Assembly: GCA_021107945.1 (NCBI GenBank)
Contig: JAIORV010000046.1
Location: forward strand, 1-49,073
Direction of reading: 5' to 3'
Length of the DNA: 49,073 bases
Origin: Vulcanimicrobiota bacterium
GTDB taxonomy: Bacteria; Vulcanimicrobiota; JAJTBE01
Shown here: positions 1 through 49,073 of the stretch, in pieces
Numbering within the stretch: position 1 is the first letter of the stretch
Layout: every line of letters begins with the position of its first letter
Made by a program: the position numbers and the translations under genes
Notes under the pieces: model-generated
Told to the model about the DNA's origin: nothing
The model's input: the letters and a program-made list of their open reading frames with translations, nothing else
The model's database searches: none

Positions 1-14
1 GAAGGTTGCTTATT

Positions 15-917
15 TCATGCCAAGATTCCTACTTTGACAAAAAACATGTGCACCCAATTGGTTAACAAAAACAAAGGCGTACTACCTTCTTTATCCTTCG
101 CATTGACATCCGCCCCTTTATCTATGAGAAGTTTTGCTGTATATGGATGTCCCAACGCAGATGCCGCGTGCAATGGTGTTATGCCGTCGGTAGTCACCGC
201 ATTGACATCCGCCCCTCTATCTATGAGAAGTTTTGCTGTCTCTCTATCGGATGTCAATTCTGTACATCCCGACATAATTGCCGCGTGCAATGGTGTTATG
301 CCGTCGGTACCCTTCGCATTGACATCCGCCCCTTTTGATATGAGAAGATTTGCTGTATCTATATATCCCAACGCAGATGCCGCGTGCAATGGTGTTATGC
401 CGTCGGTAGTCATCGCATTGACATCCGCCCCTTTTGATATGAGAAGATTTGCTGTATCTGTATATCCCAACTCAGATGCCTTGTACAATGGCGTTATGCC
501 GTCGGTAGTCACCGCATTAACATCCGCCCCTTTTGATATGAGAAGATTTGCTGTATCTGTATCTCCCATAGATGCCTTGTGCAATGGCGTTAAGCCGTCG
601 GTAGTCACCGCATTAACATCCGCCCCTTTTGATATGAGAAGATTTGCTGTATCTGTATCTCCCATAGATGCCTTGTGCAATGGCGTTAAGCCGTCGGTAG
701 TCACCGCATTAACATCCGCCCCTTTTGATATGAGAAGATTTGCTGTATCTGTATCTCCTCTATAAGCTGCCTCGTGTAATGGTGTCTCGCCGTAGGTAGT
801 CACCGCATTGACAACATCAGGAGATCGTTTAAGGATTTTTTCTACTCTTTTTTTATCTCCAGTTTCTATTGCACCATAAATATCATTATCTGCAAATAGC
901 CCAAAGATACCACCCAT
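15..917 (-). CDS. Ankyrin-repeat protein
   Basis: A protein of 300 residues made almost entirely of ankyrin repeats, recognised by recurring G-x-TPLH-x-A and LL-I-x-x-GADVNA. After a short N-terminal helix (about residues 1-35) there are roughly eight repeats. Ankyrin repeats bind other proteins, and no catalytic domain is visible. No signal peptide or membrane segment is seen, so it is probably cytoplasmic. The ATG has GGAGGG five bases upstream. Two middle repeats are 32 rather than 33 residues because of a one-codon loss, and they are identical at the DNA level. The last repeat breaks after G-STPL into a non-ankyrin tail of about 18 residues, which may be a diverged cap or the result of a frameshift. 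Partner unknown. Confidence 0.85.
   Translation of the reverse strand: MGGIFGLFADNDIYGAIETGDKKRVEKILKRSPDVVNAVTTYGETPLHEAAYRGDTDTANLLISKGADVNAVTTDGLTPLHKASMGDTDTANLLISKGADVNAVTTDGLTPLHKASMGDTDTANLLISKGADVNAVTTDGITPLYKASELGYTDTANLLISKGADVNAMTTDGITPLHAASALGYIDTANLLISKGADVNAKGTDGITPLHAAIMSGCTELTSDRETAKLLIDRGADVNAVTTDGITPLHAASALGHPYTAKLLIDKGADVNAKDKEGSTPLFLLTNWVHMFFVKVGILA
498..758. repeat. Exact 96-bp tandem repeat inside the ankyrin gene
   Basis: A 96-bp unit repeats without any mismatch for about 2.7 copies: the same text starts at 541, 637 and 733, and identity runs from 498 to 758. Each unit encodes one 32-residue ankyrin repeat. Neighbouring repeats in the same gene differ at many positions, so this is a recent in-frame duplication or gene-conversion tract. 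Confidence 0.9.
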
Positions 918-969
918 AAGTTCCCTCCATTTTTTATTTAACTTAAACCCAGAAGCAATTTCCTCAATA

Positions 970-1470
970 TTATCTTTTCCCCCTCCTCCAGTCCCAAGGT
1001 GGGATCGGGTTCTTCCCCTGCCACAGTCCCCGCTTCGCCTTACGGGCTTCGTTCTCCAGCTTCCCCAACTTCTTGTCTTTCGAGTAATACCTGTACCACC
1101 AAGCCAGCCCCGCCTTCAAGAGTTCCCGGCTCAAATCTTTGTTGTCTGGCAATTTTACCCATCCCAGAGTCCTCTTGTACTTGTCTCTTTTTCTGTACTT
1201 CACCTTTACGGTTTTAAACCTTGTCTTCCTGGCCGTGAATCTTTTCGCCTCATACCCATAAGGTTGGTTCAGTTCCGGACAGTCTATCCCCAGGAGCCGA
1301 ACCTTCTCCTCTTTTCCGTCATGCATTACCAAAATAGTATCTCCGTCGGCAACCCTTACCACTTTGCCGGTGAATTCCCGATACCTGGTTGTCCAAAAAT
1401 AAAGGATTGCCAAAAAGAGGATTAAAACAGCCCAGAATAGAGGCTTTCGCATTAACTTCTTTAACTTCAT
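970..1470 (-). CDS. Membrane-anchored thermonuclease-like (SNase) protein
   Basis: A protein of 166 residues with an N-terminal membrane anchor (about residues 10-27, LFWAVLILFLAILYFW) followed by a staphylococcal-nuclease domain. Family signatures are RVADGDTI, RLLGIDCPE and the later KYKRTLGWV, which together supply the Asp, Arg and Glu residues used for calcium binding and phosphodiester cleavage. The C-terminus ends in a basic, Trp-rich segment (GLWQ...PPWDW) typical of bacterial SNase proteins. It is probably an anchored or extracytoplasmic DNA/RNA-degrading enzyme used in nutrient scavenging or DNA uptake; that role is inference. It lies 52 bp upstream of the ankyrin gene on the same strand, so co-transcription is possible. 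Confidence 0.88.
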   Translation of the reverse strand: MKLKKLMRKPLFWAVLILFLAILYFWTTRYREFTGKVVRVADGDTILVMHDGKEEKVRLLGIDCPELNQPYGYEAKRFTARKTRFKTVKVKYRKRDKYKRTLGWVKLPDNKDLSRELLKAGLAWWYRYYSKDKKLGKLENEARKAKRGLWQGKNPIPPWDWRRGKR

Positions 1471-1741
1471 AGTCGATTACTCCCCCCTTATCTCCATACT
1501 CCTTCAAGGAATACGGATTCTCCAACTTATACCTTTTGTGTCCCGTCCCGTTAATTTTTTAATATTTCGTTAATATCATCTTTTTCCTTTTATTAGTCAA
1601 TTATAATTCAGGGTGTCCCGCCCCGGTCAATAGTTCAATCGGAGGATATATCATTATCTTTTGATAGGGGAAATGTTATCTTTTGGGTACCGATACATTA
1701 ACACTCCTTATTCAAGTGTTGAAATTGAATTATCCCCGGAT

Positions 1742-2167
1742 TCATTTAAAAATATCCCTGTCCTGCCACAGGGTCCCCCTTATTTCACCGGATACGCGGC
1801 ACTTTGTCACTTGTTGTGGAGCGGGCTTCTCAATTTTTGGAAGCCTGACATGTTTTTTCAGTTCCTTTTGTCCCGGTTGTATTGTAATCGTATCCATGTA
1901 ATCCCTGTACCCACTGCACGAAGCTTTAATAGTATGAGTTCCCGGGGGAACATTCTTGATTTTATAGGCTCCGCTTCCCGTGAAATCCGTGAAAGAGCCT
2001 ATGGTGACCGTCACATTGGAAATCACCCCACCATCCGAGTCATAAGTCCATCCATATACCCTACATCTCTGTTTATTGCTTGCTTCCTGTGAAAAAGCGG
2101 AATAAGTCAATGCAAATAGAAGTATTACAAATAATCCTATGAACAGAAACCCTGAAAAACGTTTCAT
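1742..2167 (-). CDS. Small secreted protein with carboxypeptidase-regulatory-like domain
   Basis: A protein of 141 residues. Residues 1-26 form a clear signal peptide (basic start, hydrophobic core, cleavage near AFSQ). Residues about 35-110 match the Ig-like carboxypeptidase regulatory fold: V-YGWTYDSDGG, a TDFTGSGAYKIKNVPPG turn and TIKASCSGY. Such domains are structural or adhesive modules of secreted proteins. The tail after residue 110 is Pro/Lys rich and has no recognised domain. GGAGG lies eight bases before the ATG. The upstream stretch 2168-2339 holds no gene, and neither does 1526-1741. Confidence 0.7.
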   Translation of the reverse strand: MKRFSGFLFIGLFVILLFALTYSAFSQEASNKQRCRVYGWTYDSDGGVISNVTVTIGSFTDFTGSGAYKIKNVPPGTHTIKASCSGYRDYMDTITIQPGQKELKKHVRLPKIEKPAPQQVTKCRVSGEIRGTLWQDRDIFK

Positions 2168-2339
2168 CTATTTTCCCTCCTCAAATTTTATGTATTCCTC
2201 ATATCCGGCAGGCAGGAAATAATACCTTATTTAATGAATTTCCTCCGGATTTTTCATCCCCTGCATTCCAGGTGAAAAAGGTATTATAAAGAAACATATA
2301 TTCAGAGCGTATTCATACAAGTGGAAAACGGAGGTAGAT

Positions 2340-3461
2340 TTGCTCAAAATATCCGCATACAAGACGAATTTCAAAATTGATCCGCCCATATCAATCTCGT
2401 TTCACACATGGCATTACAGAGAGAATGTGCTTGTTTTCCTGAAATACAAAGGGTTGGAAGGAGTCGGTGAAGCTTCGCCTTTCAAGCCTATCACAGGAGA
2501 TTCACAGCAGGAGGTAATCAGTGAAGTAATGTCTCTTGAGGGGATTCCCTTTGATCCTGAAAAGAACGGACTCGAAGATCTCCATTCCTTTCTTGATGAG
2601 AAAATCAAATCACAAACATTAAAGGCGGCGATAGATTTTGCTTATCACGATCTTATTGGAAAAATAAAAGGTATTCCCGTTTATAAGATATATGCGGAGA
2701 AAGTGTGCCCGGTGGACAATTCCATAACGGTAACGATTCAGGATTCCATCAGGAAGACGGCGGAGGAAGCGGCCGGAATATTTCAAAAATATCCTCATTT
2801 GAAGATCATGAAAATAAAGCTAATGGGCGATGGGATGGACATTGACAGAACCAGGGCCATAAGAAATATCTCTCCGGAAAATATGCGGTTTGTACTTGAC
2901 GCGAACCAGGGCTATGATGACCCCGACAAAGCCTTGGCTGAGTTGAGAGAGATGGCCGCGATTCTCCGGGATGTGATTCTCGTGGAGCAACCCTGCCCAA
3001 AAGAAAACCTGGATATGATGAAGTTTATTGACGAGAACCTGCCGGATATTCCCATATTTGCGGACGAATCAGCGGCGACGGTTGAAGATGTTGCCCGTAT
3101 CATCGAGAAAAGGGCGGCAAGAGGTGTAAACATAAAACTCCAGAAAGCAGGGGGTATATATCCCTCAAAAAAGATTGCCCGTATGTGCCGGGATGCAGGT
3201 TTGAAGATTATGGTGGGAGCGATGTTAGGCGGCCCTGTGTCGGCGTCCGCAGGTGCTCATTTCGCATGCTCAACCCCGGGACTCGTCCTGACCGATCTCG
3301 ACTGGGATCTGGATGTACCCCCATACACCGACAAAATAGCGGATTTCAGAAACGGCCAAAGAATACCGCCAGAGGAAGTGGGACTGGGGATCGATATTGA
3401 CTTTGATAAGATGAATGAATTAGTCAAATCCGGCGATCTGATCCTTGAGAAGATAAGGTAA
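2340..3461 (+). CDS. L-Ala-D/L-Glu (dipeptide) epimerase, enolase superfamily
   Basis: A 373-residue enolase-superfamily enzyme of the muconate-lactonising/dipeptide-epimerase group. The N-terminal capping domain (about 1-125) is followed by the barrel with the KIK catalytic lysine motif (158-160), metal ligands D187 (VLDANQ), E216 (VEQP) and D242 (ADES), and the second lysine in KLQK (266-269). The DLDWDLDVPP segment near the end resembles the substrate-recognition loop of Ala-Glu epimerases. These enzymes convert L-Ala-D-Glu to L-Ala-L-Glu during murein peptide recycling. Other dipeptide specificities exist, so the substrate is inferred. The start is TTG at 2340, chosen because GGAGG at 2330-2334 lies five bases upstream and no ATG fits. 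Confidence 0.85.
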   Translation: MLKISAYKTNFKIDPPISISFHTWHYRENVLVFLKYKGLEGVGEASPFKPITGDSQQEVISEVMSLEGIPFDPEKNGLEDLHSFLDEKIKSQTLKAAIDFAYHDLIGKIKGIPVYKIYAEKVCPVDNSITVTIQDSIRKTAEEAAGIFQKYPHLKIMKIKLMGDGMDIDRTRAIRNISPENMRFVLDANQGYDDPDKALAELREMAAILRDVILVEQPCPKENLDMMKFIDENLPDIPIFADESAATVEDVARIIEKRAARGVNIKLQKAGGIYPSKKIARMCRDAGLKIMVGAMLGGPVSASAGAHFACSTPGLVLTDLDWDLDVPPYTDKIADFRNGQRIPPEEVGLGIDIDFDKMNELVKSGDLILEKIR

Positions 3462-3477
3462 AGAACTATACTTCAAT

Positions 3478-3640
3478 CAGGACTTACACAAACGTCATTC
3501 CGAACTTGTTTCGGAATCTAACAACGACAACCTTTTTTCAATAGATCCTGAAACAAGCTCAGGATGCTTGCTCTGTATTCATTTCAGAGACGAAACCAAG
3601 CTATCTTATCTGAAAAACGAGTAACTCCTATTCAATATAT
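3478..3640. repeat. Intergenic palindromic repeats downstream of the epimerase gene
   Basis: This stretch has no gene. It starts with CAGGACTTACACA (3478-3490), which is found again at 23250. It then contains a hairpin ATTCCGAA...TTCGGAAT and a second hairpin CCTGAA-acaag-CTCAGG (about 3547-3562). The second is related to copies near 41776 and 41975. An imperfect inverted copy of the starting motif occurs near 3623-3631. It may be a small non-autonomous element. Confidence 0.55.
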
Positions 3641-3649
3641 CTACAAACT

Positions 3650-3682
3650 AAAAAACCCACCGTTCCCTTGAAACAGTGGGTT
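3650..3682 (-). terminator. Rho-independent terminator of the tRNA operon
   Basis: On the minus strand a stem AACCCAC/GTGGGTT closes a 15-base loop and is followed directly by a run of T. It lies eight bases beyond the 3' end of the tRNA-Arg gene and ends the tRNA transcript. Confidence 0.8.
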
Positions 3683-3690
3683 CCCTTGCA

Positions 3691-3763
3691 AGCGCCCGAG
3701 AGGATTTGAACCTCCGGCCTACTGATTCGTAGTCAGGCGCTCTATCCGCTGAGCTACGGGCGC
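3691..3763 (-). tRNA. trnR(ACG): tRNA-Arg (ACG)
   Basis: A 73-nt cloverleaf: acceptor GCGCCCG/CGGGCGC, D-stem GCTC/GAGC, anticodon loop CTACGAA with anticodon ACG, and T-arm GGAGG-TTCAAAT-CCTCT. It reads CGN arginine codons after A34 is deaminated to inosine. CCA is not encoded, unlike in the adjacent tRNA-Ser. Confidence 0.95.
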
Positions 3764-3768
3764 AAGAA

Positions 3769-3864
<96 letters not shown>

Positions 3865-3878
3865 GTCGAAGCTTTTAT

Positions 3879-3907
3879 ATTTTAGCACATTTCATTTTCA
3901 CGATCAA
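3879..3907 (-). promoter_or_regulatory. Sigma-70-type promoter of the tRNA operon
   Basis: On the minus strand TTGATC (3902-3907) and TAAAAT (3879-3884) are separated by exactly 17 bp. The -10 box lies 14 bp upstream of the mature tRNA-Ser 5' end. Box similarity, spacing and position agree. Confidence 0.7.
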
Positions 3908-4046
3908 TAGGATAATGTTTATTTATGGATTTTATTTTAAATATTAAACAGATGACCTATACCCACATACCTATTCGCCATAAAGTGGTTTTATTGCAGC
4001 CGGGAAACCAGTAATGTCCAAAGAACCTATTTAATATGGTTTATTT

Positions 4047-4082
4047 GGGGAAGAAACTTTTTTGAAAAAATGTTTCTTCCCC
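4047..4082. repeat. Long perfect-arm hairpin downstream of the Fic/Doc gene
   Basis: An 11-bp perfect stem GGGGAAGAAAC/GTTTCTTCCCC encloses T6-G-A6, which extends the stem with one bulge. It lies 30 bp beyond the restored stop of the toxin gene. There is no T-run on either side, so it could be a transcript-end stabiliser or a repeat remnant. The rest of 3908-4046 holds no gene that I can see. Confidence 0.6.
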
Positions 4083-4111
4083 AGATCCCATCCGATTCCA
4101 TCCTTAAAACC

Positions 4112-4515
4112 TCAAGATTTCTTAACAATGTATTTTTCACTAAACCAATTTGTAACATACTCCAAATCATATCGTTTTTCGGCAATACCCGTGGCAATAT
4201 CTACAATTTCGTCGCTATGAACGGGGTTTCTTTCATAGGCTCCTTTTTTTTTAAAAAGGACATAGCGAAACTCATTCCTGTTCTTTTATTGCCATCACAG
4301 AAGATATAGCCATCAATAATTCTATGTGCATAAAAAGCGGCTTTTTGGTGGAAAGTTTTATGATGATCGTCATTTTTAACATCTTCCACTAAATAATCAA
4401 GGCTATTCTCATTACTGAGATTGTTGTCATTTTTGGAACGAAAACAGGGTCCCTCAATATCCTGGTTATTCCTTATTATGTCTTCTTTTGTGAGATAGCA
4501 TTTACATTTCTGCAA
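4112..4515 (-). pseudogene. Fic/Doc-type toxin with frameshift and active-site His to Tyr change
   Basis: The open frame from 4515 gives YLTKEDII...IFCDGNKRTGMSFAMSFLKK and stops at 4201. Just after the FLKK codons lies an A9 run (minus strand, complement of 4244-4252). In the next frame the sequence continues without a stop as GAYERNPVHSDEIVDIATGI... for 43 residues to TGA at 4112-4114. That is exactly the C-terminal helix expected for a death-on-curing protein, so one extra A would restore about 134 residues. Fic/Doc enzymes transfer AMP or phosphate to targets using the His of HPFxDGNKR. Here that position is Tyr70 (YIFCDGNKR, codon TAT; CAT would be His). The start is a TTG overlapping the upstream gene by 14 bp. 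The toxin is probably inactive, unless slippage occurs or the A9 count is a sequencing error. Confidence 0.75.
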
Positions 4516-4894
4516 GTTTCAACCAAGCCTTTTTGTGTCTTTCCTTTATATTTTTATCAATAATAATATCTATTTCATCATAATACTTCTCAATATTATC
4601 CTCTATTTCTTCCATAAATTTTTTCATTGCTTCCGAAGGAGTGTTTGCAGAAAGTGAGATTTTCAGCTTCTTGTTCTCAGCCTTGAATCCTTTGCCAAAA
4701 ATAGATAAAGTAACAACTATGGGTTTTTTGAGCAGAGTGGTTTTTGTTGAAAGAAGAGGAACTTCCAATTTTTCCTTGTTGTTCAAATATTTAACATATT
4801 TTTCACAGGAATCAAATTCCAATCTATTTTTTTTACTATATTGATTGCCTTTGCTATCTTTTATTACATCAGGAACATCGTTTAGAATACTCAT
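4502..4894 (-). CDS. Putative antitoxin partner of the Fic/Doc protein
   Basis: A 130-residue, charged, soluble protein that I do not recognise as a known family. It has an N-terminal beta-rich part (about 1-85, including VPLLSTKTTLLKKPIVVTLS) and a C-terminal acidic/basic helix (about 88-130, EAMKKFMEEIEDNIEKYYDEI). Its 3' end overlaps the Fic/Doc gene by 14 bp, an arrangement typical of antitoxin-toxin pairs, so an antitoxin role is inferred from context only. GAGGGGTGA precedes the ATG. Like the toxin it is clearly more AT-rich than the flanking genes, consistent with acquisition as a unit. No helix-turn-helix is obvious. Confidence 0.6.
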   Translation of the reverse strand: MSILNDVPDVIKDSKGNQYSKKNRLEFDSCEKYVKYLNNKEKLEVPLLSTKTTLLKKPIVVTLSIFGKGFKAENKKLKISLSANTPSEAMKKFMEEIEDNIEKYYDEIDIIIDKNIKERHKKAWLKLAEM

Positions 4895-4974
4895 ATCACG
4901 TCACCCCTCAAATATTGTCTGTAAGAATCAGTGATTGACTCTTCGAAAATATTCTTACAAATTCTATGCCCCAT
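4891..4974 (-). CDS. Possible 27-residue ORF overlapping the antitoxin start
   Basis: ATG at 4972-4974 opens a frame encoding MGHRICKNIFEESITDSY... that ends in TGA at 4891-4893. It overlaps the antitoxin ATG as ATGA, a hallmark of translational coupling. The frame stays open further upstream, back to the rarA stop codon, with plausible residues, so it may instead be the 3' remnant of a lost gene. No clear ribosome site precedes the ATG. The rest of the gap to rarA holds nothing else. Confidence 0.3.
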   Translation of the reverse strand: MGHRICKNIFEESITDSYRQYLRGDVI

Positions 4975-5046
4975 TTCTATCTCTCTGCTGTTCTCTTCTA
5001 TTCCGAATTTACCTTGATTTGAATATTGAAAAACAGGGCGCTGTCC

Positions 5047-6417
5047 CTAGTTTTTTCCCGATTTCTTCTCTCCCCACCAACTCTCCAGGCGTGCCTTCAT
5101 TCTCTTTTCATGTCCCAAGTTACCGGGTTCGTAGAAGCGTTTTTTGGAAAATCCCTCGGGCATGTAATCCGATTTGACGAAGTGTCCCGGGTAGTCGTGG
5201 GGATATTTATATTCTTTCCCATACCCCATTGCCTTCATTCCTCTTGTTACCGGGTTTCGAAGTTGGAACGGCACGGGAGGTTGATTTCCCTTTTCGACTT
5301 CTTCCCATGCCCTGTTCAATCCCATATATGCGGTGTTGCTCTTGGGGGCGCAGGCAAGATAAACCGTCGCCTCGGCAAGTGATATTCTCGCCTCCGGCAT
5401 GCCCACAAACTCAACTGCCTGATATGCGGCGTTTGCTACGTTAAGAGCGAATGGATCCGCAAGGCCTATGTCCTCGGCCGCAAGAATGACGACTCTTCTC
5501 GCCACGAACCTGGGATCCTCGCCGGCATGCAACATTCTTGCAAGATAATACAGGGCGGCATCGGGATCGGAGCCCCTCACGCTCTTGATAAATGCTGAAA
5601 TTGTGTTATAATGCTCTTCGCCTGTCCTGTCGTAGAGGGTCTTCCCCGACTGGATTGAATCCAGGAGATGATTTTCATTTATCCTTCGAATTCCGTCCTC
5701 AGCGGGATCCACAACCATTACCGCGGTCTCGAGGGCGTTCAGGGCAATGCGGGCATCACCGCCGCTTGCGTCAATAAGAAACCGGTATGCATCTGCGGAA
5801 AGCTCCACATTGAATTCAGCCAGACCTCTGTCTTTGTCCGCGAGCGCATGATCGATAATTTGCCTCAAGTGCTCCTCTTTGAGTGGCTCCATGCGGTAAA
5901 TTCTCGTGCGGGAAAGGAGAGGTGAGATTACCTCGAAATAAGGATTTTCAGTCGTTGCACCTATGAGAACAACCGCTCCCTTCTCGACATGGGGTAAAAA
6001 GGCATCCTGTTGAGCCTTGTTGAAGCGATGAATCTCGTCAATAAAGAGAACCGTCTTCTGGTGAAGTTTTTTTCGCCTTATGTCGGCCTCTTTTATCACA
6101 TTCCTTACATCCTTCACGCCGGAGTTCACGGCCGCAAGGCTTACCATATGCCCCGATGTTTTACTCTTTATAATGCGCGAGAGAGTTGTCTTGCCGCAAC
6201 CGGGCGGCCCCCATATAATAAATGAGGGAAAGGAATCTTTCTCTATAGCTGACCTGAGCATCTTCCCGGGTCCCAGGATATGATCCTGTCCCAGGAATTC
6301 ATCCAGGCTCTTTGGTCTCATTCGCTCCGCGAGGGGAGCTTTCCATCTGTTCTTTTCACCTGACAAGGATTTGTTACCTCCATAGTGAAAATGGTTGACT
6401 TGTGACGACAAGCACAT
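5047..6417 (-). CDS. rarA: Replication-associated recombination protein A (RarA/MgsA), AAA+ ATPase
   Basis: A clamp-loader-like AAA+ ATPase acting at stalled replication forks. PLAERMRPKSLDEFLGQ is followed by Walker A GPPGCGKTT, Walker B LFIDEIHRFNK, sensor 1 GATTENP and the C-terminal MgsA domain with GSDPDAALYYLARM and AAEDIGLADP, ending in KRFYEPGNLGHE. Length (about 440 residues) is normal for the family. The longest frame starts at ATG 6417. A better start is TTG at 6366, because GGAGG (6377-6381) lies ten bases upstream and the residues before it are not family-like. It is divergent from lexA with a short shared regulatory region, which suggests common damage or replication-stress control (inference). 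Confidence 0.95.
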   Translation of the reverse strand: MCLSSQVNHFHYGGNKSLSGEKNRWKAPLAERMRPKSLDEFLGQDHILGPGKMLRSAIEKDSFPSFIIWGPPGCGKTTLSRIIKSKTSGHMVSLAAVNSGVKDVRNVIKEADIRRKKLHQKTVLFIDEIHRFNKAQQDAFLPHVEKGAVVLIGATTENPYFEVISPLLSRTRIYRMEPLKEEHLRQIIDHALADKDRGLAEFNVELSADAYRFLIDASGGDARIALNALETAVMVVDPAEDGIRRINENHLLDSIQSGKTLYDRTGEEHYNTISAFIKSVRGSDPDAALYYLARMLHAGEDPRFVARRVVILAAEDIGLADPFALNVANAAYQAVEFVGMPEARISLAEATVYLACAPKSNTAYMGLNRAWEEVEKGNQPPVPFQLRNPVTRGMKAMGYGKEYKYPHDYPGHFVKSDYMPEGFSKKRFYEPGNLGHEKRMKARLESWWGEKKSGKN

Positions 6418-6443
6418 AGCGCGTTGCGCTCTTATGATATAAT
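6418..6443 (+). promoter_or_regulatory. lexA promoter with extended -10 and candidate operator
   Basis: TATAAT (6438-6443) preceded by TG at 6435-6436 is a perfect extended -10 box, 22 bp before the lexA ATG. Immediately upstream is the inverted repeat AGCGC-gtt-GCGCT (6418-6430), positioned over the -35 region, where a repressor would block RNA polymerase. It does not match the known LexA boxes of Proteobacteria or Firmicutes. The operator role is inferred from position and symmetry. Confidence 0.5.
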
Positions 6444-6464
6444 TGAAACGGTGTTGAAAATTAA

Positions 6465-7130
6465 ATGGACGAAAAACTAAAAAATCTTACTAAACGACAA
6501 CGCTCCATACTCAACTTCATAGTTAAATTTACCGACAAGAACGGGTTTCCTCCCACGATAAGGGATATTGGAAAAGCTGTGGGGTTATCATCCTCATCGA
6601 CAATTCACTTTCACCTCGGCAACCTGGAGAAGGTGGGACTCATACAGAGGGATCCCACAAAGCCAAGGGCTATGAAAGTATTGATATCTCCAGGCAACGG
6701 CAAGAAATCGGGTAAGAAGGAATCCGAGTCACCGGTTATTGAAAAACGGGAAGATGTAGTTGATTATCCCCTTGTAATTGGCTATCAGGAAGAGATTCCA
6801 TTTTTCAGTGAAAGAAATGTGGAGAAAATAATTCCTCTTCCGATTGAGCTTTTTGGAAGTCGGGAGGGATTTCTCCTCCGGATGCCCGGCAAGGGTATGA
6901 TCGATATCGGTATTAATGACGGCGATCTCTGCATAATGAAAAAAACGAACAGTGTTGATGATGGAGATATTGCAGTAATAGCGACGAACAGGGAAATGAC
7001 TGTAAAAAGGGTATTCAGACATCTGGGTGTATATCGTCTGGAGCCTGAGAACAGGCGAATGAATCCCGTGTATGTAAAGGAATTAAAAGTTCTCGGAAAG
7101 CTAACAGGAGTTTTACGCTTATTTTCTTAA
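6465..7130 (+). CDS. lexA: LexA-family repressor lacking the self-cleavage serine and cleavage site
   Basis: A 221-residue LexA homologue. The N-terminal winged helix-turn-helix (about 5-72: LTKRQRSILNFI, PPTIRDIGKAVGLSS) is complete, and the C-terminal S24 fold (100-221) aligns throughout. In active LexA a Ser in GMSM attacks an Ala-Gly bond. Here the segment reads PGKGMIDIGINDGD, with Gly144 (codon GGT) at the serine position, while the lysine K181 (MTVKR) is retained. The cleavage region, VAAGEP in E. coli, reads YQEEIP (107-112), so Ala-Gly is also gone. It should bind DNA and dimerise but not autocleave. LexA proteins with the same losses exist in some cyanobacteria and control non-SOS genes. 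It is divergent from rarA. Confidence 0.9.
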   Translation: MDEKLKNLTKRQRSILNFIVKFTDKNGFPPTIRDIGKAVGLSSSSTIHFHLGNLEKVGLIQRDPTKPRAMKVLISPGNGKKSGKKESESPVIEKREDVVDYPLVIGYQEEIPFFSERNVEKIIPLPIELFGSREGFLLRMPGKGMIDIGINDGDLCIMKKTNSVDDGDIAVIATNREMTVKRVFRHLGVYRLEPENRRMNPVYVKELKVLGKLTGVLRLFS

Positions 7131-7214
7131 GGAAGGAAAGAAGCTTAAAAGCAAGAAGTTAATATAAAAGATTCCAATAAATGACATTAATATGTCGGGA
7201 AAGGAGATCCCGGG

Positions 7215-8051
7215 ATGAAAAGAAAAATTGCAATGTTTTTGTTTATCTGTATTATCGTCGCGACAATATCCGCCTGGGCGGTATCACCAGAATGGAAACT
7301 GGTTATTGCCGTGAAGGGTATTGTGCAGAGTCAATTTACAGGCTCATCAAAATGGGTTCGCATTTGGCAGAGTCGTATGCTCAAAGATGGTGACAAAGCA
7401 AGGACGAAAGCGGATTCCAGAGCAAAAATCAGGCTTGCAGACAACAGTGTTGTAACTGTAGGCGCGAGCTCGGAGGTCGAGGTGTCTCAGTTCAAGCTAA
7501 AGAAGCAATCCAGGGTTGTAAAAATCAAGCTCTTCTTCGGCAAGATAAGGAACAAGGTGGGACGTTTCACAGGTAAGGAGTCAAAATATGAGGTTCAAAC
7601 TCCAAATGCCGTTATGGCGGCAAGAGGAACGGACTTCTATGTAGAGTATGACAACGATCGAGCGGATGAAAGCGAAGAAGAGATCGGAGGATTTACACGC
7701 CTAATGGTATTCTCGGACAATGTCGAGATTACAGCTGGAGGAGTGACCAGAAACATTTCAGCCGGAAATTCAGCAATTATAGGACCGTCCGGGATCATTA
7801 TGATGAATCCTGCAAATTTCATGCCAACAAGCGCGCCTCCTCTGGGAGCCAAAGTTGGACCCGGAGATGCGGATTTAAGGCAGTATGAAGCCACGGAATA
7901 TCATGCGAATATGCCTGAGATTCCACTGGATCCAAATCTTCCGCCACATGGTCCAAATAATACTCCGCCTGCAAGCCCGGAAATTCTTCCCGATGCGCCA
8001 GTAGTACCTCCACCAGGACATACAGGCTCAATTACGGTTATTGTAAAATAG
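7215..8051 (+). CDS. Secreted FecR-domain protein
   Basis: A 278-residue protein with a signal peptide (about 1-22, cleaved near SAWA-VSP) and a FecR domain (about 30-150). Typical signatures are LKDGDKARTKADSRAKIRLADNSVVTVG and YEVQTPNAVMAARGTDFYVEY. The C-terminus (about 195-278) is Pro-rich and disordered. FecR domains sense or scaffold at the cell envelope. In many bacteria such genes sit next to CHASE2 cyclases, as here (the cyclase starts at 8907), so a joint envelope-signal role is likely but unproven. AAGGAG lies eight bases before the ATG. Confidence 0.88.
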   Translation: MKRKIAMFLFICIIVATISAWAVSPEWKLVIAVKGIVQSQFTGSSKWVRIWQSRMLKDGDKARTKADSRAKIRLADNSVVTVGASSEVEVSQFKLKKQSRVVKIKLFFGKIRNKVGRFTGKESKYEVQTPNAVMAARGTDFYVEYDNDRADESEEEIGGFTRLMVFSDNVEITAGGVTRNISAGNSAIIGPSGIIMMNPANFMPTSAPPLGAKVGPGDADLRQYEATEYHANMPEIPLDPNLPPHGPNNTPPASPEILPDAPVVPPPGHTGSITVIVK

Positions 8052-8079
8052 ACGGAGAACGGAGGTCGGAGGTCGGATT

Positions 8080-8108
8080 TGTAGGAGGGACGTCCCCGTC
8101 CCGATAAA
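8080..8108. repeat. Hairpin repeat shared with 36882-36910
   Basis: Twenty-nine bases are identical to 36882-36910. They contain the palindrome GGGACG-tccc-CGTCCC. Here the repeat ends four bases before the hepT start codon. Confidence 0.85.
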
Positions 8109-8111
8109 TGG

Positions 8112-8531
8112 ATGATAGAATTAAGCCCTTTAAGAAAAGCTATAAAATGCCTGGATGACTCCCTGAAGATAGTTCATAATCCTGAATTTATCTCAAATTT
8201 GGATTTGGCGGTAAAGGACCTTTTAAAGGCGGGTGTTATCCAAAACTTTAAGGTTACTTATGAGTTATGCTGGAAGTTTATGAAAAGGTATTTAGAAATA
8301 AATATAGGTAGTCAATATATTGACGGCATACACCGAAAAGAGCTTTATCGACTGGCGGCTGAACATCATTTAATCAAAGAAGTTGAAGCATGGTTTGATT
8401 ACAATAAGGCAAGAAACTTGACCTCCCACACTTACCGGGAAGAATATGCCAACGATGTTTTTCAGTCCGCTGAAAAATTTCTGACCGATGCCGGTTTTCT
8501 GCTATCTGCGTTAGAAGCTCGCAATGATTGA
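8112..8531 (+). CDS. hepT: HepT-like HEPN toxin (HI0074 family)
   Basis: A 139-residue all-helical protein of the nucleotidyltransferase substrate-binding (HI0074) family. The HEPN RNase motif R-x4-H-x-Y is intact: R101, H106, Y108 in RNLTSHTY. In characterised HepT/MntA pairs HepT is an RNA-cleaving toxin, and the cognate nucleotidyltransferase neutralises it by adding AMP to this Tyr. The gene overlaps the next one (mntA) by eight bases. The ATG lies directly behind the hairpin repeat with no strong ribosome site. This pair lies between the FecR and cyclase genes and looks inserted, because repeat-like sequence flanks both ends. Confidence 0.82.
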   Translation: MIELSPLRKAIKCLDDSLKIVHNPEFISNLDLAVKDLLKAGVIQNFKVTYELCWKFMKRYLEINIGSQYIDGIHRKELYRLAAEHHLIKEVEAWFDYNKARNLTSHTYREEYANDVFQSAEKFLTDAGFLLSALEARND

Positions 8532-8892
8532 CATAAAGCCGGGACATAAAGAGATAATTGACAATATTTTAAAAGAACATGTGCCGGAATTTGAGGTTCG
8601 GGCATTTGGCTCCAGGGTAAACGGGACGGCAAAAAGTTATTCAGACCTGGATTTGGTTCTGGTAGGAAATCAAGAGGTTAGCATAAGAAAGTTAAGACAG
8701 TTGGAAGACGCTTTCCAGGAGTCTGATTTACCCTTCAGGGTTGATGTTATTGACTGGAACAGAATATCCGATGAATTCAGGAAGGTTATTGAAAAAGGGT
8801 TTGAGGTGATATGGAAAACGGAAAATGGAAGACGGCTAACTGATCCATATTCCGTAATCTGTAATCCGCAATCCGTAGTCCGTAGTCCGTAA
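8524..8892 (+). CDS. mntA: MntA-like nucleotidyltransferase antitoxin
   Basis: A 122-residue minimal nucleotidyltransferase. The GS-x10-D-x-D motif is complete (G29-S30, D41, D43: FGSR...SDLDL) and a third acidic position follows in FRVDVIDW (D74 or D77). This matches MntA, which AMPylates the HEPN toxin HepT. It is coupled to hepT by an eight-base overlap. The family domain ends near EVIWK (about residue 98). The remaining 24 residues (TENGRRLTDPYSV...VVRSP) are encoded by extragenic repeat-like DNA (ATGGAAAACGGA and CCGTAATCCGTAGTC-type text), so the original stop has probably been lost or displaced. Confidence 0.82.
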   Translation: MIDIKPGHKEIIDNILKEHVPEFEVRAFGSRVNGTAKSYSDLDLVLVGNQEVSIRKLRQLEDAFQESDLPFRVDVIDWNRISDEFRKVIEKGFEVIWKTENGRRLTDPYSVICNPQSVVRSP

Positions 8893-8906
8893 CCACATTT
8901 TAGGAG

Positions 8907-11198
8907 ATGGTGTGTTTGAATATTCCAAGGATAGGAGCTGATTATACTTCGAGGCAGAAAATAATATCGTTTATCATCAGTGTCAGCTTTTCCATCCTTG
9001 TGGTATTGGCAATCTCTTACAACCTTATTTATAACGATGCATCATTTGAATATAACCCATTCGCATTTATCGACAATCCTATTGTCGATAAATTTTTTGT
9101 AAAGAGATTACTCAAAGCGAAAAACCCCCCGGTTTCACAGAAGGTATTACTCGATCTTGTACTTGTCAAGATCGACAGTGAATCCCTTGGCACCCCGGAA
9201 TTCCCACAGTGGCCCATCCCCCGCGCCCGTTATGCGGAATTGATAAGTAAGCTGGAAAAGGCAGGAGCAAAAACGATAGGCTTTGACATTGTGCTTGCCG
9301 AGGAATCGAATCCGGAAAACGACAAGGTACTGGAAGAAGAACTGGCACGGGTTGATAACGTTTTCCTGCCGTTCTATTTCTATACTTCGCTGGAGAAAAT
9401 CGACAAGGAGCGTATTGGGGCTGAGGATGAAGAAGAGATAATATTCAGCAAAAAATTACCATACAAACCCTTTTACGATGCTCTCCGGAAGAATGTAAAA
9501 CAGGGAGATTCAAGAGTAGGCTTGGTGTCAATCGCCCTTCCCGATGTAGTCAGGCGCGTACCTATATGTCAATCATCGGAAGGGAAGGATTATCATGCCC
9601 TGAGTCTGCTTATGGCTGCACATTTCAAGGGAATCCCCCTGGACAAACTTTCAAATCATGCCGCAAAGGGCTATTTTTTAATGGACGATACAAGCATCCC
9701 CCTGACACAGGGACAGATGCGAGTGAATTACATGTTTCCCCCCAGCAGGGCGGATTTTCTTGCCAACCGGGAATTCAACCTGGGACATTTTATGATGGAA
9801 TTTCCCATAAGCCAGGTTTTCAAGATGAGTGACGAGGAGTTGAAGGATGCATTTAACGGCAGGATGGTCCTTGTTGGTGCGACAGCCGAGGGGGCGAAGG
9901 ATCTCAAGCCCACGCCTTTTGGAGTTATCCCCGGTGTTTATAGTCATGCAAACCTGATATTCTCTTTCCTGGGGAAAAAATTTGTCAGGCCTGCCACACC
10001 TCTTTTCAATATAATCGTTGTCCTGGTTATCGGGATACTGATGGGATTTCTCATGCCAAGGCTATCTCCCTGGGCGGGAGCGGTGTTTACAGTTATCTTA
10101 TGCGTCGGATACTACCAATTTTCTTACTATCGATTTGTTTACTCCGGGGTCATAAATTATATAGCTTCACCAATTATAAGCGCAGGCTTCGGTTATGTGG
10201 TTATTAACATCTATCACCATGTCGCAGAGATGAAGGCAAAAGCAAGCATTTCAAAAATGTTCCGTGAATTTGCGCCCCTGCCGTCTCCCCTTATCGAGAA
10301 ATATGTGGAGCAACATGGTGGCAGTGCGGCAACAGGTGGAGACATTGCCCATGTGACAATCCTGTTTGCCGACATAAGAGGTTATACGGATTTGTCGGAA
10401 AAACTCAGCTCCCAGGAAGTAATGAGTCTTTTGAATGAATATCACGAAGCTATGGGTGAAATTTTCAAGGAAACGGGAGGAGTCATCTTCACATATATCG
10501 GTGATGCTCAGCTTGTGGTCTATGGGCTTGAGGGGATCTCAAAAGTTAATCACGCGGCGGCGGCTATCAAAGCCGGGCTTATGATGCAGAACAGACTTGA
10601 CAAGTTGAAAGCAAAATGGGAGAGTGAAAACAGGAGTATATTCGAGGTAGGCGTGGGAATGTGTACCGGCGAGCTTTCAATTGGTGTTGTCGGCTCAAAG
10701 CAGTTGAAGCAATATACTGTAATCGGCGACACGGTGAATGTGGCGTCCAGAATCCAGGGAATGAGCAGAGAGTTGGCAAGTCCTGTCCTGATTCACGAGA
10801 GAACCTATTTAATGGCAAAAGATTGTATAGAGGCGGACCCCCTGCGCCCGGTGAAATTAAAAGGAAAACAGAAGCTTGTAAATGTATATCGGGCAAAAAA
10901 AGTTCTTGAAATAAAACCCTATGATGGTGACGAAATCAAGGATCTGGATAAAGAAGTTGAGGAACTTCACAGAAAGCGTAGTGAAGCGATTGAAAAACTG
11001 AAAGCCCAAAGAGAGACTAAGACTTCATCGGGACGTGACAGTCGGAGACAGGCGACAAAAAGAAGACGCAGAATGGACGAGGAAAAAGAGAAGGCGGAGG
11101 AGAAAGAGGCAGTTGAGCCGCCTCCGGATCCATCTCTTCTTGAGCCACTCGAGGAGAAATCCAAAGGGCAAGTAATAAATAACGATCAGGAAGAATAA
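8907..11198 (+). CDS. CHASE2-domain adenylate/guanylate cyclase (class III)
   Basis: A 763-residue membrane cyclase. TM1 (about 20-40) is followed by an extracytoplasmic CHASE2 sensor (about 45-360), three clustered membrane helices (about 365-445), and a class III cyclase domain (about 475-670). Metal aspartates are D489 (LFADIRGYT) and D533 (YIGDAQ). YTVIGDTVNVASR carries the transition-state Asn/Arg. It would make cAMP or cGMP in response to an envelope signal. The last 90 residues are a highly charged Arg/Lys/Glu coiled-coil-like tail. AGGAG at 8902-8906 touches the ATG, so the likelier start is TTG at 8916, nine bases downstream of it. It follows the FecR gene, with the HepT/MntA pair between them. 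Confidence 0.93.
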   Translation: MVCLNIPRIGADYTSRQKIISFIISVSFSILVVLAISYNLIYNDASFEYNPFAFIDNPIVDKFFVKRLLKAKNPPVSQKVLLDLVLVKIDSESLGTPEFPQWPIPRARYAELISKLEKAGAKTIGFDIVLAEESNPENDKVLEEELARVDNVFLPFYFYTSLEKIDKERIGAEDEEEIIFSKKLPYKPFYDALRKNVKQGDSRVGLVSIALPDVVRRVPICQSSEGKDYHALSLLMAAHFKGIPLDKLSNHAAKGYFLMDDTSIPLTQGQMRVNYMFPPSRADFLANREFNLGHFMMEFPISQVFKMSDEELKDAFNGRMVLVGATAEGAKDLKPTPFGVIPGVYSHANLIFSFLGKKFVRPATPLFNIIVVLVIGILMGFLMPRLSPWAGAVFTVILCVGYYQFSYYRFVYSGVINYIASPIISAGFGYVVINIYHHVAEMKAKASISKMFREFAPLPSPLIEKYVEQHGGSAATGGDIAHVTILFADIRGYTDLSEKLSSQEVMSLLNEYHEAMGEIFKETGGVIFTYIGDAQLVVYGLEGISKVNHAAAAIKAGLMMQNRLDKLKAKWESENRSIFEVGVGMCTGELSIGVVGSKQLKQYTVIGDTVNVASRIQGMSRELASPVLIHERTYLMAKDCIEADPLRPVKLKGKQKLVNVYRAKKVLEIKPYDGDEIKDLDKEVEELHRKRSEAIEKLKAQRETKTSSGRDSRRQATKRRRRMDEEKEKAEEKEAVEPPPDPSLLEPLEEKSKGQVINNDQEE

Positions 11199-11323
11199 GG
11201 ACAGAAGTAGGAATTGGAATTTCTTTATTGAATATTGTTTTGTATTAGATCTGTATTAGATCCTCCTTGCAGGACTAAATATATTAATACTACATTCAAC
11301 AGGTTTCAATCAAACTAAAGTGG

Positions 11324-12916
11324 GTGAAGCTTATGGATAGCGCTATTCAAAACGGGGCTGAAATCAGCGAGAAAGTCAAAGAATTTCAGGAGCGCGCCCG
11401 GAGGATGAGGGTGTCTTTTGTGGATCTGGAAAACATAGAGATAGATCCTGAAATTGGACAACTCATTCCCGAAGCGATGGCAAGAAGATACCAGGCTATA
11501 TGTATAGGAAAGAAAGAAAGAAAGATCACTCTTGCAATGGCTGATCCCGTAGATGTTTTTGCCCTCGATGATGTGAGAATCAGAACGAATTTTGATGTTG
11601 AGCCGGTTCTGGCGGATCCCGTCGCCATAGAGAAAGCGATTAAAACGGTTTATGGAGAGGATTCATCCTGGAAGGATATTGTTGATACCGCTGAGACTGC
11701 GGTTATAGATATTATTCAGGATGATGATGTTGAGACCGGTGAGGAAGTTGTTATAGATCAACCTGTCATCAGACTGGTAAACCTGATAATTGCCCAGGCC
11801 ATTGAAAAAGGAACCAGTGATATTCACATCGAGCCTAATGAGAGAGAAGTTCTTGTGCGCTATAGAATTGACGGCGTTCTTCATGAGATCATGACCATTC
11901 CAAAATCTCTTGAATCTGCCGTTCTGGCTCGAATCAAGATCATGTCGGATATGAGACTTGACGAAAAAAGAGTTCCCCAGGATGGCAGGATACACCTCAA
12001 ATTAAGATCGGGAGATTACGATTTTCGTGTCTCAACTCTCCCCACGGTTATGGGAGAAAGCGCGGTCATGCGTATCCTGGACAAGAGAAGCATTATGGTC
12101 GAATTAAAAGACATGGGTTTTTCAGAACAAGATTATAAGAAATGGGTTGGGGCTATTAATATCACAAACGGGATAATCCTGGTCACAGGCCCCACAGGGT
12201 CCGGAAAATCAACCACGCTTTATGCAACTTTAAAAATGCTCAATAAGCCCGACGTGAAAATTCTCACTGTTGAAGATCCTGTCGAATATAACCTGAAAGG
12301 TATTATTCAGGTTCAAACAAATCGAAAGGCAGGACTCGATTTTTCCAGAGCGCTCAGGGCATTCCTCCGGCAAGACCCCGACAAGATAATGGTCGGAGAA
12401 ATTCGAGACAAAGAAACAGGAGGCATCGCTATTGAAGCGGCGCTCACCGGGCATATGGTATTAAGTACACTACATACAAACAACTCGGTTCTTACCATTA
12501 CAAGACTTACAGAGATGGGAATTGAACCTTTCCTTATCTCTTCAACAATCGTGGCAATACTTGCGCAAAGATTGGGAAGAAAAATCTGCAAGAAATGCAG
12601 ACAAGAAATTTCAAAACCAAAAAAACTGATGGAAATTTTCAATAAAATGGAAATCGATCCCAAAGAAGTTATTCTCTATAAAGGTGAAGGCTGTAATGCA
12701 TGCAATCAGACCGGCTACAAGGGGCGTGTTGGAATATATGAGCTCCTGATTGCCAGTGATACTTTTAAAGATCTTATTAACAAAGAGGCGCATTACGCGG
12801 AGCTTTTCGCCCAATCCAAAAAAGACGGCTTGACCACGCTATATGAGGACGGACTGAAAAAAGTTGCCTCCGGGATTACCACTTATGAAGAATTGTATCG
12901 GGTAACAGCGGACTAG
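11324..12916 (+). CDS. Type II secretion / type IV pilus assembly ATPase (GspE/PilB family)
   Basis: A 530-residue hexameric secretion ATPase. The T2SSE N-terminal domain (about 20-120) is followed by the ATPase core with Walker A GPTGSGKSTT (about 289-298), the Asp box ILTVEDPVEY, Walker B MVGEIRDKETG, the His box ALTGHMVLSTLHTN, and a zinc module (CKKC ... CNAC). It powers pseudopilus or pilus assembly from the cytoplasmic side. No other gsp/pil genes are in the window. GTG at 11324 opens the frame, but ATG at 11333 is the likelier start because the GGTGA at 11323-11327 then has proper spacing. It is probably in an operon with the next gene, 14 bp downstream. Confidence 0.95.
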   Translation: MKLMDSAIQNGAEISEKVKEFQERARRMRVSFVDLENIEIDPEIGQLIPEAMARRYQAICIGKKERKITLAMADPVDVFALDDVRIRTNFDVEPVLADPVAIEKAIKTVYGEDSSWKDIVDTAETAVIDIIQDDDVETGEEVVIDQPVIRLVNLIIAQAIEKGTSDIHIEPNEREVLVRYRIDGVLHEIMTIPKSLESAVLARIKIMSDMRLDEKRVPQDGRIHLKLRSGDYDFRVSTLPTVMGESAVMRILDKRSIMVELKDMGFSEQDYKKWVGAINITNGIILVTGPTGSGKSTTLYATLKMLNKPDVKILTVEDPVEYNLKGIIQVQTNRKAGLDFSRALRAFLRQDPDKIMVGEIRDKETGGIAIEAALTGHMVLSTLHTNNSVLTITRLTEMGIEPFLISSTIVAILAQRLGRKICKKCRQEISKPKKLMEIFNKMEIDPKEVILYKGEGCNACNQTGYKGRVGIYELLIASDTFKDLINKEAHYAELFAQSKKDGLTTLYEDGLKKVASGITTYEELYRVTAD

Positions 12917-12930
12917 GAGGATTTTTCAGG

Positions 12931-13989
12931 TTGCAGACAAGTGAAAGAATAAGCACATTATCTCGCCTTTGTCAGATTGGCCAGGAGTTAACCTCCTCAA
13001 CCGATACTGACGAGTTGCTTGCCAAGATTTCCAGGTGCAGCAATGAAGTTTGCAATTCGGAAACAACTTCCATCATACTCCTGGATGAAGACACAAGAGA
13101 GATGTATTTTAAAAAGACCACAGGCGAAATGGGAGAGATCATAAAAAGAATCAGAATTCCACTTAACGAGCATAGTATAGCCGGATGGTGCATAATAAAC
13201 AAAAAACCCCAGATCGTGCATGATGTTTCAAAGGATCCCAGGCATTACAAGAAAGTAGATAAGGTGACAAAGTTTGTAACTCACTCAATTCTCGCCGTTC
13301 CGATTATATGGGGTGACAGGGTTTTTGGTGTTGTAGAGGCGGTAAATAAAAAAGGCGGTAATGAATTTACAGAGAAGGATCTTGAGTACCTTACCGTGCT
13401 GGCGCATCAAGCCGCCGTGGCTCTAAAGAACGTTTCATTGATGGAGAAGCTTCAGAATTTCTTTAGTTATTCCGTAGAAATTATCATCGCCGCCTTAGAA
13501 GCGCTTGAGCCCTTTGCAAGAGGCCATATTATTCGAGTGGCACGTCTTGCCGTGGCGGTCGCCCGGGAGATGAATTATGAGGGAAAAGAGCTTGAAAATA
13601 TTTGGTATGCCGCTTATTTTCATGATGTGGGAAAACTTGCAAGAGAGAGTATATACATGTCCCAACAGGAAGTTGAAAGAATGCATCCCACTATGGGCGC
13701 AAGTTTAATCGAGAATATCAGGATCCTTGCCAATGCGGCGCCTATCATCCGGGACCATCAAGAACACCTGGATGGCAGTGGCTACCCGGAAGGCAAAAAG
13801 GGAGAAGAAATTTCGGAAGGTGCACAGATTATCGGGATAGCCGAGGAGTACGACGAGATGTGGTCTGCCGCAAGGGACACACAGGAAAAGAAGGAATTTG
13901 ACAAAAACTTCATTGAGTATATTCAGAACAAGTTCAAGCCCATCATAATAGAAAAATTTAGTAATGTCCTAAAAAAAATAATGATTTGA
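12931..13989 (+). CDS. GAF-HD-GYP protein, putative cyclic di-GMP phosphodiesterase
   Basis: A 352-residue protein: GAF domain (about 5-165, LCQIGQELTSSTDTDELL, SILAVPI, EKDLEYLTVLAHQAAVAL) and an HD domain of HD-GYP type (about 180-320). The HD pair is H231-D232 in YFHDVGKLA. The GYP loop is DHQEHLDGSGYPEGKKGEEI (GYP 284-286), followed by GAQIIGIAEEYDEM. The family hydrolyses c-di-GMP; activity is inferred. TTG start at 12931 with AGGAGG ten bases upstream. Position just after gspE suggests c-di-GMP-linked control of secretion or pili (inference). Confidence 0.85.
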   Translation: MQTSERISTLSRLCQIGQELTSSTDTDELLAKISRCSNEVCNSETTSIILLDEDTREMYFKKTTGEMGEIIKRIRIPLNEHSIAGWCIINKKPQIVHDVSKDPRHYKKVDKVTKFVTHSILAVPIIWGDRVFGVVEAVNKKGGNEFTEKDLEYLTVLAHQAAVALKNVSLMEKLQNFFSYSVEIIIAALEALEPFARGHIIRVARLAVAVAREMNYEGKELENIWYAAYFHDVGKLARESIYMSQQEVERMHPTMGASLIENIRILANAAPIIRDHQEHLDGSGYPEGKKGEEISEGAQIIGIAEEYDEMWSAARDTQEKKEFDKNFIEYIQNKFKPIIIEKFSNVLKKIMI

Positions 13990-14014
13990 AAAAATCATAA
14001 TCATTCATATCCGG

Positions 14015-16594
14015 TTGGAGCAACATATGATATTCCTGACATATCAAAACAGTTTCTATGAGCTACTGAGAGAGTATTTGATTTCAAACTCACTAATGCA
14101 AGAGGATTTAAATATTGCCCTTTATAACGGCGCAGAGGTTGCAAGAAGTCAGGAGTTGGGATTCAAGAATCTTGAGGATTACAGTCGCTATGTGCTACTT
14201 CTCCCATTTCATGATAGACTGGGAGAATTGCGTTTGCTAGTTCCCAATTACCAACCCCTGAATCTTTTTCAATACAAGGAGCAACTGGAAGCTATATCCA
14301 AATCTGTAATTGACGACATCTGCGGAGCGGAGCAGAATTCATCGGCAGACAAGATGAATCTGATTACAATGTTAACCAAACCCATTGAGTTAAAAAAAGC
14401 CGAGAAAAAAATTCCCCTCAACATACTTGCCATAGATTCGTCACTTGGCGAGGAGATTTACTCCCTTTGCTTCAGGTTAAAAACAATTCTCCCCGAGACA
14501 ATCGAGCCAAGAATTACGGCCTGCGATCCGGAGCCAAAAAATATTATAAAAGCAAAGGATGGACTTTTTCCGCCGGGGAAAGCCGCCGGTTTAGATGGTA
14601 ATTATCGCTCTTTATACCTTGATAAAAGTGAAGTGGATTTCTACAGAGTTACCGATTCCATTCGCAAAATGGTATATTTCAGAAAATTTGACATCCTTAA
14701 TTCCGACCTCGCAGAAGAATGCCTTAATAAGTTTCACATCATCACCTGTAACAACATTGCCCGGTTTTATCCACCCGAGGGAGTAAAACTGATTGTAGAA
14801 AAACTTTCCCCCTACCTTACAAGGGGTGGGTTGATGCTATTAACGCTGAAGGATAAATCGAAATATCCTCGTCTTGACTGTCTCGATCTTATAGAGCTGG
14901 GAAAAGCCCAGGTTTACATGAGAAATTCCAACAAATGCCCCGACGATAAAAACAACGGAATAGCGGAAATCCAGGAGTCACTTCCCAACAAATTGATATA
15001 TACCAGAGGCTTATTTCTTGACAAGAGATTTGACAGGGCAAAGAAAGACATTGAGGCAGTATTACATAACAATATCGACAGTCTCAAGGCGAACCAGTTC
15101 AAGGGAGATGTATATGTAAAACTGAAACAATATGAGAATGCGGAGTTGCAGTATTCAAAGGTTGTTTTCATAAACCCGAACTCGGTTGCCGCCCATTTCA
15201 ACATTGCTGTCCTGAGCATGTTTGCCGGCAACAGCGAAAAATCCAAAAAACACCTTGCGGACATTCAAAAAAAGATTGAAAATTTCGATGAGAAAATTCT
15301 GATTCAGAATTATAATATCAATCTGGAGAATTTTAAAATACTATGCGATGAGTTAAAGCAAAAAGTCGATGCTGATGAAAGCATTGACCTTGACAAGATC
15401 AGGGAAAGGGTGATTGATCTCAGGGAAAGAAAACTTGAGGTTCCAGACATTGTTGTGCCTGATCTTTTTCTGAAAAAGAAAAAGAAAAAGAAGAAAGCAG
15501 AGAGGTTGCCGCTTACTCCCGGAGAGAAGAAAGTTGTCAACATTTCGGAACTTCCATCCACAAGGGATTACGGTGAGCATGATCCCTGGAAAAAGAAACA
15601 GAAAGAATTGGAGGAAAAACAACGGGTATCTGGCAAGTTATCTCTTCCCGGTATGAAAACCGTCGCGCCCGGAAAGAAAGAACCTCCCCAAAAAATGGAA
15701 GAAGAAATTGAAATAAAAGTTCCCAAAACTTTCAAGCTCAATCTTGGTGAGAGAAGCTCCACAACATCGGCTATCGAAAAGAGCGCCCGGAAGAAAAAGC
15801 GAAAAAAGCAAAGGAAAACCAGTAAATCAAAATCCGCTCCAAAAATGTATTTCAAGCCCGTATCTCCTGAAACACTTCAAGAAGATGAATCCGCCCGCGA
15901 AGAAAAATATCCTGAAGAAATAGAAGAAGAGGAAGTTGGAGAGGAGTTTGACGAGGAAGTTGACGAGGAGCCTGTCGGATTACCTGTGAGTTTCAGGCTT
16001 GGACTGAGACGTCCGTTATCTGATACAATAATAAAAGAAGTAGGACTCCCGCCAAATTTCAAATACTCCCTGGATGCACTTATTCTGAAAGAGGATATTG
16101 GCGGTATCAAATTATTGATAGATTCATATCTGAATATGGTATCTCCAAAACAGAGGGAAATTCTGGAAGCAGTTAATAAGATTATCGAGATTTCTTCAAA
16201 ACAGCAAAAAACCACCATACCCATTACAATATATCGAGGCAAGTTGAAAGATGTCTATAATGAAATAAGGTTAATGGAAGAACTCCTGGAGGAAAAAAAC
16301 CTGCTTGAAGCTTCCATTTTATTCCATAAAATCTTGAAGATGAAATCCGAAATTGAAAGCCTGTCTCACCATCAGAAACAAAGACTGAAAAAGATTCGCA
16401 AAAAGCTGGGAGCGAAAATGGAAAAGTACCAGCAGTTTATAGATTACTATTTCACAGATCCTTCAAAGATATTCCAGAGAGAGTTATGGAATATACTTGC
16501 ACAGTTGACTCCTTCAAGCAACCTGATAGAAATGGGAAAGAAATATGGACTTGACATAGAATTTCTATCTCCTGAATTACGCTCGAAGGAATGA
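14015..16594 (+). CDS. CheR-like methyltransferase domain with TPR and long charged region
   Basis: An 859-residue protein. Residues about 90-305 resemble CheR, including ILAIDSSLGEEIYSLCFRL and FHIITCNNIARFYPPEG. However, the SAM-binding loop that reads GCSxGEE in CheR is AIDSSLGEE here, so the domain may be non-catalytic. TPR-like helices follow (about 325-410, FKGDVYVKLKQYENAELQY). Residues about 480-660 are Lys- and Glu-rich with a run of eight or so lysines after LFL. The C-terminal 190 residues form a helical region that I do not recognise. The frame opens with TTG at 14015. ATG at 14027 is preferred, with GGAG six bases upstream. Its position suggests a role with the signalling genes around it. 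Confidence 0.65.
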   Translation: MEQHMIFLTYQNSFYELLREYLISNSLMQEDLNIALYNGAEVARSQELGFKNLEDYSRYVLLLPFHDRLGELRLLVPNYQPLNLFQYKEQLEAISKSVIDDICGAEQNSSADKMNLITMLTKPIELKKAEKKIPLNILAIDSSLGEEIYSLCFRLKTILPETIEPRITACDPEPKNIIKAKDGLFPPGKAAGLDGNYRSLYLDKSEVDFYRVTDSIRKMVYFRKFDILNSDLAEECLNKFHIITCNNIARFYPPEGVKLIVEKLSPYLTRGGLMLLTLKDKSKYPRLDCLDLIELGKAQVYMRNSNKCPDDKNNGIAEIQESLPNKLIYTRGLFLDKRFDRAKKDIEAVLHNNIDSLKANQFKGDVYVKLKQYENAELQYSKVVFINPNSVAAHFNIAVLSMFAGNSEKSKKHLADIQKKIENFDEKILIQNYNINLENFKILCDELKQKVDADESIDLDKIRERVIDLRERKLEVPDIVVPDLFLKKKKKKKKAERLPLTPGEKKVVNISELPSTRDYGEHDPWKKKQKELEEKQRVSGKLSLPGMKTVAPGKKEPPQKMEEEIEIKVPKTFKLNLGERSSTTSAIEKSARKKKRKKQRKTSKSKSAPKMYFKPVSPETLQEDESAREEKYPEEIEEEEVGEEFDEEVDEEPVGLPVSFRLGLRRPLSDTIIKEVGLPPNFKYSLDALILKEDIGGIKLLIDSYLNMVSPKQREILEAVNKIIEISSKQQKTTIPITIYRGKLKDVYNEIRLMEELLEEKNLLEASILFHKILKMKSEIESLSHHQKQRLKKIRKKLGAKMEKYQQFIDYYFTDPSKIFQRELWNILAQLTPSSNLIEMGKKYGLDIEFLSPELRSKE

Positions 16595-16631
16595 GCGTGG
16601 GGCCGGAGGTGAGACTATCGAATAAGTTTTT

Positions 16632-16706
16632 TTTCAACGCAGAGATCGCAGAGGTTAACCGTAGAAAAAACATTGACATCTCTGTGCTCTCTGTGTCCTC
16701 TGTGGT
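16632..16706. repeat. CACAGAG-type extragenic repeat
   Basis: The 223-bp gap 16595-16817 has no convincing gene. It holds ACGCAGAGATCGCAGAGG and, in inverted orientation, a 29-bp stretch (16678-16706) identical to 42048-42076 (CTCTGTGTCCTCTGTGGT core). The two arms can pair. The remainder is C/T-rich CCCGTTTCCCATCTCTC-like text also seen near 36959. Confidence 0.8.
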
Positions 16707-16817
16707 GAATGGGAAGTGGGAAAAAACCGGGACTTTGAGGTTTTTCGATTCTCTCACATATAACTTCCAGTTTCCCGTTTCCCATCTCTCATCTCAAATT
16801 TGTGGGAGGGTATTTAG

Positions 16818-18386
16818 TTGAAAATAAGAATCTATATAATAATAGTTATTGGATTAATAATAAGCGGGTGGCTTCTTATACAGGGATGTAATGCTCATAA
16901 GAGGAAAAGGAGTGGAAAAAAAGTGGCTGAAAAAAAGTTGGAGTTCGTAAGAATGCCTGTTTTTAACGGACAGTTTTATGAAGGTAACCCGGATAAACTG
17001 AGAAAATTGATTAACAAATTTTTTGACAATGTACCGGAGATTGAAATCCCGGGAAAATTAATCGGATTAATAGAACCCCATGCAGGCTATCCATTTTCGG
17101 GGCAGGTTGCCGCATACGGATATAAGCAACTGATTGGCAAAAAATATAAGACAGCCATTGTTATGGCTCCCAGTCACCGTCACCGTTTTGAAGGAGTTTC
17201 CATAATAAAGGAGGGTAAATATCGTACTCCTCTGGGTGATGTTCCTATTGATAAAGAGGCGGCGGATAAAATCTCCTCGCACAACCCAAAATTAATAAGA
17301 TTCGTACCTCAGGCCCATACAAGCGAGCATTCTCTCGAGGTACAGGTTCCATTGCTTCAGGTCGCCCTCGGAGATGACTGGAAAATTGTGCCTATAGTAT
17401 TCGGAGCCGTTGATCCGGGCACCTGTAAGATAGTGGCGGAGGCTATCGCAAAGCAATATGATCCTGACACACAGATCCTCATAGCTTCCTCCGATATGTA
17501 TCACGGCTATTCATACGAGGATTGCATGAGTATGGACAAGAAAACACTTGATAAAATTGATAAGATGAACCTTACGGGTCTTGTGGAGGCGTTTCGAACC
17601 AGAGAATCAGAATGTTGCGGGTCCGGCCCCATAATGGTGGTAATGATGCTCACAACCTCCATGGGTGGAGACGCCAAGATCTTAAAATATACAAACTCTG
17701 CCGACATCACGGGATCCAGGGGTGAATGGACGGTAGGATACGGTTGCGTGGCTTTCTATGTCGAAGAAGGCGCAAAAGTCACGAGAAAAGTAGAAGAGCC
17801 TAAAAAAAAGGAAGAAGACATTGAGGAAAAAGTGGAGTTCACGGTAACCGGGGAGCAGAAGAAAATGCTCATTTCAATGGCAAGGAAGACACTCGAGGAG
17901 AAGCTGATCAACGGCAAGGATGTTGAATTTGATCAGAAGAGTGATTTGCTCGATAAGAAACTCGGTTTATTCGTAACTCTTCGCAAGGGACCTCATCTCA
18001 GGGGTTGTATAGGTCACTGCTTTCCATACAAAAAATTACGGATTGCATTACCCGAGCTGGCCCTTGCCGCCGCTCTGGGAGATTCCCGATTCCCCACAAT
18101 GAAAAAGGGAGAATTGAAGGACATAAACATCGAGATTTCTCTTCTCTCACCAATGAGGCAGATCAGTGATTATAACAAAATTAAAATTCCGGGTCACGGC
18201 GTCTATGTGAAGAAAGGATTCCGCTCAGGTGTATTTCTGCCACAGGTGGCGGTCGAGACAGGTTGGAACAGGGAAACCTTCATGGCGCACCTATGTAGTG
18301 ACAAGGCGGGGTTACCCTCTGACGCATGGAAAAAGCCCGGGATTGAACTATATGTCTTCACGGTGATAAAGTTCGAGGAAGAATAA
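16818..18386 (+). CDS. Memo-AMMECR1 fusion (AmmeMemoRadiSam B+A) with lipoprotein-like leader
   Basis: A 522-residue fusion. Residues about 45-325 form a Memo domain with the metal/active-site set: H88 (EPHAGYPFSG), H120/H122 (SHRH), SSDMYHGYS and CCGSGPIM (C266/C267). Residues about 340-520 form an AMMECR1 domain (LRGCIGHC, LPELALAAALGDSRFP, FLPQVAVETGWN). These two and a radical-SAM enzyme make up the AmmeMemoRadiSam system of unknown chemistry. No radical-SAM gene is in the window. The N-terminus (residues 4-24) is a hydrophobic leader ending in LLIQGC, a possible lipobox, so this copy may be exported and anchored. TTG start at 16818 with GGGAGGG seven bases upstream. Confidence 0.9.
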   Translation: MKIRIYIIIVIGLIISGWLLIQGCNAHKRKRSGKKVAEKKLEFVRMPVFNGQFYEGNPDKLRKLINKFFDNVPEIEIPGKLIGLIEPHAGYPFSGQVAAYGYKQLIGKKYKTAIVMAPSHRHRFEGVSIIKEGKYRTPLGDVPIDKEAADKISSHNPKLIRFVPQAHTSEHSLEVQVPLLQVALGDDWKIVPIVFGAVDPGTCKIVAEAIAKQYDPDTQILIASSDMYHGYSYEDCMSMDKKTLDKIDKMNLTGLVEAFRTRESECCGSGPIMVVMMLTTSMGGDAKILKYTNSADITGSRGEWTVGYGCVAFYVEEGAKVTRKVEEPKKKEEDIEEKVEFTVTGEQKKMLISMARKTLEEKLINGKDVEFDQKSDLLDKKLGLFVTLRKGPHLRGCIGHCFPYKKLRIALPELALAAALGDSRFPTMKKGELKDINIEISLLSPMRQISDYNKIKIPGHGVYVKKGFRSGVFLPQVAVETGWNRETFMAHLCSDKAGLPSDAWKKPGIELYVFTVIKFEEE

Positions 18387-18579
18387 TAAAGCGGGAAGCA
18401 TTTGATGGAATTCATGAATGTAAAATACAATGTTTTACTAATCTCAGGTCTTAACGAAAAGATAAATGGTAAGATTCGGTTAATCTATAAATAAGGATGA
18501 GTTAATCCAGCGGTTTTGGTATTAAGAAAGGAATTTCACTTGCCAATAATAAATATTATGTAAATATAGAACAGATGGA

Positions 18580-20148
18580 GTGATTAAACGTATGAAAATG
18601 GACTATAAAGAAATTGGGATTCTAAGCTCTCTTTCAAAGCTTACTACAGCTCTACACACATCAAAAGATATGAACAAAGCCCTTGATATTATTGCGAAAA
18701 CAGCCATAGACTCACTTAATGTCAGTTCATGTACTATTAAAGTCCTCAACGAGAGGGGAAATAAGCTGGACATTTATTCAAACATGGGGTTCTCCGACGA
18801 ATTCCTATCAAAGGTCGGCCCCTATGGGATGTTCAAGAATCCTCTTAATAAACTGGCGCTCGAGGGAGAGCAAGTTGTAGTAGAAGACATTGAAAAAGAG
18901 AAGCAATTCGAATTTCCTCAGGAGCTCTTAGATGAAGGAATAAGATCGCTTATATGTCTGCCGTTAAAGATGGAAAATCATGTTCTCGGTGTGATCAGCA
19001 TATATAACAATCAGCCTCTCAAGCTGGATAAGGAAGAAATGGCATTCCTCGAGAACCTCGCCGTGCATAGCACCGCCGCACTCACTTCGCTTCGCAGGTT
19101 CAGACGAATGACAACACTTATGAATCTATCCAGGACAATCAATTCATCGCTTGAACTGAATTATGTCCTCAAGGAGATCGTTGTCCAGGCAGCAAGATCA
19201 ATGAGGGTTAGAGCGGCTTCGATAAGACTCCTTGATGAATCCACAAATAACCTTGTTTTTAAAACATCATTCGGATTGAGTAAAAAATACCTTAAAGAGA
19301 TACCTTTCACGCTTGAGCAGAGTCCCATTGATAAGGAAATCCTGGAAAAGAAGAAAATTGTTGAGATTATTGATATGGTCATGGATCCACGGATCCGTAT
19401 CGCCGACGCGGTAAGGGCGGAAGGACTTGCTTCAATGGTTTGCTGTCCATTGCTGTTACATGATAAAGCGATTGGAATATTAAAGATTTATACCAATATA
19501 CCCACCCACCTCACGGGTGAGGAGAAAAACTTCATGATGGCGATGTCGGAGTTAAGTGCGGTAGCCATTCGCAACGCCTCGCTCTATGAAAAACTTCACT
19601 CCATGTTCCTTGCCACAAGTTCTCTCTCGGCAACAATAGAGCTTGATCGTGTCATGGAACTCATCACCATCCACGCCGCGGATTACATCAAGTCGATGGG
19701 AGCGCAGATCCTGTTGTGGGATAAGGAAAAAAATCGCTTTTCAGCAAGATCCGTTTATAAGATCAGTGAGGATTTTGTTAACTCGGTTAATATGAACAAG
19801 AACTGGTGCGCCCTCGAAACAATGAAAGGCGACACAATCATTGTAAGTAATATTGCCGAAGATGACAGGATTGACTGTAAAGAGGCGACTCTCAGGGAAG
19901 ATATTCATTCCATGATCAGTATCCCTCTCAAGTCCATGGACAGGACAATGGGACTACTCCAGGTATATTGCAAACAGCCAAGGAATTTCTCACATGACGA
20001 AATCGAATTTGTAACCGCACTCGCCAACCACGGCGCAATCTCAATCGAAAACGCAAAACTTCACGAGCATTTCAAGAAGAAATACGAGGAGCTTGTGGAT
20101 GACATTTACATATGGCATGACTGGACAAGCTATGTCATCCGTAGCTGA
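18580..20148 (+). CDS. Triple-GAF-domain sensor protein
   Basis: A 522-residue soluble protein composed of three consecutive GAF domains (about 8-165, 170-340 and 345-505). Each has a LALNLDYVL-like entry helix and a short SLI/SMV/SMI-x-x-PL motif (IRSLICLPLKM, ASMVCCPLLL, IHSMISIPLKS). GAF domains bind small ligands or mediate dimerisation. There is no output domain, so it must act through a partner; the nearby Ser/Thr kinase and HD-GYP protein are candidates by context only. GTG at 18580 opens the frame. ATG at 18592 is preferred, using GGAGTGA at 18577-18583. It ends at a strong terminator at 20249. The upstream gap 18387-18579 has no gene. Confidence 0.88.
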   Translation: MIKRMKMDYKEIGILSSLSKLTTALHTSKDMNKALDIIAKTAIDSLNVSSCTIKVLNERGNKLDIYSNMGFSDEFLSKVGPYGMFKNPLNKLALEGEQVVVEDIEKEKQFEFPQELLDEGIRSLICLPLKMENHVLGVISIYNNQPLKLDKEEMAFLENLAVHSTAALTSLRRFRRMTTLMNLSRTINSSLELNYVLKEIVVQAARSMRVRAASIRLLDESTNNLVFKTSFGLSKKYLKEIPFTLEQSPIDKEILEKKKIVEIIDMVMDPRIRIADAVRAEGLASMVCCPLLLHDKAIGILKIYTNIPTHLTGEEKNFMMAMSELSAVAIRNASLYEKLHSMFLATSSLSATIELDRVMELITIHAADYIKSMGAQILLWDKEKNRFSARSVYKISEDFVNSVNMNKNWCALETMKGDTIIVSNIAEDDRIDCKEATLREDIHSMISIPLKSMDRTMGLLQVYCKQPRNFSHDEIEFVTALANHGAISIENAKLHEHFKKKYEELVDDIYIWHDWTSYVIRS

Positions 20149-20248
20149 TAATGGAAGGGCGATTCGATGACGGTAAAACGATAAAGCAAGCGGAATCGCT
20201 CTCATCATAGCATCGATTTTATTTCTTACAATATCTGTCTATTTATAT

Positions 20249-20282
20249 AAATCCGGTACGAAATTCTTCTACCGGATTTTTT
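20249..20282 (+). terminator. Rho-independent terminator after the GAF gene
   Basis: A ten-bp perfect stem AAATCCGGTA/TACCGGATTT with an 11-base loop and a following T-run. It could act in both directions because the left arm begins with AAA on the + strand. It ends the + strand block. The rest of the 301-bp gap 20149-20449 shows no gene. Confidence 0.85.
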
Positions 20283-20449
20283 ACTTATTATGTTTTACAT
20301 TATCCGGGAGGTTTGTGAATGGATGTGATAAACTTTATCCGAAATCTTTTTCTTTAAAACGGACAAATTATGGAACAGGCGGTATAAAATCGCGGGTGAG
20401 AGAGAACCGGGGGATTTGGGGGTCAATCCCCTACCCCACAACTCAGTTA

Positions 20450-23209
20450 TTACTGAAATGCATATAGCCAGCCGTCATTTGATCCCACTATCACTATTCC
20501 CGACTCGGAAATCGTTGGAGAAGACTCGATGGAGCCGTTTGATTTGAATTTCCAGAGCAGATCGCCCGCCGGGTTGATGGCATAAAGTGAGAAATCATCA
20601 CTACCTACATATATATTCCCCTCTCCATCGATACACGGTGAGGATTTTACCCAGTAATTACACTTGAATCTCCATTTTACCGTGCCTTCGAAAGATATGC
20701 AGTAGAGATAATTGTCGTAGCTTCCTATATAAATAGATCCACTCTTATCAATTGCGGGGGTTGAATATATCTTATCTTTTGTCTGAAGCTTCCACCTTAG
20801 ACGTCCCATAGGCTCCAGGGCGTAAAGGAAATTGTCGTATGAGCCGAAGTAAATGTGTCCCGCCCCGTCTATAACGGGTGATGAGTCAATAATCCCGTCG
20901 GTTTTGAATTTCCATTTCAGTTTTCCTGAAAAATCAATGGCGTAGAAATATTTGTCCCATGCCCCGATATAAATACAATTCGATATCATACTGACGGCCG
21001 GGGATGAATATATAAAGTTATCTATAGTAAATTTCCATTTTATTGTTCCGTTTATATCTATCGCATACAGATTCCCATCATTGCAACCCACATATATCAT
21101 ATTGTCAGGGCCGATAACAGCGGAAGAAAAAACGGCATTTCCCATTTGTATCTGCCACATCTTGTTTCCATCAAAGTCGAGAGCATAGAAATTATTATCT
21201 TCCGAGCCGAAATATATACCGCTTCCCTCTATGATAAGGGGAGTTGTATATATTGCGTTATCGGTGATATATCGCCATTTTTCCTTGCCGTCGGAAGTCA
21301 TGGCATACAGGCATCCGTCATTGGAGCAAAAATAAATCGTCCCATCAAGTCCTATTACCGGGCAGGAGTATATTCGACCATGTGTATGAAAACGCCATTT
21401 CAACTTGCCCGAGCAGGGCTTTGCCTCCGAATTCTTGCCGGTGTGGAGAGGATTACCCCTGAACATATACCACGAGGAATACTGGGGAGAAGTGACTCTC
21501 GGCGCGGGAGTGGGAATTCCGGCCTGTGGGATCAACTCAGGCTTACCTGAAATCGCAGGTATCGTATATTCTTCTCTTCTTTGTGCAACCGACAGATCGA
21601 CTGCCTGATCAAAAGTCTTTATCTCCGGCTTGGATGCCGGCGGTTTCTTCATCTTGGGTATTACAATTTCAATGGGGCCGAAAGGAACCGTCGGTCTCGA
21701 TCTTTCAAGTTGTATGGGGATGTTTTCCCGGGGGGACTCTACGAAAGGTACTATCTTTTCTGGTTCTTTTGCTTCTATCTCTTCAAAAAGAGCCCTTGCG
21801 CTGATTTCTTCAATATATTCAGGACTTTCGATTGATGTAGAGTCGGGAATTTCAGGTTCTTCAACTTCCGGTGCAAGCTCCTCTTCAAGCTCAAAATCTT
21901 CCTCCAGATCCAGGTCAATATCCATTTCCTCAAAAGACTCGATAATATCCTCTGTTTTTGGATACTCTTCCTGTTCCTGGAGTACTTCTCCCTCAAACCT
22001 GGAGAAAATATCTTCAGCTTCAGTTGGAGGACCTTCCTCAAGCTTCTCTTCAAAATTCTTTATAACGGGTTGCCTTGTAATATTCTTCGGTTTTCGAGTC
22101 TTTTCTTTCTTTTCTATTGATGAAAGTAATTTCTCCAGCTCAGATGTAAGGTCATCCGCCGGTTCCGCCGGTTTCTTTGCCGCTGGAAGTGGTGGGACGA
22201 GAGGTACTTTTTCAACTTCCTCTTCGGGAAATTCGAGAGCCGGCATTTCAAATTCCGTGGGCGGCATATTCTCCTCCGGTTCAACCGGCAGTGTTAATGT
22301 GATTTTACCTTCAAGCGCGTCTTTCATCTCGTCAACTGATGAAAACCGCTCTTCCCTATTAAATTTCAAGCATTTGTCTATTATCGCGGCAATATGATCC
22401 GAGATATCGCTTCTTAATTCTTTGATAGGCACGAAACTGAACGGAGCGTCAAGTTGAGGGTCCTTTCCCGACAGCATATGATGCATCGTGGCGCTGAGGG
22501 AATATATATCGGACCGGGGATCCACATTTCCCCTGTACTGCTCCGGAGGTGAATACCCCTGGGTTCCAATCATGGTACCCTGAGCTTTCGGCTTGAATAA
22601 TCTAGCTATTCCAAAGTCCACGAGCATCACCCGGTTTTCTTTTGTAATCATTACATTAGCGGGTTTTAGATCCCTATATATTATGGGTGGATCCTGGTGA
22701 TGGAGATATGAAAGCACATCACATATTTGTATCGCCCAGTTTGTTAGCTCGTCTTCCATACATCTTTTTTCGGGGCGTGTATATAAAAGCTTATGAAGAT
22801 TGGTTCCCTCAATAAAATCCATTACGAGATAATAGCGATTATTCTCGATGAAATAATCCCAGACTCTTGGAATATTAGAATGACGAAGCTTTGAAAGAAT
22901 CAACGCTTCGCTCTTAAATTTCTCAATGGCGTAAATACGGTACTCGTCTTTTTCGAAATGCTCACGCATTTCCTTGACCGCACAGACATTGTTCAGTCGC
23001 CTGTCCAACGCCTTATAAACGGCTCCCATCCCACCTCTTTCGATAATACCAAGAATTTCATAACGATTGTCCAGGACGGTTCCCTTTTGAACTTCCTTTT
23101 TCCCGGAAGCCCGCAAACGACTGGCAACCGAACTTACTAGAGATGTACCACATTTTACGCAAAATTTTGCATTGTCTATATTTTTTGTGCCGCAATCAGG
23201 GCAGAACAA
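20450..23209 (-). CDS. Ser/Thr protein kinase with zinc ribbon and eight-unit PQQ-type propeller
   Basis: A 919-residue eukaryote-like kinase. Zinc ribbon C3-x2-C6 ... C17-x2-C20. Kinase domain about 50-315: glycine loop IIERGGMGAVYKA, K79 (CAVKEM), catalytic YRDLKPANV (D180), DFG (D198), GTQGYSPPEQ. The acidic linker about 320-610 is followed by eight 40-residue units (about 615-919) of the form G-x-x-KW-x-F ... SSP-x-I ... IY-GS-D-x-x-LYA, an eight-bladed PQQ/quinoprotein-like propeller. No membrane helix lies between kinase and propeller, so the propeller is cytoplasmic. That differs from the usual receptor layout with an external sensor. TTG start at 23209, with GGAGGAGA just upstream. 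Substrates unknown. Confidence 0.95.
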   Translation of the reverse strand: MFCPDCGTKNIDNAKFCVKCGTSLVSSVASRLRASGKKEVQKGTVLDNRYEILGIIERGGMGAVYKALDRRLNNVCAVKEMREHFEKDEYRIYAIEKFKSEALILSKLRHSNIPRVWDYFIENNRYYLVMDFIEGTNLHKLLYTRPEKRCMEDELTNWAIQICDVLSYLHHQDPPIIYRDLKPANVMITKENRVMLVDFGIARLFKPKAQGTMIGTQGYSPPEQYRGNVDPRSDIYSLSATMHHMLSGKDPQLDAPFSFVPIKELRSDISDHIAAIIDKCLKFNREERFSSVDEMKDALEGKITLTLPVEPEENMPPTEFEMPALEFPEEEVEKVPLVPPLPAAKKPAEPADDLTSELEKLLSSIEKKEKTRKPKNITRQPVIKNFEEKLEEGPPTEAEDIFSRFEGEVLQEQEEYPKTEDIIESFEEMDIDLDLEEDFELEEELAPEVEEPEIPDSTSIESPEYIEEISARALFEEIEAKEPEKIVPFVESPRENIPIQLERSRPTVPFGPIEIVIPKMKKPPASKPEIKTFDQAVDLSVAQRREEYTIPAISGKPELIPQAGIPTPAPRVTSPQYSSWYMFRGNPLHTGKNSEAKPCSGKLKWRFHTHGRIYSCPVIGLDGTIYFCSNDGCLYAMTSDGKEKWRYITDNAIYTTPLIIEGSGIYFGSEDNNFYALDFDGNKMWQIQMGNAVFSSAVIGPDNMIYVGCNDGNLYAIDINGTIKWKFTIDNFIYSSPAVSMISNCIYIGAWDKYFYAIDFSGKLKWKFKTDGIIDSSPVIDGAGHIYFGSYDNFLYALEPMGRLRWKLQTKDKIYSTPAIDKSGSIYIGSYDNYLYCISFEGTVKWRFKCNYWVKSSPCIDGEGNIYVGSDDFSLYAINPAGDLLWKFKSNGSIESSPTISESGIVIVGSNDGWLYAFQ

Positions 23210-23249
23210 CCTATCTCCTCCAACTTTTTCTTATGGTTTTATAATCAAA

Positions 23250-23538
23250 CAGGACTTACACATTTCCAGGAAAGAAACGCATGAAACTGTCATCCTGAGC
23301 GGAATACGATCACTTTACTTTAATGAATAAACCCTGGCAAAGACGGGTTTTTATTGCCTCCGATGTATTCCACAGCGAAGGATCTCTACTCACTACAAAT
23401 ATCTCCTGCAAGTAATTATTCAAGAGATTCTTCGCTATGTCAATCCTCGTACATCAACATAATCCCGTCTTTGAGTAAGTCATCGGATTAAAACAAGTCT
23501 TTCGTGATCCACTCAGAATGACAATTCCATAAGTCCTG
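23250..23538. repeat. Nested inverted-repeat element (MITE-like)
   Basis: The 399-bp gap 23210-23608 holds no gene but a 289-bp element. Its ends are CAGGACTTA and TAAGTCCTG. Inside are TGTCATCCTGAG (23288) and its near-inverse ending TCAGAATGACA (23523), and a central pair AGCGAAGGATCTCT / AGAGATTCTTCGCT (23374-23387 / 23423-23436). The left end CAGGACTTACACA recurs at 3478. Confidence 0.65.
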
Positions 23539-23608
23539 ATCAAAGTTAGTTTAAATATGATAATTTAAATTCCTGCCATGATTCAACATTGAAAATATAT
23601 CCCGCCTC

Positions 23609-24322
23609 CTAATATGGAAATGCAATTCTCCTGAAAGCTTCCGCATAAGCATATCCCTTTGCCTTCCCGACTTCACGGCACCATTGACGAACCCTGTTTT
23701 CTATTGTCCCTGCATGCTCTCCCTGGAACTGACTTTTATGTGCCTTGATGCATTCAATCTTTGTTTCGATTACGCCGCTGATATCAACCCAATAATTTGG
23801 CTCCTTTGTTACACAAAAAAATAATTCATCAATCTTGTGAGGCTCAAGACCTTCTTCGAGTAAATGGGGGAAATACATCCTGTTTTTTGCCGCCGGGAAA
23901 ACAGCATCAAAGACTGCAATAGCCGCAGCTCGATGATCTGTGTGATAACGGTGAAAACTGTCAAAAGCTCGATTCGCGGGATCAAATGAAAATACCTTTT
24001 GCGGGCGAATTTTCCTTATTATTCTTACTATTTCTTCTCGTAATTCCAAATCGGGAGTTAATTCACCGTCCCTTTTACCCAGAAAAAAAACATCCCTTGC
24101 TCCCACTATCTTTGCGGCGGCTCTTTGCTCACTCCTACGCATTTCGATTAATTTATCGGTAGTCAGATCATTCCTGGTTCCTCCTTTATCGCCGTCAGTG
24201 CAAACAAGATAATAAACCTCTTTTCCCATCAGACTCCATTTTATCATTGTACCCGATGCAATATAATCAACATCATCGGGATGAGCGCCCACAACCAGGA
24301 TCCTCTCATTCAAACATAACAC
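23609..24322 (-). CDS. PIG-L/LmbE-family deacetylase
   Basis: A 237-residue zinc deacetylase of the PIG-L family, acting on N-acetylglucosamine-type sugars. The catalytic AHPDD motif (AHPDDVDYIASGT, about residues 13-17), CTDGDKGG, a conserved MRR-EQ helix (EMRRSEQRAAAKIVG) and the second zinc site YHTDHRA are all present. Family members work in mycothiol, bacillithiol or GPI-type pathways and in antibiotic or glycan modification. The substrate cannot be told from sequence. The longest frame starts at GTG 24322; TTG at 24313 is an alternative. It is in the same direction as the kinase but separated from it by the inverted-repeat element, so probably independently transcribed. Confidence 0.9.
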   Translation of the reverse strand: MLCLNERILVVGAHPDDVDYIASGTMIKWSLMGKEVYYLVCTDGDKGGTRNDLTTDKLIEMRRSEQRAAAKIVGARDVFFLGKRDGELTPDLELREEIVRIIRKIRPQKVFSFDPANRAFDSFHRYHTDHRAAAIAVFDAVFPAAKNRMYFPHLLEEGLEPHKIDELFFCVTKEPNYWVDISGVIETKIECIKAHKSQFQGEHAGTIENRVRQWCREVGKAKGYAYAEAFRRIAFPY

Positions 24323-24369
24323 TTCCTTTTTTTCTTATAGTTTCTCATAATATTTCATCGGGATTATCA

Positions 24370-24387
24370 GCGGGTTTAAAAACCCGC
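24370..24387. repeat. Short perfect hairpin
   Basis: GCGGGTTT-aa-AAACCCGC lies in the gap between the YiiX-like and PIG-L genes. A related CGGGCTATAAAACCCG text occurs at 32064-32080. There is no adjacent T-run, so it is more a repeat unit than a terminator. Confidence 0.6.
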
Positions 24388-24439
24388 GCTATGTTCCATC
24401 GTTTGTGAATTTGCCTGCGAATTTGTTTGCCAACAAACT

Positions 24440-25141
24440 TTAAAAATCATTGTATATCACATATAGCTTTTCCGATTTATAAATGTCCACGGGTGTGATA
24501 ATCTCCCGGTCTAATGGAAGCTTGCCGTTCGTAAGCTTTTTTATGAATTCCTCATGTCCCTTGTAATCAAGATCTCTCAACTTTTTCAGGGGACATAATT
24601 TAACACCTGCCCCGTTTTTATAAGCTTTATAGACAAGCTCCGAGCAATATATATTCTCATCATCCATACTGTATTGATAATCATAGGGATTGCCCCGGAA
24701 TTTTTCCGCCTCAATAAGCACCGTTGAAATCAGATTGTCATTCGCCATTTTATACCTCAATAATGCAATTTTTTTGTCCACTCCGTTGAATATCCATTCT
24801 TTCAAAGGTGTCAACTTCACCTGATCAGCCGCCTCCAAAACAAGGAGCTCGCCCTCCTTGAAAAAAATAAGGCCGCAATGATTTATGGGACTCCCCGTAA
24901 TTGCACTTATTTCCCCCCCTAATTCTCCGGAAATCTCCTGAAATATAATATCACCGTCTCTGAATGTTACATCCGTACCTTTTTGCGCAATAGATTGCTG
25001 TTTTTTAGGCAATATAAGGCTAACGACATACAGAATGCTTAACATAACAAAAAGTGTAATCAGAAGTCCGATTATATTTCGACCTATCTGTTTCAGTGTT
25101 ACTTTGGATACAGGTTTTCCATTGAGTAATCCCTTATTCAT
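24440..25141 (-). CDS. YiiX/YebB-like permuted papain-fold amidase
   Basis: A 233-residue protein with an N-terminal membrane anchor (about 22-44, IIGLLITLFVMLSILYVVSLIL). It is followed by the permuted NlpC/P60 (DUF830/YiiX) fold: FRDGDIIFQ, catalytic His in SPINHCGLIF, and catalytic Cys in NPYDYQYSMD...IYCSELVYKAY. Relatives cleave lipid, murein or amide bonds at the envelope. The exact substrate is unknown. The order His before Cys is the expected permuted one and all key residues are present. It is divergent from the archaemetzincin-like gene across 88 bp. Confidence 0.85.
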   Translation of the reverse strand: MNKGLLNGKPVSKVTLKQIGRNIIGLLITLFVMLSILYVVSLILPKKQQSIAQKGTDVTFRDGDIIFQEISGELGGEISAITGSPINHCGLIFFKEGELLVLEAADQVKLTPLKEWIFNGVDKKIALLRYKMANDNLISTVLIEAEKFRGNPYDYQYSMDDENIYCSELVYKAYKNGAGVKLCPLKKLRDLDYKGHEEFIKKLTNGKLPLDREIITPVDIYKSEKLYVIYNDF

Positions 25142-25229
25142 TTTAATTATTCCCCTCTTTTTCTGGAGGATAATTACATATCAGGTATAAATTCCCTTTA
25201 ATATAATAAATCTATGGATTGGAGAAAAA

Positions 25230-25763
25230 ATGTTTTTATCCAAGGGTCGCTTCGGCATAAAATTAATCCCCCTGGGCAAAGTTCCAGGAGATATTCAAGA
25301 ATATTTGACAGAGGCCTTGCAAGGAGTTTTCAGGAAGAAAGTCTTCAGATTGAAGAAACAGAAAATCCCCACACAGGCTTTTGATTTAAATAGATCCCAG
25401 TATAATTCAAAAGAGCTTATTGAGTTCCTACAGGCACAGAAAACGTACAAGGAAAAGATCATCGGACTTATTAACGAAGACATATTCAAGCCCGGGTTCC
25501 CCTTTGTTTTTGGCGAGGCCAATTCTTTGAAAGATGTTGCTGTGGTGTCTTTGTGGCGATTTGAGCAGAACATGGAATTCTTCGATTGCGACCCCGAGCT
25601 TTTTAAGAGCCGGGGGAAGAAGGAAGCTATTCAAAAAATGGGACATATTTACGGTCTTCGCCATTGTGTCAATCCAAACTGTGTCATGTTCTATTCTCAT
25701 ACTATTAGTGATATTGACGTAAAGAGCGATGAATTCTGTACCCACTGTAAGGATCGGCTCTAA
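25230..25763 (+). CDS. Archaemetzincin-like protein with a lost catalytic HE pair
   Basis: A 177-residue archaemetzincin. The family hallmark is HExxHxxGxxHC-x4-C-x-M-x16/17-C-x2-C. Here the second half is perfect: H139, G142, H145, C146, C151, M153, C170, C173 (GHIYGLRHC, NPNCVM, CTHC). The opening His-Glu is Q135-K136 (EAIQKMGH; codons CAA AAA). That removes one zinc ligand and the general base, so peptidase activity should be lost while the structural zinc site remains. Length and the rest of the fold are normal. GGAG lies five bases before the ATG. The gene overlaps the convergent cysK by four bases (stop codons share CTAA). Confidence 0.85.
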   Translation: MFLSKGRFGIKLIPLGKVPGDIQEYLTEALQGVFRKKVFRLKKQKIPTQAFDLNRSQYNSKELIEFLQAQKTYKEKIIGLINEDIFKPGFPFVFGEANSLKDVAVVSLWRFEQNMEFFDCDPELFKSRGKKEAIQKMGHIYGLRHCVNPNCVMFYSHTISDIDVKSDEFCTHCKDRL

Positions 25764-26683
25764 CCCATAAACCATTCGCTCGACAGATATTTATCACCCG
25801 AATCGGGAATGATTACCACGATTAACTTTCCACTGTTTTCTTCTCTTTTTGCAACTTTCAATGATGCACAGACCGCCGCGGCGGATGACAAACCGCTGAA
25901 AATACCCTCCTCACGGGAAAGTCTCCTTTGCATCGATACGGTTTCATTTCCTTTTATCCGTATCACCTCGTCAATAATTTCACTGTTCAGAACATCCGGT
26001 ATGAATCCCGCACCTATACCCTGTATGATATGCGCCCCTTTCTCGCCCCCGGATAGAACCGGAGACTCATCAGGTTCCACGGCAACAATCTTAACACCAG
26101 GCTTTTTCCGCTTTAAAAATTCTCCCGCCCCTGTCAGGGTTCCGCCTGTTCCGACTCCTGCAACTAATACATCCACCATCCCGTCAGTATCTTCCCATAT
26201 CTCCGGTCCTGTAGCTTCCCGGTGTGCCTGTGGATTGGCAGGATTTTCAAACTGCTGAGGCATAAATGTGTCTTGATTTTCCTTACAAAATTTCACGGAT
26301 GCAGATATGGCTCCCAACATCCCTTCAGCGGCCGGGGTAAGAGCGACTTCCGCCCCAAGCGCCTTCATTATCTTCCTTCGCTCCCTGCTGAAATTCTCCG
26401 GCATAAATATTTTCAGCAGGATTCCCCGGGTGGCGCAGACAAATGCAAGTCCAATCCCGGTATTACCGCTGGTCGGCTCCACTACCACAGTATTTTTAAC
26501 GATTTTACCATCCCGCAAGGCAGCATCTATCATACTAACCGCTATCCTGTCCTTTATGGTTGACATTGGATTAAAATACTCCAACTTGGCGACAACATCA
26601 GCACAGCATCCCCGTATAACCCGGTTCAACCTCACAAGAGGCGTGTTTCCAATCAATTTTGTCATATCTGTGGCAATCTTCAT
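25760..26683 (-). CDS. cysK: Cysteine synthase (O-acetylserine sulfhydrylase)
   Basis: A PLP enzyme of 307 residues that makes cysteine from O-acetylserine and sulfide. Key sites: NPMSTIKDR (PLP lysine), PTSGNTGIGLAFV (substrate/PLP loop), QFENPANPQAHR, the phosphate-binding AGVGTGGTLTG, and EPDESPVLSGG. IQGIGAGFIP is typical of CysK. It lies downstream of cysE, which makes its substrate, in the same direction and 152 bp away, so they likely form a cysteine-synthesis operon. The gap between them holds repeat hairpins but no gene. Confidence 0.95.
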   Translation of the reverse strand: MKIATDMTKLIGNTPLVRLNRVIRGCCADVVAKLEYFNPMSTIKDRIAVSMIDAALRDGKIVKNTVVVEPTSGNTGIGLAFVCATRGILLKIFMPENFSRERRKIMKALGAEVALTPAAEGMLGAISASVKFCKENQDTFMPQQFENPANPQAHREATGPEIWEDTDGMVDVLVAGVGTGGTLTGAGEFLKRKKPGVKIVAVEPDESPVLSGGEKGAHIIQGIGAGFIPDVLNSEIIDEVIRIKGNETVSMQRRLSREEGIFSGLSSAAAVCASLKVAKREENSGKLIVVIIPDSGDKYLSSEWFMG

Positions 26684-26742
26684 ATCATTCCCCCACTTCC
26701 ATCTGTCCTTTATTTACCCTAAAAGTTAATATACGTCGGTGG

Positions 26743-26813
26743 CTGCGGCGTCTCGCCGCAGGAGATTGGAATTATTATAAAACCGCAAAAAAGCAAAGAA
26801 CCCCGGCCTTCGC
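26743..26813. repeat. Hairpins between cysE and cysK
   Basis: CTGCGGCG-tct-CGCCGCAG (26743-26761) is a perfect eight-bp hairpin. A second hairpin, CCCCGGCCTTCGCCAGGG, follows near 26801-26818 and resembles the one at about 41990-42006. On the minus strand the second is followed by T-rich sequence and could attenuate transcription from cysE into cysK. Confidence 0.55.
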
Positions 26814-26835
26814 CAGGGTATAGATGTAAAAGAAA

Positions 26836-27576
26836 TTATTTTTTACCTTTGTGGTCTTTGTGGTCTTTGCTGTTTAATAAATTTTCATCAGTTTGCTCCA
26901 CAATATTTCTCCCGGGGGTGTCGCTCTTTACTTCATCTCCGGAAATCCTGCTCCTTAAATTTGACACATCATTTTCAAGTTCGTCAATTCTTTTTGTCAA
27001 AAGCGTAACATATCTTTCAATGGGATCCGGCAAATCGCCATGATCCAGTATAATCTTATGCTTGGGCTCCCCTCTCTTCATGACCTTTGCGGGAATTCCC
27101 ACAACCGTCGCCCCCGCCGGGACAGACTTCACAACAACCGATCCCGCTCCCACTCTCGCTCCTTTGCCTATCAGTATTGCACCCAAAACCTTTGCCCCCG
27201 CGCCCACAACAACATCATCTTCAAGAGTTGGGTGGCGCTTCTTTTTCGCAAGTGAGGTGCCGCCCAGAACCACCTCGGAATAGAGTGTGACATTATTGGC
27301 GATTTCCGTTGTTTCGCCGATCACCACGCCGGAGCCATGGTCTATGAAGAATCTTTTTCCTACTTGCGCCCCCGGGTGGATTTCAATTCCGGTCAGAAAC
27401 CTGTTTACATGGGAGATAAGTCTGGGTATCAGTGGAATCTTGAGCTTCCAGAGAAAGTGTGCGATCCTGTGCATCCATAGTGCATGAAGACCGGGATAAC
27501 AGGTCAGCACTTCGAGGATATTATTTGCGGCGGGATCTCTATCAAAAACTCCTTTTATGTCATCAACAAATCCCAT
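26836..27576 (-). CDS. cysE: Serine O-acetyltransferase
   Basis: A left-handed beta-helix acetyltransferase that converts serine and acetyl-CoA to O-acetylserine. [26 protein letters not shown], the hexapeptide repeats [18 protein letters not shown] and [21 protein letters not shown] and VGAGSVV match CysE. Length 246, with a C-terminal extension of about 60 residues. Its coiled part ([14 protein letters not shown]) is followed by [10 protein letters not shown], encoded by an extragenic repeat rich in AAAGACC. AAAGGAG stands before the ATG. The product feeds cysK downstream. Confidence 0.95.
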
Positions 27577-27607
27577 GGTTCCATCTCCTTTTACTTTTCA
27601 ACCGGCT

Positions 27608-28066
27608 CTAATTGGTTTTCTCTCCGAGCTTTTCAATAAACCATTTGTCCTCAATACGTTTTAACAGGAAAACGTCGGAGGATTGCAATTCACTTGCATC
27701 GTCTTTTTTCTTATTGGTAATCGTGATAGATATTTTCGTGGCAATTCGCGCCGTTTTTTCCGTTTTCTCGAGAACTTTGATTTGTCGATCCTTAAACTCC
27801 AATTTCAATATACCTTCGGCAACCTGTCTTGTAATTGTAAAAACATTTCCCAATGCTCCGGTCTTGGATGGATTTTTTTTAACCCTCTTCGAAACATCCG
27901 GCACCATGGTCTCAAGAAGTGAATTGGTGTTTCCCGACTGAACACTGTCATAGAATTTGTTAATTACATCCGAGAACTCATTTTCTTCCTCTCCCCGGGC
28001 AAATGGGTGGCACATGAACGATAAGAGTATAATAAAAAAAACAATGATACTTTTTTTCATTTCCAT
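27608..28066 (-). CDS. Small secreted protein, NTF2/DUF4878-like
   Basis: A protein of about 150 residues with a signal peptide (MKKSIIVFFIILLSFMCHPFARG) and a mature domain (about 30-150) of helix plus beta-sheet: FSDVINKFYDSVQSGNTNSLLETM, ARIATKISITITN, FLLKRIEDKWFIEK. This pattern resembles the NTF2-like DUF4878 lipoproteins, but the match is loose. The second ATG at 28060 is the likelier start because GGAG directly abuts the first. A paralogue-like protein lies at 32110-32523. It is 31 bp downstream of cysE in reading order reversed, i.e. it precedes cysE on the minus strand and may be co-transcribed. Confidence 0.6.
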   Translation of the reverse strand: MEMKKSIIVFFIILLSFMCHPFARGEEENEFSDVINKFYDSVQSGNTNSLLETMVPDVSKRVKKNPSKTGALGNVFTITRQVAEGILKLEFKDRQIKVLEKTEKTARIATKISITITNKKKDDASELQSSDVFLLKRIEDKWFIEKLGEKTN

Positions 28067-28088
28067 CTCCTTTATTTAAAATTTATTT

Positions 28089-28511
28089 TTAATTTGTGGG
28101 ATTTCCGGGTTTTGAATCGGTAGTGTTGATTTTACTTTTAATTTCTTCAAACTGGTCGAATGTGCTCTTATCAATGAGATTCTCCAGGTGTTTTAACCCT
28201 GCCATCATATCCCAGACGGCAAATCCCGCCGTAATCAGAATCAGCCCTATGACAACACCCCAGTATCTGGCATGAATTCTCCAGTTAGCCATCGTCATAG
28301 GCTCAAGCTTGTTGAGTCCCCACAGGAGCATTATCGCTATCAGGCAAACAAAAATCGCTCCGATAATCCTTCTGATGATCCTCCCCTTGAGTTTGTCGAT
28401 TGGTTGACCCATTCTTTTTAAACGTGAATATGTTCTGAATTCGACAAAGAGAAGATATATGGTTCCCAGGATTAACAGTATGGGAAAAATATATTTAATA
28501 ATGATGTTCAT
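28089..28511 (-). CDS. Membrane protein of unknown function
   Basis: A 140-residue protein with three predicted membrane helices (about 5-25, 46-66 and 82-103) and a soluble acidic C-terminus (about 108-140, LENLIDKSTFDQFEEIK). The loop between helices 1 and 2 is basic (RTYSRLKRMGQPIDKLKGRI). I do not recognise a family. It sits between plsX and the small secreted protein on the same strand, 22 bp from the latter, so they could be expressed together. Confidence 0.65.
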   Translation of the reverse strand: MNIIIKYIFPILLILGTIYLLFVEFRTYSRLKRMGQPIDKLKGRIIRRIIGAIFVCLIAIMLLWGLNKLEPMTMANWRIHARYWGVVIGLILITAGFAVWDMMAGLKHLENLIDKSTFDQFEEIKSKINTTDSKPGNPTN

Positions 28512-28600
28512 AAGAGGACATTCCTTGATATCATATTAAAAACGATGTCAATCTCTATTTTATCACTTCCGGAAGAAAAATTAAATACTTTTATCAGGGA

Positions 28601-29599
28601 TCATAAATTATTCTGTGCCACTGCTCCGATTTTCGATACTTGCTCCACCAGCCGGTGTGAATGAAGTTTTCTTGCCAATGCGATGGCATTTGTAATTGCC
28701 GTACTGTCTGCCCTGCCATGACTCTTTATACAGATTCCCTTTAATCCGATAAGGAGCGCACCTCCGTGTTTGGAGTGATCAAGCCTGCCTTTCATACTCC
28801 GAAAAATGGGTTTCAGTATGAGAGCCGTTACTTTCGCCACAATGCTCTTTTTGATCTCTTCACGCAGGACACTTAGCAAAAGGTCAGCCGCCGCTTCCGC
28901 GGATTTCAAGACGATGTTTCCTATAAAACCGTCAGCCACGGCTACGTCAACATTTCCCCCAAGAAAATCCTTGGGTTCGCTATTGCCCGTGAAATTAATC
29001 GTGGATTCATCTTGCATCATCTCAAATACTTCCCGATAAAACTTATTGCCTTTGCCCTTTTCTTCCCCGATATTTATCAAACCCACCCGGGGTTTCTCAA
29101 TACCTTCGACAACCTTCATATATACACTGCCCATCCGGGCAAATTGTACCAGATATTCATGCTTACATATTGCGTTGGCCCCTGAGTCAATAAGAAGACA
29201 ATGCCCTTTCTTGGTGGGGAAGAAAGTTGCCAGAGCGGGTCTTCTTATGCCCTTTATTCTGCCTATTGTAAGAATACAAGTCTCAAGCAGAGCTCCCGTA
29301 TTGCCTGCGGAGACTATTGCATCGCTTTTACCTTCCCTTACCAGCTCGGCGGCTATTTTCATGGAAGAGCGTTTTTTCTTTTTGATTGCCCGGGAAGGGG
29401 ACTCATCCATGGTAATATATTCATCCGTATGCTCAATCAATACATTGGGAGGCGGTTTCGGCTCAGCTTTTAATATCATATTACGATCACCCACCAGGAT
29501 GATATTATCGTCGGGAAATTTCCTCGCCGCAATCACCGCTCCTTTTACGATCTCCTCGGGGGCATAATCTCCCCCCATAGCGTCTATGGCAACGTTCAT
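28601..29599 (-). CDS. plsX: Phosphate acyltransferase
   Basis: PlsX converts acyl-ACP and phosphate to acyl-phosphate for phospholipid synthesis at the membrane surface. The 332-residue length is normal. Signatures: MNVAIDAMGGDYAPEEIVKGA at the N-terminus, SAGNTGALL, RPALATFFPT, GANA, LINIGEEKGKGN and DVAVADGFIGNIVLK. GGAGG is six bases before the ATG. The usual neighbours rpmF and fabD/fabH are absent. Here it follows the Ycf46-like AAA gene with a 19-bp gap, which suggests an operon. Confidence 0.96.
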   Translation of the reverse strand: MNVAIDAMGGDYAPEEIVKGAVIAARKFPDDNIILVGDRNMILKAEPKPPPNVLIEHTDEYITMDESPSRAIKKKKRSSMKIAAELVREGKSDAIVSAGNTGALLETCILTIGRIKGIRRPALATFFPTKKGHCLLIDSGANAICKHEYLVQFARMGSVYMKVVEGIEKPRVGLINIGEEKGKGNKFYREVFEMMQDESTINFTGNSEPKDFLGGNVDVAVADGFIGNIVLKSAEAAADLLLSVLREEIKKSIVAKVTALILKPIFRSMKGRLDHSKHGGALLIGLKGICIKSHGRADSTAITNAIALARKLHSHRLVEQVSKIGAVAQNNL

Positions 29600-29618
29600 T
29601 AAATACCTCCAGGAACTT

Positions 29619-31271
29619 TTACCTTTGCCGTTTCAGGCCGATATATTCGTTTATTACTCTTTTATCATTTACCTTGTAATCCGGATATTTTCGATTATCA
29701 TCGGAATCATCGGAATTCTTAGCTTCATTCTGAGTTGAAAGTTGATCCTCACTCGATGAGGCAAACCTTGCCCTGTCGTTTGCCCAATCACGTAATTCAT
29801 TTATCTTATTAGCCATTGTCTTTGAAATTGGATATGTCTCGGTTAACGATTCAAGAACATCACCGGTCACAATGTCTCTCACGCCGTCTGAAAATGCATC
29901 ATAAAGCGCGGATATTATAGCTTGCTCAATCTCCGCTCCGGAAAATCCTCTTGAAGCTTCGATGAGACCCGGAACATCAAAATCGTCAGGATTCCTACCT
30001 CTTTTTTTGAGATGAATCGTTAATATTTGCTCCCTCTCGCTCCTGTTGGGGAGATCAACAAAGAATATCTCGTCGAACCTTCCCTTTCGAAGAAGCTCGG
30101 GAGGAAGCTGGGTTATATCATTTGCCGTTGCTATTACAAATACAGGTTTCGTTTTCTCCTGCATCCAGGAAAGAAGCGTTGCAAATATCCTGGCAGTTGT
30201 CCCGCCGTCGGACATTCCCGAAGATTTCATGCCGGACAATCCCTTTTCTATCTCGTCAATCCAGAGAATACAAGGACTGAGAGACTCCGCCATAAATATC
30301 GCCTTTCGAATGTTGCTTTCCGACGATCCCACAATCCCACTGAAGACACTTCCGATATCAAGCCTGAGAAGCGGGAGATTCCATAGCGACGATACAACCT
30401 TTGCGCAAAGGGATTTTCCACACCCCTGCACACCAAGCAAAAGAACGCCCTTGGGTTGTGGGAGTCCGTATTCACGGGCTTTCTCGCTGAAAGCCTCTCC
30501 TCTTTTCTTGAACCATTCTTTTAAAATACCAAGTCCGCCCACGTGCGAGAACTTCTCACTAGCATGATAATACTCCAGGATTCCACCCTTCTTGATTATC
30601 TGCTCTTTTTCTGTAAGAATAACATCAATATCTTCAGCTCCAAGTCGGTTATTCTTCACAAGTGCCTTTGCAAATGCAGATTCCGCCTCCTGTTTTGTAA
30701 GTCCATGCGCCGCTTTTATTATCTTCTCTTTTATCTCCGGCGTAAGATCGATAACAACGCTTGGATTCCTCTTCACGGCATTGATCAATTCATCAAGCAG
30801 GGATTCCAATTCACTGTAATCAGGGAGCGGATATTCAATTACCGTTATCAGCTTTTCCAACTCCATGGGGATTTTTAACTCCGGAGTAAGAAGAATAAGG
30901 GTATTCTTGCTTTTCCTTATTGCGGCGGCAACATCCTTTAGCCTTCTTTTAACCATAGGCTCATCGATATAATGATGATAATCCTTGAGAATATATATAA
31001 CCGAAGGTTCCTTGCTTTTTATTATATGATCAAGTATGTTCACCGGGTGCTTCAATGCGTCGCTGAATTGCCCCTGTATCATTGGGCTTGTCAGTCCGTC
31101 GGTGGCAGTCCAGACATAAAGTCCCTTTTTTCTTCTCCTGGCTATCGCCATCAAGCCCTCTTCAACCCTGTTTTCTTCCCACGATATGATATTTATCACA
31201 GGGTAACGAGCCCGGATAAGAACATCAATCTCTTTTTCAACTTTCTCACTCACAATAATCCTCTTCCTCAT
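29619..31271 (-). CDS. Ycf46-like AAA+ ATPase
   Basis: A 550-residue protein. Residues about 1-230 form the N-terminal domain of Ycf46-type ATPases (Y-IL-D-HHYIDEPMVKRRLKDVA, LEKLITVIEYPLP). The AAA module (about 245-470) has Walker A GVQGCGKSLCAK, Walker B PCILWIDEIEKGLSG, sensor 1 FVIATANDITQLP, arginine finger RKGRFDEIFFVDLP and sensor 2 GFSGAEIEQAI. Ycf46 proteins occur in cyanobacteria, plastids and many environmental bacteria, and their client is not firmly known. ATG 31271 has a weak ribosome site. GTG at 31253 with an AGAGGA upstream is an alternative. The C-terminal 60 residues are charged and disordered. Confidence 0.88.
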   Translation of the reverse strand: MRKRIIVSEKVEKEIDVLIRARYPVINIISWEENRVEEGLMAIARRRKKGLYVWTATDGLTSPMIQGQFSDALKHPVNILDHIIKSKEPSVIYILKDYHHYIDEPMVKRRLKDVAAAIRKSKNTLILLTPELKIPMELEKLITVIEYPLPDYSELESLLDELINAVKRNPSVVIDLTPEIKEKIIKAAHGLTKQEAESAFAKALVKNNRLGAEDIDVILTEKEQIIKKGGILEYYHASEKFSHVGGLGILKEWFKKRGEAFSEKAREYGLPQPKGVLLLGVQGCGKSLCAKVVSSLWNLPLLRLDIGSVFSGIVGSSESNIRKAIFMAESLSPCILWIDEIEKGLSGMKSSGMSDGGTTARIFATLLSWMQEKTKPVFVIATANDITQLPPELLRKGRFDEIFFVDLPNRSEREQILTIHLKKRGRNPDDFDVPGLIEASRGFSGAEIEQAIISALYDAFSDGVRDIVTGDVLESLTETYPISKTMANKINELRDWANDRARFASSSEDQLSTQNEAKNSDDSDDNRKYPDYKVNDKRVINEYIGLKRQR

Positions 31272-31279
31272 TCTTGTGC

Positions 31280-31475
31280 AATTTTTTATATCTATTCACC
31301 GCAAAGACCATAAAGGGAAATTAGAAAGGAAGCAGGATCCAAATTCGAACTTCTCTTCAAATATCTAGCTTCAAACTTCTAACATCTCTTTGCATTCTTT
31401 GCTTCTTTGCGGTTTATTCTAAATTCCTCCTTATAGAATGACAAGCATTCCGGGGTGCCGAATAGTTACAATTTT
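31280..31475. repeat. Extragenic inverted-repeat element ending at a stop codon
   Basis: The left end reads TATCTATTCACCGCAAAG (about 31288-31305) and the right end is GAATAGTTACAATT (31460-31473), the inverse of the CTATTCACC side. Internally ACCGCAAAG (31298) and CTTTGCGGT (about 31411) are inverted. The stop codon of the Gx-transporter-like gene (31466-31468) lies inside the right end. It is related to the units at 41465-42110. Confidence 0.55.
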
Positions 31476-32041
31476 TTACTAGTCAGGTTCGATTCCTTCT
31501 TCCATAGAGTCAGTTTTTTGGCAATAGGTGTATTCAACGCGCCCAAAGCAATATACCCGATTATAATTCCTGAGACCAATGCGGTCAACCATAAGTATGG
31601 AATTAAATGGAAAACCCCCGGGTTCCTTATGAGCAGCAAGTATATAATAAAAAGCTGGGTAAAATTATGAGCAGTCGCGCCCACGACACTGACTCCCACA
31701 ATCCCCAGGTTTTCACTCCTGGAAAAAAGGATCCCCATAATTGCCGCGCTTATAATACCTCCGGAGATGCCAAGTAAAAACGGCATTCCCAGCAACTTGC
31801 CCGACAGGATCGACGCCAATATTGACCTGGAAGCGGCGACGGCAATCGCTTCGAACATCCCGAAACATGCTATTGTCAACAATGTTATTATATTGGCAAT
31901 CCCGATTCGAAACGGCAATGAAGATGGAAACACGATATTTTCCACATATTGAATTATTGAAGCAAGCGCGATGAATATGCCCAGCACTACGATTTTCCGG
32001 GTTCGCGTATTTCTGAATTGTCGATTCAGGATACTTGTCAT
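31466..32041 (-). CDS. Gx transporter-family membrane protein (Hpre_diP_synt_I)
   Basis: A 191-residue membrane protein with about five or six helices. It matches the family once named heptaprenyl diphosphate synthase component I, now called Gx transporter, related to ECF substrate-binding (S) components. Signatures: KIVVLGIFIALASIIQYVE, RIGIANIITLLTIACFG, AASRSILASILSGK, FLLGISGGIISAAIMG, and GATAHNFTQLFIIYLL. The substrate is unknown. In other genomes it often follows an FMN-binding/NusG-like lipoprotein gene, which is not seen here. AAGGTGAT precedes the ATG. Confidence 0.85.
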   Translation of the reverse strand: MTSILNRQFRNTRTRKIVVLGIFIALASIIQYVENIVFPSSLPFRIGIANIITLLTIACFGMFEAIAVAASRSILASILSGKLLGMPFLLGISGGIISAAIMGILFSRSENLGIVGVSVVGATAHNFTQLFIIYLLLIRNPGVFHLIPYLWLTALVSGIIIGYIALGALNTPIAKKLTLWKKESNLTSKKL

Positions 32042-32109
32042 TTATCACCTTAAATGAAACAGACGGGCTATAAAACCCGCCTCCTCCCACCTTCAATTAC
32101 CCTAACAGG

Positions 32110-32523
32110 TTATTCTGCCGATTTCCAGCTTTCCTCCTGGATCTTCCATTCTCCGTTTTCTTTGATAAAAGCCACTCTGCCCTGTGCCAGCTCGACTTTT
32201 CCTGTGAATATGGATTTTGCTTTTCCTTCCAGGGTGAGAGTTGCCTTATCTCCCTTGATTTCCTCTTTTTGAACTTTGTATGATATGGGAGCGGAAGCCT
32301 GGATAATCTTGTAAATCTGGGCTTTCTTCACCTTGTCGATTTTATTGATTTCATCTCTTTTTGCTTTTGTGAGGTAGCTCTCAACTGTTTTCCAGTCTCC
32401 TGCTTTTACGGACTTGTTAAATTTGGCATATATGGACTTCGGGGACTCCGCCGCGGCGACTGCCATAGACGATATAAAAATAAAACATAAAACAATTGAA
32501 ATTAATACGGAATATTTTTTCAT
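32110..32523 (-). CDS. Small secreted protein, DUF4878/NTF2-like
   Basis: A 137-residue protein with a signal peptide (MKKYSVLISIVLCFIFISSMAVAAAES) and one domain (about 30-135): PKSIYAKFNKSVKAGDWKTVESYLTKA, ATLTLEGKA, GRVAFIKENGEWKIQEESW. The last segment is the typical closing strand of DUF4878/NTF2-like lipoproteins. The frame is open to 32556, but ATG at 32523 is preferred, since GGAGG (32530-32534) is six bases upstream. It is similar in architecture to the 27608-28066 product, so these may be distant paralogues. Ligand or function unknown. Confidence 0.7.
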   Translation of the reverse strand: MKKYSVLISIVLCFIFISSMAVAAAESPKSIYAKFNKSVKAGDWKTVESYLTKAKRDEINKIDKVKKAQIYKIIQASAPISYKVQKEEIKGDKATLTLEGKAKSIFTGKVELAQGRVAFIKENGEWKIQEESWKSAE

Positions 32524-32820
32524 AAAAAACCTCCTATCCGATATAGTAGGATTCAATGTTGAATTATGTTACTCCTTCAGTTAAAATATTTATTCAGACT
32601 TGACAGCAAGTTTAATAATACGGAGGGATTCACCCCAAAATATAGAAAACCTGTATTTATTCCTATTGCCCATTATAAACTTGAAGATACTATTCAGACC
32701 TCACTTGTGGAAAGAACTCTTCAATCTTGATTTTATACCGTTTCCGGGCTGGTCGGGAGACCGGCCCCTACCCAAATCGCAGGATAGTCTGAATAATTAC
32801 AATTTGAAAGGTAGGTTCCA

Positions 32821-35800
32821 GTGAGAAATCCAAGCAATTATTTTAAATCGAAGCCCTGCAACAAAAACATAAACGCAAAAAAGGTAACCAAAACAGCAAT
32901 ATATCAAGTTTTACCTTTTATTATTGCCTTTATCTCAATAATTTTTATTACGGGAATAGTGAAGCCGGCTCAATCATCGCCCCATTCTCCCGGTATAATG
33001 CTGTCAAAGCAGGTGAGATCGGGCATGAGAGGATACGGGCTTTCCGTATTCAAGGGTACGAGGATAGAGCGATTCCCAATTGTCGTTATCGGAAAGCTCA
33101 AGCATCACATCAGCGATGCGGATATGATATTAATTCGTATAACAGGAGGATATCCGGTCAGAGCGAGAACCGGCGTCATCGCCGGCATGAGCGGATCCCC
33201 CATATATATAAACGGCAGGTTAATAGGAGCCATAGGTTATGGATGGCCATTTGCGAAATCAGCCATAGCCGGCGTAACCCCCATCGAATCAATGCTAAGA
33301 GAGATGCCGGGAAAATACAAAAAAACAGCGGGAGCAAAATCCTCACTCGCCGGAATTCCTGATCGCTCTTATGAAATTGATGAACCTGTCTATATAAATG
33401 GAAAGAAATATGAAAAAGCGGTAATATCTTCCGGCATTCAACCGGATTTGAAAAAATACTCCGGGGATACGATGGTTCTCTCACCGGTTCCCTCGCTTTT
33501 ACAATTGCATGGATTTAGTAACGAATCTGTAAAATTTGTAAAAAAAGAGTTTGAGCCTTATGGACTTGTCCCCGTTGCCATACCCGGAGGAGGAAGTGTT
33601 CCCAAAAAAGCAGGTTATACAATTCGTCCAGGCTCCCCCATAGGCGTTACATTTGTCGAGGGAGACCTTTTTATCGGCGGAACGGGAACGGTAACTTACA
33701 GAAAGGGCAATGACATACTTGCATTCGGACACCCGATGATATTACTTGGAAAAACCGAGCTTCCAATGAACGCCTCGTACATCCAGGGAATCATGCCAAA
33801 TTTCTTCCGTCCTTTCAAATTCTCATCCAGCATGGGCATTGTGGGAACTCTTCTCGAAGACAGGACTTATGCGGTCTCGGGCACTTTGGGCAGGAAACCC
33901 CCGATGATTCCCGTGATGATAGATATTATCGACAAGGGACGAAATACAAGGAAACGCTATAATATTCGCTGTCTCCAGCAAAAATATCTCAGTCCCTTAT
34001 TGATAGCCCTGGCTTGCCAGGAATCACTTACGCCGTTTGCTTCCAGCCTGAAAGAGAGTTCTGTAAAAATCCACTATGCAATGAGACTGAAGGACTATGA
34101 AAAGATCGAGTTCGATGATTTTTCCTCCAGCCTGGCTATTTCAAGAGATTCCGGCAAACAGATAATGGAATATCTCAGAGATCTGACCAGTCACGATTTT
34201 GACCCTGTAAAAATTGAGAAGCTCTATTTCCGGATAACTCTTTTCAATGAAAGCCGCAGGGCAAATATCGAGGAAATCTCCACACAATTACAAAAGGTGT
34301 CTCCGGGAGATAACCTGGATGTCAATATTCGACTGAGAACCGATGACGGAAAACAGATTATAAAAAAAGTAACCATACCCATTCCCCCGGATATCAGGAA
34401 GGGTAATGTGAGGATCGGAGTTACGGGCGGCTCAAATGTTGACATGTTTGAAAAGAAGCTTCTACTTCTTCCACTCAAACCCACAAGCTCAAGTCAGATT
34501 ATTCACAAGGTTCACTACGGCGACAGGGGAAACGATCTTGTCGTTCAGGCGTCATTCCCCCGGAAAACCGTAACATTCGCGGGTGAAAGACTGAGCCTCC
34601 TTTCAATGTCAAAAGCGTTTATTTTCAAATCCTCCCCCCGAAGCAGCGTAAAAATGTCGAAGGATACATACAAAACGAGAGTAAAACTCCCATATTTTAT
34701 ACTTGGTGAGGAATTTATTAATGTGGGAATCTCGAAAGATGTACCCACCTCACAAGACGCTTATGAAAACGGCAATGATGGGAATGAGGAAAAATCCCCG
34801 GATACTCCGCAGGAGAGCAATAAAGTAAAAACTTCAATCCCCGCAAGAAAGCAAAAACTTTATAACATATTAAGCAACCACATGGAGACTCAGCTTGTCT
34901 CCGGTAAAAACAGCAAGAAAACAAAAAAAGGAAAAAAAGAATATTCCACCGGAAGCATGGAATTTTCGCTTTCCACTCCGAGAGATTATTTCAGGGGAAT
35001 ATTCGAAAACACAAGCATAACCGACGGAGTTATAACCCTGGGACATAAATTAAACACGCTCTATTTCTCAAAAAATCCTTTCATCTGGGCGATGGATTAT
35101 GACGAATCAACGGGAATTGCATTAATTGCCGAGTCACCCACCGGATACATCCTTGAAGTTGCCGAGGGTGAAAAGCCCCGAATCGTGGGCAAAACCGGCG
35201 AGATGCTGGTTCCTTGTATGACACGGGATGTATCGGGAAATATCTATGTGGGAACCGCCCCCTATGGGAGGATATATAAAAGAACGCCTGACAGGGAGTT
35301 CAAGTTTTTTTGCAAGCTCGATGCTCAGTTCGTATGGGATCTAAAAATTGACCCGTCTGGAAATCTGCTTGCCGCCACGGGAAACAAAGGCAGGATATAT
35401 AGGATTGATCCGTCGGGCAAGGCGCAAATGTTATTCGATTCGCCTGAAAGTCATGTTCAATGTCTTGCAATTGGCACGGAAGGTGAGATATTTGCCGGAA
35501 CAGCAAACCAGGGAGTCGTGTTCAGAATTAGTCCCACGGGAGATGCAAAGCCCATATTCAGGTCAATCGGTAATTCCATTGACTCCATTTTGTATGATAA
35601 TGGAACACTCTGGATAGCATCGGAGGAGTTGCTTTACAAGCTCGACAATAACGGCGGTAAGAAAGTTTATATTTTCCCCGAGAATTCCGTTATTACGGTT
35701 TCAAAAGACGAAAACGGAAACATTCTTGCAGGCACATCAGATCTCGGCAGAATTTACCGCATATCGCCGGCCGGTAAGGTGGAAAACCTTTTCGAGAGCG

Positions 35801-36849
35801 ATATAAACCAGGTTATGAAAATCACGCCGTTATCGGGCGGCGACATAATAATAGCTACAGGAAATCCCGGCAAGGTTATCAGGGTATCCAACAATTACAA
35901 TCCTTCCGGGAAATACCTTTCAGGAACAATTGATACGGGAAGAGTCTCCGATTTCGGCAATATTAAATGGGAAGCGCTTACCCCGGCGGGATCATCGGTC
36001 ACACTACAGACCCGTATCGGCGACACATCCTCTCCGGACTCCACGTGGTCAAAATGGTCTCACGCTTATTCAATGAAAGAGGGACAGAAGATTACCGGTC
36101 CTTCGGGAAGGTATATTCAAATAAGGGCAAACCTTACATCCTCCGGCAAAAAAACGCCCGGGCTATATTTTGTGTCGATTTTCTCCAGGCACAAAAACCA
36201 CGCACCGTTATTGGCGTTTGAATCCCCCAAGGGTGGAGAGAAATGGTCAAAAAGTCAGGAGATATCCTGGAAGGCATTCATCGCAAATCCACAGACGCTT
36301 TCATTCAGCTTATATGTTTCCGGAGATCACGGTAAAACATGGAAAGTTCTAAAGGAAAATTTAAATGCAGACATTCCAAAAGAGGGAACATTCAATCCCC
36401 ACAAGGAGAAGCCCATCAAGAAATCATACAAATGGAAGACCCGATCTGCAAAGGACGGCAATTATATCATCAAGCTTATAGGCTTCGACAGAACCGATCC
36501 TGCAAACAAGCAACTGAAATCGAAAATAACCTCCAGGCCTGTTGTCATTGCGAACAAGGAGCCGGAGGTCACAATCATCTCCTCGGAAGAAATAGACGGA
36601 AGGGGAGTTGTTACCGGGTTTGCAAAATCACACATGGTTAATGTCAAACAGGTAACTTACAAGATTGATAAAGGGGACACCGCGCTTGCTTATCCCCTTG
36701 ATGGAATATTCGACAATACAAGGGAAAAATTTGTTATATATCTCAACAAGCCATATAAGTCAAGATTTAAATTAAAAGTGAAAGTAATCGACGAGGCGGG
36801 CAATTCGAAGACAATCAGCAAGAAGATAAGTATTTCAAAGAAGAAGTGA
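32821..36849 (+). CDS. SpoIVB-type (S55) peptidase with beta-propeller, secreted
   Basis: A 1342-residue exported protein. The signal segment is about 24-52. The S55 domain (about 55-330) has GMRGYGLSVFKGT, the serine nucleophile in GVIAGMSGSPIYINGR (S124), IAGVTPIESM and ILAFGHPM (H304). Residues about 340-720 are a beta-rich region I cannot name. Propeller-like strands of the form GNIYVGT..GRIYRI / GEIFAGTANQGVVFRI occupy about 770-1020. A jelly-roll/Ig-like C-terminus (FESPKGGEKWSKSQEISW) occupies about 1040-1342. S55 peptidases cleave regulated targets and in Bacillus act in sporulation. No sporulation genes are here, so another envelope role is likely. GTG start at 32821 with an AGGTAGG upstream. 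Confidence 0.85.
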   Translation: MRNPSNYFKSKPCNKNINAKKVTKTAIYQVLPFIIAFISIIFITGIVKPAQSSPHSPGIMLSKQVRSGMRGYGLSVFKGTRIERFPIVVIGKLKHHISDADMILIRITGGYPVRARTGVIAGMSGSPIYINGRLIGAIGYGWPFAKSAIAGVTPIESMLREMPGKYKKTAGAKSSLAGIPDRSYEIDEPVYINGKKYEKAVISSGIQPDLKKYSGDTMVLSPVPSLLQLHGFSNESVKFVKKEFEPYGLVPVAIPGGGSVPKKAGYTIRPGSPIGVTFVEGDLFIGGTGTVTYRKGNDILAFGHPMILLGKTELPMNASYIQGIMPNFFRPFKFSSSMGIVGTLLEDRTYAVSGTLGRKPPMIPVMIDIIDKGRNTRKRYNIRCLQQKYLSPLLIALACQESLTPFASSLKESSVKIHYAMRLKDYEKIEFDDFSSSLAISRDSGKQIMEYLRDLTSHDFDPVKIEKLYFRITLFNESRRANIEEISTQLQKVSPGDNLDVNIRLRTDDGKQIIKKVTIPIPPDIRKGNVRIGVTGGSNVDMFEKKLLLLPLKPTSSSQIIHKVHYGDRGNDLVVQASFPRKTVTFAGERLSLLSMSKAFIFKSSPRSSVKMSKDTYKTRVKLPYFILGEEFINVGISKDVPTSQDAYENGNDGNEEKSPDTPQESNKVKTSIPARKQKLYNILSNHMETQLVSGKNSKKTKKGKKEYSTGSMEFSLSTPRDYFRGIFENTSITDGVITLGHKLNTLYFSKNPFIWAMDYDESTGIALIAESPTGYILEVAEGEKPRIVGKTGEMLVPCMTRDVSGNIYVGTAPYGRIYKRTPDREFKFFCKLDAQFVWDLKIDPSGNLLAATGNKGRIYRIDPSGKAQMLFDSPESHVQCLAIGTEGEIFAGTANQGVVFRISPTGDAKPIFRSIGNSIDSILYDNGTLWIASEELLYKLDNNGGKKVYIFPENSVITVSKDENGNILAGTSDLGRIYRISPAGKVENLFESDINQVMKITPLSGGDIIIATGNPGKVIRVSNNYNPSGKYLSGTIDTGRVSDFGNIKWEALTPAGSSVTLQTRIGDTSSPDSTWSKWSHAYSMKEGQKITGPSGRYIQIRANLTSSGKKTPGLYFVSIFSRHKNHAPLLAFESPKGGEKWSKSQEISWKAFIANPQTLSFSLYVSGDHGKTWKVLKENLNADIPKEGTFNPHKEKPIKKSYKWKTRSAKDGNYIIKLIGFDRTDPANKQLKSKITSRPVVIANKEPEVTIISSEEIDGRGVVTGFAKSHMVNVKQVTYKIDKGDTALAYPLDGIFDNTREKFVIYLNKPYKSRFKLKVKVIDEAGNSKTISKKISISKKK

Positions 36850-37156
36850 TAATACGGAGGCCGGGTGCCGGAGGCCAGAACTGTAGGAGGGACGTCCCCG
36901 TCCCGATAAACGGATAATGGATAGCGGATGATGGAAAACGGATAACAGATGCCGGATCCCGTTTCCCACTTCCCATTTCTCACATCCATTCCTGGTGGCG
37001 GAGGTTTTTTAGACCTCACATGAGAACATAACCGTCATTGGGGAAACCTGAAGGTTTCCGCTACCGGTGGCGTCTTCCCATTTCTCGCCTCTCATTTCCC
37101 GCCTCCATATTTCTTCCCTGCGAGCTCTGCGGCGAAATAATAAATAGGATGATAAT
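36850..37156. repeat. Gene-free repeat cluster
   Basis: A 307-bp gap. It contains the 29-bp hairpin repeat 36882-36910 (identical to 8080-8108), then GGATAATGGATAGCGGATG and ATGGAAAACGGATAAC text (36911-36945) resembling the DNA at the end of mntA. C-rich CCCGTTTCCCACTTCCC follows (about 36959), and then a GGAAACC-tga-AGGTTTCC hairpin (about 37041-37060). No gene is seen. Confidence 0.75.
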
Positions 37157-38530
37157 ATGAGAATAAAATCAAAAATCACTAAAAAGATCATGCTGATTAT
37201 ACCGGCGTTATTATTATTCATCTTCCTTCATAATCCACTCGTTTTCGGAGAGACCGTAAAGAAACAGGACGGCGGTGCACTCCGGGGTGTTGTAAAGGGA
37301 TTGATTGTTAATAACGGGCAGATATATTACACCAGAATACCCGGTGCAAGGGTTAACCTGGAATTCACAAAATTCAAGACGGTTTCCGGGGAGGACGGCC
37401 GATTCGAGATAACAAACATTCCACCGGGCAATTATATGCTGTCCATAAACATGGAAAATCATGATCCTATTACAAAACAAGTTGAGATAAAAGAAGGGAA
37501 AATGTTAAGATCGGGAGTTTTCGTTTTCCTCATCGGTATGAACAAAAAACTCCCTTCCATATTGCCGGGATCAATAATCGGGGCATTCATGTCCGTCAAA
37601 GAAAAGAAAAACACAGGGAACAGGAATGAACTTGGCCATGAAATCAAGGACACCCCCCTTAACTCACTGATTTTCTACAAGCCCGATACATACATAGCTT
37701 ACCTGGAAATTGTCCTGGCTGACGAACCCGCGATGATAACAAATGGAAATAGTGGGCGATATTTATATGTTGCAAATAATAGAAACAACCTGGAAATATG
37801 GGACCTCAAGAACCTGGAGAGAGAGAAGATCCTGCATATGCCGGGACCCATATCCGATATGGAATGGAACGAGAAAAGGACAAAGCTCTATTTATCATTT
37901 TTCCATGCCGAGAAATCGGGAATTGTTATAATAGACACAAAAAAGCGCGATGTTGCAAGGATTATCATTCCGCCTCCCACGGGACAGATTACCTCGGCTG
38001 TGCCGGTGGAGGATGAAGATGCAATAATGGGAGTAATAGGCCGGCCTAAAGACGGGAGACTTGTGGAGATCAGATATAACAGCAAGAAATCGACAATTAC
38101 AAGAAATCGCAAGGTGGGAGATCTTCCGATTGATCTTGCATATATAGGACATTTTCAAAATATCATTGTATTGAATCATCTCGGGAGAAATATCATTACC
38201 CTTGGCAGGGATAAAATGGATATAAAATTTTACCAGGCACTGGATGGGACTCCGGCTAGAATCATCAAGGGATTGAAAGACATGAAAGCTTATGTGTCCG
38301 TAATTGACAGGGGTCAGGTTATTGTACTGGATACTGAAACAGGAAGGAAAATCGGGCATATTCCTGTTGGAGAGAGGCCCTGTTATATGTGTCGCAGGGA
38401 GGGCTTGATAATGGTGGGGAATCGCGCAGATCGAAGCATCTCGATAATTGACGGGGCGTTGGACAAGGTGATTGCAATGACGGCAAGGGAAGACTTTGAT
38501 TATATAAACGGCGTGACGGTGTTGCCATGA
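37157..38530 (+). CDS. Secreted protein with regulatory-like Ig domain and YVTN-type propeller
   Basis: A 457-residue exported protein. Signal peptide about 1-31 (IMLIIPALLLFIFLHNPLVFG). A carboxypeptidase-regulatory-like domain follows (about 45-125: PGARVNLEFTKFKTVSGEDGRFEITNIPPGNYML). Then a beta-propeller (about 175-457) with strands such as GRYLYVANNRNNLEIWDL, KLYLSFFHAEKSGIVIIDT and RADRSISIIDG, of the YVTN/WD-like surface type. The combination suggests a surface or periplasmic scaffold. No catalytic motif is visible. It is in the same direction as the S55/propeller gene and the C11 peptidases, but 5' and 3' gaps make one operon uncertain. Confidence 0.7.
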   Translation: MRIKSKITKKIMLIIPALLLFIFLHNPLVFGETVKKQDGGALRGVVKGLIVNNGQIYYTRIPGARVNLEFTKFKTVSGEDGRFEITNIPPGNYMLSINMENHDPITKQVEIKEGKMLRSGVFVFLIGMNKKLPSILPGSIIGAFMSVKEKKNTGNRNELGHEIKDTPLNSLIFYKPDTYIAYLEIVLADEPAMITNGNSGRYLYVANNRNNLEIWDLKNLEREKILHMPGPISDMEWNEKRTKLYLSFFHAEKSGIVIIDTKKRDVARIIIPPPTGQITSAVPVEDEDAIMGVIGRPKDGRLVEIRYNSKKSTITRNRKVGDLPIDLAYIGHFQNIIVLNHLGRNIITLGRDKMDIKFYQALDGTPARIIKGLKDMKAYVSVIDRGQVIVLDTETGRKIGHIPVGERPCYMCRREGLIMVGNRADRSISIIDGALDKVIAMTAREDFDYINGVTVLP

Positions 38531-38694
38531 AATATCCAACATGTTAACATATTATTAACAAACATCTGGCCACTTTTGTTTTATAATGTTCATGTAGGGT
38601 CATGTTCCCTATCTTACATCCAAGCCTAAATCCAAGAAATTGACGAAGCAATAAAGACGAAACAGACGAAGCAAATTAAAGGACCGGGGTACAT

Positions 38695-40062
38695 ATGGAA
38701 ATCAACAAACACATACGAACAATGAAGTTTCCTATCCGGTATATCGACAGAGGGAAATCTCCCGGCAAACCCCGGAATGAGGAGAAAACACCATCCGGGG
38801 GTAAAGATGAGGTTTCAATTGGAGATGGAGATACCGCCCCCTCGCAGGAAATGCCCCCTGTAAAGCCACAGGATATACCCGGACAGAGCGAGCAGGATGC
38901 AACCGCGCCTCCCTCACGCAATTGGACGGTTCTTGTGTATGAAGCCGCTGACAACGACCTTGAGAAATTCATGGTTCAGGATGTCAATGACATGGAGAGC
39001 ATAGGTTCCAACACCGATCTGAATATTGTGGTTCAGATGGACAGGGGCAAAGAGCCTTCGGAATTAAGCGGTGGATGGGGCGGAGTGCGAAGACTCAAGC
39101 TTACTAAAAACGATGATCCTTACAATATTGACTCTCCGGTATTACAGGATCTGGGGCAGATCAATATGTCCGCTCCTGAAAACCTTTCTGACTTTATTCA
39201 ATGGGGAATGAAGAATTTTCCAGCCAATCATTACATGCTTGTAATGTCCGATCATGGAGCGGGATGGAAAGGCGGAATAGAGGACAAGTCTCACGACGAC
39301 TGGATGAGTATGCCCCGGATGAGGAAAGGGATTGAAGACGCTCAAAAGAAAACCGGAAAGAAGCTTGATGTCATAGGGTTTGATGCATGCCTTATGGGTC
39401 AGACCGAAGTAGCATACGAGTTGAAGGATGTCGCTGACTATATGGTAGCTTCCCAGGAGAAAGAAGGCGCTGGGGGCTGGCCTTATCACAATATACTTTC
39501 AAAGGACATACTGGAAAATATTGAGAATGCTATAAAGTTAAAAATAAAGCTCGAGCCTGATGAAATGGCGAAGTTTATCGTTCACGCCGCGGCGAAGGAT
39601 CAGAAGAATCTTCCAACAATGTCCGCCATAGACCTATCAAAGATGAAAAGCGTTGGTGAGGCAACGGACAAATTTGCAAAGGCGATTATCAAGACGGATA
39701 CACCTGGATCTCTCCTCAAGACACTTATTCGGAAGACCCAGAATTTCGAGGGATTCAAAGACCATTACGATTTTTGCAAAAAAATTGTGATGGATGACAG
39801 GGTGAAGGATAAAAATCTGAAGGATTCGGCGCAGGAAGTAATGGATCGAATATATGAAGCTGTTATTCTTGAGGAGCATTCAGAAGATTACCCCGGTGCG
39901 CAGGGATTGTCCGTCTATCTCCCTTCATACAGGCCATCTCCGCCCGACGACTACCTCGAAACCCGATTCGCCCGGGACACCAACTGGGATGAGGCGTTGA
40001 CGTTTATAGAGAACGGACCTTCACAGGTATCAAATCAGAAACCCGAAAAGATTGACGAATAA
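38695..40062 (+). CDS. C11 (clostripain-family) cysteine peptidase, first copy
   Basis: A 455-residue C11 peptidase. The core (about 76-430) begins NWTVLVYEAADNDLEKFM. The catalytic His is H187 in MSDHGAGWKGG and the catalytic Cys is C232 in IGFDACLMG. The acidic residues of the S1 pocket in clostripain give Arg specificity, but specificity here is unknown. Residues 1-75 are Pro/Glu/Lys-rich, disordered and without a signal peptide. That is unusual for a peptidase expected outside the cell. The next gene is a close paralogue. A weak TATAAT at 38582-38587 lies about 108 bp before the ATG. Confidence 0.92.
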   Translation: MEINKHIRTMKFPIRYIDRGKSPGKPRNEEKTPSGGKDEVSIGDGDTAPSQEMPPVKPQDIPGQSEQDATAPPSRNWTVLVYEAADNDLEKFMVQDVNDMESIGSNTDLNIVVQMDRGKEPSELSGGWGGVRRLKLTKNDDPYNIDSPVLQDLGQINMSAPENLSDFIQWGMKNFPANHYMLVMSDHGAGWKGGIEDKSHDDWMSMPRMRKGIEDAQKKTGKKLDVIGFDACLMGQTEVAYELKDVADYMVASQEKEGAGGWPYHNILSKDILENIENAIKLKIKLEPDEMAKFIVHAAAKDQKNLPTMSAIDLSKMKSVGEATDKFAKAIIKTDTPGSLLKTLIRKTQNFEGFKDHYDFCKKIVMDDRVKDKNLKDSAQEVMDRIYEAVILEEHSEDYPGAQGLSVYLPSYRPSPPDDYLETRFARDTNWDEALTFIENGPSQVSNQKPEKIDE

Positions 40063-40076
40063 GATGTGACAAGGAG

Positions 40077-41468
40077 GTGGGAATAATGGAAATAAACAGG
40101 ATTAAAAACGATAGATTTCCCGTTCCCACCGGAGGGATTCCTGAGAAAAACATCGAAACCGCGAAAAAAACCACCGGCTCCCCTGACAGACTACCTGAAG
40201 ATATAGTCTCACTTGGCAAAGGCACTGACGCCAAATTCGATAAAATACCGCAGCTAAAATCAGGAGCCGATAAGAATGCCGGTGATGGCGAGAAACCCGG
40301 CGTTTCAGGCGAAAATCCCACTCCCGTCCCCATGAAAAAATGGACCATACTTGTGTATTCAGCCGCCGACAATGACCTGGAACCTTTCCAGGTTGAAGAT
40401 GTAATGGAGATGGAGAAAACAGGTGGCGGTAACAGCTTGAATCTCCTGGTTCAACTGGACAGGGGGAAAAAGCCCTCGAATCTCTCCGACGGATGGAGCG
40501 GCGCAAGGAGATATAAAATCGAGAGAGATGGCGATCCCGAGAAGATAAACTCACCTGTCCTGGAAGATCTCGGTCAGGTTAATATGTCGGATCCCTCAAC
40601 ACTATCGGATTTTATTCAGTGGGGAATAAAAAAGTATCCGGCGAAGCATTATATGCTGATAATCTCCGATCATGGCAAGGGATGGGAAGGAGCTATACAG
40701 GATAAATCTCATAGCGGCTGGATGGAGCTTCCCAGGATTGAGGATGCTCTTATGGATGCGCAAGAAAAGACAGGTCAAAAACTTGATATACTGGGTTTTG
40801 ACGCTTGCCTGATGGGCGAGTCCGAGGTGGCATATCAATTGAGAGATTCTGCAGATTACATGGTTGCATCTGAGGAATCCGAGGGGGCTGAGGGATGGCC
40901 TTACAAGAAATTCCTGACCGTAAATCTTTTAAAATCTATTCAATCCACTCTTCTGATGAAGCTTAATATGAAACCGGCTCAACTCGCAAGGAATATAGTT
41001 AAAGAAGCCCGAAGTGATCCTAAAAACCTGCCCACCCTCTCCGCGGTTGATATGAAAAAAATAGACGGAGTCGCAAACGCTACGAAAGAATTGTCTGATG
41101 CCATAATCGCCACAGACACTCCCAATAGTGTATTGAAAGAAATTGCCAAAAGCTCCACGGCGTTTGCAAAAGACGGGGCGTATATGAGTGAGTATAAAGA
41201 TCAGCATGATTTTTGTCGCAGGATCTTAAAAAGCGATAAAATTTCCGATAAAAAATTGAAAAAAGCCGCCGGGGAAGTTATGAACTCCATTGAATATGCT
41301 GTTATGGAGGAGACTCATTCAGAAAAATATCAGCATGCAAGGGGGTTGTCAATCCATCTGCCGTCTTATGGATTCCGCCCCTGGCCACATTACAGGGAGC
41401 TTGATTTCCCGAAAGATACGGGGTGGGATAATGCCCTCCTCAAATTGTCAAAACCGGATAAGAAATAA
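40077..41468 (+). CDS. C11 (clostripain-family) cysteine peptidase, second copy
   Basis: A paralogue of the preceding gene, similar along the whole core: KKWTILVYSAADNDLEPF, catalytic H199 in ISDHGKGWEG and C244 in LGFDACLMG (numbered from the GTG). Residues 1-80 again form a charged disordered leader without a signal peptide (MEINRIKNDRFPVPTGG). GTG at 40077 opens the frame. ATG at 40086 is preferred, because GGAGG (40073-40077) is eight bases upstream. It starts 14 bp after the first copy, so both are surely co-transcribed. A local duplication is the simplest origin. The stop codon directly abuts an inverted-repeat unit. Confidence 0.92.
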   Translation: MGIMEINRIKNDRFPVPTGGIPEKNIETAKKTTGSPDRLPEDIVSLGKGTDAKFDKIPQLKSGADKNAGDGEKPGVSGENPTPVPMKKWTILVYSAADNDLEPFQVEDVMEMEKTGGGNSLNLLVQLDRGKKPSNLSDGWSGARRYKIERDGDPEKINSPVLEDLGQVNMSDPSTLSDFIQWGIKKYPAKHYMLIISDHGKGWEGAIQDKSHSGWMELPRIEDALMDAQEKTGQKLDILGFDACLMGESEVAYQLRDSADYMVASEESEGAEGWPYKKFLTVNLLKSIQSTLLMKLNMKPAQLARNIVKEARSDPKNLPTLSAVDMKKIDGVANATKELSDAIIATDTPNSVLKEIAKSSTAFAKDGAYMSEYKDQHDFCRRILKSDKISDKKLKKAAGEVMNSIEYAVMEETHSEKYQHARGLSIHLPSYGFRPWPHYRELDFPKDTGWDNALLKLSKPDKK

Positions 41469-42110
41469 TTAATTGTTACTATTCACCGCAGAGAACGCAG
41501 AGGGCGCAGAGTTTCAATGAAGTTAACACTTCAGGCAATCATAAATTCTATGAAACTTGAGTGGAGGCTGGTCGGGAGACCAACCTAAATTATGTAAAAT
41601 CGAGACTTAGAGAATTTTTCACCATAAGGAGGCTGAATAGTTACAATTAATGTAACTATTCACCGCATGGGTAATTAAAACATGGAGAATCCCGAATAAA
41701 ACCTCCGTGATCTATTGGTAATAAATGAGCGAATCGAAGATGATGCAGGGAACTGGTTATAACCACAGAGGGCACCCTGAAACAAGTTCAGGGCAGGCAG
41801 AGGACTCAGAGAATTTTCTATTTTTCATCTCCGTCCCTTCGTGCTCATAGCGTTCTTTATGATTGGGAATTAGAGGAACAAATGAAAGAAAAATAATGCA
41901 AAAATAAGAATTTGAGCAGTGGAGAAATTTATTGAAGGCATTGAGAGGTTTGTTTTATAGCAAGCACCGAGGACCCTGAAACAAGCCTGCCCTGGCGAAG
42001 GCCAGGGTTCAGGGCAGGCAGTGCAATCGCAGAGAATTCTCCGATTTATCTCTGTGCTCTCTGTGTCCTCTGTGGTAAAAAACTATAGGGGCTGAATAGT
42101 TACCAATTAA
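41465..42110. repeat. Two head-to-tail inverted-repeat units with CACAGAG repeats
   Basis: The 662-bp gap holds no gene. The first unit begins TTAATTGTTACTATTCACC (about 41468) and ends GGCTGAATAGTTACAATTAA (about 41631-41650), its inverse. The second runs from TAACTATTCACCGC (about 41651) to GGCTGAATAGTTACC (about 42092). Inside are CGCAGAG/CACAGAG repeats, including 42048-42076 (identical to 16678-16706). There are also two CCTGAA-acaag-TTCAGG hairpins, one interrupted by a nested CCTGGC-gaag-GCCAGG hairpin. Confidence 0.7.
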
Positions 42111-42130
42111 TTTATCATGAGGAATAATTT

Positions 42131-43807
42131 ATGGATAAGATATCACCTCTTCATACTTCCGAAATAACACTAACCGGAACAAAGCAAGAGAAAAAGCAGA
42201 AGGTGGAAGTTAAACAAGAAAATCAATCTGCACAAATTGAGGACAGGGCGGATATTTCATCCAGTGTCATGAAAAAAAAGCAGGAAGTCAAAGAAGAAAA
42301 AACTTCCCACGCCAACATTCGCACCGATAAAACTGAGCAAAAGAAAACAACCGGACAGAGAGTAAAAGCTTATTACGATACCATAGATACCGATGCCGAG
42401 ATAGAAAACATATCAAAAGACGCCAGAAATAAAATACCAAAGGCAGATATTACAGGACTCTCCATAGGGGCGGCTCTCGAATATGGACTTGCGGCCACCG
42501 GCCCGATTACATACTTGCATGAAGGCGCTCATGCAACCATGGTCAATGCGTTTTATGAAAATCCCGAGGTCACGATACAGGTGGACGGGATAGACAATGT
42601 GAAGAACATGATAGACGATCCTTCGCTGAAAAACCTGGGGCGGGTGTTGTCCGGATATGACATCAATCAGGACGGCGCAGGCGGCGTTACACGTTATAAC
42701 TATGGAGATGGTCTTAACGAAAGAGGACAGGCTATCGGGAAGAACGGAGTCCAGGCCATTGTCTCGGCGGCGGGATGTATTGCGGAAGAAATCCCGACAT
42801 TAATCGGTTTTGCCGCCGGATTTAAAATGAGAAAGAAATTCCCTGTGGCCGGATACACGCTGATGGCAATGGCGGGACTACATCATTTCGCCACATCAAT
42901 GTATCCCATAAGTGCATTATGGACAACAACAGCGAATAAGCCGGGGCACGACTGGGCGAGATTTGCGGAATCCACAGGTATCCATCCGCTGTTGACTGCA
43001 ACCGTTTTCGCGGCGACACTCCCCACGCTTGGGTTTGCAATGTGGCATTCAGAGAAAAAATCGCAGGAAAAAGCTAGAAACAGGCTGGCAGTTACGATGT
43101 TGATTCAAGATGGAAAACTTCCTGTCGATAAGTTGGATAAAGCTTTTAAAAAATACGGTCGTAATAAAAAATTAACCAAAGCACAGGACGATCTGGCGGA
43201 AGTTCTGGAGAAACCTTATGATCAACTTACAAAGAGTAAAAAACTCCAGGGAGAATTGAGAAAGAAACTCAGGAAAGTCAACCGTGAATATAACAAATTC
43301 GGGGACTTCCTTGCAAAGAAATATAGAAAACAAGTTGATGAAAAAAAGAAGACTCTTCCAAAGCCTCCAAAGATGACAATTTCCGAGGCGGCAAAAATGC
43401 TGAAGGAAGATATTGGCAGGATATGGGACGAGGATAAAATAGGCACTGCTCTCAGAGCAGGAACTCTCGCCGGAACCGCCGGGATCGGAATTACAGCGGG
43501 AGCGCGAACCGTAGCATTGGCCACCGGCGCATCAATAGCGGGACCCCTTGGAGCGGTCATATCCAATGTCATACCTGGAGTCAGTCTTGTGGGTACGGCG
43601 GCGACAGGCTGGCGGGCAAAGAATATCATTAATAATCCGGCGGCCACAAAAATGGATAAGATAGCGGCGGCAAGTATCGCCGGATTCTCTGCGCTGGGAA
43701 CGGCCGGGCTTATGATTCCTGCATTAGGCTTACCTGCCATGCTTATAAGCGTCGGCGGAATCCTCGGAACCCATGCGGTGAAAGCTCTTGTTAATAAGTT
43801 TACATAA
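42131..43807 (+). CDS. Putative membrane zinc metalloprotease (HEGAH), M50-like, unnamed family
   Basis: A 558-residue protein. Residues 1-100 are charged and disordered with no signal peptide. Residues about 105-305 are a membrane-like domain with HEGAH at 130-134 (ITYLHEGAHATMV), an HExxH zinc motif within a hydrophobic helix. It also has GAGGVTRYN (183-190), an AIVSAAGCIAEE helix and PGHDWARF (271-278). Site-2-type M50 proteases show the same order: HExxH, a GGxT turn, an A-G-rich helix and a later Asp. D274 is the candidate third ligand. Residues about 306-430 are a basic coiled region. Residues 440-558 are a Gly/Ala-rich hydrophobic tail with two hairpin-like segments. Family assignment is inference. 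It follows the two C11 genes and precedes the VanX-like gene. GAGGAA precedes the ATG. Confidence 0.6.
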   Translation: MDKISPLHTSEITLTGTKQEKKQKVEVKQENQSAQIEDRADISSSVMKKKQEVKEEKTSHANIRTDKTEQKKTTGQRVKAYYDTIDTDAEIENISKDARNKIPKADITGLSIGAALEYGLAATGPITYLHEGAHATMVNAFYENPEVTIQVDGIDNVKNMIDDPSLKNLGRVLSGYDINQDGAGGVTRYNYGDGLNERGQAIGKNGVQAIVSAAGCIAEEIPTLIGFAAGFKMRKKFPVAGYTLMAMAGLHHFATSMYPISALWTTTANKPGHDWARFAESTGIHPLLTATVFAATLPTLGFAMWHSEKKSQEKARNRLAVTMLIQDGKLPVDKLDKAFKKYGRNKKLTKAQDDLAEVLEKPYDQLTKSKKLQGELRKKLRKVNREYNKFGDFLAKKYRKQVDEKKKTLPKPPKMTISEAAKMLKEDIGRIWDEDKIGTALRAGTLAGTAGIGITAGARTVALATGASIAGPLGAVISNVIPGVSLVGTAATGWRAKNIINNPAATKMDKIAAASIAGFSALGTAGLMIPALGLPAMLISVGGILGTHAVKALVNKFT

Positions 43808-43815
43808 GTTATAAT
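43788..43815 (+). promoter_or_regulatory. Candidate promoter of the VanX-like gene (leaderless)
   Basis: TTGTTA (43788-43793), 16 bp, TATAAT (43810-43815) and the ATG six bases later at 43822. There is no Shine-Dalgarno sequence in between. With the usual 6-7 base distance from the -10 box, the transcript would start at or next to the ATG. The boxes overlap the end of the upstream gene. Confidence 0.45.
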
Positions 43816-43821
43816 TATAAA

Positions 43822-44856
43822 ATGATGAAAAAGCATAGAACAATTATTCGCCTTTTTATTGCCTCTTTTATTTTGCTTTTGTTCTCAACAACATGGGCAT
43901 ACGAGGCAAAACAATCTGCAGCAAGAAAACCCGCATCTATCTCTTCCGAATGGAAGGGACTTATCGGAAAATACAAATCCGGGTCAGCAAATTTCCTTGT
44001 TCTCGAAAAAGGGGGCAAGCTTTTTCTTTTATTTAAGAATAAATATTTTCCCGTTGAGGAAGCCGGGAATAACCACTTCACTTTAAATAAAGGAAAGCTA
44101 TTTGGATCGGGATATTTGCAATTCACAAGAAATAAACATAATTTCGCCGTAAAATGCAAAATCGGGAATAAAATTTTCATCCGTAAGTTTTATGGGCCTG
44201 AAACCGGTAAGACATTTAGAATAAAGCCAATAAAGCCCGTCGATGAAATTCGTCCTGTTGCAATGAAGGCAAAGCCTGCCCTTGAATCAGGCAGATTCAG
44301 GAAACCCGAGCTTGTTGAAGTGATCAAGCTGGATCCCACAATCAAGCTTGATATCAGGTATGCAACATCAAACAATTTCATGGGTGCGCCTTTTTACAGT
44401 AGTCCCCATGCTTTCCTACAGAAACCCGCGGCGGAAGCACTTGTAAGGGTTCACAGGAAGTTGAAAAAAATTGGATACGGAATCCTCATATTTGATGCAT
44501 ACAGACCCTGGCATGTCACAAAAATGTTTTATATGGCGACACCTTCTAATCAAAAGCATTTTGTAGCGAACCCCAAAAACGGCTCCCGACATAACAGGGG
44601 ATGCGCTGTTGATGTAACCCTGTATGACCTGAAAACAGGGAAACCGGTGGAGATGACCGGCGGATTTGACGAATTCTCCCAGCGATCATATTCCAACCAC
44701 CCGGGGGGAACTTCTCTCCAAAGATGCCACAGGGATTTACTCAAAAAAGTGATGAAATCGGAAGGATTCAGTGTTTATAAATATGAGTGGTGGCATTTCG
44801 ATTATAAAGACTGGAAAAAATATCCGATTATGAACATGAAGTTTGAAGGAGGCTAA
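43822..44856 (+). CDS. D-alanyl-D-alanine dipeptidase (VanX/DdpX family, M15D), secreted
   Basis: A 344-residue exported zinc dipeptidase. The signal peptide is about 1-28. A beta-rich N-terminal region of unknown family spans about 45-130. The M15D domain (about 165-340) has LDIRYATSNNFMG, DAYRPW, the zinc site SRHNRGCAVDVTL (His and Asp) and EWWHFDY (catalytic Glu and third His). It hydrolyses D-Ala-D-Ala, in vancomycin resistance or more likely murein recycling, as no vanHA-type genes are near. The 15-bp gap after the HEGAH gene lacks a ribosome site, and a promoter-like TATAAT lies just before the ATG. The following methyltransferase gene starts seven bases after its stop. Confidence 0.93.
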   Translation: MMKKHRTIIRLFIASFILLLFSTTWAYEAKQSAARKPASISSEWKGLIGKYKSGSANFLVLEKGGKLFLLFKNKYFPVEEAGNNHFTLNKGKLFGSGYLQFTRNKHNFAVKCKIGNKIFIRKFYGPETGKTFRIKPIKPVDEIRPVAMKAKPALESGRFRKPELVEVIKLDPTIKLDIRYATSNNFMGAPFYSSPHAFLQKPAAEALVRVHRKLKKIGYGILIFDAYRPWHVTKMFYMATPSNQKHFVANPKNGSRHNRGCAVDVTLYDLKTGKPVEMTGGFDEFSQRSYSNHPGGTSLQRCHRDLLKKVMKSEGFSVYKYEWWHFDYKDWKKYPIMNMKFEGG

Positions 44857-44862
44857 TCTGAA

Positions 44863-45774
44863 GTGAAAGGCTTAAACCTCAGCACAAAGATTGCTCTCGT
44901 TGTTTTACTTTTATTCTTTACAGGAATGACTATCACTATCACCGGTTGTCAGGGGAGTGATTCTTCTAATAGCGGTCCCATTTCTCACCAAACCGCCGTA
45001 TTAAAGGAAACTGTTATGCCCACAAACGTGACAACAAGTGACATTAAAGATTTTCCTTTTCCGGATCCGATAAAGGAAGAGATGTATGAAAAATTTCCGC
45101 CTGAAGATAGAATAATCCTCAAACAAGCAAAAAAAAGATGGGTTTATCGTAGTAAGAAAGATGGTAATGAAACTCTTACAACTTTATCTCACTTCATAAA
45201 AAGAGGAGATACTATAGCTGATATTGGCTGTGGAGCAGGATATTTCGTTTATGGTCTTTCTGAATTAGTCGGCAATAAAGGTAAAGTCTATGCAATCGAT
45301 ATTTCTCTAATAGCTTACGTTTCTCAAGGACTGGTAAGAAGAGAAATGGCAATAAAATATGGCGAAGATAAATTCATTAACATAGTTCCAATTTTAAATG
45401 ATCGCAATAAGCTGTATTTACCTGAAAACAATATAGACCTTGCATTCGTTTGCGGGGTACATATATTTCATATTGATATGGGATATCCTCCCATACTTTC
45501 TACTGAAGCTAAATACAAACAGTTAGGACAAAAAAAACATCAAAGTCAATTGAAAAATAAAGTACACAGTATTCAGAAAGAGTTTATCTCAAGCATCCGA
45601 AATTCCCTGAAGCCTGGCGGTAGGTTGGTGATTCTTGAGGGAATGGTTCTGAGTCCTCATCTTAAACTAAACAAAAAAAATGTAATAGAAATTCTTCTTG
45701 CAGAAGGATTCGAATTAGAAAAAGATATAACAGAACGGCCTCAGCATCATTTTCTTGTTTTTAAAAAAAAATAA
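44863..45774 (+). CDS. SAM-dependent methyltransferase with lipoprotein signal
   Basis: A 303-residue protein. Residues 1-29 are a lipoprotein-type leader ending in TITGC (GMTITITGC-QGSDSS). A class I methyltransferase fold follows (about 95-300): motif I IADIGCGAGYFVYGLSE, KVYAIDIS (motif II) and SLKPGGRLVILEG (motif IV/V region). Such enzymes need SAM, which is cytoplasmic, so a lipoprotein form is odd. Substrate unknown. By eye the gene is noticeably AT-richer than its neighbours, suggesting transfer. The start is GTG, with AAGGAGG inside the end of the VanX-like gene ten bases upstream, implying translational coupling. The gap 45775-45926 is AT-rich and without a gene. Confidence 0.8.
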   Translation: MKGLNLSTKIALVVLLLFFTGMTITITGCQGSDSSNSGPISHQTAVLKETVMPTNVTTSDIKDFPFPDPIKEEMYEKFPPEDRIILKQAKKRWVYRSKKDGNETLTTLSHFIKRGDTIADIGCGAGYFVYGLSELVGNKGKVYAIDISLIAYVSQGLVRREMAIKYGEDKFINIVPILNDRNKLYLPENNIDLAFVCGVHIFHIDMGYPPILSTEAKYKQLGQKKHQSQLKNKVHSIQKEFISSIRNSLKPGGRLVILEGMVLSPHLKLNKKNVIEILLAEGFELEKDITERPQHHFLVFKKK

Positions 45775-45926
45775 TTCTAAAACCGGGAAATCCATTGGCT
45801 TTCCACTAAAAATAAGGCAAAAAGAAGGAAAATAATTGAAATTATGTAATTAACATGTTATAAATTGCATTTTTTCGACTTGTCACTTATATCTAAAGCT
45901 AATAATAAACCCATTTAAACATCTAT

Positions 45927-47240
45927 TTGTATCCACCCAAACAACAGGGGGATTTGAATTTGCGAAAAACAACAATAGAAAAAAGAAGCTTTCTCATAAA
46001 GATAACATCGGTTATCATTCTTTTCGTTCTCCTTTGCGGCGTTAGCTTCGCAAAGCCTGTAACGGTTCGGGTTGCGCTTTTACACAATCAGTATGCCGTG
46101 AAAATCTCCAATTCCAATGGGCTTACTGCAAAAGACGCCTATGAATTGAAGAAAATTACCAAATCTCCCAAAAATATAGTTGTAAAAGTCTATAAGGGAA
46201 AAATTTATGTAAACAAGATCCAGACAAACTCAAAATTTGTTTATATCGTATCGAAAAACATTCATCACACCACATATTTAAACGGCGTTCCATACAGGGG
46301 ATATTACCTCGTGGGGTTCAACAACAGAGGAAGGCTCCAGGTAATAAATTATGTATCTCTGGAAGATTATATCGCAGGCGTTCTCGGGGGCGAAGTCTCT
46401 TCCCGCTGGCCTGCGGAATCTTTAAAGACCCAGGCTGTGGCGGCGAGAACATATGTAATGTATAAGCTCACACAGAGTAAGGATAAAGTCTATGATGTCG
46501 TGAATGATACCGGGGATCAGATGTATATCGGCGTAAGGGGAGAGTCAGCGAAATTCAGAAGAGTGGTAAAACAGACGAGTTCACAGATTCTGACCCGTGG
46601 CGGAAATGTTATATGCACCTATTATCATTCAAACTGTGGCGGAGGAACATCGGATTCCTGGAATGTTTTCAAGAAAGACCGCGGCGGGCTTACAGGCGTT
46701 AAATGCCCATATTGCGCCGGTGCGCCGAATAGCTCCTGGGGGAAGACATTATATACAGATACGATTCGATACCGCCTGAAGAAAAACGGCTATAATATCG
46801 GGAAGATATTTTCAATGAAACCTTATTCTAAAGGGAAATTAAAAAGAATTATTTATCTTGAAATAAAACATAGCTATGGAACAAGCTATGTTTTCGCCTC
46901 TGAATTCAGAAGAATTATGGGATATAGGACCATAAAAAGCACAAAATTTGATGTGTATCCCAAAAGATATATTACATATCGGCATACAAAGAAAATAGCG
47001 GTCAGCAGGGGAGGAGTCGCTCTCACATCAAGCGCTATAGGCGGGACATTCAGAAGTGCATCCAAAAAACTCCAGGTTCCCACATATTTTTATTTCTCGG
47101 GAGCGGGATGGGGACACGGTGTCGGAATGTGTCAGTGGGGCGCACGGGGAATGGCATTGGATGGATACAATTATAAGCAGATACTGATGCACTATTATCC
47201 GGGGACGAAGATTACAAAAGCGGGGGAAGAGAAAAATTAG
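45927..47240 (+). CDS. SpoIID/LytB-domain protein, secreted
   Basis: A 437-residue exported protein. Signal peptide after the basic start (IIKITSVIILFVLLCGVSFA). The SpoIID core (about 130-420) shows LQVINYVSLEDYIAGVLGGE, SRWPAESLKTQAVAARTY, YYHSNCGGGTSD and the C-terminal GAGWGHGVGMCQWGARGMA. SpoIID-type proteins are lytic transglycosylases or amidase enhancers for denuded glycan strands. Many non-spore-formers carry them for cell-wall remodelling. The frame opens at 45927. TTG at 45960 is preferred, with GGGGGA seven bases upstream. The stop overlaps the convergent lipid-kinase gene by four bases. Confidence 0.93.
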   Translation: MYPPKQQGDLNLRKTTIEKRSFLIKITSVIILFVLLCGVSFAKPVTVRVALLHNQYAVKISNSNGLTAKDAYELKKITKSPKNIVVKVYKGKIYVNKIQTNSKFVYIVSKNIHHTTYLNGVPYRGYYLVGFNNRGRLQVINYVSLEDYIAGVLGGEVSSRWPAESLKTQAVAARTYVMYKLTQSKDKVYDVVNDTGDQMYIGVRGESAKFRRVVKQTSSQILTRGGNVICTYYHSNCGGGTSDSWNVFKKDRGGLTGVKCPYCAGAPNSSWGKTLYTDTIRYRLKKNGYNIGKIFSMKPYSKGKLKRIIYLEIKHSYGTSYVFASEFRRIMGYRTIKSTKFDVYPKRYITYRHTKKIAVSRGGVALTSSAIGGTFRSASKKLQVPTYFYFSGAGWGHGVGMCQWGARGMALDGYNYKQILMHYYPGTKITKAGEEKN

Positions 47241-48145
47241 AACTTGATCTTCAAAGCCTTTTTATTCACGGAATATTTCACCGGGGTCTTTCCCAGGATT
47301 TCACCGTCTATGTGGCAATATACTTCCGGTTCTGTTATTATCTCAAAATCGGATGATTTGAAGTATTTTATCTCATTCTTATCTATGTGGTCTTCCATAA
47401 ATACACTCAGAACCTGATTTGCTATAGGGTTTTCATTGCTGAACGGAAAAACGACAATATCAAGCATGCCGTCATCAGGCTCCGCGTTTATTGCCAATTT
47501 TATTGTTCCACTGTAATACGGAAGATTTCCCGCAAGAACAAGCCATGCGGAAGTTTCGAATTCAATTCCCTGATCATGCAGAATGATTTTTACAACGGAA
47601 CGATATTTTTTCTCATCGAAAATAAGCGTCGCCGCGCCCTTTATTATAAACCCCAAGCTTCCCAACAAGTTTTTTACTTCAGGTTCCATCTCCAGAATAA
47701 CCCGGGCATCAAGACCTATTCCGGACATTATCAGGAAATGTTGACCGTTGGCAACTCCCACATCCATTGTTTTTATCGGCGACTCAATTAAATGCCTGCA
47801 TGCCTCGGTGATATTCAGAGGCACTTTCATCGCCTTGCAAAGAACATTTTCAGTCCCCATAGGAATAACACCCATAATCACATCATATCCCACAATACCC
47901 TTCAGTACCTGGTTTATTGTGCCGTCTCCTCCGCAGGCGACAATATGAGTGTATCCCTGCTGAGCCGCTTCTTTTGCAAGCAGGGAGCTATCCCCCGGTT
48001 TTGCCGTTGTCTTGATATCTATGGAGATATTTCTATCAGCGAAAAAATTCACAATATCCCGGAGCGAATTCCCCCTGAAAGCGGATTGGGATATTCCTGA
48101 TTTTGGATTTAACACAAAGCATAGCCTGGCGTTATCCACAAGCAT
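47237..48145 (-). CDS. Diacylglycerol/lipid kinase (DagK/YegS family)
   Basis: A 302-residue lipid kinase. The nucleotide-binding GGDGTINQVL motif (about 73-82), NPKSG at the N-terminus, VIPMGTENVLCKAM, a SGIGLDARVI loop and the C-terminal EPDDGMLDIVVFP and HIDGE segments are those of bacterial diacylglycerol kinases. It phosphorylates diacylglycerol or a related lipid at the inner membrane face, returning it to phospholipid synthesis. The frame opens with ATG 48145, but GGAGG (48146-48150) touches it. GTG at 48139 has correct spacing and is the likelier start. It is six bases downstream of the HAD gene, so an operon. Confidence 0.93.
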   Translation of the reverse strand: MLVDNARLCFVLNPKSGISQSAFRGNSLRDIVNFFADRNISIDIKTTAKPGDSSLLAKEAAQQGYTHIVACGGDGTINQVLKGIVGYDVIMGVIPMGTENVLCKAMKVPLNITEACRHLIESPIKTMDVGVANGQHFLIMSGIGLDARVILEMEPEVKNLLGSLGFIIKGAATLIFDEKKYRSVVKIILHDQGIEFETSAWLVLAGNLPYYSGTIKLAINAEPDDGMLDIVVFPFSNENPIANQVLSVFMEDHIDKNEIKYFKSSDFEIITEPEVYCHIDGEILGKTPVKYSVNKKALKIKF

Positions 48146-48150
48146 CCTCC

Positions 48151-48717
48151 TTATATAATTATATCTTTATCATTGTCGTCGGGCTTGAGTCCCAGTTTTC
48201 TTAACAGTCTTCTTTCCCGCGCCCTTCTGAGTAATAATCTTGTTGTCCAGTGAATTTTACCCAGGGGTTTTATAAGAATTGTCAGCATCCCCAGCCTGTT
48301 TCCCCCCAGAATGTCTGTAAAAATCTGATCCCCGATCATAGCAGTATTACCCGGACTTGCATTCATTTTTTCAAGCCCGGTGAGAAAGGGTGATGCATTT
48401 GGCTTTGCACAAAAAAACGGAGCCCCCACGAATGGAATTCCAAGCTCCCCGGCCATGCTCGCAACCCGTCTCATTCTTCTCTTTCCATACATTACATTCG
48501 AAACAAGACAGGCATTTTTTATATATCCTTCATTAAAAGCTTCCAACAAGACTTCCTTCGCCCTGGGGTCTATCGTCTTACTATGATGATCCGCAATCGT
48601 GCTGTCAACATCAATTAAGAGATAGTCAATCCCCCTTTGTGAAAGAGCCTTGAAATCTATCATCCATATTGCAGTAAAATATAGATCAGGGCGAAACATA
48701 TATAACTTTCGACTCAT
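48151..48717 (-). CDS. YqeG-family HAD phosphatase (type IIIA)
   Basis: A 188-residue HAD-superfamily phosphatase of YqeG type. Motif I is LLIDVDSTI (D-x-D), motif II is LVSNV, the lysine is in FCAKPNAS (KP), and motif III is IGDQIFTDILGGN. The N-terminus MFRPDLYFTAIWMID matches the usual YqeG opening, so ATG at 48699 may be the true start rather than 48717. Relatives dephosphorylate phosphatidylglycerolphosphate (PgpP/GEP4 group). With a lipid kinase directly downstream, a phospholipid role is plausible but inferred. It is the first gene of the two-gene operon. The region 48718-48887 before it has no gene. Confidence 0.9.
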   Translation of the reverse strand: MSRKLYMFRPDLYFTAIWMIDFKALSQRGIDYLLIDVDSTIADHHSKTIDPRAKEVLLEAFNEGYIKNACLVSNVMYGKRRMRRVASMAGELGIPFVGAPFFCAKPNASPFLTGLEKMNASPGNTAMIGDQIFTDILGGNRLGMLTILIKPLGKIHWTTRLLLRRARERRLLRKLGLKPDDNDKDIII

Positions 48718-48887
48718 AACGAAGTTAATAATTCGTTTTTGGTTGAATTAATCCTACCCTGATATACCTCACATGATAACTACTCACATTTCGCACATGT
48801 GAATTGGTTAAGAAGTAATAGAATTTTTTTCTAGTGCCTTAAGGTGATAACGGGTGTTTTTCAGGTGATAACAGGCGTTATAAGGGG

Positions 48888-49063
48888 TTTAAGACAACAC
48901 CACAATTTATTGTGGTGAATTGAGCGTAATCCCCACCACTACAGCGTTCTAACCACTTCAGTGGTTTATATCATCAATTTAACCGTTGAAACGGTTAAAT
49001 TGAGGTGGGAGGTAGATTTTATAGGCTTCTAACCACCCGATTAAAATCGGGTGTTGTCTTAAA
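48888..49063. repeat. Four-hairpin element bounded by an inverted repeat
   Basis: TTTAAGACAACACC (48888-48901) and GGTGTTGTCTTAAA (49050-49063) are exact inverses. Between them lie four perfect hairpins: CACCACAAT/ATTGTGGTG (48898-48917), AACCACT/AGTGGTT (48951-48966), a 14-bp stem (48974-49003) and CACCCGATT/AATCGGGTG (49034-49053). All have two-base loops. Two are preceded by TTCTAACCAC. The region looks like a REP-type or mobile-element end. The direct repeat AGGTGATAAC (48842, 48863) lies just upstream. Confidence 0.85.
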
Positions 49064-49073
49064 AACTCGAAAA

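Follow-up and report, generated by a model that had tools for sequence, protein, structure and literature searches.

LexA2, a second LexA predicted to be non-cleavable, at a conserved locus of Eremiobacterota

LexA is the textbook one-shot switch driven by proteolysis. The LexA of Synechocystis sp. PCC 6803 (sll1626) carries Gly-Gly in place of the Ala-Gly cleavage site and Asp in place of the catalytic Ser (PMC3091678). It is not a regulator of the SOS response or of DNA metabolism and binds the promoters of pilA7 and pilA9; its loss alters the expression of cAMP/SYCRP1-linked motility genes (PMC4759255), and its activity may be tunable by phosphorylation (PMC7567884). A second LexA has been described in Leptospira interrogans, where LexA2 is 28% identical to LexA1, differs from it in the DNA-contact residues and binds its own promoter, and where Ser and Lys are kept, the protein is probably cut at Cys-Gly and is depleted after UV-C (PMC3789691). 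According to a published model of LexA duplication, the diverged copy takes over the SOS regulon (PMC8565304). Our literature search found no publication mentioning LexA together with Eremiobacterota or WPS-2.

Here, we describe a LexA paralogue, LexA2, encoded in a stretch of 49,073 nucleotides (the window; contig JAIORV010000046.1) of a Vulcanimicrobiota bacterium (assembly GCA_021107945.1, here G000). Like Synechocystis LexA, it has lost both Ala-Gly and Ser and is associated with cyclic-nucleotide and pilus-type genes, in this case as neighbours of its gene. In contrast to Synechocystis, a canonical LexA coexists in the genome, the replacements are Glu-Glu and Gly, and no such fixed locus has been described in the cyanobacterium. 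We treat the likeness as an apparent parallel outcome. It also resembles Leptospira LexA2 in being a second, divergent LexA, whereas the Leptospira protein is still an SOS-type repressor. To our knowledge, no cleavage-dead LexA paralogue has been described so far that is fixed at one locus and accompanies a canonical LexA in many genomes of a phylum. We consider it likely that LexA2 is a non-cleavable, non-SOS, stable dimeric regulator of its own conserved locus.

The LexA2 protein and the canonical LexA of the same genome

The frame of lexA2 is complete and free of frameshifts, and its product matches the TIGR00498 lexA profile with 162.2 bits (cut-off 110.95). Residues 6–69 correspond to PF01726 (LexA DNA-binding, 81.3 bits) and residues 115–213 to PF00717 (Peptidase S24, 67.1 bits), both above the cut-off. 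The cleavage residues were assigned by alignment with 34 canonical LexAs, among which the Ala109-Gly110 and Ser144 columns are nearly invariant and Lys181 is invariant:

6465..7130 (+): lexA2, second LexA paralogue of 221 amino acids with an ATG start (profile matches, alignment, AlphaFold model)
6480..6671 (+): winged-helix DNA-binding domain with the Gram-positive-type recognition helix SSSSTIHFHL (PF01726)
6789..6794 (+): position of the scissile Ala-Gly, here Glu109-Glu110, codons GAA GAG (alignment)
6894..6896 (+): position of the nucleophilic Ser, here Gly144, codon GGT, with GKGM for GDSM (alignment)
7005..7007 (+): general-base Lys181, retained, codon AAA (invariant alignment column)

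This alignment bears out the preliminary description of the DNA, which had read Gly144 for Ser, an acidic pair for Ala-Gly and a retained Lys181; Asp143 of the canonical GDSM is changed as well, to Lys. LexA2 of the window thus has neither an Ala-Gly/Cys-Gly bond nor a catalytic Ser, while the catalytic Lys is present, and as in the Synechocystis-type protein the DNA-binding domain is retained despite the loss of Ala-Gly and Ser. Both Ala-Gly and Ser are kept in all 80 named LexAs of other organisms used for comparison (L080–L159, mostly Bacillota and Actinomycetota), and because of this the double loss is unusual.

The AlphaFold model of LexA2, built with 35 sequences, has a mean pLDDT of 86.6 and a disordered linker (residues 76–94). 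In a Foldseek search against the PDB, its best matches were Thermotoga LexA and E. coli LexA G85D and S119A, the latter two being the classic cleavage-dead mutants, and its C-domain aligned to the PDB LexAs with TM-scores by target of 0.84–0.89. Each of the two E. coli variants (PDB 1jhf, 1jhh) bears one of the two losses of the window's LexA2, although they are engineered laboratory mutants with single changes. LexA2 therefore appears, according to its model, to consist of a winged helix and an S24/LexA C-terminal fold in which the fold for dimerisation is intact. The earlier reading of intact DNA-binding and dimer domains agrees with the PF01726 match and with this model, and its comparison with cyanobacterial LexA was apt. 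Its expectation that LexA2 should not be able to cut itself stands likewise, judged from the sequence and from the model with its nearest structures.

The genome G000 is a draft of 5.56 Mb, 98.6% complete with 3.56% contamination, and the nearest relatives that we found belong to the same phylum, none being closer. It encodes one further LexA (C76:13319-13915), the only one besides LexA2, in which KIAAG, GDSM and ATVK are all intact, and one RecA (C86). The C76 LexA is about 29% identical to LexA2, and its recognition helix reads SLNAVRRHLK as against SSSSTIHFHL. In the promoter of its gene, TACATATGTA directly follows TTGACA. A search of G000 for the regulon of this LexA via TACATATGTA yielded no clear SOS gene set, and there was no TACATATGTA-type site near recA. 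The C76 protein would be the working SOS repressor, and together with RecA it would handle DNA damage. The preliminary description had taken LexA2 for the SOS repressor of the genome, with a puzzling mode of relief from repression. That puzzle has largely gone because a canonical LexA and RecA are present in the same genome, and for the same reason we rejected LexA2 as a sole SOS regulator relieved by some unidentified route.

The lexA2 locus and its promoters

In nine families (f1, f2, f3, f4, f10, f11, f12, f13 (genus g26) and f15), lexA2 lies at one recognisable locus, and the conserved block was absent around canonical lexA at all of the 22 loci examined. On one flank, the locus encodes a YtxH-like protein, a STAS protein, an RsbW-like kinase (HATPase) and a sigma-70 family factor; on the other, a FecR-domain protein (f1, f2, f10, f12, f13 and f15), a CHASE2-cyclase (f1, f2, f10, f12 and f13), a cNMP-binding HD-GYP protein, a PilB/GspE-type ATPase and a GAF-HD-GYP protein. 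The domains of these proteins were checked with Pfam. In the window, the locus contains the following neighbours of lexA2:

5047..6366 (-): rarA (RarA-type AAA ATPase), divergent from lexA2, with a likely TTG start and the SD sequence GGAGGT; the first-ATG reading frame reaches 6417
7215..8051 (+): FecR-domain protein, the conserved next gene (PF04773)
8907..11198 (+): CHASE2-adenylate/guanylate cyclase, locus member (PF05226 and PF00211)
11324..12916 (+): PilB/GspE-type ATPase, locus member (MshEN and T2SSE)
12931..13989 (+): GAF and HD-GYP-type protein, locus member (Pfam domains)

The neighbourhood with rarA, which had been singled out at the outset, is real, and rarA is divergent from lexA2 not only in f1 but also in f3 (L172) and f10 (L177, L061). 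However, the examined LexA2 locus of several families is without rarA, and the sigma module and the FecR/CHASE2-cyclase/PilB context are more widely conserved. The G000 homologue of the sigma factor is found on a separate contig (C31:275-1063), near genes for a PilB/PilT-like ATPase and type IV pilus/secretion-like proteins; this match contains one TAA. The cyclase gene that occurs without lexA2 in f5 does not lie in the block, and the f6 contig did not extend far enough for a decision.

Several other genes of the window may be mentioned. The FecR and CHASE2-cyclase genes are separated at 8112-8892 (+) by an MNT/HEPN-like pair (PF08780 and PF01909), which encodes a nucleotidyltransferase substrate-binding-like protein and a nucleotidyltransferase. 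Downstream of rarA, at 4201-4894 (-), there are two short overlapping reading frames, one of them Fic/Doc-like by eye (HRIIDGYIFCDGNKRTG), which occupy the place of the YtxH-STAS-RsbW-sigma genes of other families. An ankyrin-repeat protein whose tandem repeats are almost identical (KGADVNAVTTDGLTPLHKASMGDTDTANLLIS) is encoded at 15-917 (-), and the product of 16818-18386 (+) resembles, by eye, a MEMO-type domain fused to an AMMECR1-type domain.

Two short elements were noted between the divergent starts of rarA and lexA2:

6399..6412 (no strand assigned): CTTGTGACGACAAG, a perfect inverted repeat, operator candidate only (palindrome search)
6433..6443 (+): TATGATATAAT, an extended -10-like element upstream of lexA2 (consensus match only)

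The pattern CTTGTGACGACAAG is not enriched in G000 (7 occurrences versus 8 for a control pattern). Both this repeat and AGCGCGTTGCGCT (6418-6430) were discarded as lexA2 operator, since palindromes show no excess beyond chance in the intergenic region. The window's own lexA2 promoter has neither a Cheo-like box nor a significant palindrome upstream, which weighs against autoregulation here. In genus g15 (f11), CGAAYANNTRTTCG, a Cheo-box-like palindrome, stands just upstream of lexA2 in four of the four genomes having the gene, a count that is circular insofar as the pattern was derived from these very promoters of congeneric genomes. It occurs only once or twice per g15 genome of about 8 Mb, and in the g15 genome G044, where lexA2 was not found, it is likewise absent. 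The support for this putative box that is not circular comes from how seldom it occurs elsewhere and from its similarity to the GAACNNNNGTTC SOS box. An attempt to derive a regulon from exact CGAAYANNTRTTCG sites in G000 was abandoned (3 versus 2 for the control, apparently inside reading frames).

A recognition helix like that of LexA2 is seen in the sister families f9, f14 and f16, whose canonical LexAs have helices of the type SSSSTIHAHL or SSSSTVQSHL and are about 37–42% identical to the window's protein. In contrast to LexA2, these proteins keep Ala-Gly, Ser and Lys intact, their genes lie in a different neighbourhood, and 12 of their 13 lexA promoters have GAACNNNNGTTY-type boxes, the exception being due to a mispredicted start. 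Most of these promoters (L179–L191) have a pair of GAACNNNNGTTY-like boxes at a spacing of about 60 bases, which suggests a conserved double operator upstream of canonical lexA in Eremiobacterota. The promoter of an f13 canonical lexA (L195) has two perfect GAACNNATGTTC boxes 33 bases apart, despite a helix of the other type (STQAVSRHL). In the window's LexA2, the His of the recognition helix is followed by Phe (HFHL), as against Ala, Ser, Gly, Cys or Asn in relatives, and because of this residue an altered operator is conceivable.

The retention of the LexA dimer domain in both LexA2 (Pfam and model) and canonical LexA (Pfam), together with the divergent rarA of f1, f3 and f10, could also be read as a sign that LexA2 modulates the SOS response in a dominant manner, setting an uninducible floor of repression that includes rarA by mixed dimers or by operator competition with canonical LexA. 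We regard this as improbable: the recognition helices of the two proteins differ, as do the promoters, with TACATATGTA at canonical lexA of G000 and GAACNNNNGTTY in the sister-type, and rarA is missing from the examined locus in several families. Mixed dimers in particular are unlikely because the two proteins are only about 29% identical.

LexA2 across the phylum and the routes to non-cleavability

Our phylum-wide searches for LexA covered 57 and 97 other genomes. As a rule, the LexA of f9, f14 and f16 is single and canonical, and its recognition helix is of the type found in the window's LexA2; most other families have a C76-type canonical LexA plus a LexA2 with an SSSST-type helix. Both types are present in 16 genomes, counting that of the window, and the LexA2 type alone was seen in G001 (62% complete), G003, G012, G022 and the f8 genomes G007, G010 and G014. 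The f10 genome G012 is 100% complete but in 940 contigs; its LexA2 is split over C47 and C85, and no canonical LexA was found. These apparent LexA2-only genomes count against the reading of LexA2 as a non-SOS regulator.

The cleavage elements of the LexA2s were read by alignment to the canonical profile. The window's protein has Glu-Glu, Gly and Lys at the positions of the cleavage site, Ser and Lys, respectively. In f10 and f2, Ala-Gly is absent, with Ser and Lys retained. In f12, Ser is replaced by Ala and Lys by Arg; in f3, Ser by Thr and Lys by Gln; and in f11 and f15 both residues are gone. They are also gone in genus g26 of f13, where Ala-Gly (RAGMP) stands at the expected place in three of four genomes; these proteins (L052, L053 and L054, with VRAGMP and no Ser or Lys) are the mirror image of those of f10 and f2. 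Worn as it is, the C-terminal part of the f11, f13 and f15 proteins is still recognised by the profile of the LexA C-domain (hhalign probability 98.8), and in f8 acidic repeats take the place of the S24 domain. At the f8 loci L173:7986-9638, L174:7998-8621 and L175:4932-6437, long tandem repeats of acidic character (EEVASEPLIEEVVPVIEKEELE or EEKEARDRIKSELEK) come after a LexA-type winged helix, and in L173 and L175 the gene comes after a Roadblock/LC7 gene. No LexA2 has all three cleavage elements together, and no single loss is common to all; a statement that Ala-Gly is lost in every LexA2 would be wrong, given the three f13 genomes. Gly144, whose conservation in the lineage had been raised as a question at the start, proved not to be conserved: at its position, syntenic homologues carry Ser, Ala or Thr or lack an equivalent residue. 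If the Ala-Gly of f13 is ancestral, cleavage would have been lost at least twice, and such repeated loss points to selection for non-cleavability, or to none against it, once the other LexA ran the SOS response.

In a phylogenetic tree, the 12 tested LexA2s cluster with an SH-aLRT support of 43, the C76-type canonical LexAs form one clade (100) and the f9-type another (98), and the LexA of L125 (Candidatus Eremiobacterota; Vulcanimicrobiota in NCBI's naming) falls within the f9 clade (98–100). With a support of 43, we dropped the tree as proof of a single origin of all LexA2s; the conservation of the locus is the better argument.

The persistence of Lys181 and of the S24 fold in LexA2, and of the Ser-Lys pair in the f10 and f2 homologues, would fit a protein that still responds to DNA damage in another way, through a different protease or through RecA-dependent release without cleavage; a LexA-like protein, IrvR, is reported to be under RecA-independent control (PMC7101444). 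We give this possibility little credence, since the catalytic residues are wholly gone in f11, f13 and f15 and the neighbours are mostly signalling and pilus-type genes, with rarA the exception as a repair gene. A non-SOS regulator of the locus remains our preferred reading. In congeneric genomes of g15 (f11) and g26 (f13), 74–75 of the 75 residues of the LexA2 DNA-binding domain are identical, with dN/dS of 0–0.05, and outside this domain dN/dS is 0.02–0.28. In these two genera, lexA2 is a working gene under strong purifying selection. It is consequently very unlikely that LexA2 represents the decaying remains of an ancestral LexA that survived by chance: cleavage elements were lost bit by bit and differently from lineage to lineage, and the f8 copies lack the S24 domain, which might suggest decay, but dN/dS in the two genera approaches zero for the DNA-binding domain and lies well under 1 elsewhere, and the same locus recurs in nine families with open frames throughout. 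An assembly or binning artefact, with lexA2 from a foreign organism or with read errors, can practically be dismissed even for a draft genome with contamination, since the lexA2-FecR-CHASE2-PilB block is common to other families of the phylum and several independent codons are changed in an intact frame. The preliminary description had argued against a sequencing error, and this now seems very unlikely indeed, with parts of the cleavage machinery lacking in homologues of eight other families; a read error or pseudogene is likewise rejected in view of the homologues at the same locus, the intact frame and the selection in g15 and g26.

A proposed role for LexA2 and its meaning

Based on the domain content, the model and the gene neighbourhood, we infer the function, DNA binding, repression, targets and relief signal of LexA2 in the window's species as follows: (i) LexA2 would retain the winged helix and the dimer-forming fold without self-cleavage; (ii) its dimer would bind within its own locus, most simply as a repressor and autoregulator; (iii) its targets would be, on one flank, rarA or the STAS-RsbW-sigma module or both, and, on the other, the genes for the FecR protein, the CHASE2-cyclase, the cNMP-binding HD-GYP protein, the PilB-type ATPase and the GAF-HD-GYP protein; (iv) RecA would not inactivate it, and relief would be non-proteolytic, through the protein level, sigma-factor antagonism, modification, a ligand or a partner protein. 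The gene neighbourhood suggests that LexA2 acts at pilus and other non-repair promoters. According to this scenario, the SOS switch has probably been converted, at the lexA2 locus, to an ordinary regulator of local genes.

A wider hypothesis, which we put forward tentatively and would not yet back over its alternatives, is that across much of Eremiobacterota a LexA with another recognition helix took the place of an SOS-type repressor. The LexA2 copy, having become non-cleavable along independent routes, would have turned into a fixed regulator that works without proteolysis and ties a sigma-factor partner-switching module to a cyclic-nucleotide and type IV pilus-type signalling locus, and its S24 domain would now be a dimerisation or sensing module.

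In summary, the LexA2 proteins found in nature can be arranged in steps: some keep Ser-Lys but have no cleavage site, others have lost Ser, and in the last group the S24 domain is gone. In this series LexA would be uncoupled from DNA damage, with a canonical LexA still present in most genomes and the gene mostly at one conserved locus. Such a series allows one to ask how damage sensing gives way to ordinary transcriptional control, and which mechanism serves as the off switch in place of proteolysis. If the link to pili and cAMP is true, LexA2 would be a second case beside Synechocystis, which would suggest that cleavage-dead LexAs tend toward the control of motility and cyclic-nucleotide signalling.
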